Source of the DNA: Thermomicrobiaceae bacterium
GTDB taxonomy: Bacteria; Chloroflexota; Chloroflexia; Thermomicrobiales; Thermomicrobiaceae
Reading direction: 5' to 3'
NCBI GenBank assembly: GCA_014874455.1
Contig: JADBJL010000076.1
Coordinates: 1-64,000, forward strand
Length of the DNA stretch: 64,000 bases
In this document: positions 1 to 64,000 of the stretch, in pieces
Numbering within the stretch: the first letter of the stretch is position 1
Layout: every line of letters begins with the position of its first letter
Made by a program: the position numbers and the translations under genes
Notes under the pieces: model-generated
Databases searched by the model: none
What the model was told of the DNA's origin: nothing
What the model saw: only the letters and a program-made list of their open reading frames with translations

Positions 1-480
1 CTTCCGATCTTCTTCGGCTCGCAGCGCTGCGACTGCGGCGAGCAGCTCGAGGCGGCGCTACGACTGATCGGCCAGGCAGGCCGGGGTGTGGTGATCTACC
101 TGCGACAGGAGGGCCGCGGCATCGGGCTCCTGAACAAGCTGCGCGCCTACCACCTGCAGGATCAGGGCCTGGACACGGTCGAGGCGAACCTCGAGCTCGG
201 CTTCCCGGCCGACCTGCGCAACTACCGCGAGGCGGCGCTGATCCTGCGCGACCTGGGGATCCAGCGGCTGCGGCTGCTGACGAACAACCCGCGCAAGGTA
301 GAGGCACTGGGCGACTGCGGCTTCGAGATCGTCGAGCGGGTTCCGCTGGAGGTTCCACCGAACGAGCACAACCGTCGCTACCTGGAGACGAAGCGCGACA
401 AGCTGGGCCACCTCTTGCAGCTCAACGGGGCCCTCCCAGCGGCGGAGCTGTCCCGTGCGATTCCGAGCGTGCACGACTAG
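1..480 (+). CDS. ribA: GTP cyclohydrolase II (C-terminal part; RibA or RibBA)
   Basis: The 5' end lies outside the window, and 159 C-terminal residues are visible. The enzyme opens GTP to the first pyrimidine intermediate of riboflavin synthesis in the cytoplasm. The visible part starts just before the RCDCGEQL zinc-cysteine motif (two of the three Zn cysteines), followed by [11 protein letters not shown] and [10 protein letters not shown], all typical of the family. ribH follows after 18 nt, so the two form a riboflavin operon. I cannot tell whether this is a stand-alone RibA or the C-terminal half of a RibBA fusion, because the N-terminal half is missing. Confidence 0.95.
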
Positions 481-498
481 CGTGAGAGGGAGGTCGCT

Positions 499-1056
499 AT
501 GGAGACGATCGGGCAGGACGGCCGGGGGTTGCAGACGATCGAGGGATTGCTGACCGGACGCGGGCGGCGTTTCGGCATCGTCGCCAGCCGCTTCAACGAG
601 TTCATCACGAACAAGCTGCTGGACGGCGCGCTCGACGCCCTGCTGCGCCACGAGGTGGACACCGACGCCATCGACGTGGTCTGGGTGCCGGGCTCCTTCG
701 AGATCCCGATCACGGCCAAGCGGCTGGCGAAGACGGGACGGTACGACGCAGTGATCTGCCTGGGCGCGGTCATCCGCGGGGCGACCCCGCACTTCGACTA
801 CGTCGCGGCCGAGGTCTCCAAAGGGATCGCCAACGTGGGGCTGGAGACCGGCGTGCCAGTGATCTTCGGCGTGCTGACCACCGACACCATCGAGCAGGCG
901 GTGGAGCGGGCCGGAACCAAGATGGGGAACAAGGGCTTCGAGGCGGCGATGGCCGCGATCGAGATGGCCAACCTCTTCACCGAAATCGACCAGCTCGCGG
1001 AGGGAGCGGCCACGCCCGAGCGCCGCCGCGGCAGCCGGGCCGCGCGGAACGCCTAG
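499..1056 (+). CDS. ribH: 6,7-dimethyl-8-ribityllumazine synthase
   Basis: This enzyme condenses 5-amino-6-ribitylaminouracil with 3,4-dihydroxybutanone phosphate, the penultimate riboflavin step. At 185 residues it is longer than the usual ~155 because of an N-terminal extension of about 15 residues and an Arg/Ala-rich tail. [18 protein letters not shown] and [10 protein letters not shown] are present, with the catalytic His at about residue 98. The ATG is preceded by GAGGGAGG at a good distance. It lies directly behind the GTP cyclohydrolase gene and ends the operon. Confidence 0.95.
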
Positions 1057-1402
1057 GACTGGCGGCTGCCGCTCGAGAGCGAAGGACAACGGCGAGGGCA
1101 GCGACGTCGCCCTCGCGCGTCCGCGCACGCACGATCGGGCACGTTTGCTCAACCTCGCCGACCAGCGCTTGGGCTTGCCGCGTCCCCACGCGGGAGGGCA
1201 ACGTGGAGATCCTGCCAGCCCGGCCCTGACACTGGCTGAGCCGGCGTTCCGGTGTGACGGGCATTTCCTGCCGCCTGCGCATGGCCTCCAGGGCGACCAC
1301 CAGAATCGCCCCTCCGCTATCCCTTAGCCTGTGCACGCATTGTCCTGCGTACATTCCCCAGCACACGACCTCCTGCACCGTCGAGCGCGGATGGCTCACT
1401 TA

Positions 1403-1500
1403 CCCTCACCCCCTTGCCCCTCTCCCGGGCTGCGCGGGAGAGGGGTGCCCGAAGGGCGGGGTGAGGGCGGGGAAGCTGCCCTCACCTCGAGCCCTCTCCC
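1403..1500. repeat. Palindromic CCCTCACCCC / CCCCTCTCCCG intergenic repeat
   Basis: The outer arms CCCTCACCCC (1403-1412) and GGGGTGAGGG (1458-1467) are perfect 10-bp complements. Nested inside, CCCCTCTCCCG (1417-1427) and CGGGAGAGGGG (1435-1445) form a perfect 11-bp stem with a 7-nt loop. A degenerate third copy of the left arm follows (1480-1500: CCCTCACC then GCCCTCTCCC). Repeats of this look are common between genes in Chloroflexota. It could be a MITE-like mobile repeat or a structural RNA hairpin, and here it lies in otherwise empty DNA. Confidence 0.75.
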
Positions 1501-1638
1501 TTGAGACGGTTTTGCACGTGAGGTGAGCGCGAGCCCGCCATGGACTGCCGGCGTGTGTTCGTGATCGGAGGCAACGAGCGCATTCCCGCTGCGATCCAGG
1601 CAATGCACCGCTGCCCGCGCCGCAGTTCGCAGCCGCAC

Positions 1639-1681
1639 TACGGAAATCCGTAACGCCAGTTGCGGAAATGCGGACTTCCGC
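1639..1681. promoter_or_regulatory. Two adjacent inverted repeats (possible operator)
   Basis: TACGGA-AA-TCCGTA (1639-1652) is a perfect 6+2+6 palindrome. Nine bases later GCGGAA (1662-1667) pairs with TTCCGC (1676-1681) across 8 nt. Both share GGAA/TTCC half-sites. They lie about 260 bp upstream of the carboxypeptidase gene. This may be a protein-binding site for a dimeric regulator; no function is proven. Confidence 0.3.
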
Positions 1682-1937
1682 CTCGACGTCTTCCCTCCAC
1701 AGCGGCGGATTCGCTGTAAGGTGTGGTTTCCGGTCTCAGGGCAGGGGTCGAGAATCGCTCAGTGTCGCCGGGTGTGAGGCAGAGGGGAGCGCTCCAGGGC
1801 GAGCGGTCTCCTCATGCCACGCAGGCCGAGCGCCCTAGCGGACAACCGCTTGCGACCATCCGCAGTCCGCCTTGCCGTCGACCGATCTTGTCTGCCATGA
1901 TCACGGTGCTGGCCAGGCAAGGGGCAGGAGCTGCGGC

Positions 1938-3644
1938 GTGAGTCGGTGGGCGTGCGTGCTGGCGGTGCTGGTGGCACTGCTGGCGCTGGTTCCGAGCCAG
2001 GCGCTCGCCGCGCCGCCAGTCCCCCACCCGGCCGTGGCCGCCACGCACTGGATCGTGATGGACGCCGACACCGGCACGGTTCTCGACGGCGTTCGCCAGC
2101 ACGACCGCACAGCGATGGCCAGCCTGACCAAGATCATGACCGCGCTCGTCGCCCTCGAGCGCGGCGATCTCGACCAGACGGTGCGCATCGTCCAGTCCGA
2201 TCTGATCGGCGAGGCGACTGCCGAGCTGGAGAAGGACCAGCAGGTGACACTGCGCACGCTGCTCTACGGCCTGCTGCTCCGCAGCGGCAACGACGCGGCG
2301 ATGGCGATCGCCCGGGCGGTCGGCGGCAGTCCCGAGAGCGATGACCCGCTGGCGCGTGCCCGCTTCGTCGGCTGGATGAACGACAAGGCGCGCGAGCTGG
2401 AGCTGGCCGATACCCACTTCGTGAACCCGCACGGGCTCGATGCGCCCGGCCACTACACGACGGTCTACGACCTCGCGGTGTTGACGCGGGCGGCGCTGGC
2501 CAATCCCACCTTCGTGGCCATCTTCAGCGCCGATCGCTACGAGGCCGAGGGCTTCACCTACGAGCACGGCAACCAGCTCCCGAAGCGCTACCCGGGGGTC
2601 ATCGGCGGCAAGACCGGCTGGACGGACGACGCCGGGCTCTGCCTGATCGAGGTAGCCGAGCGCGCCGGCCACCGGCTGATCGTGGTGCTGGTCGGCTCGA
2701 CCTTCGAGCACTGGTACGACGACGCGGCCAGGCTGCTCGACTACGGTTGGGCCTTGCTGGATCCCCCGGTGAGCGACGAGGCGGCGGGCCGGGTGTTCGC
2801 CTGGTGGCGGGAGCGGGTCGATGGGCCAGTGCAGGCGGGACTGGTCCAGCGTACCTGGCTCTGGGGCGAGCCGCTGGGGCCGGTCGCGCACGAGCCCTAC
2901 GCCGGCACTCGGGGCGGCTGGCGCCGGGTGCAGTACTTCGAGAAGGGGCGCATGGAGATCACCGATCCGCTGGCGGCCGTGGACGCCCGGTGGTACGTGA
3001 CCGGCGGCCGGCTGGCCTGGGAGCTGATCACCGGGCGGCGACAGGTGGGCGAGCGGGAGTTCTCGACCCTGAGGCCGGCCGATCTGCCCGTGGCGGGTGA
3101 CCCCGATTCTCCCGGCCCAACCTACGCCGAGCTGCGGCCGTTGCTCTCCGCGCCACCGCTTCCGGCCGGGACACGGGTAGCGCTGCGGCTGCGGCCGGAC
3201 GGCCTGGTGCGCGTCGATCCGGAGCTGGAGCGCTACGAGGTGACCGCTGGCGCCCCGTTCCCGGAGACCGGACATGGGGTGGCTTCGGTCTTCGCCGCCT
3301 TCCTGGAGACCCGCGGGCCGGTGCTGGTGAACGGGTCGCTGCGGGAGGAGCCGCTCTTCAACCCGGTGCTCGCGCTCGTCGGCCTGCCGATCACCGAGGC
3401 GTACTGGGTCAGAGTGCCGGTGGGCGGGCAGGAGCGTGATGTCCTGCTCCAGTGCTTCGAGCGACGCTGCCTGACCTATACGCCGGACAACCCGCCCGGC
3501 TGGCAAGTGGAGATGGGCAACATCGGCCGGCACTACCAGCAGTGGCTCGCGAGCCAGGCTACGTCCGGGTCGATCTGGGCGATGGCTGCTCCTTCTCCGG
3601 GGTGCCTGAGGTCGAGGATGCTCGATGCAGACAGCCCTCGATGA
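1938..3644 (+). CDS. Secreted D-alanyl-D-alanine carboxypeptidase (S11/PBP5 type) with C-terminal QYFE(K/R) modules
   Basis: This 568-residue enzyme trims D-Ala from peptidoglycan stem peptides outside the membrane. The GTG at 1938 is preferred to an upstream ATG. It follows an AGGAG box and directly opens a signal peptide (SRWACVLAVLV to ALAAP). The three penicillin-binding motifs are in order: SLTK at 62-65, SGN at 116-118 and KTG at 225-227. The last ~280 residues are not the usual PBP5 domain. They carry two copies of a motif like QYFEKGRMEI (about 332) and LQCFERRCLTYTP (about 504), resembling a module common on exported Chloroflexi proteins. The 3' end overlaps the MFS gene by 20 nt. 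Confidence 0.88.
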   Translation: MSRWACVLAVLVALLALVPSQALAAPPVPHPAVAATHWIVMDADTGTVLDGVRQHDRTAMASLTKIMTALVALERGDLDQTVRIVQSDLIGEATAELEKDQQVTLRTLLYGLLLRSGNDAAMAIARAVGGSPESDDPLARARFVGWMNDKARELELADTHFVNPHGLDAPGHYTTVYDLAVLTRAALANPTFVAIFSADRYEAEGFTYEHGNQLPKRYPGVIGGKTGWTDDAGLCLIEVAERAGHRLIVVLVGSTFEHWYDDAARLLDYGWALLDPPVSDEAAGRVFAWWRERVDGPVQAGLVQRTWLWGEPLGPVAHEPYAGTRGGWRRVQYFEKGRMEITDPLAAVDARWYVTGGRLAWELITGRRQVGEREFSTLRPADLPVAGDPDSPGPTYAELRPLLSAPPLPAGTRVALRLRPDGLVRVDPELERYEVTAGAPFPETGHGVASVFAAFLETRGPVLVNGSLREEPLFNPVLALVGLPITEAYWVRVPVGGQERDVLLQCFERRCLTYTPDNPPGWQVEMGNIGRHYQQWLASQATSGSIWAMAAPSPGCLRSRMLDADSPR

Positions 3645-4920
3645 GCTCCGAGAGCACCTGCGACGCGTCCGCGCGTTCAGCCGCAACGCGCGGCTGCTCC
3701 TGCTGGCGCTCGGGCTGCTCGGCGTCGGCTACGGCGCCTTCTCGACCCTGTTCACGCTCTACATCGTCGAGATCGGGTACGCCGAGGACTTTCTCGGGCT
3801 GCTGATCGGCGTGGGCACAGTAGGGGGAGCGGTCGCGGCGTTGCCGGCCGGGCTGCTCTGCGACCGGCTCGGCGTGCGGCGCGGGCTGCTGCTGGGCACG
3901 CTGATCACGGCGCTCGGCATCCTCATCGAGTGCACGATCACGATCGACTGGCTGCTCCTGGCCGGCGGGCTGATCGCCGCGACCGGCGTCACCCTGCTCT
4001 ACGTGGCTCAGGCGCCCTTCCTGGCTGCCAATAGCACGGAGGAGGAGCGAACGCACCTCTTCAGCGTAGCCGCGGCGCTGCTCGTCGCGGTCAGCATCGT
4101 CGGTAGCCTCTATGCCGGCGGCTTTCCGAAGCTGCTCCAGGCCCTGTGGCCCGGCATGGCGCTGGCTACCGCCTACCGGCTGACACTCCTGGGCGCCGGG
4201 GTCGTCTCGGCCGGCTGCCTGGCCCCACTGCTGCGGCTGCGCGACCCGGCGGACGCACCGCCGCCGCTGGGGAGCCAGGTCACGCTCGCGGTCTGCCTGG
4301 GCAGCGGCGCGGTGCGACGGCTGGTTGCCACCGGGCTGGTACTGGCGCTGGGGGGCGGGCTGGTCGTCCCGTTCGTCAACGTGTACTTCATGCGGGAGTT
4401 CGGGGCGGGCTCCGGCACGGTAGGGCTGATCCGCTCGCTCGGGGTCGTGGTGCAGGTGCTGGGCTCGCTGGGGGCACCCTGGCTCGGGCTGCGGCTAGGG
4501 CTGGTCGGCGGGGTGGCGGCAGCCCGCCTGGTCTCGGCGCCGTTCCTCTTGCTGATGGGATTCCTGCCCTTCCTGCCGGCGGCCGCGGCCGCCTTCGCGC
4601 TGCGCACCTTCTTCGTCTACCTCTCGGATCCGCTGCACACGGACTTCTCGATGCGGATCATCCCGCCAGAGGTCAGGGCCACGGCGAACAGCCTGACGTT
4701 CCTGGGCTGGAACGCCACGCTGGCGCTGGGCGGCTGGGCCGGAGGCCAGCTCATCGTCCGCGCCGGCTACGAGCCGCTGTTCCTGCTCGGGAGCTCGATC
4801 ACAGTAGTAGCCGCCGCGGTCTACTGGTTTACCTTCCGCCGCTTCCTGCCGGAGCTGCCGCGAGTGAGGGTTCGCCTGGCGCGCGCCGGGTCCGGGCTGG
4901 AGGACGACGGGCACTCCTGA
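3625..4920 (+). CDS. MFS-family transporter
   Basis: A 431-residue integral membrane protein with about 12 predicted hydrophobic segments and the major-facilitator signature between segments 2 and 3 (LLCDRLGVRRG, residues ~76-86). The start overlaps the end of the carboxypeptidase gene, so the two are probably translated together. The substrate cannot be read from the sequence. Its closest look is to sugar- or drug-efflux MFS proteins. The 86-bp convergent gap downstream contains a small GC hairpin (4957-4971), perhaps a terminator. Confidence 0.85.
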   Translation: MQTALDELREHLRRVRAFSRNARLLLLALGLLGVGYGAFSTLFTLYIVEIGYAEDFLGLLIGVGTVGGAVAALPAGLLCDRLGVRRGLLLGTLITALGILIECTITIDWLLLAGGLIAATGVTLLYVAQAPFLAANSTEEERTHLFSVAAALLVAVSIVGSLYAGGFPKLLQALWPGMALATAYRLTLLGAGVVSAGCLAPLLRLRDPADAPPPLGSQVTLAVCLGSGAVRRLVATGLVLALGGGLVVPFVNVYFMREFGAGSGTVGLIRSLGVVVQVLGSLGAPWLGLRLGLVGGVAAARLVSAPFLLLMGFLPFLPAAAAAFALRTFFVYLSDPLHTDFSMRIIPPEVRATANSLTFLGWNATLALGGWAGGQLIVRAGYEPLFLLGSSITVVAAAVYWFTFRRFLPELPRVRVRLARAGSGLEDDGHS

Positions 4921-5006
4921 GCCGCACCTGAACCCAGGAACCATCCGGTACCCGCTGAGCTCCGCGGGCTCCGCGACGGGCTACGCGCCGGTTATGCGGC
5001 CTTCGC

Positions 5007-5783
5007 CTACCCGCGCAGCAGCCAGAGGCGCTCGGCTGGCCGGCCGGAGCCGGCCTCCAGCGCCGCTCGGTAGATAGCCTCGGCCGGGTCGCCGAGGTGG
5101 CGGAAGATCACGGCGATCTGCGAGGCGTAGCACCGGACCGCGACGATCCGGCGCTGGAGCAGGTCGTCGCTCAGCGGCTGCAGCCAGGGCTCGGCCGCCG
5201 CGTGCTCGCTCGCCAGTCGGGCCAGCTCGCGGCTCCCGCCCTCGAGCGCACTGTAGGGGAAGTCTTCGTAGGCCCAGACCGTCCAGCCTTCGCGACGCAG
5301 CTCGTGGCCGAGCGCGCGCACGAGCTGGTGATCCACGTGGTTGCCGGCGCCGAGCGGCACCGCGAACCAGGCCGGCGTGACGCCGGCCCCAGCGAGCGCC
5401 TCGCGGAGTGCCGCTCGCAGGCGGGGAAGCACGTCGGCGTCGTCGGGGTGCAGGCTGCCGAAGAGCTGCTCGTCGGAGAGGTAGCGGGCATCGCGGTAGA
5501 TTGCGTCCGGGAGGCCGAGCCAGAGCGGCTCGGCGCCCAGGGCATCGGCCGCGGCTCGCTCCTCGGCCCGCCGGATCGCCAGCGCTTCCTCGTCGCTCAG
5601 GCCGCGCCAGCGGTGCTGGAAGGCGGCGAAGGGGCTGAGCGGGCCGTCTGGCTCACCGCCGAAGCAGGTCACGATCACCGGGCGCAGGCCCTGCTCGGCC
5701 AGCGCCGCCACGGTGCCGCCGCAGGAGAGCGCGACGTCGTCGTAGTGGGGCGCGAGGAAGACCGGGCGGGCCGATTCAGCCAT
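5007..5783 (-). CDS. PIG-L (LmbE-like) N-deacetylase
   Basis: 258 residues. The PHYDD motif at residues 12-16 corresponds to the PHPDD zinc/catalytic motif of the PIG-L deacetylases, which remove acetyl groups from GlcNAc-type sugars (MshB, BshB and GPI-anchor enzymes). HVDHQLV at about residue 149 is the second zinc-ligand motif. Its ATG overlaps the selB stop by 8 nt (ATGGCTGA), so it is coupled to selB. The substrate is unknown. An inositol-glycan or bacillithiol/mycothiol-like substrate is one option, given the inositol phosphate synthase elsewhere in the window. Confidence 0.88.
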   Translation of the reverse strand: MAESARPVFLAPHYDDVALSCGGTVAALAEQGLRPVIVTCFGGEPDGPLSPFAAFQHRWRGLSDEEALAIRRAEERAAADALGAEPLWLGLPDAIYRDARYLSDEQLFGSLHPDDADVLPRLRAALREALAGAGVTPAWFAVPLGAGNHVDHQLVRALGHELRREGWTVWAYEDFPYSALEGGSRELARLASEHAAAEPWLQPLSDDLLQRRIVAVRCYASQIAVIFRHLGDPAEAIYRAALEAGSGRPAERLWLLRG

Positions 5784-7677
5784 GGGCGTAGCGCACCCGG
5801 GTATCGCCGACCCGGCGGGTGACCCGCCGCTGGTCCAGGTACTCGAGCACCGCCTGCGCGTACTTGCGGCTGGTGCCGAAGTGGTCGCGGAACTGCGCCA
5901 GCGTCAGGCTGCCCTGCCGGTCGATCAGCTCCAGCACTGCGCGCTGGATCTCCTCGAAAGTCTCGCGGGCGAAGACGATGCCCTCGTCTACCCGCACGAT
6001 CGCGCCGGTGTCGACCAGCGCTGCCACGAGCTCCGGCTCCAGCTCGAACTCGGCCGGCGAGGGCGGGCTGTACGGCTGCGACCGCAGCGCGCCGAGATAG
6101 CGGTCGATGCGGGCCTGCTGCTCGGGCGTGAAGCGGATCTGATGGTGCGGTAGCCGGACCGTGTCCGCCTCCTCGACGATCGCGCCCTGGCGCGCCAGCG
6201 CGGCCACCACCTCGTCGAAGGCGCGGGGGGTGAGCGCCAGGCGGCTGCGGGCTTCCTCGCGCGGCATGCCCCGGCGCAGCGGGTAGCGCTCGTGGTAGGC
6301 GCTCAGCAGCCTGGCCAGCCCGGCGCCGAGGGCCCGGAGGGCATCGGTGCGGATGAGCAGCGTGGTCGGGGCGAGCGCGCGCTCGGTGCTGAGAGGCGTG
6401 ATCTCCTGGCGCCCGATCAGCTCCTCGACCGTCGCCCGGCCTTCGGCCTCGGGCAGGCCGGCCTGCTGGATCACCTCGCGCAGTTCCCGTGGCTGGCGAT
6501 CGAGCACCTGCAGGACGAGTTCTTGCGGCGTGCCGCTGGCGAGGACTTCGAGTGCCCGGATGACCTCCGGGCGGAAGCGGCGGTGCCGGCGCGGGTGGGG
6601 GTCGACGACCACGCCGCCGCCGATCGTCGAGCCCGGCGACGGCCGGCGGATGATGAAGCGGTCGCCCCGCACCGCGACCACCGGCTCGGAGAAGCGGAAC
6701 TGCACCCAACCCTCGCCGCCCGGGTCGATCCGCTCGGCGTCGAGCAGGGTCACCCGGGCGAGCGTCTCGGCCGCGCCGATGAAGAAGTCCACCTGGTCAT
6801 TCTGCTCCAGCGGCGCAGAGGCAGCAGGGATCAACCGCAGGCGCGCGTCGAGCAGCGTCGTCGGCCGGAGCCAGCCGGGCGTGGTCAGCACGTGACCCCG
6901 CGCGATCTCCTCGACTGCGATGCCGCTCAAGTTCACCGCCGTGCGGGAGCCTGGCTGCGCGCGCTCGACCTTGACGCGGTGGCTCTGCAAGCCGCGCACG
7001 CGCCCGCGCTTGCCAGTCGGCAGCAGCTCGACCTCCTGGCCAATCTCCAGCGGCCCGCCCCGCAACGTGCCGGTCACGACCGTACCGAAGCCAGGCATGG
7101 TGAAGACCCGGTCGACGGCCAGGCGCGGGCGGCCGGTTTCCAGGTGCGGCGGCACCCGCTCCAACAGCCGGTCGAGCGCGGTGACCAGCTCCGGCAGGCC
7201 TTCACCGGTCACCGCCGAGACCGGGACGATCTCGGCCCCTTCGAGCACGGAGCCGCGGAGCCGCTCCAGCACCTCCACCGTGACCAGCTCGCGCCACTCC
7301 TCGTCTACCAGGTCGACTTTGGTCAGCGCCACCAGCCCATGGCGGATCTGGAGCAGGTCGATGATCGCCAGATGCTCGGCGGTCTGCGGCATCGGCCCCT
7401 CGTCGGCGGCGACGACCAGCAGCGCCGCGTCGAAGCCGCCGACGCCGGCCAGCATGTTCTTGATGAACCGCTCGTGCCCCGGCACGTCGATGATGCTCAC
7501 CCGCCGCCCGCTGGGCAGCGAGAGCCAGGCGAAGCCGAGATCGATCGTCATCTCCCGCTCTTTCTCCTCGCGGAGCCGGTCGGGATCGATGCCGGTGAGT
7601 GCTTTGACCAGCGTCGATTTGCCGTGGTCGACGTGGCCGGCGGTGCCGATGACGTAGGTCTGTGGTTGCGTCGTCAT
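5776..7677 (-). CDS. selB: Selenocysteine-specific elongation factor SelB
   Basis: SelB carries Sec-tRNA(Sec) to the ribosome at UGA codons marked by a SECIS hairpin. The 633-residue protein begins with an EF-Tu-like GTPase domain: GHVDHGKS (14-21), EKEREMTIDLGFAW as in SelB, the DVPGH switch and TKVD. Two beta-barrel domains follow, then a long C-terminal part (from ~380) made of winged-helix repeats that bind the SECIS RNA. The SelB-type switch sequence and the winged-helix tail separate it from EF-Tu and IF2. It shows that the organism is likely to decode UGA as Sec, and the window holds two candidate targets at 35717-36109 and 36962-37441. No selA, selD or tRNA-Sec gene is seen in the window. 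Confidence 0.95.
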   Translation of the reverse strand: MTTQPQTYVIGTAGHVDHGKSTLVKALTGIDPDRLREEKEREMTIDLGFAWLSLPSGRRVSIIDVPGHERFIKNMLAGVGGFDAALLVVAADEGPMPQTAEHLAIIDLLQIRHGLVALTKVDLVDEEWRELVTVEVLERLRGSVLEGAEIVPVSAVTGEGLPELVTALDRLLERVPPHLETGRPRLAVDRVFTMPGFGTVVTGTLRGGPLEIGQEVELLPTGKRGRVRGLQSHRVKVERAQPGSRTAVNLSGIAVEEIARGHVLTTPGWLRPTTLLDARLRLIPAASAPLEQNDQVDFFIGAAETLARVTLLDAERIDPGGEGWVQFRFSEPVVAVRGDRFIIRRPSPGSTIGGGVVVDPHPRRHRRFRPEVIRALEVLASGTPQELVLQVLDRQPRELREVIQQAGLPEAEGRATVEELIGRQEITPLSTERALAPTTLLIRTDALRALGAGLARLLSAYHERYPLRRGMPREEARSRLALTPRAFDEVVAALARQGAIVEEADTVRLPHHQIRFTPEQQARIDRYLGALRSQPYSPPSPAEFELEPELVAALVDTGAIVRVDEGIVFARETFEEIQRAVLELIDRQGSLTLAQFRDHFGTSRKYAQAVLEYLDQRRVTRRVGDTRVRYAHG

Positions 7678-7781
7678 CGCTGTGCGCGTGCCTCCCGTAC
7701 CCTTGCACGCATGAGAGTGTACTACCCTCAGGTGAGTACGAGATCGGTACCGTTGTCAGCCAGTCGAGCGAGGAGTGCCCG

Positions 7782-8678
7782 ATGACAGCGCCACGTTTCG
7801 TCTCCGTTGAGCACCGCGCCGTTGTGTTCGATCGCACCGTGCCGCCAGCTTTGGAGATCGAGCCGGGAGAGGTCGTCACATTCGAGACGAGCGACGAGGC
7901 CTACCAGCGGCTCGCCCGCGGGGAAAGCGTCGAGACGATCGGCCTGGAGCGGTTCAACGCCGTCACCGGCCCGGTGCTGGTGCGGGGTGCCGAGCCGGGG
8001 GACGCGCTCCGGGTCGAGATACTGGATATTGCGGTCGAGCGGGCCTGGGCCGTCTGGCTGCCGGGCTTCGGTCGCCTCGGCAGTCGGGTGCGGGCCGTCC
8101 AGATCCGACAGGTGCCGGTCGAGGGTGGCTACGTCCACCTGTCGGAGCGGCTGCACGTGCCGCTGGAGCCGATGGTCGGCTGCATCGGCCTCGCCCCGGC
8201 GGCCGGCGAGAGCTCGACCTTCAGCCCGGCCTATCCCTGGGGCGGCAACCTCGACCTGCGCGAGTTCTCGCCCGGCGCGGCGATCCTGCTGCCAGTGCAG
8301 GTGCCCGGGGCGCTGCTCTCGCTCGGCGATCTCCACGCCGCCATGGGACGGGGCGAGCCCGCGCTGGTCGCGATCGAGGCGGCCGGGCGGGCGACCGTCC
8401 GGATCGATCTGGAGAAAGGCCGGCGGCTCGAGTACCCGCGCCTCCGGCTGGACGGCGCGACCGCCTGCCTGGGCATGGGAGAGGCGCTCCAGGCGGCGCA
8501 GCGCTGCGCGCTGGATCAGGCCTACGAGCTGCTGACCAGCGAGTACGGCTTGCAGCCGTTCGAGGCCTACACCTATCTCTGCGCACGCGTCGAGCTGCGG
8601 CTGGGCGGGCCGGCCTCGCCGATGGTGCTGGCCGTCGTGCCGGATCCGGACGTCGCGCACTCGCCGGCCAGGCAGTAG
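7782..8678 (+). CDS. Acetamidase/formamidase family amidohydrolase
   Basis: 298 residues. The family hydrolyses small amides (formamide, acetamide) to ammonia and the acid. The GDLHAAMGRGE motif (about 187-197) matches the conserved GDxHAAxGxGE of FmdA/AmdA enzymes, and GCIGLAPA is also characteristic. The ATG at 7782 has GAGGAG upstream and is preferred over an in-frame ATG 120 nt earlier. It is divergent from selB, with a shared 104-bp intergenic region. The true substrate is unknown. Confidence 0.88.
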   Translation: MTAPRFVSVEHRAVVFDRTVPPALEIEPGEVVTFETSDEAYQRLARGESVETIGLERFNAVTGPVLVRGAEPGDALRVEILDIAVERAWAVWLPGFGRLGSRVRAVQIRQVPVEGGYVHLSERLHVPLEPMVGCIGLAPAAGESSTFSPAYPWGGNLDLREFSPGAAILLPVQVPGALLSLGDLHAAMGRGEPALVAIEAAGRATVRIDLEKGRRLEYPRLRLDGATACLGMGEALQAAQRCALDQAYELLTSEYGLQPFEAYTYLCARVELRLGGPASPMVLAVVPDPDVAHSPARQ

Positions 8679-8761
8679 GGAGGCCTACGGCAACGAGCAG
8701 AGACGCACGCCACGGGCCGTACCCGCATCGAGCCTGTGGGGTGCCATAAGCGGGCGCTGGC

Positions 8762-9967
8762 TCAGCTCGATGGCGGCCAGCTCGCGTGCTCGGCCTTGGC
8801 CCGAGCGAGCAGTTCCGGATCGGTCAGCAGGTCGAAGGCGGTGAGGGCCATCGCCTTCGAGACCTTCAGCAGTTGCTCCTGGCCGAACGGCGAGCCTGAG
8901 GCCTCGACGACCTGCTGCGAGTGACCGGGGATCGGCTCGGTGCTGATGGCGAAGCTACCGGTCGCCACCGGGATGCGATGGCTGATGTTGCCGAGGTCGG
9001 TCGAGTACATGCCGCGGCCGGTACGCTCCCAGTGGATCTCCATCCCGACCTGGCGCATCCGCTCCAGGTAGCGCCGACCGATGACGTAGCTCGGGCGCAC
9101 GTCGTAGTAGGTCACGCCTTGCTCGGTCTTCAGTTCGGCTCCGGTCATGAGGGCAGCGCCCTCGGCCACCCGGCGCACCTTTTCCAGCACGCGCTCCAGG
9201 TCGTCGAGGGTGGCCGCCCGGACGTAGAACCTGGCCGCCGCGTAGTGCGGGACGATGTTCGGCGCGTCGCCCCCGTGCGTGATGATGCCGTGGATGCGGG
9301 TCTCCATCGGCACGTGCTGCCGGAGCGCGTCCAGCCCGGTGAACAGCTTGATGACGGCGTTGAGCGCGTTGACGCCGTTTTCTGGATCGGCCGCCGCGTG
9401 GGCCGGCTTGCCGAAGTACTCGAACGTCAACTCAGTGATGGCTAGGCAGGTGCCGTCCGGATAGCGCGTTCCCACCCCGGTCTGGTGGCCGGCGTGGTGC
9501 ACCATCAGCGCGGCGTCGACGTCGTCGAAGACGCCGGCCTGCTGGAGGATGATCTTGCCGCCGCCGGCCTCCTCAGCGGGGCAGCCGATCACCTCGAAGA
9601 TGCCCGGGATCTCGTCCATCACCGCACTCAGCCCGATAGCGGCAGCCAGCCCGGAGGCGGCGATCAGGTTGTGCCCGCAGCCGTGGCCGATACCGGGCAG
9701 CGCGTCGTACTCGGCCAGCACGGCGACGATCGGCCCGTCGGCCCGGCCGTGGCGGGAGGCGCGGAAGGCAGTCTCGAGCCCGCCGATCGGCTTCTCCACC
9801 TCGTAGCCGAACCGCTGGATGCTGGCGGCGAGCAGTGCCGACGCCCGGTGTTCCTGGAAGGCGATCTCCGGGTTCTGCCGGATCGTCTCCGCGACTTCGA
9901 GGATGAGATCCCGATGTCGATCGATCGCCTCGACGATGCGTCGCTCGAGCTCCTCGCGCGTGGCCAT
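8762..9967 (-). CDS. M20-family amidohydrolase (AbgB/aminoacylase-like)
   Basis: 401 residues from the ATG at 9967, which follows GGAGGGAGG. It is a zinc-dependent M20D-type hydrolase of N-acyl or p-aminobenzoyl amino acids. AEYDALPGIGHGCGHN carries the metal-binding Asp and His residues, CPAEEAGGGK has the catalytic Glu pair, and HGGDAPNIVP belongs to the dimerisation/substrate region. The C-terminal GHSQQVVEASGS is typical of the AbgB-like branch. It lies 31 nt downstream of the DDN-family gene on the same strand. Confidence 0.88.
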   Translation of the reverse strand: MATREELERRIVEAIDRHRDLILEVAETIRQNPEIAFQEHRASALLAASIQRFGYEVEKPIGGLETAFRASRHGRADGPIVAVLAEYDALPGIGHGCGHNLIAASGLAAAIGLSAVMDEIPGIFEVIGCPAEEAGGGKIILQQAGVFDDVDAALMVHHAGHQTGVGTRYPDGTCLAITELTFEYFGKPAHAAADPENGVNALNAVIKLFTGLDALRQHVPMETRIHGIITHGGDAPNIVPHYAAARFYVRAATLDDLERVLEKVRRVAEGAALMTGAELKTEQGVTYYDVRPSYVIGRRYLERMRQVGMEIHWERTGRGMYSTDLGNISHRIPVATGSFAISTEPIPGHSQQVVEASGSPFGQEQLLKVSKAMALTAFDLLTDPELLARAKAEHASWPPSS

Positions 9968-9998
9968 AGCTGCCTCCCTCCTACACACGCCAGCCCTG

Positions 9999-10481
9999 TC
10001 ACTCTACCTCACCGTGCCCGAAACGGGCAGGGTTTTGACAATGATCGACCGGGCCGGTGATCCGGAAGACCGGGTGGCGAGGGGTCTCGGCGACGAAAGC
10101 GTCGATCGGATCGTCCGGTGAGACGTCGAAGTAGGGGCGAACCACCGGTACCTGGCGGAGGTACTCCTTGAGGATCGCGGCGGTCTCTTCCGGGGTGACC
10201 TCCTGGATCCGCACCGTCTCGACGCGTCGCCCGCGGTGGAGCGTGACCTGCCCGGCCGCCCGCGCGTTCCGCACCCAGTTGACTTCTCCGTACGGCGCGA
10301 CGAGCCAGCGCTGGGTGCCCCGCTCGACCAGCGTCACCGGCGTCGTGTACAGCCGGCCGGTCTTGCGCCCCTTAACCGTGAGCAGGTACGTGTGCGGGAT
10401 CGGCAGGCCGAGCCTCAACAGAGCACGCACGAGCGCGTTCACGGCGCGCCGCCAGCGTGTGCGGCGATAGGTGCGTGCCAT
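9999..10481 (-). CDS. DDN-family deazaflavin(F420)-dependent oxidoreductase
   Basis: 160 residues. TVKGRKTGRLYTTPV followed by PYGEVNWVRNARAAG are the conserved blocks of the deazaflavin-dependent nitroreductase family (split beta-barrel fold), which uses F420H2 in actinobacteria and Chloroflexota. The N-terminal basic helix (RRTRWRRAVNALVRALLRLGL) may bind the membrane. It is co-directional with the M20 gene, so the two may form an operon. The physiological substrate is unknown. Confidence 0.85.
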   Translation of the reverse strand: MARTYRRTRWRRAVNALVRALLRLGLPIPHTYLLTVKGRKTGRLYTTPVTLVERGTQRWLVAPYGEVNWVRNARAAGQVTLHRGRRVETVRIQEVTPEETAAILKEYLRQVPVVRPYFDVSPDDPIDAFVAETPRHPVFRITGPVDHCQNPARFGHGEVE

Positions 10482-10560
10482 AGCGCCGTCGCCTCCGAGC
10501 GAAACTCTCGCCTGGTTCAGCAGGTGAGAGGATACGCCGGTGTCGATCGAGCATCACCGA

Positions 10561-12618
10561 CTATGGCGGCGCCACGCCGAGCTGCTCGGCCAGCGCTTCC
10601 GGCTCCGTTACCGGCTGCTGGCAGGCGAAGTTGCGGCACACGTATGCGGTCGCGTGGCTGTCCACTGTCGTCCGGTGGGCCAGCAGCGGCACGATCTCAG
10701 CGGCCTGCTCGTCGCCGGGCCGGCGCAGGGCGACCACCTTGTACGGCTGGTACGGCTCGCGCACCACGCGAAGCAGCGCCCGCGTGTCAGCCGCCGACGG
10801 CTCCCCGACGAGCGCCACCTCGAACGGCTGGCCCAATGCGAAGTCGATCGCGATCAGGAACTGCCCGAAGCCAACCGGATGCTCGGAGGCCAGCTTCGCG
10901 TACCGCTCGAGAATCGCCGTCGCCCGCTGCTGGTAGCGCGGCTCGCCCAGCAGCAGGGAGAGCCGCAGCAGCGCCTCGGCGGCGGCGCCGTTCCCGCTCG
11001 GCGTGGCGGAGTCAAAGAGCCCCTTAGGCCGGGCGACCAGCGCCTCGCCGCGCACGCTGGTATCGAAGAAGTCGCCCTGCTCCGGGTCGCTGAACTCGGC
11101 GAGCATTGTCTCGGCCAGCTCGCGGGCCCAGGCGATCCAGCGCGCCTCGAAGGTCGCCTCGTAGAGCGAGACCAGCCCATTGACCAGGTAGGCATAGTCC
11201 TCCAACAGGCCCTCGACCTTCGCCCGGCCATCCTTGTAGACGTGGTACAGGTGGCCATCGCGCGCGACGGTCGCGCGCAGCAACTCGGCGTTTCGGGTGG
11301 CGGCTACGGCGTAGTCGTCGCGGCCGAGCGCGGTGGCCGCCTCGGCCAGGGCGCGGAGCATCAAGCCGTTCCAGGAGGTGATCACCTTCTCGTCGCGTCC
11401 CGGCCAGACCCGGCGAGCGCGCGCCTCGTACAGCTTCCGGCGGGCATCGGCGATGATTCGCTCGAGCTCGTCGGGCGCGAGCCCGAGTTCCGCCGCCACC
11501 TCGCGCGGGTCGCGCGGCACGTGCAGGATGCTCTTCCCTTCGAAGTTACCGCCCGGCCGTACCCCGAAGAAGCGCATCACGACCCGGGCCTGCTCCGGCC
11601 CGAGCACGTCCTCGATCTCCTCCGGCGTCCACAGGTAGAACTTGCCCTCCTCGCCCTCGGTGTCGGCGTCCTGCGTGGCGTAGAAGCCGCCCTCAGGACT
11701 GGTCATCTCCCGCAGGACGTAGTCGATGGTCTCCTCGGCGATGCGGCGGAAGAACCGGTTTCCGGACGCCTGGTAGGCCAGCACGTAGACGCGGCTCAGA
11801 AGCGCGTTGTCGTAGAGCATCTTCTCGAAGTGCGGCACCAGCCACACGGCGTCGACCGCGTAGCGGTGGAACCCGCCGCCGATCTGGTCGTAGATGCCGC
11901 CGCGGGCCATCCGGTCGAGCGTGATGGTGACCATCTCGAGCGCCCGTGGCGCTCCGGTGCGCTTGAACGTGCGCAGCAGGAATTCGAGCGGCATGGGCGA
12001 GGGAAACTTGGGTGCTCCGCCGAAGCCGCCGTGCTCGCGGTCGAACTGCGGCACCAGGTTGCGGGCAGCCTCGTCGAGCAGCGACGGCTGTACGCTGGTC
12101 GACTCCAGTGGTAGGCGGAACTGCTGCTCGAGGTGCTTGACCAGCTCGCCCGAAGCCCGCTCGACCTCGTCGCGCCGCTGGCGGTAGGCCTCGGCGACGG
12201 CGAGCAAGACGCGCGGGAAGCCCGGCATCTGGCCGCGGTCCTCCGGCGGGAAGTAGGTACCGCCGTAGAACGGCTTGCCGTCAGGGGTGAGAAAGACCGT
12301 GAGCGGCCAGCCGCCGTGGCCGGTGAGCACCTGCACCGCGCTCATGTACAGCTCGTCCAGATCCGGCCGCTCTTCCCGATCGACCTTGACGTTGACGAAC
12401 AGCTCGTTCATGAGCTGGGCGATCGCGGGGTTCTCGAACGACTCGTGCTCCATCACGTGGCACCAGTGGCAGGCCGAATAGCCGATGCTCAGCAGGATCG
12501 GCTTGTCCTGCTCGCGCGCCACGCGGAAGGCCTCGTCGCCCCAGGGGTACCAGTCGACGGGGTTATCGGCGTGCTGGAGAAGATACGGGCTGGTCTCGTG
12601 CTGCAGACGGTTCGGCAT
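10561..12618 (-). CDS. DUF255 thioredoxin-fold / (alpha/alpha)6-barrel protein (YyaL/spermatogenesis-associated 20 type)
   Basis: 685 residues. The N-terminal thioredoxin-like domain (1-170) contains the hallmark [16 protein letters not shown], with the C50-H-W-C53 redox pair, and [25 protein letters not shown] long alpha-helical toroid like that of N-acylglucosamine 2-epimerases fills the rest. The ATG at 12618 follows GAGGA, and I prefer it to an upstream in-frame start. The family is widespread but its reaction is unproven. The gene stands alone between divergent and convergent neighbours. Confidence 0.9.
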
Positions 12619-12880
12619 GGTGCTTTCCTCTCGATAGCGGGTTCCACCGGTCTTGACGGGCGAGCCCGTCGAGACGCGGAGGTCAGCAGAACGGCTGCGT
12701 CGCGTGCCCGTGCGCGCGGTGGCCGCTCGAGGGGTTATCATGGCTGAAGCTTAGCAGAACCTTCCGCAGAGGGCAGGCGATGGCAGGCTCAGCAGCGTCG
12801 TGACAGAATCAACGTAGCGGAGACCACACGAGCAGGCAGCCCGCCCTACGATGCCCATCCCTTCGGAGAGGAGTGCTCAG

Positions 12881-14851
12881 ATGTCTTCCCGCATCACGGC
12901 ATCCTACGGCACCTGGCGCTCGCCGATCACCGCGAGCTGGGCTGCGCAGGCGAGCGTGCGGCTGAGCGAGCTGCGCCGAGACGGTGGGGCCACGTGGTGG
13001 GTCGAGAGCCGGCCCGCCGAGCAGGGTCGGGCCGTTATCGTGCGTGCCGATGACGGCGGAACGCCGCGCGATGTCACCCCGCCGGGGTTCGATGCCCGCA
13101 CCCGTGTCCACGAGTACGGCGGCGGGGCCTACATCCTCTACCGGGGCACGGTCTTCTTCAGCCACTTCCCCGACCAGCGCCTCTACCGGCAGGATCCCGG
13201 ACAGGAACCGCGTCCGATCACGCCGGAGCCGCCGCTGCCGGCCGGCCTGCGCTATGCCGACGGCCGCGTCACCCCCGACGGGCGCTTGATCGTGGCCGTG
13301 CGCGAGCGGCACGAGATCGACGGCTCGGTGATCAATGAGCTGGTGACGCTCCCGACCGACGGCGGCGTGGCCCCTCGGGTGATCGCGAGCGGTCGCGACT
13401 TCTATGCCGCTCCGCGCATCAGCCCCGACGGCCGGCGACTGTGCTGGCTCTGCTGGGATCACCCGCAGATGCCCTGGGACGGCACCGAACTCTGGCTCGC
13501 CGAGCTGAACGATGACGGCTCGATCGACCAGGCTCGCCAGATCGCGGGTGGGCCGAGCGAGGCGGTCACGCAGCCGCAGTGGGGGCCGGACGGCCAGCTC
13601 TACTTCCTGTCGGATCGCAGCGGCTGGTGGAACCCCTATCGCTGGCAGGAGGGTGCCGAGCCGCAGGCGGTCGCCTCGCTCGAGGCCGAGATCGGCGAGC
13701 CGCACTGGGTCTTCGGCCAGTCGCGCTACGCGGTGCTGCCGGACGGCCGCCTCGTCTGCGCCGCCTCCGAGCACGGGGTCGACCGGCTCGTCGTCGTCGG
13801 CCGCGATGGCCGGATCAGCCGCCTCGCGGTACCGTGGCAGGCGATCTGGATGGTGGTCAGCGATCCGGCACGAACCGATCGGGTCTGGCTGATCGCTGGT
13901 GCCCCGAGCCTGCCCACTGCGGTGGTCGAGCTCGAGCTCGACTCCGGGCGGTGGACAGCGCTCCGCCAGAGTGTGACCGACGTCTTGCCTCCCGAGTGGA
14001 TCTCCTCGCCGCAGCCGCTCACCTTCCCCACCGACAGCGGCCGAGAGGCGTACGCCTTTTACTACCCGCCGACGAATCCCGAGTTTCAGGCACCGCCTGA
14101 CGAGCGCCCCCCGTTGCTGGTCTTCTGCCACGGCGGGCCGACCGGCCACGTGCGCCCCGACTACAACCTCGGCATCCAGTTCTGGACGAGCCGCGGGTTC
14201 GCTGTCGTGGACGTGAACTACGGGGGGAGTACCGGCTACGGCCGTGCCTACCGCGAGCGGCTGAGGCGGGAGTGGGGGATCGTGGACGTCCGTGACTGCC
14301 TGAACGCCGCCCGCTACCTGGCTTCGAGCGGGATGGTTCACCCCTGGCGGATGGCGATCCGGGGCGGCTCAGCCGGCGGCTACACGGTGCTCTGCGCGCT
14401 GGCCTTCCACCGTCTCTTCGCCGCCGGGACGAGCTACTTCGGGCTGTCGGATCTCGAAGCGTTCGTGCGCTCGACGCACAAGTTCGAGTCGCGCTACCTC
14501 GATCGCCTCGTCGGCCCGTACCCCGAGGCGCAGGAGGTCTACCGCGAGCGGTCGCCAGTCCACTTCGCGCAGCGGATCGAGGCGCCGGTGCTCTTGCTGC
14601 AAGGCTCCGAGGATCGCGTCGTGCCGCCAGAGCAGGCCGAGCTGATGGTTCAGGCGCTGCAGGCCCGCAGGCGACCGTATGCCTATCTGCTCTTCCCCGG
14701 CGAAGGCCACGGCTTCCGCCGCAGCGAGACGCTCCAGCGCTGCTTCGAGGCGGAGCTCTCGTTCTATGCCCAGGTGTTCGGCTTCACCCCCGCCGACCAG
14801 ATCGAGCCGATCCGGATCGAGAACCTCCGCGCTGAGCGACTCGGATCCTGA
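12881..14851 (+). CDS. S9-family peptidase (prolyl oligopeptidase/acylaminoacyl peptidase type)
   Basis: 656 residues from the ATG at 12881, which follows GAGAGGAG. An N-terminal beta-propeller domain (about 1-390) precedes an alpha/beta-hydrolase domain. The catalytic triad is visible: Ser497 in GGSAGG, Asp578 in GSEDRVV and His610 in GEGHGF. VFCHGGPTGH forms the oxyanion region. There is no signal peptide, so it is probably cytoplasmic and degrades short peptides. The next gene starts 35 nt downstream on the same strand. Confidence 0.93.
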   Translation: MSSRITASYGTWRSPITASWAAQASVRLSELRRDGGATWWVESRPAEQGRAVIVRADDGGTPRDVTPPGFDARTRVHEYGGGAYILYRGTVFFSHFPDQRLYRQDPGQEPRPITPEPPLPAGLRYADGRVTPDGRLIVAVRERHEIDGSVINELVTLPTDGGVAPRVIASGRDFYAAPRISPDGRRLCWLCWDHPQMPWDGTELWLAELNDDGSIDQARQIAGGPSEAVTQPQWGPDGQLYFLSDRSGWWNPYRWQEGAEPQAVASLEAEIGEPHWVFGQSRYAVLPDGRLVCAASEHGVDRLVVVGRDGRISRLAVPWQAIWMVVSDPARTDRVWLIAGAPSLPTAVVELELDSGRWTALRQSVTDVLPPEWISSPQPLTFPTDSGREAYAFYYPPTNPEFQAPPDERPPLLVFCHGGPTGHVRPDYNLGIQFWTSRGFAVVDVNYGGSTGYGRAYRERLRREWGIVDVRDCLNAARYLASSGMVHPWRMAIRGGSAGGYTVLCALAFHRLFAAGTSYFGLSDLEAFVRSTHKFESRYLDRLVGPYPEAQEVYRERSPVHFAQRIEAPVLLLQGSEDRVVPPEQAELMVQALQARRRPYAYLLFPGEGHGFRRSETLQRCFEAELSFYAQVFGFTPADQIEPIRIENLRAERLGS

Positions 14852-14886
14852 CTGGGCCCTAAAGCGTCGACGAGAGCGCCCCCGAG

Positions 14887-17352
14887 ATGAGCGCCCTGTC
14901 GCAGACGACTGCAGCGCTGGCACGGGCTGAACTGGACCGGGAGACCCTTGGCGTCGGGCTGCTGGCGGCCGCCACGATGCTCCTGGAGACGACCCTGACC
15001 CGGCTGCTGGCAGTCGGCCAGTCGTACCACTTCGCCTTCCTGGCGATCAGTCTGGCTCTACTGGGTTTCGGTGCCAGCGGAAGCGTGCTCACCCTCTGGC
15101 CGGGCGTGGCGCGCGACGTCGCGGGCCGGCTGCTTCCGCTGGCCGGGACAGGCTTCGCCCTCGGTGTGGCGCTCTCCTGGCTCGCGGTCAACTGGCTCCC
15201 GTTCGATAGCTACCGGATCGCCTGGGAGCGACGGCAGCTCCTCTACCTTGCCGGCTACTGCCTGGCGCTGGCGCTGCCGTTCGTCTGGAGCGGGCTCGGC
15301 ATCGGCGGCGCGCTGGCCAGCCGCTCGGAGCGGCACCTGGTCTACGCCGGTAACCTGGTCGGATCCGCGCTGGGGACGCTGCTGGCGTTGCTCACCATGG
15401 AGGCTGCTGGCGTCCCGGGCGCGCTGCTCGCGAGCGCCGTACTGGGTGCGGGGCCCGTCCTCGTCCGGCCCTCGCGGCGCCTCCGCTTCGCCGTGGCTGG
15501 GATGGCCGGAGGCGCGCTGGTCGGGTTCGTCGTGCTCGCGTGGCTGAACTGGCAGGCGGCCGCGCCGCTGGGCCTGGAACTCTCACCCTACCGGGGGCTC
15601 GCACACCTGCGCCGCTACCCAGGTGCCGAGACCGTGTATGCCCGCTGGAGCGCGACGGCTCGAGTCGACGTGGTGGCGGACGCCGGGGTACGACAGTTCC
15701 CAGGCCTCAGCTATACCTACGACGGCCTACCGCCCTCGCAACTCGGGCTCTCGCTCGATGCCGAGTCGCCCCAACCGGTGACACTTCAACACCCCGAGGA
15801 GTTCGACCTCGCGGCCTATCTGCCAGAGGCAGTGGCTTTCCAGCTCCGGCCTAGCGCTCGGGTACTCGTCCTCGAGCCCGCAGGTGGCCTCGGCGTGCTC
15901 CAGGCGCTGGCCGGTGGCGCCCGTGAGGTGCAGGTGACGCTTGGTAGCGGGCTGGTGCGAGAGGCTGTGGCGCATGGTGCGGTGCCCTACGATGTCTACG
16001 CTGACCCACGGGTCACCGTGATCGTCGAGCCGCCGCGATCGACCCTGGCACGCGACAGGCCGTCCTACGACATCGTCTTTCTGCCGCTGGCAGACGCCTA
16101 CCGCCCGGTGATGGCAGGCAGCTACAGCCTGGGCGAGACCTACCTCCTCACGCAAGAGGCCATCGGCCGCATGCTCGATCGGCTCGCCCCGGGCGGCATA
16201 CTGGTGGCGACCCGCTGGCTCCAGACCCCGCCGAGTGAAGACCTGCGCCTGCTGGCGACGGTCGCGGCGGCACTGGAGGCGCGAGGCCAGCAGCCGGCCG
16301 AGCGCGTCGTGGCCTACCGGTCGTTGCAGACCCTCACGGTTCTCGTGAGCCCGGCCGGCTGGTCTGACGCTGAGCTCGAACGGCTGCGGGCATTCCTCGA
16401 GGCGCGGCGCTACGACCTGGTCTGGGCCCCAGGCGTGCGGCCGGACGAGGTCAACCGCTTCAACCGGATGCCGTCCCCCGAGCATTACCTGGCAGCGAAG
16501 GAGCTGCTGGCCGGCGCAGGGAAGCGCTTCCTGGAGTCGTACCCGTTCGCGGTGGGGCCGGTGACTGACGACCGCCCGTTTTTCTTCCACTTCTTCCGCT
16601 GGCGGCAGACGCCCGACGTGCTCGCGACCGCCGGCCATACCTGGCAGCCGTTCGGCGGTAGCGGATACCTCGTCCTCCTGGTGCTGCTGGCCGTGGTCGT
16701 GGTGCTGAGCCTCGCCCTGATCCTGGCCCCGCTGCTGGTGCGCCGGCCAGCGCTCGCGGGCTCGAGCGAGCTGCGGGCACCCGCGCTCGTCTACTTCGGC
16801 GCCATCGGCCTGGGCTTCTTGCTGGTCGAGATCCCGCTGATCCAGGTGGCGATGCTCTCGCTCGGCCAGCCGAGCCTGGCGTTCGCCGTGGTGGCCGCGC
16901 TGGTTCTGAGCGGGGCCGGGCTCGGAAGCAGTGTGGCGAGCCGGATTCCAGAGAGCGCTCCGGTCACCGGGCTCGTCGGGATACTCGCGGCCGGTATCGC
17001 GATCAGCCTGCCGATCCTGGTTAGCGGCACGCTGGGCTGGCCCCTGTTCGGCCGGGTGCTCGTCCTCGCGCTCGGTATACTGCCGCTCGCCGTGGCGATG
17101 GGGTTACCGTTCCCATTGGGGCTGGGCTGGCTCACCCGGCGGTCACCTGGGCTGATCCCGTGGGTGTGGGCGATCAACGGCTGCGCCTCAGTCATCGGCG
17201 GTGTCGTGGCCGCGATGGTGGCACTGAGCTTCGGGCTGCGCTCGACGGTGCTGCTGGGTGCAGCCTGCTATATCGTGGCCTTGCTCGCGGCAGTGAGAGC
17301 GTCGCGATCGCCGAGCCCACGCCTGGTTGCAGCACCGGGTCGGGAGGGCTAG
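14887..17352 (+). CDS. Membrane-embedded spermidine-synthase-like protein
   Basis: 821 residues. About seven hydrophobic segments (residues ~20-225) are followed by a soluble Rossmann domain (~260-560). That domain has a SAM-like loop (VLVLEPAGGLGVLQAL) and YDIVFLPLADAY, as in spermidine-synthase-fold proteins. About seven further hydrophobic segments (~595-810) follow. This layout is typical of MFS/spermidine-synthase fused proteins of unknown function. The usual catalytic Asp of polyamine synthases in the DxGGG motif is not evident, so a polyamine product is doubtful. It ends 14 bp from the convergent PCMT gene. Confidence 0.75.
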   Translation: MSALSQTTAALARAELDRETLGVGLLAAATMLLETTLTRLLAVGQSYHFAFLAISLALLGFGASGSVLTLWPGVARDVAGRLLPLAGTGFALGVALSWLAVNWLPFDSYRIAWERRQLLYLAGYCLALALPFVWSGLGIGGALASRSERHLVYAGNLVGSALGTLLALLTMEAAGVPGALLASAVLGAGPVLVRPSRRLRFAVAGMAGGALVGFVVLAWLNWQAAAPLGLELSPYRGLAHLRRYPGAETVYARWSATARVDVVADAGVRQFPGLSYTYDGLPPSQLGLSLDAESPQPVTLQHPEEFDLAAYLPEAVAFQLRPSARVLVLEPAGGLGVLQALAGGAREVQVTLGSGLVREAVAHGAVPYDVYADPRVTVIVEPPRSTLARDRPSYDIVFLPLADAYRPVMAGSYSLGETYLLTQEAIGRMLDRLAPGGILVATRWLQTPPSEDLRLLATVAAALEARGQQPAERVVAYRSLQTLTVLVSPAGWSDAELERLRAFLEARRYDLVWAPGVRPDEVNRFNRMPSPEHYLAAKELLAGAGKRFLESYPFAVGPVTDDRPFFFHFFRWRQTPDVLATAGHTWQPFGGSGYLVLLVLLAVVVVLSLALILAPLLVRRPALAGSSELRAPALVYFGAIGLGFLLVEIPLIQVAMLSLGQPSLAFAVVAALVLSGAGLGSSVASRIPESAPVTGLVGILAAGIAISLPILVSGTLGWPLFGRVLVLALGILPLAVAMGLPFPLGLGWLTRRSPGLIPWVWAINGCASVIGGVVAAMVALSFGLRSTVLLGAACYIVALLAAVRASRSPSPRLVAAPGREG

Positions 17353-17366
17353 GCGAAGCTGCTCCG

Positions 17367-18125
17367 CTACGGCTCCTCGCGGACGAGCGGCACGAAGAGT
17401 ACCGGGCCGAGGTTAGTGGCCTGGAGCTGGCCGTCGGCCCCCTTCTCGAACAGCCAGAGGGTCTGGTAGCTGCCCTGAGGGCCGATCGGGATGACGAGGC
17501 GGCCGCCGGGCGCGAGCTGCTCGATCAGTGGCTGTGGGAGGTGATCGGGAGCGGCGGTAACGATGATGGCGTCGTACGGCGCGTGCTCGGGCCAACCGAA
17601 GTAGCCGTCTCCCTGCTTGACGTGCACGCGCTCGTAGCCCAGCTCGTGCAGACGCCGGGTAGCCTGCTCGGCGAGCTGCGGGATGATCTCGACCGTGTAG
17701 ACTTCGCAGCCGATCTCGGCGAGCACGGCCGCCTGGTAGCCACTCCCGGTGCCGATCTCCAGCACTCGATCGCCTGGCTCGACGCGTAGCGCCTCGGTCA
17801 TCAGCGCCACGATGTAGGGCTGGGAGATGGTCTGGCCGTATCCGATCGGCAGCGGACGGTCTTCGTAGGCCCGGCTGATCAGGTCGGACGGCACGAAGCG
17901 GTGGCGGGGTACCGCGCGCATGGCCTTGAGCGTGCGCGGGTCGGTGATGCCGCGCGCCTCGATCTGGTGGCGAACCATCTGCTCCCGGGACTCGGTGTAA
18001 ACGTCCTCGCCGGGCGTGCCTGTCGGCGACGCTGTCCCAATGCCCGGCTCCGAGCGTGGCGGGAGCGCCCGGCAGGCTGCGAGCGCCAGCACGAGGAGCA
18101 CGAGAAGGGGGAGCACGCCGCGCAT
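17367..18125 (-). CDS. pcm: Lipoprotein-type protein-L-isoaspartate O-methyltransferase
   Basis: 252 residues. PCMT uses SAM to methylate isoaspartyl residues in damaged proteins. The family blocks are all present: [28 protein letters not shown], and the SAM loop [15 protein letters not shown] followed by [21 protein letters not shown]. The first 18 residues form a lipoprotein signal ([11 protein letters not shown], lipobox LAAC with Cys18), then a Pro/Thr-rich linker, so the mature enzyme would be anchored outside the cytoplasm. That is odd for a SAM enzyme. Starting at a later residue would remove the signal, but I see no better start. Confidence 0.9.
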
Positions 18126-18154
18126 CGCACGACCTCGATCCGGCGCAGCCGCTC

Positions 18155-22364
<4,210 letters not shown>

Positions 22365-22367
22365 CCG

Positions 22368-23786
22368 GTGTGTGACCGCTGCGCTGGCATCCGCTTCGGT
22401 ACCGACGGTTGGCGCGGCATCATCGCCGACGACTGCACTGTCGAGACGGTTCGCTGTGTCGGACGCGCCTACGCTGCGTTCCTGCGCGAGCAGCGACCGG
22501 AGCCTCACCCGCGTGTGGTGCTGGGCTTTGACCGGCGCTTCGCTTCGGATCTCTTTGCGGAAGCCCTGGCGGACGAGCTCGTCCGCGCCGGAGTCGACGT
22601 GTTCGCCTGCCGGGGGCCGGTGCCGACGCCGGCCGTGAGCTTCATGATCACGCAGTTGAGCGCCGATGGTGGCCTCGTGGTGACCGCCTCACACAATCCG
22701 GCGCGCTATAACGGCATTAAAGTCAAGACGGCGGCCGGTGCTTCGGCACCGCCGGAACTCTACCGGGCGCTCGAAGAGCGGATGGCACGGAGCGAGCCCG
22801 TGCAGCCGCTGCCTGTTCGGGGGGAGATCACGGAAGTAGGTGCACTGGAGGCATACCTGGAGCGGCTGCAGCGGGCGGTGTCGGTCGAGGCGGTGCACAA
22901 GGCGGGCTTTACCGTCATCGCCGACCCGCTCTACGGGGCAGCAGCCGGCCTGCTCCCCCAACTCCTGAACGGTGACCTGACGAGCTGCGTCGAGATCAAC
23001 AGCGCGCACAACCCACTCTTCCCCGGGATCAGCCAGCCAGAGCCGGTGGAGCGGAACCTCGGCAAACTCCAGCGGGCCGTCGTCGATGGGAGAGCGACCC
23101 TCGGCCTCGCCTTCGACGGTGACGGCGACCGGGTGGGGGTCGTCGACGAGCGAGGGAGGTACGTCAGCACGCAATACGTGTTCGCGCTGCTGGCCTACTA
23201 TCTGCTGGAGCTGCGCGGCGTGCGCGGGCCGATCGTCCGCTCGGTCAACGGCACAGCCATGCTGGATCGGCTCGCACTGCGGTACGGCGTTGCGGTCGTC
23301 GAGACGCCCAACGGCTTCCCCTACCTGGCCCGGGCAATGCAGGAACACAATGCCATCCTCGCTGGCGAGGAGAGCGGTAGCTTCGCTGTCAGCCTCCACC
23401 TGCCAGAGCGCGACGGGGTGCTCAGCGGGCTGCTGCTGCTCGACCTGATCCGACTGCGGAGACGCTCACTCTCACAGGTGCTCGAAGAGCTGCGGGGGAT
23501 CGTCGGAGACTGGGCTTACCGGCGACTCGATCTGCCGATGAGACCCGAGTGGCGAGAGGAGGTACGCGCCCGGTTGCAGGGAGAGCCGGGCCCTGCCAGC
23601 CTCGCGGGGCTGGCGGTCGTCGACGAGTCCCGGATCGATGGGGTAAAGCTGTATCTGGAGAACGGCGCGTGGGTGCTGGTTCGGCTGTCAGGCACCGAGC
23701 CGCTGCTCCGGGTGTATGTGGAAACTCCCGTGCCTGGCCAGGTCGATCGACTGCTGGCTGGGGCACGAGAGTGGCTCGGGCTCTAG
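22368..23786 (+). CDS. Phosphoglucomutase/phosphomannomutase family protein
   Basis: 472 residues, starting at a GTG 3 nt after the previous stop. It interconverts hexose 1- and 6-phosphates via a phosphoserine. The family's four signature regions are present: RFGTDGWRG at the N-terminus, the phosphoserine loop TASHNPARYNGIK, the metal loop AFDGDGDRVG and the sugar-specificity loop GEESGS, with RLSGTEPLLRVY as the phosphate-binding loop near the end. Whether it prefers glucose, mannose or glucosamine phosphates cannot be settled from sequence. Confidence 0.93.
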   Translation: MCDRCAGIRFGTDGWRGIIADDCTVETVRCVGRAYAAFLREQRPEPHPRVVLGFDRRFASDLFAEALADELVRAGVDVFACRGPVPTPAVSFMITQLSADGGLVVTASHNPARYNGIKVKTAAGASAPPELYRALEERMARSEPVQPLPVRGEITEVGALEAYLERLQRAVSVEAVHKAGFTVIADPLYGAAAGLLPQLLNGDLTSCVEINSAHNPLFPGISQPEPVERNLGKLQRAVVDGRATLGLAFDGDGDRVGVVDERGRYVSTQYVFALLAYYLLELRGVRGPIVRSVNGTAMLDRLALRYGVAVVETPNGFPYLARAMQEHNAILAGEESGSFAVSLHLPERDGVLSGLLLLDLIRLRRRSLSQVLEELRGIVGDWAYRRLDLPMRPEWREEVRARLQGEPGPASLAGLAVVDESRIDGVKLYLENGAWVLVRLSGTEPLLRVYVETPVPGQVDRLLAGAREWLGL

Positions 23787-23865
23787 TCGGGCGGCACAGC
23801 ACGCTCGTATCCTGAGGCCGTCGATGCGGCATGCTTGGCCGGGCGTGGTGGATGGAGTCGTGTTG

Positions 23866-24504
23866 ATGGGTAGCGAGCGCGAGCGAACGCCGGAGGAGAT
23901 CCTCCAAGACGTGGCAGCGCGGGTGCGTGTCTGCACCAGGTGCGAGCTCTACCGGAGTCGGACGCATGCGGTGCCGGGAGAAGGGAATGCCCGCGCCGAG
24001 GTGATGTTTATCGGCGAAGGGCCCGGGTGGCATGAAGACCGGCAGGGACGCCCCTTCGTCGGCCCGGCGGGGCAGTTCCTCAACGAGATGCTGGAGAAGA
24101 TCGGACTCAGGCGCGAGGACGTCTTCATCACGAACGTCGTGAAGTGCCGCCCACCGGGCAACCGGGATCCGCTCCCTGACGAGATCGCCGCCTGCGCACC
24201 GTATCTGGACGAGCAGATCGCGGCGATCCGGCCGCGGGTGATCGTGACGCTCGGCCGTTACTCGATGGCCCGCTGGTTCCCGTCGGAGAAGATCTCGCGT
24301 ATCCATGGTCAGCCTCGCCGGTTCGGCGAGTACGTCGTCGTGCCGATGTATCACCCGGCAGCCGCGCTGCACCAGCCTGCCCTCAAGTCGCTGGTCGAGC
24401 AGGACATGGCCAAGCTGCCTGCGATCCTGGAAGAGGCGCGCCGCAGCCAGCTCGCCCCCGAGGCGTCCGAGGAGTCGAAGCCGGAGCAGATGCGGTTGTT
24501 CTAG
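23866..24504 (+). CDS. udg: Family 4 uracil-DNA glycosylase with iron-sulfur cluster
   Basis: 212 residues from the ATG at 23866. An earlier in-frame ATG (23824) would add 14 residues. The enzyme removes uracil from deaminated DNA and is typical of thermophiles. The cluster cysteines are VCTRC near the N-terminus and the pair in KCRPPGNRDPLPDEIAAC. FIGEGPGWHEDRQGRPFVGPAG is the active-site motif, and VPMYHPAAAL carries the second catalytic motif. It sits between the phosphohexomutase and ftsK. Confidence 0.93.
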   Translation: MGSERERTPEEILQDVAARVRVCTRCELYRSRTHAVPGEGNARAEVMFIGEGPGWHEDRQGRPFVGPAGQFLNEMLEKIGLRREDVFITNVVKCRPPGNRDPLPDEIAACAPYLDEQIAAIRPRVIVTLGRYSMARWFPSEKISRIHGQPRRFGEYVVVPMYHPAAALHQPALKSLVEQDMAKLPAILEEARRSQLAPEASEESKPEQMRLF

Positions 24505-24552
24505 CGCCAGGCCCGTCGCTGGCTCGTCTGAAGCCGGCGACCGCCTCCACTG

Positions 24553-24561
24553 TGCTATACT
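24553..24561 (+). promoter_or_regulatory. Extended -10 promoter element for ftsK
   Basis: TGCTATACT is a good extended -10 hexamer (TGn TATACT) lying 43 bp before the chosen GTG of ftsK. No clear -35 is visible at 17 bp, as often seen with extended -10 promoters. The identical nonamer occurs in front of recR (26863-26871). Confidence 0.55.
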
Positions 24562-24604
24562 GCGTACGGACACAATGAACGTACACACGTTGGGAGAGCG
24601 CAGG

Positions 24605-26833
24605 GTGACTCGTTCGAGGAAGTCGCGGCGGCGGACGAGGGAGACGGTGGCTCGGGTCGATCCGCTGCCGCTGGCGGCACCGTTCAGGGCGGTCGGCAAG
24701 GTGCGGCGCTGGTTTCTGCCGATCGAGATTCCCCAGCACATCCTCCGCGAGGCCGTGGCGCTGCTGGTGCTCACCGTGGCGCTGCTGATGGCTGGGGCGC
24801 TGCTCGGGCTCGGCACCTCGTACGGCGCGATCGGCTGGCTCACGTCGGCTGTGCGCCAGCTCTTCGGCCGTGGCGCGGTGCTGATCCCGCTCTGGGGGCT
24901 GTGGGTGACGGGAGAGCTGCTCTTCTCCAGCCAGCCCGCTGCGAGCCGTCGGCGCGGACTGGGGCTAGCGCTCTACTCGTCGGCGGTGCTCGCCTTCCTC
25001 GATCTGCGCGGCGCTGTCCAGATCTCCGAGGCGGGTGGCTACATCGGTGCCGGCTTCAACGGCATCCTGCAGCTTATCGGTGGGCAGATCGGCGCCGGGT
25101 TGCTGGCCCTCGCGATCGGCTGTGTCGGTCTCGGTTTCGCGACCGGAGCCGAGCTGCTGGCGCTGCCGGCCCATTGGCGCGCTCTCCAGGAGGCACGGCA
25201 CGCCCGCCGAGCGGCGCCAGCGGCGTTGGACGCAGCCGAGCGGCGGCGCTCGCGGGAAGACGGCACGGTGGCTGCGACCACCCAGACGCAGGAGATCCGG
25301 CCGGTCATCACGCTACCCCAGGCAGGCGCGAAGGCCGAGAAGGCCGCTGGACGGGCAGGGCGTGGCCGCAAGCCGGCCGAGCATGCCCCTGTGCACGCGG
25401 CGCCGCAGGAGACCACCGAGCCATTGCCGGAGCCGGTCGCACCAGCGCCGCTTCCGGAGCTCGCCAAGCTCAAGCTGTACCAGACTGGAGCGCCAGATCC
25501 GGCCGAGCTGCACCGGAAGGCGGCCGTGATCCAGGAGACCCTGGCCAGCTTCAAGGTGGACGCCCGGGTGCGAGAGGTCTACCCCGGCCCGGCTGTGACG
25601 CTCTTCACGCTCGAGCCGGGGCCAGGCGTCAAGGTACGGCGCATCACCGAGTTGCAGAACGACCTGGCGCTGGCCCTCGCAGCCAAGGCGATCCGGATCG
25701 AGGCGCCGGTGCCGGGGATGGCGCGGGTCGGGATCGAGGTGCCGAACGAGACCATTCACACGGTGGGGTTGCGCGAGACGATCGAGTCGGCGGCCTTCCA
25801 GCGCTCGCGGGCCAACCTGCCTCTGGCGCTCGGGCGCGACGTGAACGGCCAGTATGTCGTGGCCGACCTCACCAAGATGCCGCACCTGCTGATCGCTGGC
25901 GCGACTGGATCCGGCAAATCGGTCTGCATCAACAGCATCATCGCGACCTTCCTGCTCACCCGCCGGCCGGAGGAGCTTCAGATGCTGTTGATCGACCCGA
26001 AGATGGTGGAACTGGCCGGATACGACGGTGTGCCCCATCTCAAGCGGCCGGTCGTGACCGACATGGGGCTGGTGGTTGGGGCGCTGCGCCGGGTGCTCCA
26101 GGAGATGGAGCGCCGCTACCAGCTCTTCTCGAAGCTCGGCGTGCGTAACCTGGACGGCTACCGGCTGCGCCGGGAGGAGGATCCCTCCCTGGAGCCGCTG
26201 CCATACCTCGTCGTCATCATCGACGAGCTGGCCGATCTGATGCTGACCACACCGGACGAAGTCGAGACGCTGCTCGTCCGTCTCGCCCAGATGGCTCGGG
26301 CCACGGGGATCCACCTGCTCATCGCCACGCAACGCCCCTCGGTGGACGTGCTGACCGGCCTCATCAAGGCCAACGTGCCCGCGCGCATCGCGTTCGCGGT
26401 CACTTCGCAGACCGACAGCCGGGTCATCCTCGACATGCCCGGCGCTGAGCGCTTGCTCGGCCGCGGCGACATGCTCTTCCTGCCGCCGGATGCGGCACGG
26501 CCGCAGCGGATCCAGGGCTCGTTCATCGATGACCGTGACCTGCAGTATCTGGTCGAGCACTGGCGAACGGTGATGCCCGATCCGCAGTACGATCCCGCCT
26601 GGCTCGACCTGGAGGACGTGGAGGCTGAGAGTGGCCGCGAGGATCCCCTGCTGGAGCAAGCGCGCCAGCTCGTGCGCCAGCAAGGCACGGCGTCGACCTC
26701 GATGCTGCAACGTCGGCTGCGGATCGGCTACAACCGCGCGGCACGCATCATGGAGCAGCTCGAGGCCGAAGGCATCGTTGGGCCGGGTGATGGGCCACGC
26801 GGCCGGCTCGTCTATCTCGCCGAGGACGACTGA
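24605..26833 (+). CDS. ftsK: FtsK/SpoIIIE-family DNA translocase
   Basis: 742 residues. It pumps chromosomal DNA through the division septum. The GTG at 24605 follows GGGAG. An ATG at 24575 lies within a few bases of the likely transcription start and has no ribosome site. An N-terminal basic stretch precedes about four membrane segments (~40-190), then a Pro/Ala/Glu-rich linker. The motor domain has a Walker A motif (GATGSGKS), VVIIDELADLM (Walker B), ATQRPSVDVLTG and FAVTSQTDSR. A C-terminal gamma winged-helix domain (STSMLQRRLRIGYNRAARIMEQLE) reads KOPS-type sites. Confidence 0.96.
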   Translation: MTRSRKSRRRTRETVARVDPLPLAAPFRAVGKVRRWFLPIEIPQHILREAVALLVLTVALLMAGALLGLGTSYGAIGWLTSAVRQLFGRGAVLIPLWGLWVTGELLFSSQPAASRRRGLGLALYSSAVLAFLDLRGAVQISEAGGYIGAGFNGILQLIGGQIGAGLLALAIGCVGLGFATGAELLALPAHWRALQEARHARRAAPAALDAAERRRSREDGTVAATTQTQEIRPVITLPQAGAKAEKAAGRAGRGRKPAEHAPVHAAPQETTEPLPEPVAPAPLPELAKLKLYQTGAPDPAELHRKAAVIQETLASFKVDARVREVYPGPAVTLFTLEPGPGVKVRRITELQNDLALALAAKAIRIEAPVPGMARVGIEVPNETIHTVGLRETIESAAFQRSRANLPLALGRDVNGQYVVADLTKMPHLLIAGATGSGKSVCINSIIATFLLTRRPEELQMLLIDPKMVELAGYDGVPHLKRPVVTDMGLVVGALRRVLQEMERRYQLFSKLGVRNLDGYRLRREEDPSLEPLPYLVVIIDELADLMLTTPDEVETLLVRLAQMARATGIHLLIATQRPSVDVLTGLIKANVPARIAFAVTSQTDSRVILDMPGAERLLGRGDMLFLPPDAARPQRIQGSFIDDRDLQYLVEHWRTVMPDPQYDPAWLDLEDVEAESGREDPLLEQARQLVRQQGTASTSMLQRRLRIGYNRAARIMEQLEAEGIVGPGDGPRGRLVYLAEDD

Positions 26834-26862
26834 GTGCGGAAATCTCTAAGATGTCAAGCGTT

Positions 26863-26871
26863 TGCTATACT
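26863..26871 (+). promoter_or_regulatory. Extended -10 promoter element for recR
   Basis: TGCTATACT, an extended -10 box, sits 35 bp before the GTG of recR in the gap after ftsK. It is the same nonamer as in front of ftsK, and no convincing -35 is seen. It suggests that recR and the genes behind it have their own promoter. Confidence 0.55.
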
Positions 26872-26906
26872 CAAAGGTGTGAGTTCGTGGCGTAGGTGCC
26901 ATCGAG

Positions 26907-27518
26907 GTGGACGTGCGGCCAAGAGTCACAGTCGAGCCGGTGGCCCGGCTCATCGATGAGTTCGCCAAGCTGCCGGGCATTGGGCCGAAGACGGCGTCAC
27001 GCCTAGCGTACTTCATCCTGCGCAGCCCTCGTGAGGAGGCGATCGCGCTGGCGCACGCGATCCTCGAGGTGAAAGAGCGCGTCAGCCTCTGCTCGGTGTG
27101 TTTCAACATCACCGACGTGGATCCGTGTCTCATTTGCCAGGACGAACAGCGGGATCGGCGGACGATCTGCGTGGTCGAGGATCCGCTGGACGTGCTCGCG
27201 CTCGAGCGCACTGGCGAGTATCACGGTCTGTATCACGTCCTGCACGGGGCGATCTCGCCGGTCGATGGCATCGGGCCCGATCGGTTGCGGATTCGGGAGC
27301 TGGTCACCCGGGTGCAGGCCGAGCGGCCCGATGAGGTCATTCTGGCGATGAACCCGAACATCGAGGGAGATGCGACGGCGATGTACATCGCCCGGCAGCT
27401 CCTGCCCCTCGGCGTGACGGTGACGCGCCCGGCAAGCGGGTTACCGGTCGGGGGGGATCTGGAGTATGCCGATGAAGTGACCTTGGGACGGGCTCTGGCC
27501 GGGCGGCGCGTGCTGTAA
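26907..27518 (+). CDS. recR: Recombination protein RecR
   Basis: 203 residues. RecR acts with RecO and RecF to load RecA at gaps; recO is also in this window (33913). An N-terminal helix-hairpin-helix ([16 protein letters not shown]) is followed by a four-cysteine zinc motif ([16 protein letters not shown]), then a Toprim domain ([31 protein letters not shown]), and the C-terminal [20 protein letters not shown] block. The length is standard. The start is GTG, and a second in-frame GTG lies two codons later. Confidence 0.97.
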
Positions 27519-27547
27519 CCGCCGCGTGGTCACCGAGGAGTACGGCG

Positions 27548-28618
27548 ATGCGTCCCTGGTGGTATCGTCGACAGCAGCCATCGCCAGACAGGCCTGGCAG
27601 GGAATCGCTGCTGCTCCGCCCGTTTGCGCTGTGGCATGCGCCAGACCTCCGCCAGTTGGCGCGAGGCCAGGATATCCTCGGTCTGCCGTTCGAGCTTGGG
27701 CCACCGCTCCAGCGCGCGGCGCTCATCGGCTTGCTTGCGCGGCGTCAGTCGAGCCGGCTGTTCACCTCGCGAGACCGCGAGGCGGGTGCCAGCCTCGTCC
27801 AGGTGATCCAGGAGCCAGGTCCAGATCACTGGCTGATCACGCGGCTCATCGTCTCTGGAGCCTCTCCTGGGCCCGACCCGGCGGCGCATTGCCAGGCGAT
27901 CCTGGAAGAGGTCGTCCGCGTTGCCGGGAGCTATGGGATCAAGCGCGTGCACGCACTGCTGCCGCCGTCCGGCCCGGTGAACGAGGTATTCCAGCGTGCC
28001 GGCTTTCAGCCCTTCCGCCCGTTGACGGTCATGCGCGCGGAACGCCTGCACGCGGGCACACCGGTCGACAGCCGCGTGCGCGCGCAGTCGAGCCACGATG
28101 CGTGGTCGGTTATGCGGCTGTACGAGCGCGTCACCCCGCGCCCGGTGCAATACGCCGAGACGCGCACGCGCGCGTCCTGGCAACCGGGCCACCGCGCGGG
28201 CTGGCGGGTCAGAGGCTTCTTGATCCGCGACCACGAGCAGACGCTGGCGTATTGCCAGGTGCGCTCGCGCGGTTCACGCCATGTGCTGGAAGTGCTGGTC
28301 GATCCGCAGGTGATCGACCTGGTGCCTGGCCTGGTTGCGAGCGCACTGGCGAGCAGCGGGGTACGGGAAGGCGATGAGGTCTGGGCGCTGGTGCCCGACG
28401 ATATGGCCGGACTGCGCGGGCAACTGGAATCGCTCGAGTTCCGGGCCGTCGAGGCACGGGTCTGGGCGGCCCGTTACACAGCCCAGCGAGTGCGTGCCCG
28501 CGTGCTGAAGCACGCCCGAGCGCTCCGCGACCTGCAGGAGGCGGTGGCCGCGGGAGTGCCCGTCTATTCGCAGCTCCGGCGGGAATCGCCGCCACTGGTC
28601 GAACTCACGACGGACTAA
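27548..28618 (+). CDS. Uncharacterised protein with tandem GNAT-like architecture
   Basis: 356 residues, ATG 29 nt after recR. I do not recognise a named family. The first half contains a stretch like a GNAT core (HWLITRLIVS, then AILEEVVRVAGSYGIKRVHALLPPSGPVNEVFQRAGFQPF), where GFQPF resembles the end of acetyltransferase domains. The second half (~185-320) has a similar strand-helix order ending GQLESLEFRAVE. The Q/RxxGxG acetyl-CoA loop is not clear in either half, so activity is uncertain. It is co-directional with recR and the R3H-type ATPase. Confidence 0.6.
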   Translation: MRPWWYRRQQPSPDRPGRESLLLRPFALWHAPDLRQLARGQDILGLPFELGPPLQRAALIGLLARRQSSRLFTSRDREAGASLVQVIQEPGPDHWLITRLIVSGASPGPDPAAHCQAILEEVVRVAGSYGIKRVHALLPPSGPVNEVFQRAGFQPFRPLTVMRAERLHAGTPVDSRVRAQSSHDAWSVMRLYERVTPRPVQYAETRTRASWQPGHRAGWRVRGFLIRDHEQTLAYCQVRSRGSRHVLEVLVDPQVIDLVPGLVASALASSGVREGDEVWALVPDDMAGLRGQLESLEFRAVEARVWAARYTAQRVRARVLKHARALRDLQEAVAAGVPVYSQLRRESPPLVELTTD

Positions 28619-28633
28619 CGGAGTAGTGCTGCA

Positions 28634-30370
28634 TTGATTATGAAGATGACGCAGAGCTTGCCGCAAGAGACACTCTTTGCCCCAGAGCAAACGATCACGG
28701 ACAACCTGGAAGACCTGCTGGCCGTCTTGCCACCCGACATCGTCGAAGCGTTAGAGGAGTTCAACCAGCCGGAACACCGCAGCAAGCTGCTCGAGGTCGT
28801 CCTCGACCTCGGTCGCCGGCCCGAGGCACGCTTCGAGGATCGCGAGGTCTACCTGGCGGAGCGTGAGGTGACCCGGGAGGATATCGCATACGTTGCCGCG
28901 CGGATCGGCCGCTTCGGTGACGACAACCGGGCGGGTATCGAGCGCACCTTGCACCGGATCTCGGCCATCCGCAGTCGCTCCGGTGACATCGTCGGCCTCA
29001 CGTGCCGCATCGGGAGAGCGGTCTACGGTACGGTCGGCATCATCCGGGATCTGATCGAGACGGGGGAGAGTATCCTGCTGCTCGGCAGACCTGGTGTGGG
29101 CAAGACCACGATGCTGCGCGAGACGGCTCGGGTGCTGGCCGACGACTTGCGCAAGCGCGTGGTGATCGTCGATACCAGCAACGAGATCGCTGGTGACGGC
29201 GATATCCCTCACCCGGCGATCGGCCGGGCGCGCCGGATGCAGGTTCCGACCCCGACGCTCCAGCATGCGGTGATGATCGAGGCGGTGGAGAACCACATGC
29301 CCGAGGTCATCGTCATCGACGAGATCGGCACAGAGCTGGAAGCGGCAGCGGCACGCACCATCGCCGAGCGCGGCGTGCAGCTCATCGGCACGGCGCACGG
29401 CAACACGCTCGAGAACATCATGATGAACCCGACGCTCTCCGACCTGATCGGCGGCATCCAGTCGGTCACGTTGAGCGACGAAGAGGCGCGACGACGGGGG
29501 ACACAGAAGTCGATCCTGGAGCGCAAGGCGCCGCCGACCTTCGGTGTCCTAGTGGAGATCCAGTCGCGGAACCGTGTCGCGATCCACCGTGACGTGGCGG
29601 CCAGTGTCGATGCGATCCTCCGCGGGTTGCCGCTGCGTGTCGAGATCCGCGAGCGTCATCCTGACGGCACCGTCTCGATCCACTACGAGGAGCTCCAGGG
29701 CAGGGAGCGGCCGAGCGAACGAGCGCTCCCGCCGGGCCCGCGGCGTACCTACCAGCGCGGTGTCCCCTTCGAGGCTCCACGAGCAGTGCGGCAGGCTCCG
29801 GTTCGCCCGCTCCAGCCCGGCGAGGCGGCCAGCCTGCCCGAGGCGGGCCGGAAGACACTGCGTATCTTCCCCTTCGGGGTCAGTCGCAACCGGCTCGAGC
29901 AGGTGATCGGCCAGCTCATGGTACCGGCAGTGCTCGTCCGCTCGTTGGACGAGGCAGATGCCGTCGTGACGCTGAAGAACTACTATCGCAAGCGGCCACA
30001 GATGCTGCGCGACGCGGAGAGCCGGGGGATTCCGGTCTACGTGTTGCGCAGCAACACTGCGGTGCAGATGGCGAATCTCTTCCGCTCGCTGTTCCCGGAG
30101 CGGTTTGCGGCCGAACCGCTGGAGCAGGCCGACGACGGTGTGTTCGAAGCCGACATCGGCACGGTGCCGGAGGATCAAGTGGCTGCCGCGATGTACGAGG
30201 CGGAAGCGGCCATCCACGATGTCCTGAGCGGCGCATCGCGGGTCGAGCTGCGGCCGCAGGTCTCCTGGATCCGTCGGCTCCAGCACCAGCTCGCGGAGCG
30301 GTACAATCTGGGCTCGCGCAGCCGGGGGCGCGAGCCGTACCGGCGCGTCGAAATCTACCGCGAGGACTGA
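28634..30370 (+). CDS. R3H-type/SpoIIIAA-like AAA ATPase (Ycf45-like)
   Basis: 578 residues. A TTG at 28634 sits 10 nt behind CGGAG, and ATGs at 28640 and 28646 are alternatives. The ATPase core (about 95-350) has Walker A ([11 protein letters not shown]), [31 protein letters not shown] (Walker B) and [20 protein letters not shown]. These are the features of the cyanobacterial Ycf45 / stage III sporulation AA-like family. The C-terminal part ([17 protein letters not shown] onward) may bind single-stranded nucleic acid. Its biological role is unknown. It ends 4 nt before tmk, so it is probably in the same operon. Confidence 0.85.
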
Positions 30371-30374
30371 GGCC

Positions 30375-31013
30375 ATGAGCCTCTTCGTCACGTTCGAAGG
30401 GCCCGAAGGGAGCGGGAAGACAACCCAGAGCCGCCGGCTGCACCAGCGCTTGATCGCGCTCGGCTACGATGCAGTGCTGACTCGTGAACCTGGAGGGACG
30501 CCGCTCGGCGAGGCGATACGGGAGTGGCTTCTTGTCCTTGCGAACGACGGGATAGTGCCAGAGAGCGAAGCCCTCCTCCACACCGCCGCGCGAGCCGAGC
30601 ACGTGGCGAGCGTCATTCGACCGGCGCTGGCTCGCGGGGCGGTCGTCGTCTGCGACCGCTACGCCGACTCGACGCTCGCCTACCAAGGCGGGGGGCGAGG
30701 ACTCGAGGAGAGCGCGCTGCGCTCGCTACAGGACTTCGCGACCCGGGGGTTGTGGCCCGATCTCACGATCCTGATCGACGTGCCGGTCGAGGTCGGGTTG
30801 GCCCGGCGCCGGGAGTCCGGTGAGGCGTTGACGCGCCTGGATCGGGAGGCGCTGGAGTTCCACCAGCGTGTGCGTGCCTGGTACTGGCAGGCGGCACAGC
30901 GAGAGCCGAGGCGTTGGCACGTGGTCGATGGCCTGGCACCAGTGGACGAGGTCGCGCGACAGGTTTGGGACGCGGTCGCCTCCCGGCTGCCGCGCGTGGA
31001 GCATGTTCGATAA
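30375..31013 (+). CDS. tmk: Thymidylate kinase
   Basis: 212 residues. It phosphorylates dTMP to dTDP. The P-loop GPEGSGKTT lies at residues 9-17, followed by TREPGGTPLGEAIR, the CDRYADSTLAYQ motif (DRY) and the lid region (LARRRESGEALTRLDRE). It begins 4 nt after the ATPase gene and ends 12 nt before the c-di-AMP receptor gene. The tmk-then-receptor order is also known from Firmicutes. Confidence 0.97.
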   Translation: MSLFVTFEGPEGSGKTTQSRRLHQRLIALGYDAVLTREPGGTPLGEAIREWLLVLANDGIVPESEALLHTAARAEHVASVIRPALARGAVVVCDRYADSTLAYQGGGRGLEESALRSLQDFATRGLWPDLTILIDVPVEVGLARRRESGEALTRLDREALEFHQRVRAWYWQAAQREPRRWHVVDGLAPVDEVARQVWDAVASRLPRVEHVR

Positions 31014-31025
31014 GGTGTCGCGACG

Positions 31026-31358
31026 ATGAAATTGGTGATCGCCGTGGTGCAGGGGAAAGACGCGGAGAACCTGATGGCGGCGCTGCGCACGGCAGGCTAC
31101 CGCGCCACGCAGATCAACAGCGCCGGTGGCTTCCTGCGCGAGCAGAACGTGACCGTGTTACTGGGCGTCGAGGACGCCCAGGTGCCCGACGTGCTGCGCA
31201 TTATCAAGGCGAACTGCTATACCAGAACACAGTACGTGAACCCGCTCCTGCCGATTGTCGAGTCGGGCGAGTTCTACGTGCCGAACCCGATTGAGGTTCA
31301 AGTGGGCGGGGCGAACGTGTTTGTCATCCCGGTGGAGCGCTATGAGCGACTTCCCTGA
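31026..31358 (+). CDS. darA: PII-like cyclic-di-AMP receptor (DarA/PstA family)
   Basis: 110 residues. MKLVIAVVQGKDAENLMAALRTAGYRATQINSAGGFLR carries the N-terminal strand, helix and signature GGFLR of the DUF970/PstA family, which binds c-di-AMP as a PII-like trimer. The length fits the family exactly. In Bacillus the homologue yaaQ also lies directly behind tmk, which supports the call. It implies that this organism uses c-di-AMP signalling; the downstream target is unknown. Confidence 0.9.
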   Translation: MKLVIAVVQGKDAENLMAALRTAGYRATQINSAGGFLREQNVTVLLGVEDAQVPDVLRIIKANCYTRTQYVNPLLPIVESGEFYVPNPIEVQVGGANVFVIPVERYERLP

Positions 31359-31400
31359 CGGCGCTGCGCGCAGGCCGGGAGCATCGTAGGAGGGCTGTCG

Positions 31401-32102
31401 GTGGAAGCGATTCTCGCCCGCATCGTCCACCTGACTATCGCCATTGGCGGCGCGTATTTCCTCGCGCTGTGGTTCGCGCTGGTCGTCTGGACGTTCCGCG
31501 ACATTCAGGAGCGTAGCCGGAGCGTGATCGCGCAGATCTTCTCTACGCTCGTCGTGGTGCTCTTCTCGGTACCTGGCGTGTTGCTCTACCTGCTCCTCCG
31601 CCCGCGAGAGACGCTCGAGGAAGCCTTCGAACGCTCGCTGCAAGAGGAGTACCTACTCCAGGACATGGAAGGCTTCGGGCTGTGCCCGGAGTGCCGGCAA
31701 CTGGTGGCCGACGATTTCCTTTACTGCCCGTCTTGCCGCACGCAACTACGGCTGCCCTGCGCCGAGTGCGGTCGGGCGGTGGATGTCCGCTGGGCGATCT
31801 GCCCCTACTGTGGCACCGAACAGCACGCCGAAGAGCCACTGGCAGCGCCAGCTCAGGGCTGGGCGCTGCCCGATCTCGGCCGGCTGACTCAGGGCATCCG
31901 CCGGAGCGCGGCAGCCGGCAGCCTCGCGGACGATGCCGCTGCCGGGCCACAGCTCGTGCCGACTATCCGGGCCGGTCGCTCGAGTGCGAAGTCGCCGCAG
32001 CATCTGGACGGGGCACGCCCGGGTCAGATCGAGGCGCCCTCCTTGTCGGGGACGGAGGCTGCTGAGGACACCAGCGAGATCTCACCTCCTCACCGGCGGT
32101 GA
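31401..32102 (+). CDS. Membrane protein with double zinc ribbon
   Basis: 233 residues from a GTG preceded by GGAGGG. Two membrane segments (about 7-30 and 44-66) are followed by a short helix rich in Glu. Two zinc-ribbon units come next: CPECRQLV...CPSCRTQL, then CAECGRAV...CPYCGTEQ. The last ~90 residues are low-complexity and probably disordered. It follows the c-di-AMP receptor on the same strand. The function is unknown; such proteins may bring partners to the membrane. Confidence 0.8.
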   Translation: MEAILARIVHLTIAIGGAYFLALWFALVVWTFRDIQERSRSVIAQIFSTLVVVLFSVPGVLLYLLLRPRETLEEAFERSLQEEYLLQDMEGFGLCPECRQLVADDFLYCPSCRTQLRLPCAECGRAVDVRWAICPYCGTEQHAEEPLAAPAQGWALPDLGRLTQGIRRSAAAGSLADDAAAGPQLVPTIRAGRSSAKSPQHLDGARPGQIEAPSLSGTEAAEDTSEISPPHRR

Positions 32103-32234
32103 CCGCGCTCACCTGATCGAGCGTGGTCTCTTCGTCGCTCGCCTCGCTGCATTGCGCACCATGGACGTGTTGCTGCCTGCGGTCTGGGTCTGGAGGCTCT
32201 GAGACCGAGGCGGCTAGCAGGCGCCGGATGCCGG

Positions 32235-33083
32235 CTAGGCCCGCTCGCGTCGCGCTCGGCGCGTCGGGCGGGCGTCCGGCCGGATCTGGAAGTTGAACTT
32301 GCTTCGAAACGCTTCGTAGAAGTTCATCCCCGGCAGGAGAACCAGGCGGAAGCGGTGGCTTCCCCGGCGCACCTGGACGAGGTCGCCTTCGCGCAAGGCG
32401 AGCTGGGGCACACCGTCCAGGATCAGGCTCGCCTCGCGCTCCCTGGCGACGACCAACTCGATCAGTGCCTCCTCCGGCACGACCAGAGTCGTGCGGATCG
32501 GCGAGTGCGGGCAGATGGGCGTCACGGCGAATCCCCGCACCCCGGCGCTCAGCACCGGCCCCCCGGCAGCCATGCAGTAGGCGGTGCTGCCCTGGGGTGT
32601 CGCCACGATCATGCCGTCGCCAGGGTAGGTGTTGACGAACTGGTCATCGATATACAGCTCTACGTCGATCATCTGGAAGCCAGCGCGGATCACCACGTCG
32701 TTGATGGCCCATCCCTGGCCCACAGGCTGGTCGCCGCGCCAGACGCTCGCTTCGAGCGTCGGGCTCTCCTGGACTCGGTAGTCGCCTTCGATCAAGCGCT
32801 CCAGGGCAGATTGCCACTCTTCTCGCTCGATCATGGCCAGGAAGCCGACGCGGCCCACGTTGATACCGAGGATCGGGATATCAGGGTACGCATGCGCCAT
32901 GCGCATGATCAGCCCGTCGCCACCGATCGTGATGAGCACCGCTGCGGCCGAGGGATCCCGCTGCAGCGCCGTCTCGTCGAGTACAACGCAGCCGCGCTCG
33001 GCGAGCCAGGTAGCGATGCTCGCAGCCAGCTCAGCGGCCTCAGGCTTGCCGTGCGCCGCGATGATGCCGATTGCACTCTCCAT
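32235..33083 (-). CDS. nadK: NAD kinase
   Basis: 282 residues. It makes NADP+ from NAD+ and ATP. The diagnostic GGDG motif lies at residues 54-57, preceded by the loop AVLITI. NINVGRVGFL-type sequence (LGINVGRVGFLAMIE), the NDVVIRAG motif and GDGMIVATPQGSTAY (nucleotide-binding GSTAY) all follow in order. The tail is Arg-rich (TRRARRERA). It is divergent from the eda operon, with 194 bp between. Confidence 0.95.
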   Translation of the reverse strand: MESAIGIIAAHGKPEAAELAASIATWLAERGCVVLDETALQRDPSAAAVLITIGGDGLIMRMAHAYPDIPILGINVGRVGFLAMIEREEWQSALERLIEGDYRVQESPTLEASVWRGDQPVGQGWAINDVVIRAGFQMIDVELYIDDQFVNTYPGDGMIVATPQGSTAYCMAAGGPVLSAGVRGFAVTPICPHSPIRTTLVVPEEALIELVVAREREASLILDGVPQLALREGDLVQVRRGSHRFRLVLLPGMNFYEAFRSKFNFQIRPDARPTRRARRERA

Positions 33084-33277
33084 GTCCTCACCGTTCCCGC
33101 CCGCTGGCGCTTCCGCGGCCTGCTAGGGAATCCCGTAAGCCGGTACACTTGCAGCGGATGACTTCGCTCGTCACCCGCGCCACCGCTGGCGTTCCAGGTG
33201 GCCGCTAGAATGGTACCTGAGAGCTTCCCGGCGCGGGTGCGGCTCGCCCCATCAGTCGATAGCGCGAAGGAGCAGGC

Positions 33278-33916
33278 ATGCACTGGATTGAAGAAGCAGG
33301 GCTCATCGCCGTCATCCGGCTCGACGATCTCGACCCAGCCGTCGAGCTGGCCGAGGCGTTGCTCGAGGGCGGTGTGCGCGTGATGGAGTTCACCTATACC
33401 AACCGCGATGCAGGCAAGGCCATCGAACGCGTCCGGCAGGAACTGGGGGCCCACTGCCACGTCGGTGCCGGTACCGTACTCGACGCGGAGACCGCCCGGC
33501 AGGCGATGCTCGCGGGGGCCGAGTTCATCGTCACGCCGACACTGCGGCTGGAGACGATCGAGGTCTGCCGCCGCTACAGTATCACCAGCGTCATCGGTGC
33601 CTTCACACCGACGGAGATTCTGACGGCCTGGGAACACGGCGCGGACTACATCAAGGTGAACCCGGCCAGCCTTGCCGGGCCAGGGTATTTCAAGGACGTG
33701 CTGGCGCCGCTACCCCAGGTGAAGCTCATTCCCTCAGGCGGAGTGACGCTGGAGACTGGGCCGGAGTTCATCCGCGCCGGGGCAGTGGCGCTGGCGGTCG
33801 GTGGTCACCTCATCGATAAGCAGGCAGTGCAGCGCCGTGACTGGGCCGCGATCACAGCACGGGCACGCGCCTTCGTCGACATGGTCGCGGCCGCGAGGGG
33901 AACCCGGCGGACATGA
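33278..33916 (+). CDS. eda: KDPG/KHG aldolase (2-dehydro-3-deoxy-6-phosphogluconate aldolase family)
   Basis: 212 residues. This class I aldolase splits KDPG (Entner-Doudoroff) or 4-hydroxy-2-oxoglutarate through a Schiff base. It has the catalytic Glu37 in VMEFTYTN, the GAGTVL phosphate-side loop, the Schiff-base Lys126 in ADYIKVNPA and LIPSGGV near the end. The length is typical. A TAGAAT at 33206-33211 is a candidate -10. It overlaps recO by 4 nt (ATGA), so metabolism and repair genes share a transcript here. Confidence 0.92.
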   Translation: MHWIEEAGLIAVIRLDDLDPAVELAEALLEGGVRVMEFTYTNRDAGKAIERVRQELGAHCHVGAGTVLDAETARQAMLAGAEFIVTPTLRLETIEVCRRYSITSVIGAFTPTEILTAWEHGADYIKVNPASLAGPGYFKDVLAPLPQVKLIPSGGVTLETGPEFIRAGAVALAVGGHLIDKQAVQRRDWAAITARARAFVDMVAAARGTRRT

Positions 33917-34770
33917 CGACTGGTGCCGGGGCAGCCGCTGGGAGCGAGATGACGGCCCCGACTCCGGAGAGCCGGATCCGGCTCTACCGTGTGGAGGCGA
34001 TCGTCCTGCGCCGGTGGGATCTAGGCGAGGCCGATCGCATCCTCAGCCTCTACACGCGCCAACGCGGCAAGTTGCGCGCGGTCGCCAAGGGCGTTCGCCG
34101 CCCGAAGAGCCGGCTGGCCGGTCACCTGGAGCTGTTCGCGCGCAGTACCGTGCTGATTGCGCGCGGCCGGGATCTCGACATCGTGACCCAGGCCGAGTTG
34201 ATCGACCCGTATCGTGGCCTTCGGCGAGATGAGCGACGCATCGGAATGGCCGGGTACGTCGCCGAGCTGCTCGATGCGTTGACCAGCGAGGGCGATCCAC
34301 AACCGCTGGTCTACGAGCTCCTGGCCGAGACGCTCCACGGCATCGCGAGCCGGCCGGATCCGTTCTTCGTGGTGAGACGCTACGAGCTCCGGTTGCTCTC
34401 CGCGCTCGGATACCAGCCGGAGCTGCACCGTTGTGTCGTCTGTGGGAGAGCGTTGGAGCCGGTGACGAACCTCTTCGCTCCGCAGCTCGGCGGCATGGCG
34501 TGCCCCGAGTGCGCCACGCGTGACCCATCAGCCGTGCCGCTGCCGGTCAATGCAGTGAAGGCACTGCGCTTGCTGGCGGGCCAGCACTGGGAAACGGTGC
34601 TCGAGCGCCGTACGAGCAGGGATCTGCGGGGAGCGGTCGAGTCGGCGCTCGTCGTCTACACCCGGCACATCCTCGGTCGCGAGCTGGCTTCGCGCCGCGT
34701 GCTCGATCAACTGCACCTGACCAGCGCGTGGGGCGCTGAGGCGCAAGCATCGGAGGCTCCTTCAGCATAG
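33913..34770 (+). CDS. recO: DNA repair protein RecO
   Basis: 285 residues. RecO anneals single strands and helps RecR load RecA. An N-terminal OB fold (YRVEAIVLRRWDLGEADRILSLYTRQRGKLRAVAKGVRRPKSRLAG) is typical. The helical C-terminal part contains a four-cysteine zinc motif (CVVCGRAL...CPEC). The annotated ATG overlaps eda. A second ATG 12 codons downstream would remove a Gly/Ala-rich start. punA follows after 9 nt. Confidence 0.95.
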   Translation: MTTGAGAAAGSEMTAPTPESRIRLYRVEAIVLRRWDLGEADRILSLYTRQRGKLRAVAKGVRRPKSRLAGHLELFARSTVLIARGRDLDIVTQAELIDPYRGLRRDERRIGMAGYVAELLDALTSEGDPQPLVYELLAETLHGIASRPDPFFVVRRYELRLLSALGYQPELHRCVVCGRALEPVTNLFAPQLGGMACPECATRDPSAVPLPVNAVKALRLLAGQHWETVLERRTSRDLRGAVESALVVYTRHILGRELASRRVLDQLHLTSAWGAEAQASEAPSA

Positions 34771-34779
34771 GCCCGGCCG

Positions 34780-35631
34780 ATGGAGCGTGAAGACATGCGT
34801 CGACCTTCGCGTGCTGTCGCGGCTCGTCGCCTCGCATCTCTGCTCACCGAGGCGGGAATACGGCCCGCGGTGGCCCTGATCGCCGGCTCGGGGCTGGGTG
34901 ACCTGGCGGAGCGCGTCCAGGTGGTGCGACGGGACTCGATGGACGAGGTGCTGGGGATCTCCGCGCCAGCGGTCGGCGGGCAGGCGCGTGAGCTCCTGGT
35001 CGGCTCCTGGGCTGGTGTGCCGGTGCTGGTCTTCCTCGGGCGCTACCACCTCTACCAGGGACTACCGGCTACCGAGGTGGCGGCGCCGGTTCTGGCACTG
35101 CAAGGGAGCGGCGCGCGCGTGCTGGTCGTGACCAACGCCGCCGGAGGCCTCGACCCGCGCTTGCAGCCGGGAGACCTGATGCTGATCAATGATCACCTCT
35201 TCCTGCCGGGCCTGGCCGGCCAGAGCCCGCTGATCCCGCCGCTTGCGCCATCGGCGGTCGAGTTCGTCTCCATGCGCGATGCCTATGACCCGCAGTTGCG
35301 GGATCTGGCCCGGCGGGCCGCGGTCGAGCTAGGGATCTCCCTGTACGAAGGCGTCTACGCGATGGTCGCCGGCCCGTCCTTTGAGACAGCGGCGGAACTC
35401 CGGATGCTGCGCCTGCTGGGCGCCCATGCGGTGGGGATGTCGACCGCGCCGGAAGTGGTGATGGCGCGGGCCCTGGGGCTGCGAGTGCTCGGACTCTCGG
35501 TGATCACGAACCGCGCAGTGCCCGAAGAGGCAACCGTGCCGTCGCACGAGGAGGTGCTGGAGGCGGGCAAGCGGGCAGCCCCGCTCCTGGCCCGCTTGAT
35601 CGAGCGCGTCTTGCCGGCGCTCGCTGCCTAG
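34780..35631 (+). CDS. punA: Purine nucleoside phosphorylase (trimeric type)
   Basis: 283 residues. It cleaves inosine and guanosine with phosphate. ALIAGSGLGDLAE (phosphate site), FLGRYHLYQGLPATEVAAPVLAL, VTNAAGGLDP, INDHL, the purine-site block YAMVAGPSFETAAELRMLR, and GMSTAPEVVMARALGLRVLGLSVITN (ribose/phosphate site) define the low-molecular-mass trimeric family. It ends the eda-recO-punA run. The HMA selenoprotein gene starts 85 nt downstream on the same strand. Confidence 0.95.
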   Translation: MEREDMRRPSRAVAARRLASLLTEAGIRPAVALIAGSGLGDLAERVQVVRRDSMDEVLGISAPAVGGQARELLVGSWAGVPVLVFLGRYHLYQGLPATEVAAPVLALQGSGARVLVVTNAAGGLDPRLQPGDLMLINDHLFLPGLAGQSPLIPPLAPSAVEFVSMRDAYDPQLRDLARRAAVELGISLYEGVYAMVAGPSFETAAELRMLRLLGAHAVGMSTAPEVVMARALGLRVLGLSVITNRAVPEEATVPSHEEVLEAGKRAAPLLARLIERVLPALAA

Positions 35632-35716
35632 GAGAGCGCTCCGGCTACGGAGAGCTTGCGCGTACGGGCGTAGCGCCACCGGAGGCTGTCGCCGCGTAGC
35701 TGACGAGGAGTGCTCG

Positions 35717-36109
35717 ATGCGTCACCACTTGGCTGGCCGACACACGCTCTGGTTTGCGACGCTCGGGCTGGCCGCCGTGCTGCTCGCTGTCCTCTTGGTG
35801 GCGAGCAGCGTGCGGAGCGGACTCATCGGGCGCCATGCGAGCGGCTCAGCCAGCGTCACGGCGACTCCGCCGGCCGCCGCGACCAGCAGCCGGACGCTGG
35901 TGCTCGAGGGGATGGGGTTCACCTGATCGGTGTGCGCGGCTGCGGTCGCGGCCCAAATCCGCACGTTGCCAGGGGTGACCGGTTCCGAAGCCGACATCAA
36001 CCGTGACCGGCTCGTCGTGCGCTACAACCCTCAAGCGGTCAGTCGCGACCAGCTCCTGGACGCGATCACCGGGTTAGGCTACCGGCCGCGCGAGATTCGA
36101 GAACCTTGA
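35717..36109 (+). CDS. Selenoprotein: membrane-anchored HMA (heavy-metal-associated) domain protein, UxxC
   Basis: 130 residues if the TGA at 35924-35926 is read as selenocysteine (U70). The ATG follows GAGGAG at 6 nt. Residues ~10-31 form a membrane anchor or uncleaved signal, then a Ser/Thr/Ala linker. An HMA fold covers ~60-125: LVLEGMGFT-U-SVC, then TLPGV, the NRDRLVVRYNP strand and LDAITGLGYRPR. In ordinary HMA domains this motif is GMxCxxC, so U replaces the first metal-binding Cys, leaving C73 as partner. The homology runs unbroken across the UGA to a normal TGA stop. A SECIS-like hairpin follows the UGA. The domain should face outward and may bind or reduce a thiophilic metal; this is inference. 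The 3' end overlaps the convergent arginase gene by 31 bp. A nonsense-mutated pseudogene is the alternative. Confidence 0.85.
35924..35953 (+). promoter_or_regulatory. Sec UGA codon and bacterial SECIS hairpin (HMA selenoprotein)
   Basis: After the UGA at 35924-35926, GGCUGC (35938-35943) pairs with GCGGCC (35948-35953). This is six base pairs including one U-G, closing a GGUC loop (35944-35947). The loop G is the 18th base after UGA. Bacterial SECIS elements sit in the coding region just behind the UGA with a G early in the loop, and the E. coli fdhF loop also contains GGUC. Pairing was checked by eye only, not by folding software. Confidence 0.75.
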
Positions 36110-36960
36110 CCGGCTGCCTCTCGCCAGAGCCGCAGGCAGCCGCGCAGCAGCTCTGTCGCCGAGCGCAGGGTAGTCTCCCCGCCCTCACCCTCCGCGTAGA
36201 CCGAGACCAGCCCGACCGCTCCTACCTTGCCCGTGTCTACAACTGCGCGGATCGCGTCCAGCGTCCGAGCGACGTCCGGCCCGCCAGGCTCTCGCGTGCG
36301 GTGGGTCGGCACCAATGTCGCGTCGAGCACGTCGAGGTCGACATGGAGGTAGATGAGGTCGACCCGCTCCGCGAGCCGGCGAGAAGCTGTCGCCACCTGT
36401 TCAGCCTCAACCGGCACCACCGTCACGCCTGTCCAGCGGACGAGCCGCTCCTCGTCGGGGTCGAGGTTGCGGACATCGACCATGACGATGCGGTCGGTCG
36501 GCAAGGGGGCGACCTGGCGCGAGCCCTCGCGCCACTCGGGATAGCAGAGCCCGGCGCTCACCGCCACCGGCATACCGCCGAGCATCCCGCTGAGCGTCGT
36601 CTGCGGCGTGTTGAAGTCGCCGTGGGCATCGAACCAGACCAGCCCGATGCGGGTTGCCGGGCCGAGGCCGTGCTGGAGCCCGCCGATGACGCCGGGGAGA
36701 CAGGTGCAGTTCCCGCCCACCACCAGTACCGGCAGCCCAACGCTGGCGCCGGGCGTGACCGCATCGGCGATCTCGCGGCCCTGCAGGGCCAGAAAGGCGA
36801 TCGGGTCGTCCGGCGCTGCTGCTGGCGGCACCTGCACCGTGCGGATCTCGGGCGGGTCGAATCCGGCTTCCTCCAGCACGACCTGGCGCAGCGCCTCGAG
36901 CTCCGAACCGAGGTGGTCGGGCCGGCCGCGCTGCGCGATCTCGACGACGTGCAGGTGCAT
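36079..36960 (-). CDS. Arginase/agmatinase (ureohydrolase) family protein
   Basis: 293 residues from the ATG at 36960, one base after the stop of the selenoprotein peroxiredoxin (TGACATG), so it is translationally coupled. Ureohydrolases use two Mn ions to hydrolyse guanidino compounds. DAHGD (111-115) and DLDVLD (208-213) supply five metal ligands and are intact. The usual GGDH motif is GGNC here (82-85), so the histidine metal ligand is a cysteine, which makes a standard arginase reaction uncertain. YAEGEGGETTL near the end resembles the family's guanidine-region Glu. It converges with the HMA selenoprotein gene. Confidence 0.82.
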   Translation of the reverse strand: MHLHVVEIAQRGRPDHLGSELEALRQVVLEEAGFDPPEIRTVQVPPAAAPDDPIAFLALQGREIADAVTPGASVGLPVLVVGGNCTCLPGVIGGLQHGLGPATRIGLVWFDAHGDFNTPQTTLSGMLGGMPVAVSAGLCYPEWREGSRQVAPLPTDRIVMVDVRNLDPDEERLVRWTGVTVVPVEAEQVATASRRLAERVDLIYLHVDLDVLDATLVPTHRTREPGGPDVARTLDAIRAVVDTGKVGAVGLVSVYAEGEGGETTLRSATELLRGCLRLWREAAGQGSRISRGR

Positions 36961-36961
36961 G

Positions 36962-37441
36962 TCAGGCCCGTCCTGCCAGCTCGCGCAGTCGCTTGAGCGC
37001 GGCGGTGACGTCCGGCAGCTCGCGTGGATGCGGGACGCGATCGCGGTACGCGACGGTGCCATCGCGGTCGACAATGATGATGGCGCGGTCGGGGACGTCG
37101 CGGTAGCCGGCCAGCTCGTCGAGCTTGACGTCGTAGGCGGCGATGACCTCCCGGCTCCAATCGCTCAGCAGTGGGTAGGTAAACCCGCGCTCCCTGGCCC
37201 AAGCCGCCAGGGCGAAGTGGCTGTCAGCGCTGATGCCGAAAGCCTCGGCGCCGAGTTCGCGGATCTCGTCCAGCCTGGCACCCAACTGGGCCAGCTCGTC
37301 TCCTCAGCCGCTGGTAAAGGCGAAGTGCACGAAGGCGAGTACGGCGATCCGCTGCTTGAGCACCTCGCTCAGCGTGACCCGCTCACCCGTGCTGCTCGGC
37401 AGGGTGAAATCAGGCGCTGGCTGTCCAACCCCGGCCGGCAT
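36962..37441 (-). CDS. Selenoprotein: peroxiredoxin with selenocysteine as peroxidatic residue (TxxU)
   Basis: 159 residues if the TGA at 37304-37306 is read as selenocysteine (U46). AGGAGG lies 5 nt before the ATG at 37441. The protein starts GQPAPDFTLPSSTGERVTL, as in AhpC/TSA and BCP-AhpE peroxiredoxins. VLAFVHFAFTSG-U-GDEL follows; the family has FTP.C at this point, so Thr43 and U46 form the catalytic TxxC-type motif. AEAFGISADSHFALAAWA and FTYPLLSDW continue the thioredoxin fold, and the natural stop is another TGA. It should reduce hydroperoxides in the cytoplasm. Without recoding only a fragment lacking the active site would be made. A SECIS-like hairpin follows the UGA. Confidence 0.92.
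37272..37306 (-). promoter_or_regulatory. Sec UGA codon and bacterial SECIS hairpin (peroxiredoxin)
   Basis: The UGA is at 37306-37304 on the minus strand. Downstream, bases 37296-37295 pair with 37273-37272, 37294-37290 (CUGGC) with 37279-37275 (GCCAG), and 37289-37288 with 37282-37281. This gives nine base pairs with single-base bulges at 37274 and 37280 and an AGUUG loop. The loop G (37286) is the 18th base after the UGA, the same distance as in the HMA gene. Checked by eye only. Confidence 0.65.
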
Positions 37442-37486
37442 CCCATCCTCCTCTCACACGCTCGGCGTTCGTCGTCTCGTCGCGGT

Positions 37487-37515
37487 AGTATGACGGCCTC
37501 CGGCTGGATGAGCAA
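37487..37515 (-). promoter_or_regulatory. Candidate promoter for the peroxiredoxin-arginase operon
   Basis: On the minus strand TTGCTC (37515-37510) and CATACT (37492-37487) are separated by 17 bp, a fair sigma-70-like pair, 45 bp ahead of the peroxiredoxin ATG. It lies in the 204-bp divergent gap shared with the CysRS-like gene. Confidence 0.45.
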
Positions 37516-37645
37516 GTTGGAATGGTGCGACGGCCGCTAGCCTGGGAATAGCACCAGCGGCTGGCTCGTTGTTGTGGCCGGAGTGGTAGCATACGGCGTG
37601 TCGAGTGGCGGTTGCCGGGCGAGATCCAGGAGCCGAGGAGGGGGC

Positions 37646-38845
37646 GTGCAACTCTATAACTCGATGACGGGTCGAGTCGAGCCGTTCGCTCCAGCCGACG
37701 GGAAGACGGTTCGCATGTACGTGTGCGGCGTGACGCCCTACGATACCACGCACATGGGTCACGCCATGACGTACCTGACCTTCGACGTGATCAACCGTTT
37801 CTGCCAGTATCTCGGCTGGCGCGTCAAGTACGTGCAGAACGTCACCGATATCGATGACGATATCCTGCGCAAGGCTCGCGAAGTCGGCGAACCGTGGGAT
37901 CGCCTCGGCGACCGGTACATCCGGCAATTCCAGGAAGACCTCAACGGACTGAACGTCCTGTTCCCCTCGGTCTATCCGCGGGCGACCGAGGAGATCCCGA
38001 TGATCGTCCAGATGGTGCAGTCATTGCTGGAAGAGGGGTTTGCCTACGTCCGTGACGGTAACGTCTATTTTCGGGTCGCCAGCGATCCCGACTATGGCCA
38101 CTTGTGTCGCTGTAGCCGCGAGGAGATGATCCAGCTCTCGGCCGAGCGGGGTGCTGATCCGACCGATCCGCGGAAGGAAGACCCGCTCGATTTTATTCTC
38201 TGGCAGGCGGCGCAGCCGGGCGAGCCGGCTTGGGAGAGCCCATGGGGGCCAGGCCGGCCAGGGTGGCACATCGAGTGCAGCGCCATGGCCGTCAAGTACC
38301 TGGGGCCACAGCTCGACATCCACGGCGGTGGCTACGACCTGATCTATCCCCACCACGAGAGCGAGATCGCCCAGTCGGAGGGCGTGACCGGCCAGCGGCC
38401 GTTCTCGCGTTTCTGGGTACACGTCGGGATGGTCGAGTACCAAGGTGCCAAGATGAGCAAGTCGCTGGGCAACCTGGTGCTGGTTCGGGACGTACTGCGG
38501 CGGCAGACCGGCGATGCTATCCGGCTCTACCTCTTGAGCCACCATTACCGCACGCCCTTCGAGTACGAGGACGATGGCCCGGCGCGCTTCGAGCCGCTGG
38601 TCAAGCAGCTCCGGCAGGCAGTCAATCACCCCGGTGGTTCAGGCCGGACGCTCGATCTCTCGCCGATGGTCGAGCGCTTTGTCCGAGCGGTCGCGGACGA
38701 CCTGGATACTCCTCGCGCGATCCAGGTACTCCGTGAGATGGCGGAGGTGACGATCCGTTCGGGCGACGAGGGCTATGACCTTACCGCCGCGCGCGAGGCG
38801 ATCCGAGAAGCCGGCTCCATCCTCGGGCTGATGGTGACTCGCTGA
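37646..38845 (+). CDS. Cysteinyl-tRNA synthetase/MshC-like cysteine ligase lacking the C-terminal domain
   Basis: 399 residues from a GTG behind GAGGAGGGGG. It is a class I ligase that activates cysteine: MYVCGVTPYDTTHMGHAMTY (zinc Cys and HIGH-type HMGH), WHIECSAM, GGGYDLIYPHHESEIAQS (zinc His/Glu) and AKMSKSLGN. It stops where CysRS enters its anticodon-binding C-terminal part, so it is about 60 residues short. The CGVTPYDTTHMGHA...TYLTFD block and EGVTGQRPFSRFWVHVGM look closer to MshC, the mycothiol ligase, while KMSKSLGN and ESEIAQS look like CysRS. Either a short CysRS or an MshC-like ligase is possible. Confidence 0.85.
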   Translation: MQLYNSMTGRVEPFAPADGKTVRMYVCGVTPYDTTHMGHAMTYLTFDVINRFCQYLGWRVKYVQNVTDIDDDILRKAREVGEPWDRLGDRYIRQFQEDLNGLNVLFPSVYPRATEEIPMIVQMVQSLLEEGFAYVRDGNVYFRVASDPDYGHLCRCSREEMIQLSAERGADPTDPRKEDPLDFILWQAAQPGEPAWESPWGPGRPGWHIECSAMAVKYLGPQLDIHGGGYDLIYPHHESEIAQSEGVTGQRPFSRFWVHVGMVEYQGAKMSKSLGNLVLVRDVLRRQTGDAIRLYLLSHHYRTPFEYEDDGPARFEPLVKQLRQAVNHPGGSGRTLDLSPMVERFVRAVADDLDTPRAIQVLREMAEVTIRSGDEGYDLTAAREAIREAGSILGLMVTR

Positions 38846-39038
38846 CCGGGTCAGGCGTGCTGGGCGTGCGCGCAGCTCACCGCGCGAGCTGGAGGCGTCA
38901 CTGGCACCCGGTCTGTGCGGGGAGTCCGGGTACGCGGGGCTCGTCACCGCATACTTGAGGTGCATCCACGAGGATCCGACCGCGCCCGCCGGAGGCGGCG
39001 GTAGCGGGATCGCTGTAGCCCCGGTGAGAGCTCGGGCG

Positions 39039-40085
39039 ATGAGCGCGCGCTTCGTGAACCTGGCCATCCTGATCCTGCTTGTGCTCGAGCTGGCGAGCGG
39101 TGTCGGCAATTTTCTCGTCGGGCAGCAAAGCGGCCAGTGGGTGTTCTGGCTGCACCGGGTCGGCGGGTGGGGCCTCGCCTGCCTGCTCTGCTGGAAGTGG
39201 GGCATCGTCGTCCGTTCCTACCGGCGCCATGGGCTGACGCCGGGAACCGCCTTCTCGGCGCTGGTGGGGGTCATGTTCCTCGCATCGCTCGGAACCGGCC
39301 TGCTCTGGGCCACGACCGGGCTGCCGCGCCTGAGCGTGCCGCTCCTCGGAAACTGGACTGGTCTGAGCCTGCATGTCGCCGTCTCGCTGGCGCTGGCACC
39401 ACTGATCGCGCTGCACGCCGCGATGCGCTGGCCACGCCCGCGCCGGGTCGATCTGGCGAGCCGCCGGGCCGCGCTGCGCTACCTGGGCCTGCTCGCCGCC
39501 GGTTTCGTGCTCTGGCGTGCGCAGGAGGCCACCGCGGCAGCCGCCCGGCTCTCCGGTGCCCGGCGCCGCTTTACCGGCTCCCGGGAGGAAGGCAGCTTCC
39601 AGGGGAACGCGCACCCGGTCACCAACTGGCTGAGTGACCCGGTCTTGCGCCTCGACCCGGCAGGCTGGCGGCTGCGCGTCACCGGGCTGGTCGAGCGCGA
39701 GCTGGTGCTCTCCTACGATGAGGTGCTGGCGCTGCGCGCCGGTTCCCACCAGGCGCTGCTCGACTGCACCGGCGGCTGGTACACCGTACAGCGCTGGTCT
39801 GGTGTGCCGGTGGAGGCCGTACTCGATCAGGCGGGCACTGGGAAGGGAGCGCGCAGCCTGGTCGTGCGCTCAGCGACCGGCTACAGCCGCCGTTTCCCGC
39901 TCTCCCGAGCTGGCGAGCTGTTGCTGGCGACGCACGTCGAGGGAGAGCCGCTCTCTGCCGCGCACGGCTTCCCCCTGCGGCTGGTAGCGCCTGGCTACCG
40001 CGGCTACCACTGGGTCAAGTGGGTGGTGGAACTGGAGGTGAGCCAGGAGCCGGCCTGGCTGCAATCGCCGCTACCGCTCCAGTAG
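39039..40085 (+). CDS. Membrane-anchored sulfite-oxidase-type molybdopterin oxidoreductase
   Basis: 348 residues from the ATG at 39039, preceded by GAGAG. The N-terminal ~160 residues form about four membrane segments with histidines placed as in b-type haem proteins (WVFWLHRVGGW, SLHVAVSLALAPLIALHAAMRW). A sulfite-oxidase-like molybdopterin domain follows, with the molybdenum-ligand Cys243 in ALLDCTGGWYTVQRWSGVPV and PLRLVAPGYRGYHWVKW. The protein combines a quinol-linked haem anchor with a catalytic domain in one chain. The substrate is unknown. It ends 6 bp from convergent gpmI. Confidence 0.85.
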   Translation: MSARFVNLAILILLVLELASGVGNFLVGQQSGQWVFWLHRVGGWGLACLLCWKWGIVVRSYRRHGLTPGTAFSALVGVMFLASLGTGLLWATTGLPRLSVPLLGNWTGLSLHVAVSLALAPLIALHAAMRWPRPRRVDLASRRAALRYLGLLAAGFVLWRAQEATAAAARLSGARRRFTGSREEGSFQGNAHPVTNWLSDPVLRLDPAGWRLRVTGLVERELVLSYDEVLALRAGSHQALLDCTGGWYTVQRWSGVPVEAVLDQAGTGKGARSLVVRSATGYSRRFPLSRAGELLLATHVEGEPLSAAHGFPLRLVAPGYRGYHWVKWVVELEVSQEPAWLQSPLPLQ

Positions 40086-40091
40086 GCGCGC

Positions 40092-41645
40092 TCAACCCTC
40101 GATCAAGCTCTGACCCGTCATCTCCTCCGGTTGCCGGAGGGCCAGGATCTGGAGCACCGTCGGCGCGACGTCGGCCAGCCGCCCGCCAGCGCGCAGCCGG
40201 GAGTGCCGATAAGGGGAGTCGCCCGGAGTCACGATCACGAAGGGCACCGGGTTCTTGGTGTGAGCTGTCCAGACCTCGTTCGTGCCCGGGATCAGCATCT
40301 CGTCGGCATTGCCGTGGTCAGCGGTGACGACTACCGCGCCGCCGCGCGCCAGCGTGGCCTCGACGATCCGCCCCAGGCACTCGTCCACGCACTCGACGGC
40401 ACGGACGGCGGCTTCGAAGACGCCGGTATGCCCGACCATATCGGGGTTGGCATAGTTGATGAGCACGAACGCGTACTGCCCGCTCGCGATCGCCTCGAGG
40501 GCAGCCTCGGTCACGCCCGGCGCGCTCATCTCCGGCTTGAGGTCGTAGGTCGGCACCTTCGGCGAGGGAACCAGCTTGCGATCCTCGCCAGGGAAGGGCT
40601 CCTCGCGCCCGCCGTTGAAGAAGTAGGTGACATGGGCGTACTTCTCGGTCTCGGCAGTGTGAAACTGGCGCAGGCCGGCGTCGCTCACCACTTCGGCCAG
40701 CGGCCGGCGCACGTTCTCGGTCGGGAAAGCGACCAATACCGGGAAGTCGGGTTCGTACTCGGCCAGCGTGACCATCACCAGCTCACGCGGGACGCGGCAG
40801 CGCTCGAACGCCGCAAAGCTGGCATCGGTAAGCGCCTGGGTGAGCTGGCGCGCGCGGTCGGCGCGGAAGTTGAAGAAGACGACCGCGTCGCCGTCGGCGA
40901 TCGGCGCGCGGGGCCGGCCATCTGGGCCGACGATGACGACCGGCTCGATGAACTCGTCGGTGATCCCACGCTCGTACGACTGCTGGATCGCGGCCAGCGG
41001 GTCGGTCGCGGTCGGGCCCTGGCCGCAGACGATGGCGTCGTAGGCGCGCTTCGTGCGATCCCAGCGCTTGTCTCGATCCATGGCGTAATAGCGGCCGCAG
41101 ACGCTGGCCACGTAGCCGGTGCCGAGTTCCTCCATGTGGGCCAGCAGACGACGCAGGAAGCCGAGGCCGGAGGTCGGCTCGGTGTCACGCCCGTCGGTGA
41201 AGGCGTGGACGGCCACGCGCTCGAGCCGGTGACGGGCAGCGAGTTCCAGGAGCGCCTCAAGGTGCCGCTGGTGGCTGTGGACTCCGCCGTCGCCGATCAG
41301 ACCGAGGAGGTGAAGCGTCCGGCCGGGCTGGCACGCCCGCTCGACCGCGGCCAGCAGCGCCGGGTTCTGGGAGAACGTGCCGTCTTCGATCGCCAGGTCG
41401 ATCTTGGTGATGAGCTGGTAGACGATGCGGCCGGCCCCGAGGTTGAGGTGGCCGACCTCGGAGTTGCCCATCTGGTCGTCGGGTAACCCGACGTCCAGTC
41501 CCGAGCAGCGGAGCGTCGTCATCGGGTAGCTGGCCTGGAGTCGATCCATGACCGGTGTCCCGGCGGCCAGGATCGCGTTACCGGGGTAGTCCGGCCCGAT
41601 AGCCCAGCCATCGAGGATCACCAGCACGACCGTCGAGGGCGTCAC
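40092..41645 (-). CDS. gpmI: 2,3-bisphosphoglycerate-independent phosphoglycerate mutase
   Basis: 517 residues from a GTG behind GGAGGG; an upstream ATG would add 13 unlikely residues. It converts 3- to 2-phosphoglycerate in glycolysis using two Mn ions. VLVILDGWAIG, the catalytic Ser62 in QMGNSEVGHLNLGAGR, HAFTDGRDTEP, FFNFRADRARQL, YANPDMVGHTG and VTADHGNADEM are all present in the usual order. The length is typical. Confidence 0.97.
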   Translation of the reverse strand: MTPSTVVLVILDGWAIGPDYPGNAILAAGTPVMDRLQASYPMTTLRCSGLDVGLPDDQMGNSEVGHLNLGAGRIVYQLITKIDLAIEDGTFSQNPALLAAVERACQPGRTLHLLGLIGDGGVHSHQRHLEALLELAARHRLERVAVHAFTDGRDTEPTSGLGFLRRLLAHMEELGTGYVASVCGRYYAMDRDKRWDRTKRAYDAIVCGQGPTATDPLAAIQQSYERGITDEFIEPVVIVGPDGRPRAPIADGDAVVFFNFRADRARQLTQALTDASFAAFERCRVPRELVMVTLAEYEPDFPVLVAFPTENVRRPLAEVVSDAGLRQFHTAETEKYAHVTYFFNGGREEPFPGEDRKLVPSPKVPTYDLKPEMSAPGVTEAALEAIASGQYAFVLINYANPDMVGHTGVFEAAVRAVECVDECLGRIVEATLARGGAVVVTADHGNADEMLIPGTNEVWTAHTKNPVPFVIVTPGDSPYRHSRLRAGGRLADVAPTVLQILALRQPEEMTGQSLIEG

Positions 41646-41847
41646 GCTCCGCTCCCTCCGTATGTCAGCGCTCCGGCCCGTCATGGCTCACACGAGGCCG
41701 AGCAGTGCCGCCTCATGGTAGTGACCAGGCGGCCACGATGCAAGCTGCCGGATTCTCAGGCACATCAGCACAGGCTCGTCTGCCTGGGGGCAGGGTACAA
41801 TGCCACCGGCGAGGTATGCCAGCGAGGTGACAGGAGGAAGGGCTCGG

Positions 41848-43518
41848 ATGCGCAGCGAGTTGATCACCCACGGGATCGAGCGGGCGCCGGCCCGGGCGAT
41901 GCTCCGGGCTGTGGGGTTCACCGACGAGGACTTCGAGAAGCCGATCGTCGCGATCGCCAACACCTGGACGGACGCGATGCCGTGCAACTACCACCTGCGG
42001 GAGCTAGCGCAGCACCTGCGCGAGGGGATCCGCGAGGCCGGCGGCGTCCCGGTCGAGTTCAACACTGTCGCGGTCAACGACGGGATCAGCATGGGGACGC
42101 AGGCGATGAAAGCCTCCCTGATCAGCCGGGAGGTCATCGCCGACTCGATCGAGCTGATGGCGCACGGCTACCAGTTCGACGCAGTCGTCGCGCTGGTGTC
42201 GTGCGACAAGACGATTCCCGGCGGCGCGATGGGCGTGATCCGCTCCGGCGTGCCGGGGATGGTGCTCTACGGTGGATCGATCGCGCCCGGCCAGTGGGGC
42301 GGCCGCGAGCTGACCATCGTCGAGGTGTTCGAAGCCGTGGGTGCCTACGCCGCGGGCAAGATCAGCTACGAGGAGCTGCGCGAGATCGAGCGCCACGCGA
42401 TCCCCGGGCCGGGTGCCTGCGGCGGGCAATATACGGCCAACACGATGTCGATCGCGCTGGAGGTGCTCGGGCTGTCGCCGATGGGCTACAACGCCATCCC
42501 GGCCGTTGCGCCGGAGAAAGCGGAGGCGACGCGAGAGGCCGGCCGGCGGTTCATGGAGGTGGTGCGAGCCGGGCGCACGCCGAGGGACTTCCTCACGAAA
42601 GCCTCGTTCGATAACGCGATTGCGGCGGTGGCGGCGACGGGTGGCTCGACCAATGCGATCTTGCACCTGATCGCCATCGCGCGCGAGGTCGGCATCGAGC
42701 TGAAGCTCGAGGACTTCGACGAGATCAGCCGGCGCACGCCGGTGATCGCCGACCTGAAGCCCTGGGGCAAGTACGTGGCCTGGAGCCTCTACAAGGCCGG
42801 CGGCAGCAAGCTGGTGACCAAGCGGCTCCTCGATGCCGGGCTGGTCGACGGATCGGCGATGACGGTGACCGGCCAGACACTCGCCCAGACGGTGGCCGAC
42901 GCCACTGAAGCCCCAGGCCAGCCGGTGGTCTACGACCCAGCCAAGCCGCTCAAGCCGCACGGTGGGCTGGTCATCCTCCGTGGCTCGCTGGCGCCGGACG
43001 GGGCTGTGCTCAAGCTCGCCGGCACCGAGCAGACGTATTTCCGCGGCCCGGCCCGCGTGTTCGACACGGAGGAGGACGCGCTGCGGGCTGTGCTCGATCG
43101 GCAGATCAGGCCTGGCGACGTGGTCATCATCCGCTACGAAGGGCCGAAGGGCGGGCCAGGCATGCGGGAGATGCTCAGCGTGACCGCCGCGCTCGTCGGC
43201 GAGGGGCTGGGGCCGGAGGTAGCGCTGGTTACCGATGGCCGCTTCTCCGGCGGTACCAAGGGACTGATGATCGGCCACGTGGCGCCGGAAGCCCCGCTGG
43301 GCGGCCCGATCGCGCTCGTCCGCGACGGTGACACCATCACGATCGATATCGAGGGTCGGCGGCTCGACCTCGAGGTGCCGGACGCGGAGCTTGCCCAGCG
43401 CCGCGCGCAGTGGACGCCTCCGCCGCCGCGGTTCACGCATGGCGTCTTCGCGCGCTATGCCGCACTGGTCAGCTCGGCCTCCGAAGGGGCCGTCCTGCGC
43501 ACGCCGTCCTGGACGTAA
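41848..43518 (+). CDS. ilvD: Dihydroxy-acid dehydratase
   Basis: 556 residues from the ATG at 41848, preceded by AGGAGGAAG. It makes the 2-keto acids of valine and isoleucine with an iron-sulfur cluster. VAIANTWTDAMPCNYHLRELA, SCDKTIPGGAMG, GPGACGGQYTANTMS, and GRFSGGTKGLMIGHVAPEA carry the cluster cysteines and active-site Ser. TACAAT at 41796-41801 is a candidate -10. No other isoleucine/valine gene is in the window. Confidence 0.97.
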   Translation: MRSELITHGIERAPARAMLRAVGFTDEDFEKPIVAIANTWTDAMPCNYHLRELAQHLREGIREAGGVPVEFNTVAVNDGISMGTQAMKASLISREVIADSIELMAHGYQFDAVVALVSCDKTIPGGAMGVIRSGVPGMVLYGGSIAPGQWGGRELTIVEVFEAVGAYAAGKISYEELREIERHAIPGPGACGGQYTANTMSIALEVLGLSPMGYNAIPAVAPEKAEATREAGRRFMEVVRAGRTPRDFLTKASFDNAIAAVAATGGSTNAILHLIAIAREVGIELKLEDFDEISRRTPVIADLKPWGKYVAWSLYKAGGSKLVTKRLLDAGLVDGSAMTVTGQTLAQTVADATEAPGQPVVYDPAKPLKPHGGLVILRGSLAPDGAVLKLAGTEQTYFRGPARVFDTEEDALRAVLDRQIRPGDVVIIRYEGPKGGPGMREMLSVTAALVGEGLGPEVALVTDGRFSGGTKGLMIGHVAPEAPLGGPIALVRDGDTITIDIEGRRLDLEVPDAELAQRRAQWTPPPPRFTHGVFARYAALVSSASEGAVLRTPSWT

Positions 43519-43921
43519 GCAAGGGCTGAGCGGTTTCATCGCGCGTTCCCGTATCGCGAGAGCCAGGCCGCAACCGGACGGAACCGCGCTGCGGATCGAG
43601 CAGGGTCTCGGCGAACTCGATCGGCATCTCGCCGAGCCCCTGGCGACAGGGGAGGCGTCTTCGTCACCGGGCTCGGCTGTTTCTGTGGGCTGCAGGAGCT
43701 CGACGGCAGGCGGTATCCGGGAATGACGCCATTGCTTGCGACGCCGAGGACATGATCGCGACCGAGCAGGTGGCTGCGGCCGGGGCAATGCAGGAGCATA
43801 CCTCGCGAGCTGGTTCAGGACGGCTCGAGTGAGCCAACCGGCATGGCAGCGATCCTCGGCCCGCCCATCAGGCTCGGCCGAAAGCGAGCGGAAACGGTAG
43901 GCAATGGCAGTGGCTAGGTGA
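43519..43921. other. Intergenic region, possibly a degraded gene remnant
   Basis: 403 bases between ilvD and a two-gene unknown pair. No intact gene is visible. A plus-strand stretch around 43590-43655 reads as GLGELDRHLAEPLATGEA. A one-base frame change then continues as FVTGLGCFCGLQELDGRR up to a stop near 43753. This would fit a decayed, frameshifted coding remnant, but I recognise no family and the match may be chance in GC-rich DNA. Confidence 0.3.
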
Positions 43922-44410
43922 TTGCTGGGACGGGGGATGGCCGGAGGAGAGATGCCGCCGATCGCTGGTGGCGGCCGGTTCGAGGATCTTCGTCGTCTAC
44001 GGATCCACCAGCTTGCAGCGCTCAGCGATGAGGAGTTCGCGGCGGAGGTGTTGGAGCATCAGTCGGCCCGGTGGCGTATGAGCGCCCTGCGCGAGCACGC
44101 GAGGAAGCACTGGAGAGACTTTGAGGCAGTCCTCGGCTACGGGCTCGCACCAAGCGATCTCTCCGAACTGAGTCACCTGGCCCTTAGGTCGTGGGAGCGG
44201 CTGTTTACAGGGATCGAGCCTGCCGACGGTCGGGTGACCTACGTCTTCATGGCTTCGCTCATCAGTGGAGGTGCTATGCTTACGGTGGTAACAAGGAGCG
44301 GTCGGATTCGTACAGTGATCCCGGTCGAGCGCATCGACGGTTGGCTCGATCTTCGCGGTCACTTGGTGGAGGTGACAGAGCGTGCCCATCGACTTGGCCT
44401 TCGCCATTGA
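43922..44410 (+). CDS. Uncharacterised protein, first of an overlapping pair
   Basis: 162 residues; ATG or nearby internal ATGs (43937, 43952) are possible starts. I recognise no family. The middle is helical and charged (LSDEEFAAEVLEHQSARWRMSALREHARKHWRDFE). The C-terminal third alternates beta strands (VTYVFMASLISGG, MLTVVTRSGRIRTVIPV). It overlaps the next gene by 29 nt. Codon use looks less GC-rich than in the neighbours, suggesting later acquisition. A toxin-antitoxin or other two-gene accessory module is conceivable but unproven. Confidence 0.55.
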   Translation: MLGRGMAGGEMPPIAGGGRFEDLRRLRIHQLAALSDEEFAAEVLEHQSARWRMSALREHARKHWRDFEAVLGYGLAPSDLSELSHLALRSWERLFTGIEPADGRVTYVFMASLISGGAMLTVVTRSGRIRTVIPVERIDGWLDLRGHLVEVTERAHRLGLRH

Positions 44411-44717
44411 ACGGTACGCTGAGCTCCTCGAGTATCTGCCGACTGATGAGGAGACCGAGGAAGTCATGTATACGCTCAGCTACCGAGATTACGTGCATGA
44501 CTTCCTCATGCAGGGCCAGCAGCCGACATCAGAACAGGTACGCATGCTGAGAGAGGCAGATGAGCGCTTACTAGCCATGCGCGAGCACCTCATCCGCCGG
44601 TTCCCGTGGGTCGTTGCTCGAGATGATCTTCCTCCTGAGCGCTGGTGGTGGCGGCTGCACCGCTGTGCCGCACTTGAAGGTGCGCGAGCATCAATGCGCA
44701 GCGAGCATACGGCATAA
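44382..44717 (+). CDS. Uncharacterised protein, second of an overlapping pair
   Basis: 111 residues starting at a GTG inside the preceding gene. No family recognised. Mostly helical and acidic in the first two thirds (YAELLEYLPTDEETEEVMYTLSYRDYVHDFLMQG), with a Trp-rich end (RFPWVV, PPERWWWRLHR). The overlap with the upstream gene suggests translational coupling and a joint role. The next 236 bp up to purK show nothing convincing apart from two copies of CCGGCTACGCT (44891, 44950). Confidence 0.55.
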   Translation: MPIDLAFAIERYAELLEYLPTDEETEEVMYTLSYRDYVHDFLMQGQQPTSEQVRMLREADERLLAMREHLIRRFPWVVARDDLPPERWWWRLHRCAALEGARASMRSEHTA

Positions 44718-44953
44718 TTGAGCAGTCGCGACGATGACAGCCGCCGATCTCACGGCCCGCGGCGAGCCGGGATCGACGGCGTTTTCGTGCGCGGAAGTAT
44801 TACTGGCCGTCTCGGATTCAGCTACAGTCCAGGGGTGGCGGGCGGGTCTGACCGGGGGCGACGCCCGCCGGTACCGATCACCGGCTGCTCCCGGCTACGC
44901 TTCGGGGGGCCGGACGGACGCGGGATCGACCCGCAGCCAGCGAGTCGCACCGG

Positions 44954-46069
44954 CTACGCTCGGGGAAGCGGCTCGCCCGCATGCTCGATGACTTCGAGGA
45001 GCCGGGCGAGCCGGCGCTCGCGCTCCTCGGCGTTGGCCGCGAGGACGGTCACGTGGCCGAGCTTGCGGCGCGGGCGCGGTGCCTTGCCGTAGACATGGAC
45101 GTGGGCGCCAGGCACGCGCAGCAGCGTCTCGAGCGGCGGCACGCTGCCCAGCAGGTTCACTATGCCGGCGTAGCCGCGGGGATTGACCTCGCCTAGGGGC
45201 AGCCCGAGGATAGCCCGAAGGTGCTGCTCGAACTGGCTGGTCTCCGCTCCCTCGATCGTCCAGTGGCCGGAGTTGTGCACGCGGGGCGCCATCTCGTTGG
45301 CCAGCAACTCGCCGCCCACGACGAAGAACTCGATGGCCAGCACGCCGGTGTAGTCGAGCTCGTAAAGCACCCCGCGCGCGTAGGCTTCGGCCATCTCCTG
45401 GAGGCGGCAGTTGTCCAAGCGGGCCGGAGCGCGCGAGCAGAAGAGGATACCCTCGCGGTGCTCGTTTTCGACGAGGGGATAGACGACTGTCGAGCCGTCG
45501 CGGCCCCGCGCCGCCAGCACCGAGACCTCACCGTCGAAGGGCACGAGCTGTTCGAGAAGGCAGGGTACCCCGCCGAGCTGTCGCCAGGCCGCTGAGGCCG
45601 TCGCGCGATCCTCGATACGCGCCTGGCCCTTGCCGTCGTAGCCCAGCCGACGCGTCTTCAAGAGCGCAGGCAGGCCGATCGACGCCAGGGCGCGCTCGAG
45701 TTCATCTTCGCTCCCCACTGGGGCATAGGCCGGCACCGGGATGCCGCAAGCCTCGAACAGGCGCTTCTCGGAGAGCCGATCCTGTGCGATCTCGAGCGCG
45801 CGCGGCGGAGGGTAGGCAGGCACCTGGCCGGTGAGCCACTCGACGGCGGTAGCTGGCACGTTCTCGAACTCGTAGGTGACCAGATCCACCCCCTCGACGA
45901 ACGTCCGAAGCGCCTCAGGATCGTCGTAGGCGCCCACCACCAGCTCGCCCACCTGGCCGGCCGGAGCGTCGGGTGCTGGGTCGAGGAAACGGAAGCGCAG
46001 GCCCAGCGGGTAGCCGGCCAGCGCCAGCATGCGGCCGAGCTGCCCGCCACCCAGGATGCCGATCCTCAT
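44954..46069 (-). CDS. purK: N5-carboxyaminoimidazole ribonucleotide synthase
   Basis: 371 residues. It carboxylates AIR with ATP and bicarbonate in purine synthesis and hands the product to PurE, encoded just upstream. MRIGILGGGQLGRMLALAGYPLG starts a pre-ATP-grasp fold, with VTYEFENVP, KTRRLGYDGKGQ, EQLVPFDGEVSVLAAR and EMAPRVHNSGHWTIEGAETSQFEQHLRA as the ATP-grasp and substrate blocks. It lies 15 nt behind purE in one operon. Confidence 0.97.
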   Translation of the reverse strand: MRIGILGGGQLGRMLALAGYPLGLRFRFLDPAPDAPAGQVGELVVGAYDDPEALRTFVEGVDLVTYEFENVPATAVEWLTGQVPAYPPPRALEIAQDRLSEKRLFEACGIPVPAYAPVGSEDELERALASIGLPALLKTRRLGYDGKGQARIEDRATASAAWRQLGGVPCLLEQLVPFDGEVSVLAARGRDGSTVVYPLVENEHREGILFCSRAPARLDNCRLQEMAEAYARGVLYELDYTGVLAIEFFVVGGELLANEMAPRVHNSGHWTIEGAETSQFEQHLRAILGLPLGEVNPRGYAGIVNLLGSVPPLETLLRVPGAHVHVYGKAPRPRRKLGHVTVLAANAEERERRLARLLEVIEHAGEPLPRA

Positions 46070-46084
46070 CCGTCCTCCACGAAT

Positions 46085-46636
46085 CTAGGCACCGTCCCGC
46101 GGATCGGGATGCTCGAGCACGGCGCGCGTCTGCGCCTCCCGGTAGCGGCGCAGCGCCTCCCGGATGGCTGGATACTTCGCGCCGAGGATGGCAGCGGCCA
46201 GCAACGCGGCGTTGATCGCTCCAGCCCGCCCGATCGCCAGCGTGCCGACGGGTACCCCAGCGGGCATCTGGACGATCGAGAGCAGCGAGTCCAGCCCATG
46301 CAGCGCGTGCGACTGCACCGGCACGCCCAGCACCGGCAGCACTGTCTTGGACGCGGCCATCCCCGGGAGGTGGGCGGCGCCGCCGGCGCCGGCGATGATC
46401 ACCTCCAGGCCGCGCCCCTCCGCCGAGGAGGCGTACTCGAAGAGCAGATCCGGCGTCCGGTGTGCCGAGACGACCCGCACCTCGTGCGGGATGCCGAGCT
46501 GCTCCAGGGTGGCGGCGGCGTGGGACAGCGTCTCCCAGTCCGATCGGGAGCCCATAATCACGCCGACGAGTGGGCGGTCAGGCACCCGCTCACCATCTGG
46601 AAGGCGTGGTGGCTCGCCCTGCATTGCTGGTTGCAC
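46085..46636 (-). CDS. purE: N5-CAIR mutase (PurE, class I)
   Basis: 183 residues from a GTG; an ATG at 46624 is an equally possible start. It moves the carboxyl group of N5-CAIR to carbon 4 to make [49 protein letters not shown] and [37 protein letters not shown] are the diagnostic blocks, with the active-site His in SAHRTP. Direct pairing with purK is the usual bacterial arrangement. Confidence 0.97.
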
Positions 46637-46691
46637 ATCCTTTCGCTCTCTGCCCTGGAAGGATGAACTGCTTTCGATCGACCTCCACGGC

Positions 46692-48158
46692 TCAGTCCTC
46701 GCCCTGCGCCTTGGTGAAACCGGGCTCCCCGTCGAACTCGAGCAGGCGCTGGATCCGGAACCAGGGATAGCGCTCGCCGATCCGTGACACGAGCTGGAAG
46801 ATCTCAGCGTCGGTCACGCGAGCGTCCACCGAGCGCGCCAGGAACCGGCAGCGCCAGTGGTCGACGTAATCCGTCGTCGCTCCGGTCGGTGGGTAGACTT
46901 GGAGTCCCCGGTTCGAGATGAGGTGCAGTCGGAAGGGCGTGTTGCCGGCGAGCTGCTCGAGCGCCGGCCCGAGTGTCTCTGGCATATCCGCTGCTTCGAG
47001 GTAGACATCGACCCCGACCAGGCTCCGCGACGAGACCTTGACGACGTCAGGCTCCGGCTTCACCGGCGGCAGCTCGATCGGGCGGTAGGCGCGCGGCTGC
47101 CACGTCGCCGAGCGGCGTCCGAGGTTGGCGATGATCGCGTCGGTGACCTCGGTCGTCCTCGCCGCGCGCTCGTCGCCGACGACGTCGCGAGTGAGCGTCT
47201 TCCCCTCCTCCAGCGTGACGATCACCGCCTGCTCGATCGCCTCGGCGGCCTCAAATTCGTCGAGGTAGCGGAGCATCATGACGGCGGTCAGGATCATGGC
47301 GGTCGGGTTGATCACGTTCTTGCCGGCGTACTTGGGCGCTGAGCCGTGCACCGGCTCGAAGATCGCGATGCCGTGACCCAGGTTGGCCGATGGCGCGAAG
47401 CCCAGCCCGCCGACCAGCCCGGATGCCAGGTCGCTGATGATGTCGCCGTTCATGTTGGTCGTCACGATCACGTCGAACTGCTCGGGCTGCTTGACGAGCT
47501 GGTGGGCACAGTTATCGATGATAATGTGCGACGCCTCGATGTCCGGGTACTCGCGGGCCACCTCCTCGAAGATGCGCTTGAAGCTGCCCTCGGTCAGCTT
47601 CAGGATGTTGGACTTGGTCGCGCCGTGGACGACGCGACGACCTTCGGCGCGGGCCAGCTCGAAGGCGAAGCGAATGACTTTCTCGCTCCCCTTGTACGAG
47701 ATCAGCTTCGCTGCGTTCCAGACGCCCGGCGTTTCACGGTACTCGATCGCGGCGTACAGGTCTTCGATATTCTCGCGCACGATCACCAGGTCGATGCCGC
47801 GCCCGCGATACGGCGTCGGGATCGTCGGCAGCTCTCGTACCGGCCGGACGTTGGCGAACGCCTCGAACAGTTTGCGCAGGGTGACGTTCGCGCTCTTCTC
47901 GCCGTACCCGACCGGCGTCTCGAGCGGCCCTTTGAGGACAACCCGGCTACGCTGGATCGACGCGATCGTGTCGTCCGGCACCCCGCTGGCGATGCCTTCC
48001 CGGAACACGCTGGCTCCGGCGCGTCGCACATCCCACTCGATCGGCACCCCGGTCGCCTCGACGATCCGGCGGGCGGACTCGACGACCTCTGGCCCGACGC
48101 CGTCGCCGGGGATCAGGGTGACCAGCTTCTTGCCCGCGGGCGTTACGTGGTACTTCAT
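46692..48158 (-). CDS. icd: Isocitrate dehydrogenase with C-terminal extension
   Basis: 488 residues. It decarboxylates isocitrate to 2-oxoglutarate. [67 protein letters not shown] and [23 protein letters not shown] are family-typical. Residues ~335-488 form an extra C-terminal domain like that of the Thermus and Rickettsia enzymes. The coenzyme preference (NAD or NADP) is not certain. It lies upstream of purE on the same strand, with a 55-bp gap. Confidence 0.94.
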
Positions 48159-48298
48159 CGCTCCTACTCCGACATGTCACGCTGCCAACGCTGGCCAGTC
48201 GATATGGCCAACCGACGTTACGAGATCGGTTCTGACGCGTCAAGGCGGGGGTGGAGCCGCTCACGCCTCGTGACCGCACGCGATGGGACGTGCTCCGT

Positions 48299-49660
48299 TC
48301 AGTCCCGCGTCGAGACCCCGGTCGCGGCCAGCGGGAGCCGGCCGAGCTGGATGTCTTCACGCACCAGCTCGGCCACGCGGTTACCGATACGCACGCTGTA
48401 GTTGGTGCCGCGGTCTTCGGGGTAAATCTGCGCGGTGTTGGCCAGGTAGACCCCGGGTAGGGGCGTCCGGTGCTCCGGGATGCGGCCTGAATAGCGTATC
48501 GGGATGATCGGCTGGGCCGCCCGCTCGCGGAAGACCCAGTACCGTTCGACCCACTCCGCCGAGAAGTTCGGGTTGATCTTGCGCAAGTGCGGGATCGCCT
48601 CCTGGAAGACCTGCTCGTCGCTCATCGCTAGGTATGGGTGGCTCTGCTCGACGTATTTGCTGACGTAGATGAAGTGCCAGCCCTGGTAGTGCTCCGGCCC
48701 GATGAAGTTCGTGTGCTCGATGATCCCGGTGAACGGCACATTCGGGTCGCCGATGTTGAGCCAGTAGATGTCGCTGAGGGCGTGCCGCGACTGGAGGAGT
48801 AAGGTCACTGCAGCCTGGTAGACGGTTCCGGTGAGCTTGGCCTTGTAGTCGTCGGGCAACTCGGGGAAGAGCCGGGCGAAAAGCGGTGAGGGGATCGTTG
48901 CCACGAGCGCGTCCTGCCACGTCTCGACCCCCTCGGTATCGCGCACGACCCATTCGTCGTCATCGCGCCAGATCGCCGCCGTACCGACACCAGCCCTGAT
49001 CTCGCCGCCTAGCTCGCGGATCGCCTCGGCCAGCCGGTCGATCAGCACGTTGAAGCTCCCCTGGATATACCCCAGTCGCTCGGGCTTGAAGAGCGACTCA
49101 CGCGACTGGGTACGCAGGTAGATCTTGTTCCAGAACCAGGCCATCGAGACCTCGCCAGCCCGGGGCCCGAACTTGGCGTGGAGCTGGGGGCCCCAGACGC
49201 GTTCGAAAGCGCGCTGGCCGATCGCTCGCCGCAGCCACTCGGCGGCGGTCACCTCTTCGAACTTGCGCCAATCCTTGACGTGCTGGAGGTAGAACGTCAC
49301 CAGGCCCAGCCGCAGGCGGTCATGGACGGGAACGACCGCGAGCCGCAGCACGTCCAGCGCGCTCGCGAGCGGGTAGATCCGGCCCCCGGCATAGAAGCCG
49401 ACCCTCGACGGAAGCCAGAGCAGCCGATCACCGATACCCAGCTCGTTTATCAGCGCGACGATGTCCCGGTCGCTCAGGAAGAGATGGTGGTAGAAGTACT
49501 CGAGCGCCGTCCCAGCGACGGGGAACGCGGCTGCCTGTCCCCCGAGCTGGCGGTTCTGCTCCCACAGCGTGACCTGGTGGCCCTGTTGCAGGAGACGATA
49601 CGCCACGGTCAGGCCGGCGATGCCGCCGCCGATGACGCCGATGCGCAGGCGCCTGGTCAT
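48299..49660 (-). CDS. FAD-dependent oxidoreductase (amine-oxidase/protoporphyrinogen-oxidase fold)
   Basis: 453 residues. An N-terminal FAD-binding Rossmann motif (IGVIGGGIAGLTVAYRLLQQGHQVTLWEQN) and a C-terminal FAD loop (LPGVYLANTAQIYPEDRGTNYSVRIGN) are clear. The inner part, with HHLFLSDRDIVALINELGI and GYIQGSFNVLIDRLAEAIRELGG, places it near the protoporphyrinogen-oxidase/UDP-galactopyranose-mutase-like flavoproteins. It has no haem-pathway neighbours, so the substrate is open; lipid or glycan modification would fit homologues. It lies directly behind secF. Confidence 0.82.
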   Translation of the reverse strand: MTRRLRIGVIGGGIAGLTVAYRLLQQGHQVTLWEQNRQLGGQAAAFPVAGTALEYFYHHLFLSDRDIVALINELGIGDRLLWLPSRVGFYAGGRIYPLASALDVLRLAVVPVHDRLRLGLVTFYLQHVKDWRKFEEVTAAEWLRRAIGQRAFERVWGPQLHAKFGPRAGEVSMAWFWNKIYLRTQSRESLFKPERLGYIQGSFNVLIDRLAEAIRELGGEIRAGVGTAAIWRDDDEWVVRDTEGVETWQDALVATIPSPLFARLFPELPDDYKAKLTGTVYQAAVTLLLQSRHALSDIYWLNIGDPNVPFTGIIEHTNFIGPEHYQGWHFIYVSKYVEQSHPYLAMSDEQVFQEAIPHLRKINPNFSAEWVERYWVFRERAAQPIIPIRYSGRIPEHRTPLPGVYLANTAQIYPEDRGTNYSVRIGNRVAELVREDIQLGRLPLAATGVSTRD

Positions 49661-49678
49661 GGCGCGCCTCCTATGAGG

Positions 49679-50608
49679 TTAGGCGGGGACATGCTGCCGC
49701 TGGCCGCGGAGCCGGGCCAGGAACCGATGCAGCTCCCGGTTCTCCCAGACGACCAGGATCTGGCTGGCGTTGAAGATCGACGAGTAGGTACCACTGACGA
49801 TCCCGATCAGGAGCGCGAGGACGAAGTACCGGATCGTCTCGCCGCCGAACAGGAAGAGCGCAAGCAAGGTAAACACCACAGTGAGCGACGTATTGAGCGA
49901 ACGGACAAGCGTCTGGACGACGCTGTAGTTCACGACCTCTTCGAATGTCGGCGCAGCCCGGCGCCCGAGGTTCTCCCGGATTCGGTCGAAGACGACGATC
50001 GTATCGTGGACAGAGAACCCGATAATCGTCAGGAGGGCCGTGACGAAGAGCGCATCGACCTCGATACCGCGCAGCCAACCGAGGATCGAGAACGTGCCGA
50101 CGACGACCGCGACGTCGTGGAGCATGGCGATAATCGCCGCGATGCCGTAAAGGAACGGGTTGTTCGTGTTGCGGAACGCCCAGGCGATATAGCCGAGGAT
50201 GCCCAGGGAGGCCAGCGCCACGGCGAGGACGGCGCGGTTGCGGATGGCGGTGCCGAGCGTCGGCCCCACCGACTCGATGCGCAGCTCCGTGAAGTCGCCG
50301 AAGCGCTCGCGCAGCGCGGTGGCCAGCTCGGCCTTCTGCGGCGAGCCCTCCTTCAGCTCCTTCATCCGGATCAAGACGATGTTGTCCTGCGAGGTCTGGA
50401 CGATAGAGTCGGGGTAGCCGTGGGCGGCGAGCACGTCCCGCACCTCGCCGGGCTGCACCGGGCGCGACATCTGGAGCTCCCAGAGCGTGCCGCCGGTGAA
50501 GTCGATGCTCAGGTTGAGCCCGTGCAGCGTCAACGAGATGAGCCCGGGCACGATCACGAGGAGCGAGAGCAGGAACCAGTAGTAGCGCTTGCCGACCAGA
50601 TCGAGCAT
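49679..50608 (-). CDS. secF: Protein translocase subunit SecF
   Basis: 309 residues. SecF works with SecD to pull proteins out through SecYEG using the proton gradient. Six membrane segments are visible. IDFTGGTLWELQM in the first extracellular loop, GPTLGTAI, the ALLTIIGFSVHDTIVVFDRIREN motif and RSLNTSLTVVFTLLALFLFGG are diagnostic of SecF. It starts 25 nt behind secD, forming a secDF operon. Confidence 0.96.
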   Translation of the reverse strand: MLDLVGKRYYWFLLSLLVIVPGLISLTLHGLNLSIDFTGGTLWELQMSRPVQPGEVRDVLAAHGYPDSIVQTSQDNIVLIRMKELKEGSPQKAELATALRERFGDFTELRIESVGPTLGTAIRNRAVLAVALASLGILGYIAWAFRNTNNPFLYGIAAIIAMLHDVAVVVGTFSILGWLRGIEVDALFVTALLTIIGFSVHDTIVVFDRIRENLGRRAAPTFEEVVNYSVVQTLVRSLNTSLTVVFTLLALFLFGGETIRYFVLALLIGIVSGTYSSIFNASQILVVWENRELHRFLARLRGQRQHVPA

Positions 50609-50633
50609 GGTGCCGAGCCGTGTCTCCTCGTCG

Positions 50634-52229
50634 CTAGTCGCCCGCAGCGGTTACTGGCTCCACTGGGCGCCGTTCCAGGCCGAACCACCAGAGGTTGTGG
50701 AACAGCCCGCTCGTCAGCAGTACCCGCAGCAGGTTGCGGCTGACGACGATGGCGGTGAACATGCTAACCGCCACGCCGATGAACAGCGTCAACGCGAAGC
50801 CCTGGATGATCGTAGCACCCACGTACCGGCCGAACCAGAACAGGATCGCGCAGGTAATCATCGTCGAGATGTTCGAGTCGCGAATCGATGGCCAGGCGTG
50901 GTCAAACCCTTCCTCGATCGCCCGGGCGACCGTCCGCCCCAGCCGCAGTTCCTCTCTCAAGCGGGCGAAGATCAGGACGTTGGCGTCGACCGCCATGCCG
51001 ATCGACAGGATGAAGCCAGCGATGCCCGGGAGCGTCAGCACCACCGGGATGAGCTTGAACAGGGCGAACACGAAGGACGTGTACATCAAGAGCGCGATGA
51101 CCGAGATGACTCCCGGCAGGCGGTAATACAGGATCATGAACAGGGCCACCAATCCCAGCCCGACCAAGCCGGCCACGATGCTCTTGTGGATCGAGTCCTG
51201 CCCGAGCGTCGGCCCCACCGTCCGGCTCTGCACCACCTCCAGTGGCACGGCGAGCGCGCCGGACTTGAGCTGGAGCACCAGCTCGTTGACCTCCTGCGCG
51301 TTCAGCCCGGTGATGATGCCACGGCCTTCGCAGATCGCGCTCTCGATCCGCGGGGAGCTGATCACCTGCTTGTCGACCACGATCGACATCGGGAAGCCGA
51401 CGTGACTGCTGGTGTAGTCGCAGAACTTCCGGGTGGCCTCGCTCTTCAGCTCGAAGCCGACGACCAGCGTGCCGAACTGGTCGGTAGTCGGGTAGGCGTC
51501 CTGCAGGTCGGCGCCGGTGATGATCGTTTCATAGACCGGCCCTTGGGCTTGCGGCGTCGGTGCCGGCGTGGGCGTCGCCGCTGCCTCGGGGGTCGGGCTG
51601 GCGGTCGTCCCCGCCGAGCCACCGGTCACCGGCGTCGACTCCGACCCTGGTGTGGCACCAGGCGTCGGTGTGCTTTCCGCCGACGTGGGGGTGCCTGCTG
51701 CCTGGGGCGTCGTGGCGGAAGGCGTGCTCGTCTCTCCGGCTGTCGGCGTGGCTGCCAGTTCGGCGGTCGGAGTCGGCTCGGTGCCCAGGACGTCGCTGGC
51801 CGGGCCGGCGGTGGTGTTCACGATGGTGCCCGGCGCCAGGTACTGGCCGTTGGTGTCGATAATCTCGAGCAGTGCCGTGCGCTGGAGGACGCGGACGGCC
51901 TGCTCGGGGTCACGATAGCCGGGGAGCTCGACCAGGATCTGGTTGCTCCCGCGCGTCTGGATGACCGGCTCGCTGACGCCCAGCCCGTTGACGCGACGCT
52001 CGATCGTGTCCCGGGTGCCCTGCAGCACGTCCTGGGTCACCTCGACGCCGGCCGGCGGGCGGGCTTCAAGGATGATCTGGATGCCTCCCTGCAGGTCGAG
52101 CCCCTGCCGGACGGTGATGCCCGCTTTCCAGCCGAGAGGATCGAGAGACTGTCCAGGAAGATCGACCCAGACCGCAGCCAGAGTCAACAGCAGGATGACG
52201 ATCAGTATTTGCCAGGGCTTGATCCGCAC
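50634..52229 (-). CDS. secD: Protein translocase subunit SecD with a Thr/Pro-rich insertion
   Basis: 531 residues from a GTG at 52229, preferred to an upstream ATG that overlaps a perfect TATAAT box. LDLQGGIQIILEARPP, VNGLGVSEPVIQTRGSNQILVELPG, and the membrane motifs GMAVDANVLIFARLREEL and GFALTLFIGVAVSMFTAIVVSR are typical. Unusually, residues ~130-220 form a Thr/Pro/Ala/Ser-rich low-complexity stretch inside the large extracellular P1 region. It carries repeated TPT-like units and may act as a flexible, cell-wall-spanning spacer. No such linker is part of the canonical SecD fold. Confidence 0.94.
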   Translation of the reverse strand: MRIKPWQILIVILLLTLAAVWVDLPGQSLDPLGWKAGITVRQGLDLQGGIQIILEARPPAGVEVTQDVLQGTRDTIERRVNGLGVSEPVIQTRGSNQILVELPGYRDPEQAVRVLQRTALLEIIDTNGQYLAPGTIVNTTAGPASDVLGTEPTPTAELAATPTAGETSTPSATTPQAAGTPTSAESTPTPGATPGSESTPVTGGSAGTTASPTPEAAATPTPAPTPQAQGPVYETIITGADLQDAYPTTDQFGTLVVGFELKSEATRKFCDYTSSHVGFPMSIVVDKQVISSPRIESAICEGRGIITGLNAQEVNELVLQLKSGALAVPLEVVQSRTVGPTLGQDSIHKSIVAGLVGLGLVALFMILYYRLPGVISVIALLMYTSFVFALFKLIPVVLTLPGIAGFILSIGMAVDANVLIFARLREELRLGRTVARAIEEGFDHAWPSIRDSNISTMITCAILFWFGRYVGATIIQGFALTLFIGVAVSMFTAIVVSRNLLRVLLTSGLFHNLWWFGLERRPVEPVTAAGD

Positions 52230-52301
52230 AGCGACACCGCTCTCATCTGTCGAGGTCGTCGGGCCTGAGCGCGCTCTCCGCCCGCTCGCAGGCCAGCCGC
52301 G

Positions 52302-52307
52302 ATTATA
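52302..52307 (-). promoter_or_regulatory. TATAAT -10 box for the secDF operon
   Basis: A perfect minus-strand TATAAT lies 73 bp upstream of the chosen secD GTG, immediately after nadD. It overlaps the alternative ATG start for secD at 52310, which argues for the internal GTG as the true start. No clear -35 was found. Confidence 0.5.
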
Positions 52308-52325
52308 CACATAGACCCAGGCCGG

Positions 52326-52958
52326 CTAGTGACCGGGCGTGACCGCCGAAGGGGCCGGTGCAGGCACATACAGCCGCTGCGCGTAGATATAGTCTTCGAC
52401 GGCGCGGGGGACGTGGTAACGGATGCTGCGCGCCTCCGCGACTCGCCGCCGGATATCGCTGGCGGCGATCTGGATGAGCGGTGCGCTGACGAGCCGGATC
52501 CGGCCGCGCGCGGCCGGGACGGCGGCGATCACCCGCTCCAGGTCGATGGTCACGCCTGGGCGGAGGGCCACAGCGAGGATCGCCTGGGCAGCGACGCGGT
52601 TCGGGTCGTGCCAGGTGGGGAGATCGGCGAGGGAGTCCTGGCCCATCAGAAAGTAGAGCTCGTCGCCAGGGAACTGAGCGCGCAGGATAGCCAGGCTGTC
52701 GGCCGTGTAACAGGGGCCAGGGCGCTGCACATCGACATACGAGATGCCGAACGCTGGCTCGCCTGCGATCGCGAGGTGGAGCATGGCCAGTCGATGACGC
52801 ACCGGACTGATTGTCCGGCCGATCTTGTGCGGTGGCTGGCCCGCGGGCAGGAAAAGGATGCGGTCGAGCTGAAGCTGCTCGCGGAACTCCTCGGCAATGA
52901 GCAGGTGCCCGCAGTGAATCGGGTCGAACGTGCCGCCAAAGATGCCGAGACGGGCCAC
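52326..52958 (-). CDS. nadD: Nicotinate-nucleotide adenylyltransferase
   Basis: 210 residues from a GTG (52958) behind AAGGAG; an upstream in-frame start would add 27 residues. It makes nicotinate adenine dinucleotide in NAD synthesis. LGIFGGTFDPIHCGHLL carries the (H/T)xGH nucleotidyl-transfer motif, FLPAGQPPHK the substrate loop, and APLIQIAASDIRRRV the ISSTxIR-like motif (IAASDIR). Its product feeds nadK's substrate pool elsewhere in the window. Confidence 0.95.
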   Translation of the reverse strand: MARLGIFGGTFDPIHCGHLLIAEEFREQLQLDRILFLPAGQPPHKIGRTISPVRHRLAMLHLAIAGEPAFGISYVDVQRPGPCYTADSLAILRAQFPGDELYFLMGQDSLADLPTWHDPNRVAAQAILAVALRPGVTIDLERVIAAVPAARGRIRLVSAPLIQIAASDIRRRVAEARSIRYHVPRAVEDYIYAQRLYVPAPAPSAVTPGH

Positions 52959-53151
52959 GTGTGCTCTTGCTCCTTCCTCGCGCAGCCGAACTTCAGACTC
53001 GCTCTGGCGATCTTCCGGGAACCGCGAGTGTCCCGGCACGGTGAAGGAATCCTACTACGTTTCCCAGGCCGCGCCGAACAGCGGCGGTCAGGTCGAGTTG
53101 ACGAGCCGGGATCGGCGTGATGAGCTTGCGGTACGGAAGCGGTGAGGAAGA

Positions 53152-54048
53152 GTGAGGCAAGGCGAGGACAGGGTGGAAGAGCGCTGGGAACCACCGTCAC
53201 GAGCGGCCTCGATGGCCGCGCGACGTCAGCGCCGGGCAAGGGCCGAGATCTCGCTGGCCGGCCTGGGTCAGGGGCTCGGCATGGCGTCTGGCCGGTTGCT
53301 CGCCGGACTGATCTGCGCTTTGGCGGGGCTCTCCGGTCGAGCGTCGCTCGCGCTCGCGCTGACGGCGCTGTTGGCTGCGCTCGCAGTGGGCGGGCTGTCG
53401 CGTCGTTGGGGGCTACCAGCCGGCTGGCAGGCGGCCTGGCTCGCCGATGCCTGGACGCTCGGCCTGGTGATGCCCCTGGCCACGATGAACGCCTACGTGG
53501 CGACGCAGGATCGCGCGCTTACCGCGGTTGAGGCGTCACTCTACTTCGAGACAGCCCTGGGGCTGTGCGCTGCTGTCCTGGGGCTGCTCGTGCTGAGCCG
53601 GCGACTCGCCAGCGCTGAACCGGCGCTTCGAAGCTATCTCCTCCTGCCCTCCGCCCTGCAGGTGGCCGTCCTGATGCCGAGCGCACGACAGGGTGATCCG
53701 CGCTCGCTTCTGGTCGCGCTTGCCGGGATCTACCTGATGGCAGGGGTGATCACGGCGGTGGGTTGGGCGCTCCCCAGGCCGTCGCGTCCATGGCTGGCAC
53801 TCGCTGGCCTCATTATCTACCTGGCACTGGTCGGAGCACTCAGCGGCGGGCTGGCGGCCCTGTTTGCCCGGCCGGCTCCGGTTCCACTGGTGCATACGGT
53901 GCTCTCGCTTGCCGGCGTGGTGATGCTCGCGGTCGAGGGGCAGGAAGGCCGTGCATCCGGTCACCAGAGCGCCCTCGCTCGGTCGACTCGGCGGCGAGGC
54001 CGGCGTGGCCGAAACCGGCGAGGTTCGGGAACCTCCGTCTCGGACTGA
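53152..54048 (+). CDS. Uncharacterised polytopic membrane protein
   Basis: 298 residues from a GTG; internal ATG starts near residues 21 and 44 cannot be excluded. A basic N-terminus is followed by about eight hydrophobic Ala/Leu/Gly-rich segments (~45-265) and an Arg-rich tail. No transporter or enzyme motif is recognised. It is divergent from nadD and ends 33 bp from convergent gyrA. Confidence 0.6.
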   Translation: MRQGEDRVEERWEPPSRAASMAARRQRRARAEISLAGLGQGLGMASGRLLAGLICALAGLSGRASLALALTALLAALAVGGLSRRWGLPAGWQAAWLADAWTLGLVMPLATMNAYVATQDRALTAVEASLYFETALGLCAAVLGLLVLSRRLASAEPALRSYLLLPSALQVAVLMPSARQGDPRSLLVALAGIYLMAGVITAVGWALPRPSRPWLALAGLIIYLALVGALSGGLAALFARPAPVPLVHTVLSLAGVVMLAVEGQEGRASGHQSALARSTRRRGRRGRNRRGSGTSVSD

Positions 54049-54080
54049 GAAGCTCCCTTCTCCCCGCCTGCGGCTTCGGG

Positions 54081-56549
54081 CTATGACGACTCGGCGGTGT
54101 CCCCAACGGGCTGGAAATGCTGCTCGACCGAGGACTCGACGACGGTGAGCGAGGCGACCTCGTCGCCGTCCTGCAAGCGCATCAAGCTGACGCCGCGGGC
54201 GAGCCGCCCGAGCTGCGGTACCTGATCGGAGCTGATAAGGATGACCTTGCCTCGGCAGCTCATCAAAACGATGGTGCCCTGGCCGCTGATGACGCGAGCA
54301 GCCGCCACTGGCCCAGTCTGTGGCGTCACTTTTACGGCAATGACGCCGCTGCCGCCGCGTCCCTGGCGACGGAACTCGTCGAGCGGCGTGCGTTTCCCGT
54401 AACCGTTACGGGAGACGATGAGCAGGTCGGCCCCGGGGCGCGCTACCTCGGCGGCGATCACCTCGTCGCCCTCCTCGAGCCGGATACCGATCACTCCGGC
54501 TGCTCCCCGACCCATCGGACGCACATCGGTTTCGGCGAACCGGATCGCCTGCCCCTGTGCAGTGACCAGGATCACATCGTCCTTGCCCGAGGTCGGCTGC
54601 ACCCAGCAGAGCTCGTCGCCTTCCTCCAGGCTGATCGCGATCAGGCCAGAGGAACGTACCGTGCTGAATTCCTCTAACCGCGTGCGCTTGACCCGTCCAT
54701 GGCGCGTGCACATGAACAGGTAGGTGGCGCCCGCGAAATCCCGCACCGGGACGAGCACCGTGATCTCCTCGCCGGGCTGGAGGTTGACCAGGTTGACCAC
54801 TGGGATGCCACGCGCGTTCCGCCCGGCATCGGGGATCTCGTGCACCGGAAGCTGGAAGACCCGGCCGCGGTTGGTGAAGAAGAGCATCGCGTCGTGCGTG
54901 GTGGCGTGGACGACGTGGCGCACCTGGTCTTCGTCGCGGACATGGATCCCGTTGACCCCACGGCCGCCTCGGTGCTGCGTCCGGTAGGCGCCGTTCGGGT
55001 TTCGCTTGATGTACCCGCGCTCGGTAATGGTGACCAGGACGTCGACCTTGGGGATCAGGTCTTCCTCGGTCATCTCGTCGCTGGCGTCCTGGATCACGGT
55101 GCGACGCGCGTCGCCGTAGCGCTCCTTGAGCTCGGCCAATTCCCGCTTGATGACTCGCAGGATCTTGGACGGGTCGGCGAGCAGCGCTTCCAACTCGGCG
55201 ATCTTGCGCAGCACGTCGCGGTACTCGTCTTCGATCTTCTGGCGCTCGAGCGCGGCCAGGCGACGGAGCTGCATGTCGAGGATGGCGTTGGCCTGGATCT
55301 CGGTCAGCGAGAAGCGCGACATGAGGTTCGTCCGGGCCTCGTCGGCCGAGCTCGACTCGCGGATCGTCCGGATGACGTCGTCCAGGTGGTCGAGCGCGAT
55401 CATCAAGCCCTCGAGCACGTGGGCGCGGCGCCGGGCATGTTCCAGATCGTACTCGGTGCGCCGCCGGACGATCTCCTGCCGGTGCTCGATGAAGAGCTGC
55501 ATCGCGCGCTTCAGCGTCAGCGTGCGCGGCTGGGTGCCGTCCACCAGCGCGAGCATGTTGACTCCGAAGGTCGTCTGGAGCTGGGTGTGCTTGAACAGGT
55601 TGTTGAGCACCGTCCTGGGCTGGGCATCGCGCTTGAGCTCGATGACGATGCGCATGCCGTTGCGGTCGGACTCGTCGCGCAGGTCGTGGATCCCCTCGAG
55701 GCGGCCGGTCTTGACCAGCTCGGCGATCTTCTCGATCAGCGCGGCCTTGTTAACCTGATAGGGCAGTTCAGTGACGATGATCGCGAACCGGTTGCCGCGA
55801 GCAGCCTCCTCGATATGGGCGCGGGCGCGCACGACCACCCGTCCGCGCCCGGTCGCGTACGCAGCCAGGATCCCTTCGCGGCCCAGGATGACGCCGCCGG
55901 TCGGGAAGTCGGGCCCGGGCAGCATCGTGACCAGCTCCTCGACGGTTGCCTCGGGGTGGTCGATCAGATAGACCAGCGCGTCGCAGACTTCCGCGAGGTT
56001 GTGCGGTGGGATATTGGTGGCCATGCCCACCGCGATGCCGGAGGCGCCGTTGACCAGCAGGTTCGGCAGGCGGGCAGGCAGCACGACCGGCTCCCGGGCG
56101 CTGTCGTCGTAGTTGGAGACGAAGTCGACCGTCTGCTTCTCGATATCGGCCAGCATCTCCTCGGCGATGGAAGCCAAGCGGGCTTCGGTGTAGCGCATGG
56201 CTGCCGCGCTGTCACCGTCGATGGAGCCGAAGTTCCCCTGGCCGTCGACCAGCGGATAGCGGAGCGAGAACGGCTGCACCATCCGGACGAGCGCGTCATA
56301 GACTGCGGCGTCGCCGTGCGGGTGGTACGACTTCAAGACCTCGCCGACGATACCAGCGCTCTTCCGGTACTTGGCGTTGGGCCGCAAGCCCATCTCGTGC
56401 ATGCCGTAGAGGATGCGGCGCTGTACCGGCTTGAGGCCGTCGCGAACGTCGGGGAGCGCTCGCTGGACGATGACGCTCATCGCGTAGTCGAGATACGAGC
56501 GCCGCATCTCGTCGTCGATGCTGACCCGTTCGACTCGGCCAATCTCCAC
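54081..56549 (-). CDS. gyrA: DNA gyrase subunit A
   Basis: 822 residues. With GyrB it introduces negative supercoils. The catalytic Tyr120 lies in [12 protein letters not shown]. The fluoroquinolone-determining region reads [16 protein letters not shown], with Ala at the position of E. coli Ser83. HxxPxLV-type and [15 protein letters not shown] blocks are typical, and the C-terminal half shows the six-bladed pinwheel repeats (VRxTxLEEF, GRVxQLPV, [11 protein letters not shown]). A GyrA-box-like QGRGGSGV is present, favouring gyrase over topoisomerase IV. The gene stands alone without gyrB. Confidence 0.96.
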
Positions 56550-56597
56550 GGTTGCAACTCCCTCGCCGGTCGCCCAGCTCGTAGGACGTACAGCCTG

Positions 56598-56606
56598 ATT
56601 CTACCA
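56598..56606 (-). promoter_or_regulatory. Extended -10 promoter element for gyrA
   Basis: On the minus strand TGGTAGAAT (extended -10 with TAGAAT) lies 49 bp upstream of the gyrA ATG in the short gap after the acyltransferase gene. A clear -35 is not visible. Confidence 0.5.
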
Positions 56607-56666
56607 CGTTGGGCTTGGTGGTGCCGAAATCGCGGTTGTGACGGGCTGGCACGGGGAGGCGGGAGG

Positions 56667-57617
56667 TCAGCCTCTGGTGACTTCCCCGATGGGGAGCTGC
56701 GCCACCTCTGGCGGGATCTCGCCGATCGCTTCGCCTTGCGGAACGACTTCTTCGAGCGGCCGTTGCCAGACACGCTGCAGTACCGACCATTGGCCCGGAT
56801 CGGCGCTGATCATCCGCTCCAGTGCGCGCGCCACACGCCGCATATTCTCGTCGAGGTCGCGTTCCTCGTCGCCAGTGCGCACCAGCTCGAGCGGGGCCTC
56901 GATGAAGACGACCGACTTCCGGGTCGATCTCCGCACGGTGTAGGCCGGCAGGAGCGTCGCGCCCGTCCGCAGGGCAAGCACGACCGGCCCGACCGGCAGG
57001 TAGGCCGGGGCATCGAAAAAGTGGACTCGCCGAGAGTGGCCGGTGACATCGCGATCCCCGGCGACGAGGAGGAGCCCGTTGCGGCGTAGGAGCCGCAGGA
57101 TCGGCAGCACCGAGCCAGCGCCTGGTGGAAGCACCCTGATGCCCATCGCCGATCGCAGCCGGGTGAAGTACCGGAAGAGCTCTGGGGGGTGTACCTGCTC
57201 GGCGATGACGGCGGCCTGCAGCCCGAGGGCCGCTGGATACTGCGCGACCACGTTGAAGTTCCCCAGATGGGCGGACAGCACGATGACGCCCTTGCCGCGG
57301 GCGAGCGAAGCTTGGAGGTGTGGCCAGCCATAGACCTCGATGAGTTCGGTCAGCCGCTCGCGGTCGACCGAGCGCAGGCGCAAGAGGTCGTAGTAGTTCA
57401 TCGTGGCGGTAATGAATACCCGAGCGGCCTGGCGTTGCCGCCAAAACCAGCCTCGCTTGGGAGCCACGTGGCGCAGGTTGTCGAGGACGGCAGCGCGAGT
57501 GCGCACCTTGACCAGGTAGACCAGCAGGCCGATCACCCGGCAGATCCAGTAGCCTGCTCGCGCGGGGACGATCGGGGTGAGCAGGGCGCCGGCTCGCATC
57601 GCCCACAGCAGCCACAT
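56667..57617 (-). CDS. Lysophospholipid/lauroyl-type acyltransferase (LpxL/PatA-like)
   Basis: 316 residues from the ATG at 57617 (GGAGGGGAGC upstream). The family moves fatty acyl groups to glycolipids at the membrane. SAHLGNFNVVAQYPAALGLQ is the catalytic HxGN block, though the usual acidic HxxxxD/E residue is Asn here. RGVIV-type core and LLLVAGDRDVTGHSRRVHFFDAPAYLPVGPVVLALRTGATLLPAY are typical of LpxL/PIM acyltransferases. It starts 2 nt after the stop of a second, degenerate relative. With inositol synthase just upstream, an inositol glycolipid substrate is plausible. Confidence 0.82.
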   Translation of the reverse strand: MWLLWAMRAGALLTPIVPARAGYWICRVIGLLVYLVKVRTRAAVLDNLRHVAPKRGWFWRQRQAARVFITATMNYYDLLRLRSVDRERLTELIEVYGWPHLQASLARGKGVIVLSAHLGNFNVVAQYPAALGLQAAVIAEQVHPPELFRYFTRLRSAMGIRVLPPGAGSVLPILRLLRRNGLLLVAGDRDVTGHSRRVHFFDAPAYLPVGPVVLALRTGATLLPAYTVRRSTRKSVVFIEAPLELVRTGDEERDLDENMRRVARALERMISADPGQWSVLQRVWQRPLEEVVPQGEAIGEIPPEVAQLPIGEVTRG

Positions 57618-57619
57618 GC

Positions 57620-58276
57620 TCAGCTCCCCTCCGCACGGAACTCCGGCAATGCCCGTTCGGCTGGAACCTCCCAGAGCGCACGCATACCGAGCCACTGATC
57701 GCAGAAGTCACGGATGGCCGCTTCCAGCGCCGAGGCCAGTGAGGCGACCCACTGCTCCCGTGCCTCGAACGGATCCGCAGCGAGTGGAGTCAGATCGAGC
57801 AGGAGCGTGCGCCAGCCAGGGCGGAACACCAGTGTAGCAAAACAGGAGCGCTGTCTCCCGATGAGTGCGGCGGGCGGCAGCGCGAGGCGCGCGGGCGCCC
57901 GGAAGAGGGAAAGGTCGAGGCCATGTCCTGCCGGCTCGTCGTCCAGGAGGTAGAGCGCCGCCGGTGGCTGCTGCTGGCCCAGGTGGAGCGCGACGACCCG
58001 ACCGAGCAGGGGCCACGCGCCGAGGTGCAGCGTCAGCAGCGTGTGAGGCGGCTCAGCCTGCACCTCCCATAGCCGGTGGGGATCTCTCGGCACGACGCGC
58101 GTCAGCAGCGCGAGGTCGGGGAGCATGCTCAGGCGCCTCGTCGCAGCGGCGATCCGGCGCCGGTTGGCGAGTACCTGCCGCACCAGCGCGCCGGTAGCCT
58201 GGCTCGTCGACGGCTCGTGGAGCACGTACGACAGGTTCAGCCGGATGGCCGCTGCGAGGCCGCTCGACTCGCCCAT
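57620..58276 (-). CDS. Divergent acyltransferase-like protein
   Basis: 218 residues from the ATG at 58276. No confident family. The block LLTLHLGAWPLLGRVVALHLGQ mirrors the HLGNF core of the next protein but lacks both Asn and acidic residue. RLNLSYVLHEPSTSQA looks like the family's N-terminal LRxN helix, and LVFRPGWRTLLLDLTPLAADPFEA resembles the product side. I read it as a degenerate, perhaps inactive or regulatory relative that may pair with the adjacent enzyme, to which it is translationally coupled. Confidence 0.55.
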   Translation of the reverse strand: MGESSGLAAAIRLNLSYVLHEPSTSQATGALVRQVLANRRRIAAATRRLSMLPDLALLTRVVPRDPHRLWEVQAEPPHTLLTLHLGAWPLLGRVVALHLGQQQPPAALYLLDDEPAGHGLDLSLFRAPARLALPPAALIGRQRSCFATLVFRPGWRTLLLDLTPLAADPFEAREQWVASLASALEAAIRDFCDQWLGMRALWEVPAERALPEFRAEGS

Positions 58277-58347
58277 GATCCGCGCCCTCGATGACGAAAG
58301 GGCAGCGGGCGAGACCCGCTGCCCCAGATTACAGAGCCGTGCTTCGC

Positions 58348-59460
58348 TCAACTCTCGGCTGGGAGGTAGCGCTCGCGCTGGGCAGCGGTCTCCCGGATGA
58401 ACGCTTCGACCATCTCCCGCGCCTCTTCATCACGGTACTGTACGGGCGGCGACTTCATGAAGTAGGCGCTCGGGCCGATCAGGGCGCCGCTGATCCCGGC
58501 GTCCAGCGCGAGCTTAGCGCAGCGGATGGCGTCGATCACCACGCCAGCCGAATTCGGGGAGTCCCAGACCTCGAGCTTCAGCTCTAGGTTGATCGGCACG
58601 TCGCCGAAGGTGGTGCCTTCGATCCGGATGTGACACCACTTGCGATCCTGGAGCCAGGGGATGTAGTCGCTGGGGCCTACGTGGATGTTCTCCTCGGCAA
58701 TCGGGTAGTCGAGCTGGCTCAGCACAGCGTTGGTCTTGGAAATCTTCTTCGACTCGAGTCGCTCGCGCTCGAGCATGTTGAGAAAGTCGGTGTTGCCGCC
58801 GAAGTTGAGCTGGTACGTCCGGTCGATCCGCACGCCGCGGTCAGCGAACAACCGTGTCAGCACCCGGTGCGTGATGGTCGCGCCCACTTGGCTCTTGATG
58901 TCGTCGCCGATCACTGGCAGTCCCCGCTCCCGGAAGCGCTTCTGCCAGTACTCCTCACGGGCGATGAAAACGGGAATACAGTTGACGAAGGCGCACCCGG
59001 CATCGAGCACCTGCTCGACATACCACTTGGTCGCCATCTCGCTGCCGACCGGCAGGTAGTTGACGACCACATCGGTCTGGGTTTCCTTGAGGATGCCGAC
59101 GATGTCGGCCGTGGGGCCAGGGGCCTTCTTGATGATCTGCGAGAGGTACTTGCCCAGCCCGTCGTGGGTCATGCCGCGATAGACCGGCACGCCCAGATAG
59201 GGCACGTCGCTGAACTTGTAGGTGTTGTTGGGTGGGGTGAAGATCGCCTCGGACAGGTCTTTGCCGACCTTGTTCGCGTCGATGTCGAAGGCGGCGGTGA
59301 ACTCGATGTCGCCGACGTGGTAGCCGCCGAGGTCGACATGCATCAGGCCAGGGACGAACTGGTTGGGATCGGCATGCCGGTAGTAGTGGACACCCTGCAC
59401 CAGTGACGAGGCGCAATTGCCGACGCCGATGATCGCTACGCGGATCTTCTTGTTGCCCAC
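58348..59460 (-). CDS. ino1: myo-Inositol-1-phosphate (inositol-3-phosphate) synthase
   Basis: 370 residues from a GTG behind GGGGGAG. It turns glucose 6-phosphate into inositol phosphate, the start of inositol lipids, using bound [25 protein letters not shown] (NAD loop), [65 protein letters not shown] and SKTNAV, as well as [18 protein letters not shown], are characteristic. It opens a minus-strand group with two acyltransferase-like genes and has its own promoter (59540-59569). Confidence 0.96.
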
Positions 59461-59539
59461 AGCTCCCCCACGATCCTCTCTCCATGCCGCCACTGCTACC
59501 GCGCGGGCTGGCCGCTGGTGACGTCGTCATATCTGACTC

Positions 59540-59569
59540 ATTCTACGGCTCAGCAGAATGCACCGTCAA
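59540..59569 (-). promoter_or_regulatory. Sigma-70-type promoter for ino1
   Basis: On the minus strand TTGACG (59569-59564) and TAGAAT (59545-59540) are 18 bp apart, the best-formed promoter seen in the window. It lies 80 bp before the ino1 GTG and overlaps the stop of the upstream glycosyltransferase gene. Confidence 0.7.
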
Positions 59570-60756
59570 TTTGTGTTGTCCTGCCAGACGCTTCTTTCGT
59601 CGGCTGAAAGAGAGGCCGTGCCCGCTCCACCTTTACCAGAGTCGGCCAGCAGCGCCAGCGCGGTGCGGAGCACCACCCCGGGGTCGATCGCGTCCAGACA
59701 GGTTCGCCGCTGGCACCCTGCAGGCCGGCCCAGGCGATAGCCGACATAGAAGCAGGGCGAGCAGGGCAGGCCAGCGTGCATGGCTACGCTGAACGCCGCC
59801 GGTGGTCGATCGTCGACGCGCTGGATGCGGGCGCCGTAGGGTGCCCAGGCGGCGACGTTGGACGGGCCGAAGATCGCGAGCACCGGCGCGCCGACCGCGG
59901 TGGCCAGATGGAGCACCCCGCTGTCGGCGCCGATGACCAGCGTGGCTCGCTCGAGCACGCCCGCGAGGGTCGCCACCCCCGTTCGCCCGATCAGGTCGAG
60001 CACGCCGTCGACGGCGAGGGTAGGGCCGGCGAGCGGTCGCTCCCGCTCAGTTCCAGTGACCACGACCCGGCAACCAGCGGCCAGCAGGCCCCGGGCGAGC
60101 GCTCCGAAACGCTCGGGCGCCCAGGCGCGCCCCGGGCCATACGGCCCGACACCAGGGTGAAGCACCACCAGCGGGCCGGCACCCGGGTGCGAGCGAAGCA
60201 GCGCCGCTGCCTCCTGGCGCGCCTCGTCTGGCAGGGCAAGCCGCGGTGGGCCACCGTCGCCGACGACGCCGACCGTCTTCACGACGTCGAGCGCGTACTG
60301 CCACTCGGGCTTGGCACCGAAGCCCAGATCCGGCACCGTGTGGGAGAGAAAGGTGCCCGTGCCGTTGTCGAGGCCAGCTCGCACCGGCGCGCCAGCGGCC
60401 AGCAGCAGGGCGCGATACTTGACCCGGCCGAACGGCAAGGTCAGGTGGTGGAGCAGGATCGCGGCGTCGTACCGCCCACGGCGCAGACGCACGACCAGGC
60501 GCAAGAGCGGGAGCCAGCCCCGCGGGTCGATGGCCTGAGCCGGCCGGTCGTAGCGGTTCTTCTCCAGGACGATGACCCCGTCGACGGCCGGACTCAACCG
60601 GAAGACCTGGCTCCCTACCGGTGTGGTCAGCACCTCGATCCGGGCATGGGGATAGGTCTGCCGCAGCGCTTGCAGCGCCGGTAACGCGAGCACAGCGTCG
60701 CCGAGATCAGCGAGTTTTATGACGAGGAAACGCTGGAACCGGTGGCTCGGGATCAC
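59566..60756 (-). CDS. Glycosyltransferase family 9 (heptosyltransferase-like)
   Basis: 396 residues from a GTG that overlaps the previous stop (GTGA). GT9 enzymes transfer ADP-heptose or similar sugars to lipid cores. FLVIKLADLGDAVLALPALQALR is the N-terminal nucleotide-sugar fold, LVVLHPGVGPYGPGRAW the mid loop, and LVIGADSGVLHLATAVGAPVLAIFGPSNVAAWAPY the C-terminal donor site. The cysteine-rich end (CSPCFYVGYR...CQRRTCLDAI) is common in the family. Last gene of a four-gene glycosyltransferase operon. Confidence 0.9.
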   Translation of the reverse strand: MIPSHRFQRFLVIKLADLGDAVLALPALQALRQTYPHARIEVLTTPVGSQVFRLSPAVDGVIVLEKNRYDRPAQAIDPRGWLPLLRLVVRLRRGRYDAAILLHHLTLPFGRVKYRALLLAAGAPVRAGLDNGTGTFLSHTVPDLGFGAKPEWQYALDVVKTVGVVGDGGPPRLALPDEARQEAAALLRSHPGAGPLVVLHPGVGPYGPGRAWAPERFGALARGLLAAGCRVVVTGTERERPLAGPTLAVDGVLDLIGRTGVATLAGVLERATLVIGADSGVLHLATAVGAPVLAIFGPSNVAAWAPYGARIQRVDDRPPAAFSVAMHAGLPCSPCFYVGYRLGRPAGCQRRTCLDAIDPGVVLRTALALLADSGKGGAGTASLSADERSVWQDNTN

Positions 60757-61883
60757 GTCGCGCTCCGATGACCGACACGAGCTGCTTCTTCGAGCACGTC
60801 CAGCGTAGCACGCCCTGCTGCCTCCCAGCGGAAGCGCCGCGCGTGTTCGAGCCCCGCGGCGACGAGTTGCTGTTGCACGCCTGGGTCGAGCGCCTGGCGG
60901 AGCGCTGCAGCGAGGGCATCGACGTCGAGCGGGTCGACCATGAGCGCCGGCCCGGCGATCTCCGGCAGTGCACCCCGGGCGGACGCGACGACCGGAACGC
61001 CGCACGCCATTGCCTCCAGAGCCGGAAGGCCGAAGCCCTCGTAGAGCGAGGGCAGCGTGACGACTGCCGCTGCGCTGTAGAGGGCAGGCAGGTCGTCTTC
61101 CGGGACGTAGCCAAGCAGGCGGATGCGCTGGCTGTGACGGCTGGTCGCGACTGCCTGTTCGATCGGCTCCGCGAGCCAGCCGCGACTGCCGGCCAACACG
61201 AGTTCGAGATCCGGCTCATGGTCAGCCAGCCGTTCGAACGCGCGCACCAGCCGCACCAGGTTCTTGCGTGGCTGGATCGTGCCCACGTAGAGCACGTATG
61301 GCCCGCGAAGGCCGTACCGGCCCCGAGCCCTGTGCTGCGCCTCCAGGGGCTGCGGCGTGAAGTGCGGATCGACTCCGTGCGGGATAACTCGGATCTTCTC
61401 CTCCGGGACACGGTAGAACCGGAGCAGGTCATTGCGGGTCGTCTCCGAGATCGCGATGACGCGGGTGGCGCGCCGGACGCTCCAGCGCGTCGACCACTCG
61501 AGGTAGAGCCTGCTGTGCCAGGGGTGCGCCTCCGGCTCGTAGCGGTAGCCGAGGTCGTGGATCGTCACGACTACCGGCCCGGGGGCGAAGAGGGGAACCA
61601 CGTGCGCGGGCACGAACAGCACGTCGACCGGGCGCCGCCGGAGCTCGACCGAGAGGCGCGCGTGCGTCCACAGCCGGGGAAAAGGGATCGAGCACAGCTC
61701 GGCGTGTGGTGGGAGCGCGATCGGCACGGCCTTCTCCCGGTTGAGGTACAGGCGATACCGGTGTTCGGTGCCGACCGTGAGCAGGGCCTCGGTGATGCGC
61801 AGCGAGTAGCGCTCGGTACCGGTAAGCCGGCCGGGCAAGATCCGGCTGGCATCGATGCCGATGTAGAGCGAGCGGTCAGGCAT
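60753..61883 (-). CDS. Glycosyltransferase family 4
   Basis: 376 residues from the ATG at 61883, overlapping the previous stop by 8 nt. A GT-B fold enzyme: TGTERYSLRITEALL (acceptor side), VTIHDLGYRYEPEAHP, VIAISETTRNDLLRFY, VPEEKIRVIPHGVDP, YVLYVGTIQPRKNLVRLVRAFE, and VTLPSLYEGFGLPALEAMACGVPVVAS, the E-x7-E donor motif. Probably adds mannose- or glucose-type sugars to an exported glycan. It sits between two GT9 genes. Confidence 0.92.
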   Translation of the reverse strand: MPDRSLYIGIDASRILPGRLTGTERYSLRITEALLTVGTEHRYRLYLNREKAVPIALPPHAELCSIPFPRLWTHARLSVELRRRPVDVLFVPAHVVPLFAPGPVVVTIHDLGYRYEPEAHPWHSRLYLEWSTRWSVRRATRVIAISETTRNDLLRFYRVPEEKIRVIPHGVDPHFTPQPLEAQHRARGRYGLRGPYVLYVGTIQPRKNLVRLVRAFERLADHEPDLELVLAGSRGWLAEPIEQAVATSRHSQRIRLLGYVPEDDLPALYSAAAVVTLPSLYEGFGLPALEAMACGVPVVASARGALPEIAGPALMVDPLDVDALAAALRQALDPGVQQQLVAAGLEHARRFRWEAAGRATLDVLEEAARVGHRSAT

Positions 61884-63024
61884 CGTCGAGGAGTTCCCAG
61901 CAGGCGGCGAGCACGTGCTCGGTCGAGATCGCCAGCATACACCCGGCTCCTTCCGGTCGCTCGGGGCTGAGGTCGCCACAGCGCGGGCACCTCCAGCCCA
62001 CTTCCAGCACGCGGTGCCGGCGCGGGTCGCCCCAGGGACGGAAGTGTTCCGGTTGGCTGGGCCCGAACAGGTGAATCGTGGGGGTGCCGACCGCCACGGC
62101 CAGGTGGAGCGGCCCGGCGTCGGGCCCGATGACCAGCCGGGCGCCGCGGAGAATCTCGGCCAGTACCGGCAGCGTCGTGCGTCCGGCCAGCGAGACCGCG
62201 CCCTCGCCGATGCCCTGGCGGATCGCCTCGACCAGCTCGCGCTCGTCAGGCCCGCCGGTCAGCACGAGTGCCCACCCGGCTGCGGCGAGGCGGCGGCCGA
62301 CGGTGACCCAGCGTGCCTCGGGCCAGCGCTTGACCGGAGCACCGGCCCCGGGGTGTATCACAACGTATGGCCGGTCGATGCGGGCCTCGCGGAGCAAGCG
62401 TCGGGCTTCCGTCTCGGCTTCCGGCCAGGGGTGCCAGAGCAACGGGGTGTACCTGGGCTCGACCGGTACGGCCGGTGGCTGCCCGCCAAGCAGTCGAATT
62501 GTGGCGTCGAGGATCTCACAGTTCCGCTCCACCCAGTGGAGCGTGGCCAGGCGAACCGGATGCGTGAGATACGGGCGCACCGCGGGGTGATCGGCGCCGA
62601 CACGGATCGCGATGCCTGCGGCGCGGGCCAGCCAGGCTCCCCACCAGTGGTCGTCGCGCAGGATCACGGCTGCCAGTGGCCCGCGACGGCGCAGGCGCGC
62701 CGCCTGGCGGCGCAGTTCACGGTAGGGAGCGAGCGGGTTCGAGGGCCGCGCCCGGGTGAAGCCGGGGAACGGCACCGTGAGGATCTCGTCGATGTGCGGG
62801 TTCCGGGCCACGACCGGCTGGCTCCAGGGGCCGACCATCAGTACCACCCGTTGTTCCGGCAGCGAGCGGCGGAGACGCTCGAGCGCGGGGAGCAGGAAGA
62901 GCACATCACCCAGGTGATCGGGACGCAGGAGCACCAGTTCGTTACCGGCTGGAGGTGTCTGGGAAGGAGGCCAGGCTGCTCCTAGTCGCTGAATTGTCGT
63001 GCGTGCGAGCCGCCGCATCAGCAT
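61876..63024 (-). CDS. Glycosyltransferase family 9 (heptosyltransferase-like)
   Basis: 382 residues; its ATG overlaps the previous stop by 7 nt. LVLLRPDHLGDVLFLLPALERLRRSLPEQRVVLMVGPW is the N-terminal fold, VIHPGAGAPVKRWPEARW the central loop, and LVIGPDAGPLHLAVAVGTPTIHLFGPSQPEHFRPWG the donor site. A C-terminal cysteine pair (CPRCGDLSPE...GAGCML) is reminiscent of a zinc site. Co-transcribed with the other three glycosyltransferases, which points to a surface glycan or glycolipid. Confidence 0.9.
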   Translation of the reverse strand: MLMRRLARTTIQRLGAAWPPSQTPPAGNELVLLRPDHLGDVLFLLPALERLRRSLPEQRVVLMVGPWSQPVVARNPHIDEILTVPFPGFTRARPSNPLAPYRELRRQAARLRRRGPLAAVILRDDHWWGAWLARAAGIAIRVGADHPAVRPYLTHPVRLATLHWVERNCEILDATIRLLGGQPPAVPVEPRYTPLLWHPWPEAETEARRLLREARIDRPYVVIHPGAGAPVKRWPEARWVTVGRRLAAAGWALVLTGGPDERELVEAIRQGIGEGAVSLAGRTTLPVLAEILRGARLVIGPDAGPLHLAVAVGTPTIHLFGPSQPEHFRPWGDPRRHRVLEVGWRCPRCGDLSPERPEGAGCMLAISTEHVLAACWELLDDA

Positions 63025-64000
63025 CGAGACGCCGCGTGGTCGAGCAAGAGCGTACAGGCCGCAAAGACGTCGTCGACCGCGACCTGGCGGATGTCGGGTG
63101 CGTGACGGGCAGGACGGTGTCTCCGCAAGTCGATGCCCGTCGGGAGACCCCAGCTCTCCTCAGGCGCGCAGACCCGGCTCTTCGGCCCGAGCGGCCGGTA
63201 TTGCAGCGGGCTGGTGGGCCCGAAGATCGTCACCGTCGCGGTGCCGACGGCCGCAGCCAGGTGGCCTGCTCCGGTGTCGTTGCCGACGAAGAGCTGCGCC
63301 CTGGCGCAGAGTGCTGCCAGCTCCGGTAGCGTCAACCGGCCGCACAGGTCGAGGACGGGGCGGTGGGCTGCATGCTTCACAGCCTCGACGGCCTGGCGGT
63401 CGGACGCGCTGCCGGTGAGCACGACGGTCGCTCCCACCTCCGTGACCAGGCGGTCGATCAGTGCGGCGTAGCGCTCGGGCGGCCAACGTTTGCTCGGCAT
63501 CGTCGCGCCGGGATTGACCGCCCCGCCCGGGTGGACGACAACCAGCGGGTGCGCTCGACTCTCGTCCACCAGTTGAGCGAGCTTGGAGCTGATCGCCTCC
63601 TGAGCCTGTGGTGGTACCAGATATTCAGGCTGCAGCCCCTGCGGGGCGATGCCGAGCGGTTCGAGCACCTGGAGATAGAGTTCGGTCTCGTGCTGGCCAG
63701 GCTGCGGGCGAGCCCGGTGGGTGAGCCCGATGCCGCGGCGATGGCTGTCGATACCAGCCCGCACGGGGATGCCGGCCAGCCAGAGCACGAGGTTGGCGAG
63801 AGGGGAGCGCTCGAGCCCGATACCGAGGTGGTAACGCTCGCGCCTGAGTCTCAGCCCGAGCCGCAGCACCGCGCGGAGCGTCGTGCGCTCGGGATACGGA
63901 ACGAGGCGGCGGAGACGCGGGTTCCCGTCGAGTGCCGGAGCTGCCCACGCCGACACCGCTACGTCGATGCTCGCCTGCGGAAACGCGACGTGCAGCGCAC
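63018..64000 (-). CDS. Glycosyltransferase family 9, 5' end beyond the window
   Basis: The reading frame stays open to the right edge (ALHVAFPQASIDVAVSAWAAPALDGNP continues the family's N-terminal fold), so the start is outside and at least 326 residues are present. LVVVHPGGAVNPGATMPSKRWPPERYAALI and LFVGNDTGAGHLAAAVGTATVTIFGPTSPLQYRPLG are the GT9 acceptor and donor motifs. It is the first visible gene of the four-gene, overlapping glycosyltransferase cluster. Confidence 0.9.
   Translation of the reverse strand, partial: ALHVAFPQASIDVAVSAWAAPALDGNPRLRRLVPYPERTTLRAVLRLGLRLRRERYHLGIGLERSPLANLVLWLAGIPVRAGIDSHRRGIGLTHRARPQPGQHETELYLQVLEPLGIAPQGLQPEYLVPPQAQEAISSKLAQLVDESRAHPLVVVHPGGAVNPGATMPSKRWPPERYAALIDRLVTEVGATVVLTGSASDRQAVEAVKHAAHRPVLDLCGRLTLPELAALCARAQLFVGNDTGAGHLAAAVGTATVTIFGPTSPLQYRPLGPKSRVCAPEESWGLPTGIDLRRHRPARHAPDIRQVAVDDVFAACTLLLDHAASRC

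Follow-up and report, generated by a model that had tools for sequence, protein, structure and literature searches.

Most known selenoproteins are redox enzymes, and selenocysteine (Sec) in metal-trafficking sites is known in few of them (PMC13188914). The 119 prokaryotic selenoprotein families inventoried in 2026 include a heavy-metal-associated (HMA) protein with a UxxU motif (NF041115), a cation-transporting ATPase with a UxxC motif, a MerT-like protein and the protein TsoB (PMC13188914), and a Sec-containing ‘MerP’ is listed in the GOS survey from two marine sequences, its motif, gene context and organism not being given (PMC2398784). Here we describe a locus in the window (the whole stretch of 64,000 nucleotides that was analysed, from a heat-loving and probably Thermomicrobia-like bacterium of the Chloroflexota) at which a UGA codon stands in the metal motif of a small HMA protein. 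We consider it probable that this protein is a selenoprotein whose Sec is inserted by SelB under the direction of a hairpin, and that it binds soft metals outside the cytoplasm together with a P1B ATPase, a CcdA-type relay keeping its selenolate in reduced form. The features on which this reading draws are listed below, with coordinates in the window.

35706-35710, plus strand: ribosome-binding site AGGAG, 6 nt 5′ of the ATG (sequence)
35717-36109, plus strand: HMA-UxxC selenoprotein gene, 130 amino acids and a TGA stop (translation, Pfam HMA, 14 homologous UGA genes)
35744-35827, plus strand: codons of the N-terminal membrane helix, residues 10-37 (hydropathy 2.58 over 19 residues; AlphaFold helix 10-37)
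35891-36100, plus strand: HMA domain, residues 59-128 (AlphaFold pLDDT >90; Foldseek matches to ATP7B, MerP and CopZ)
35924-35926, plus strand: UGA read as the Sec codon, residue 70, position 1 of UxxC (UGA in 15 of 15 homologous genes)
35933-35935, plus strand: second Cys of UxxC, residue 73 (invariant in alignments)
35938-35953, plus strand: SECIS-like hairpin GGCTGC-GGTC-GCGGCC, within the coding sequence (covariation across 15 genes, synonymous invariance, geometry of E. coli fdhF)
5776-7677, minus strand: selB, selenocysteine elongation factor (TIGR00475, 352.3 bits with its pieces taken together, over the cut-off)

Translation of the open reading frame gives a single in-frame UGA, at codon 70, and a terminal TGA. 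Within the motif GMGFT-U-SVC this UGA replaces the first Cys of the HMA motif, the HMA fold continuing intact on its 3′ side, and in the alignment U70 stands opposite the leading Cys of the HMA CxxC, where the CopA paralogues carry Cys. A preliminary description of this DNA had placed an in-frame UGA at that Cys ahead of a terminal TGA, with a ribosome site and a membrane anchor before the HMA domain and a SelB gene in the same window; we reproduced the coordinates and the frame, and found the AGGAG element, the hydropathic N-terminus and selB all present. The same description had held that a lack of tRNA-Sec, SelA and SelD would speak against it, and the genome holds all three: a tRNA-Sec (73.5 bits, anticodon UCA), SelA (534.7 bits) and SelD (373.7 bits), the SelD gene having an in-frame TGA of its own. 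Genome-wide reassignment of UGA was rejected, since the tRNA-Sec has the anticodon UCA and the gene’s own terminator is UGA; an account consulted for alternative Cys coding in Chloroflexi (PMC5424206) has passages that do not concern UGA. By the evidence of sequence comparison, the gene at 35717-36109 is probably that of a genuine selenoprotein.

When the UGA is read through, Pfam HMA (PF00403) matches residues 68-122 with 29.7 bits, above its gathering cut-off of 24.8. The AlphaFold model has an N-terminal helix at residues 10-37 followed by a beta-alpha-beta-beta-alpha-beta HMA fold at residues 59-128 (pLDDT >90) and sets residue 70 in the metal loop ahead of helix 1; the closest solved structures found by Foldseek are domains of ATP7B, MerP and CopZ. 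As modelled, the small protein starts with a short membrane anchor, from which a linker leads to an HMA (ferredoxin-like) domain; there CxxC has become UxxC, a putative metal-binding site. On hydropathy and charge only, the most likely topology has the HMA domain on the outer side. An N-terminal anchor is predicted in 12 of the 14 HMA-UxxC proteins tested, the soluble forms being one of the two from genome G114 (G114b) and that of G244; an anchored and a soluble form thus occur together in the G114 genome. Soluble, anchorless HMA-UxxC selenoproteins with the motifs LGMHUTGC and LGMRUNGC lie at loci L139 (around 1600, minus strand) and L182 (5581-5847), each with a perfect 6-bp hairpin and a GGUC loop.

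The UGA is conserved among relatives. HMA-UxxC genes number 15 in 14 genomes, spanning eight genera and six families of the phylum; the codon for residue 70 is UGA in every one of them and never TAA or TAG, Cys73 is invariant, and UxxC is found in all 15. Eight are same-family orthologues from two genera (g1, genomes G000-G003; g4, genomes G006, G010, G015 and G017), all with UGA at position 70 and a Cys three residues later; their true terminators vary among TGA, TAG and TAA, and codon 70 is TGA throughout. Profile searches, which covered 158 genomes of the class and 400 of the phylum, added seven UGA/UxxC genes beyond the family (two in G114 and one each in G154, G360, G446, G244 and G184). 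In the phylum search all matches of at least 82 bits carried the UGA, and the next, at 71.8 bits, lay in a long ATPase-type open reading frame; a pattern search of genome contigs matched Bacterium HR26 alone. Four candidates flagged as having one TGA (L024, L029, L031 and L037) were set aside as ordinary Cys-containing HMA or CopA genes in which the TGA precedes the real start. The dN/dS ratios indicate purifying selection both before and behind the UGA. They are about 0.1-0.6, at most about 0.64 on its 3′ side, and below 1 in every computable pair, several g4 pairs being saturated at synonymous sites. Homologues lacking conservation downstream had been proposed as a counter-argument, and by this measure the sequence 3′ of the UGA is conserved. 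The preliminary description had called for an alignment in search of a Cys opposite the UGA: HMA families and CopA paralogues have Cys there, and no Cys-form orthologue turned up in the 158 class and 400 phylum genomes, with only 11 candidates scored per genome.

The hairpin at 35938-35953 begins 12 nt and ends 27 nt 3′ of the UGA, and its GGUC loop (35944-35947) lies 17 nt behind the UGA, just as had been described. In all eight close orthologues the GGUC apical loop occupies nt 21-24, the U of the UGA being nt 1. Where the amino acid is invariant among the eight closest genes, the codon is synonymously invariant at three of three positions in the hairpin (+4, +7 and +8) versus none of 12 outside it (Fisher p = 0.0022). 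Scored over all 15 genes, the six-pair helix is paired in 82.2% of cells, against 69.5 for shuffled sequence; cells with double changes number 10 against 4.0, and covariation scores 0.338 against 0.152. None of 500 shuffles reached any of these values, and the covariation signal is lost once the register of the hairpin is slid. At this same position the apical loop is GGUC in 12 genes, GAUC in one and CGUU in two; two of the 15 (G114a and G184) fit the hairpin poorly in this register. E. coli fdhF, its identity confirmed in 5,369 genomes, has a hairpin of the same geometry with GGUC 1 nt further on. An Rfam scan of the window gave no matches, and the window hairpin, folded alone, does not exceed shuffled sequence in stability and competes with another hairpin. 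The fold proposed earlier as a check for a SECIS element was thus not significant on the single sequence, and support for the hairpin comes from comparison across genes, through covariation and synonymous invariance. SelB and tRNA-Sec would insert Sec at 35924-35926 as directed by this hairpin.

The surroundings of the gene differ among lineages. In the window genus it sits between a purine nucleoside phosphorylase gene and an arginase-family gene, with a conserved Sec peroxiredoxin gene following, and this locus has no CcdA or ATPase gene nearby. The peroxiredoxin gene (36962-37440, minus strand; UGA at 37306-37304) makes a second selenoprotein in the window; its AhpC/TSA-type product, with the motif FTSGUGDE (TxxU), is of a known family type, and the UGA and the hairpin sequence downstream are kept in all four genomes of the window genus. 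At another site the window genome encodes one CcdA homologue, whose score is inflated by the inclusion of a same-genus copy in the model. This homologue, the all-Cys CcdA of G000 (C96; L184, about 3400-5400, minus strand), shares its cluster with genes for an ArsR-type regulator and a small membrane protein resembling MerT/E, and with a seemingly frameshifted redoxin-like gene.

Among the relatives as a whole, a gene for a CcdA/DsbD-type electron conduit adjoins eight HMA-UxxC genes. In G114, G154, G184 and G360 a DsbD_TM gene follows directly 3′ on the same strand, its product matching PF02683 with 48-75 bits and, in the four proteins aligned, keeping both transmembrane Cys (SPC/TPC) invariant. 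In four g4 species the gene before the HMA gene encodes a CcdA-like membrane protein and itself contains an in-frame UGA (GFG-U-TGP); these genes (L084, L085, L086 and L087) read AGFG-U-TGPILAGL and carry a hairpin with a GGUC loop 1 nt further on, as in E. coli fdhF. Their product matches no Pfam or NCBIfam model, gives 91.8% by hhalign against the DsbD_TM set, and is a probable new selenoprotein family. Where the contig extends far enough, in three g4 genomes, a MerR-type regulator precedes the CcdA-like gene. In a third genus, g6 (L103-L107), a CcdA-like UGA gene was seen at the syntenic place with no HMA partner, apparently degraded in some genomes; it was not merged with the others. A P1B ATPase gene lies directly upstream of the HMA-UxxC gene in G360, G244 and G446, a little further upstream in G154, and nearby on the other strand in G114; in three of the four g4 genomes it is a few kb off, accompanied by a CsoR-like regulator. 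No metal-specific cut-off is reached by the MerR or CsoR-like regulators. A thioredoxin gene lies near the HMA-UxxC gene of G154. This context of CcdA and ATPase genes is the strongest clue to a metal function, which we infer from it.

In the mechanism that we favor, the anchored HMA domain would capture a soft ion, Cu(I), Ag(I) or Hg(II), between the selenolate and Cys73. The selenolate would be the first and more exposed metal ligand, binding soft ions more tightly, being ionised at lower pH and oxidising readily, and it is this ready oxidation that makes sense of a CcdA conduit as reductant. Since the relatives’ gene adjoins a CcdA/DsbD-type membrane protein, this conduit probably maintains the selenolate-thiol pair of the HMA domain in reduced form, passing on electrons from cytoplasmic thioredoxin. 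With the P1B ATPase and the MerR-type regulator, the HMA protein may take part in soft-metal efflux or detoxification, which could end in sequestration, in hand-over to or from the ATPase, or in reduction of the metal ion. The narrower picture of a membrane selenium relay, in which a CcdA-type conduit feeds electrons to the anchored extracytoplasmic HMA-UxxC protein beside a P1B ATPase, is one that we hold tentatively, as somewhat short of probable; it embraces a metal-trafficking site that selenolate chemistry either maintains or makes reduce metals.

Other explanations account for part of this evidence. The HMA scaffold might instead serve as a thiol/selenol oxidoreductase that takes electrons from CcdA and delivers them outside the cytoplasm, to oxidised proteins or to metal ions, metal binding being incidental. 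We regard this as rather unlikely, although Sec is mainly found in redox sites (PMC13188914), the commonest partner is a CcdA/DsbD_TM gene that in g4 encodes a selenoprotein itself, a thioredoxin is near at hand in G154, and a Sec peroxiredoxin is a conserved near neighbor in the window genus. The P1B ATPase and the MerR/CsoR-like neighbors point instead to metals. The known partners of CcdA, moreover, have a thioredoxin fold, and the fold here is that of HMA and is not thioredoxin-like. Import in the manner of MerP and MerT, the anchored HMA protein handing Hg(II) to a CcdA-like protein that acts as a metal permease and not as an electron conduit, would fit the likeness to MerP in fold and remote profile, the MerR-family regulator in g4 and, in G000, the ArsR-type regulator and the small membrane protein resembling MerT/E that cluster with the CcdA homologue. 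It is nonetheless improbable, as the partners match DsbD_TM and retain its two SPC/TPC cysteines, all Mer models score below cut-off, and neither merA nor other mer genes were seen when the gene neighborhoods were read by eye.

The simplest objection, that the UGA is a true stop which leaves a 69-residue anchored peptide or marks a decaying pseudogene, agrees with where standard annotation would end the gene. It is already contradicted, and we give it hardly any credence: the UGA recurs in 15 of 15 genes from six families, the frame behind it is intact and under purifying selection, the hairpin is conserved, and the Sec machinery is complete. Standard annotation would in this way truncate HMA-UxxC genes at the UGA. 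Our analysis suggests that metals, copper or mercury for instance, are handled extracellularly by means of selenium, and the conserved HMA-CcdA-ATPase context makes this a testable proposal for copper- or mercury-like ions. The analysis also adds a candidate Sec-containing CcdA-like protein.

Compared with the known systems, neither an anchored HMA-UxxC family nor a single-Sec CcdA is among the 119 families of the inventory (PMC13188914), and NCBIfam models all score HMA-UxxC proteins below cut-off. The novelty put forward in the preliminary description holds for the membrane-anchored UxxC family and was somewhat overstated, HMA-containing selenoproteins being already listed. The nearest of these, the UxxU metal-binding (seleno)protein NF041115 (the Olavius/GOS-type ‘putative mercuric reductase’ of PMC13188914, Table 1), is likewise a small HMA selenoprotein with Sec at the first CxxC position; its 74-residue model has two Sec, whereas the window protein has UxxC, an N-terminal anchor and another gene context, and scores 40.4 bits (homologues, 34-46) versus a cut-off of 95. 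MerP, a stand-alone extracytoplasmic HMA protein, resembles the state proposed for the window protein, which reaches 28.2 bits with the MerP model TIGR02052 against a cut-off of 92.55. The cation-transporting ATPase E1-E2 selenoprotein (TIGR01525; ABB15669.1) shares UxxC in a heavy-metal protein but is a whole P-type ATPase, whereas HMA-UxxC is a stand-alone anchored domain beside an all-Cys ATPase. The MerT/CopZ fusion-like heavy metal transport selenoprotein NF045683 shares an HMA-like domain and a membrane part; it is a 235-residue fusion, with which the window protein scores 18.2 bits against a cut-off of 375. The copper chaperones CopZ and Atx1 have the same fold and a CxxC metal loop but are cytoplasmic and all-Cys, and the window protein and its homologues fall below the CopZ cut-offs. 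Finally, the g4 CcdA-like selenoprotein is comparable to TsoB (NF045694) in having a DsbD-type membrane domain with Sec; TsoB is a rhodanese/DsbD fusion with a 572-residue model and the motif UxxxxU, whereas the g4 protein has about 280 residues and one Sec.
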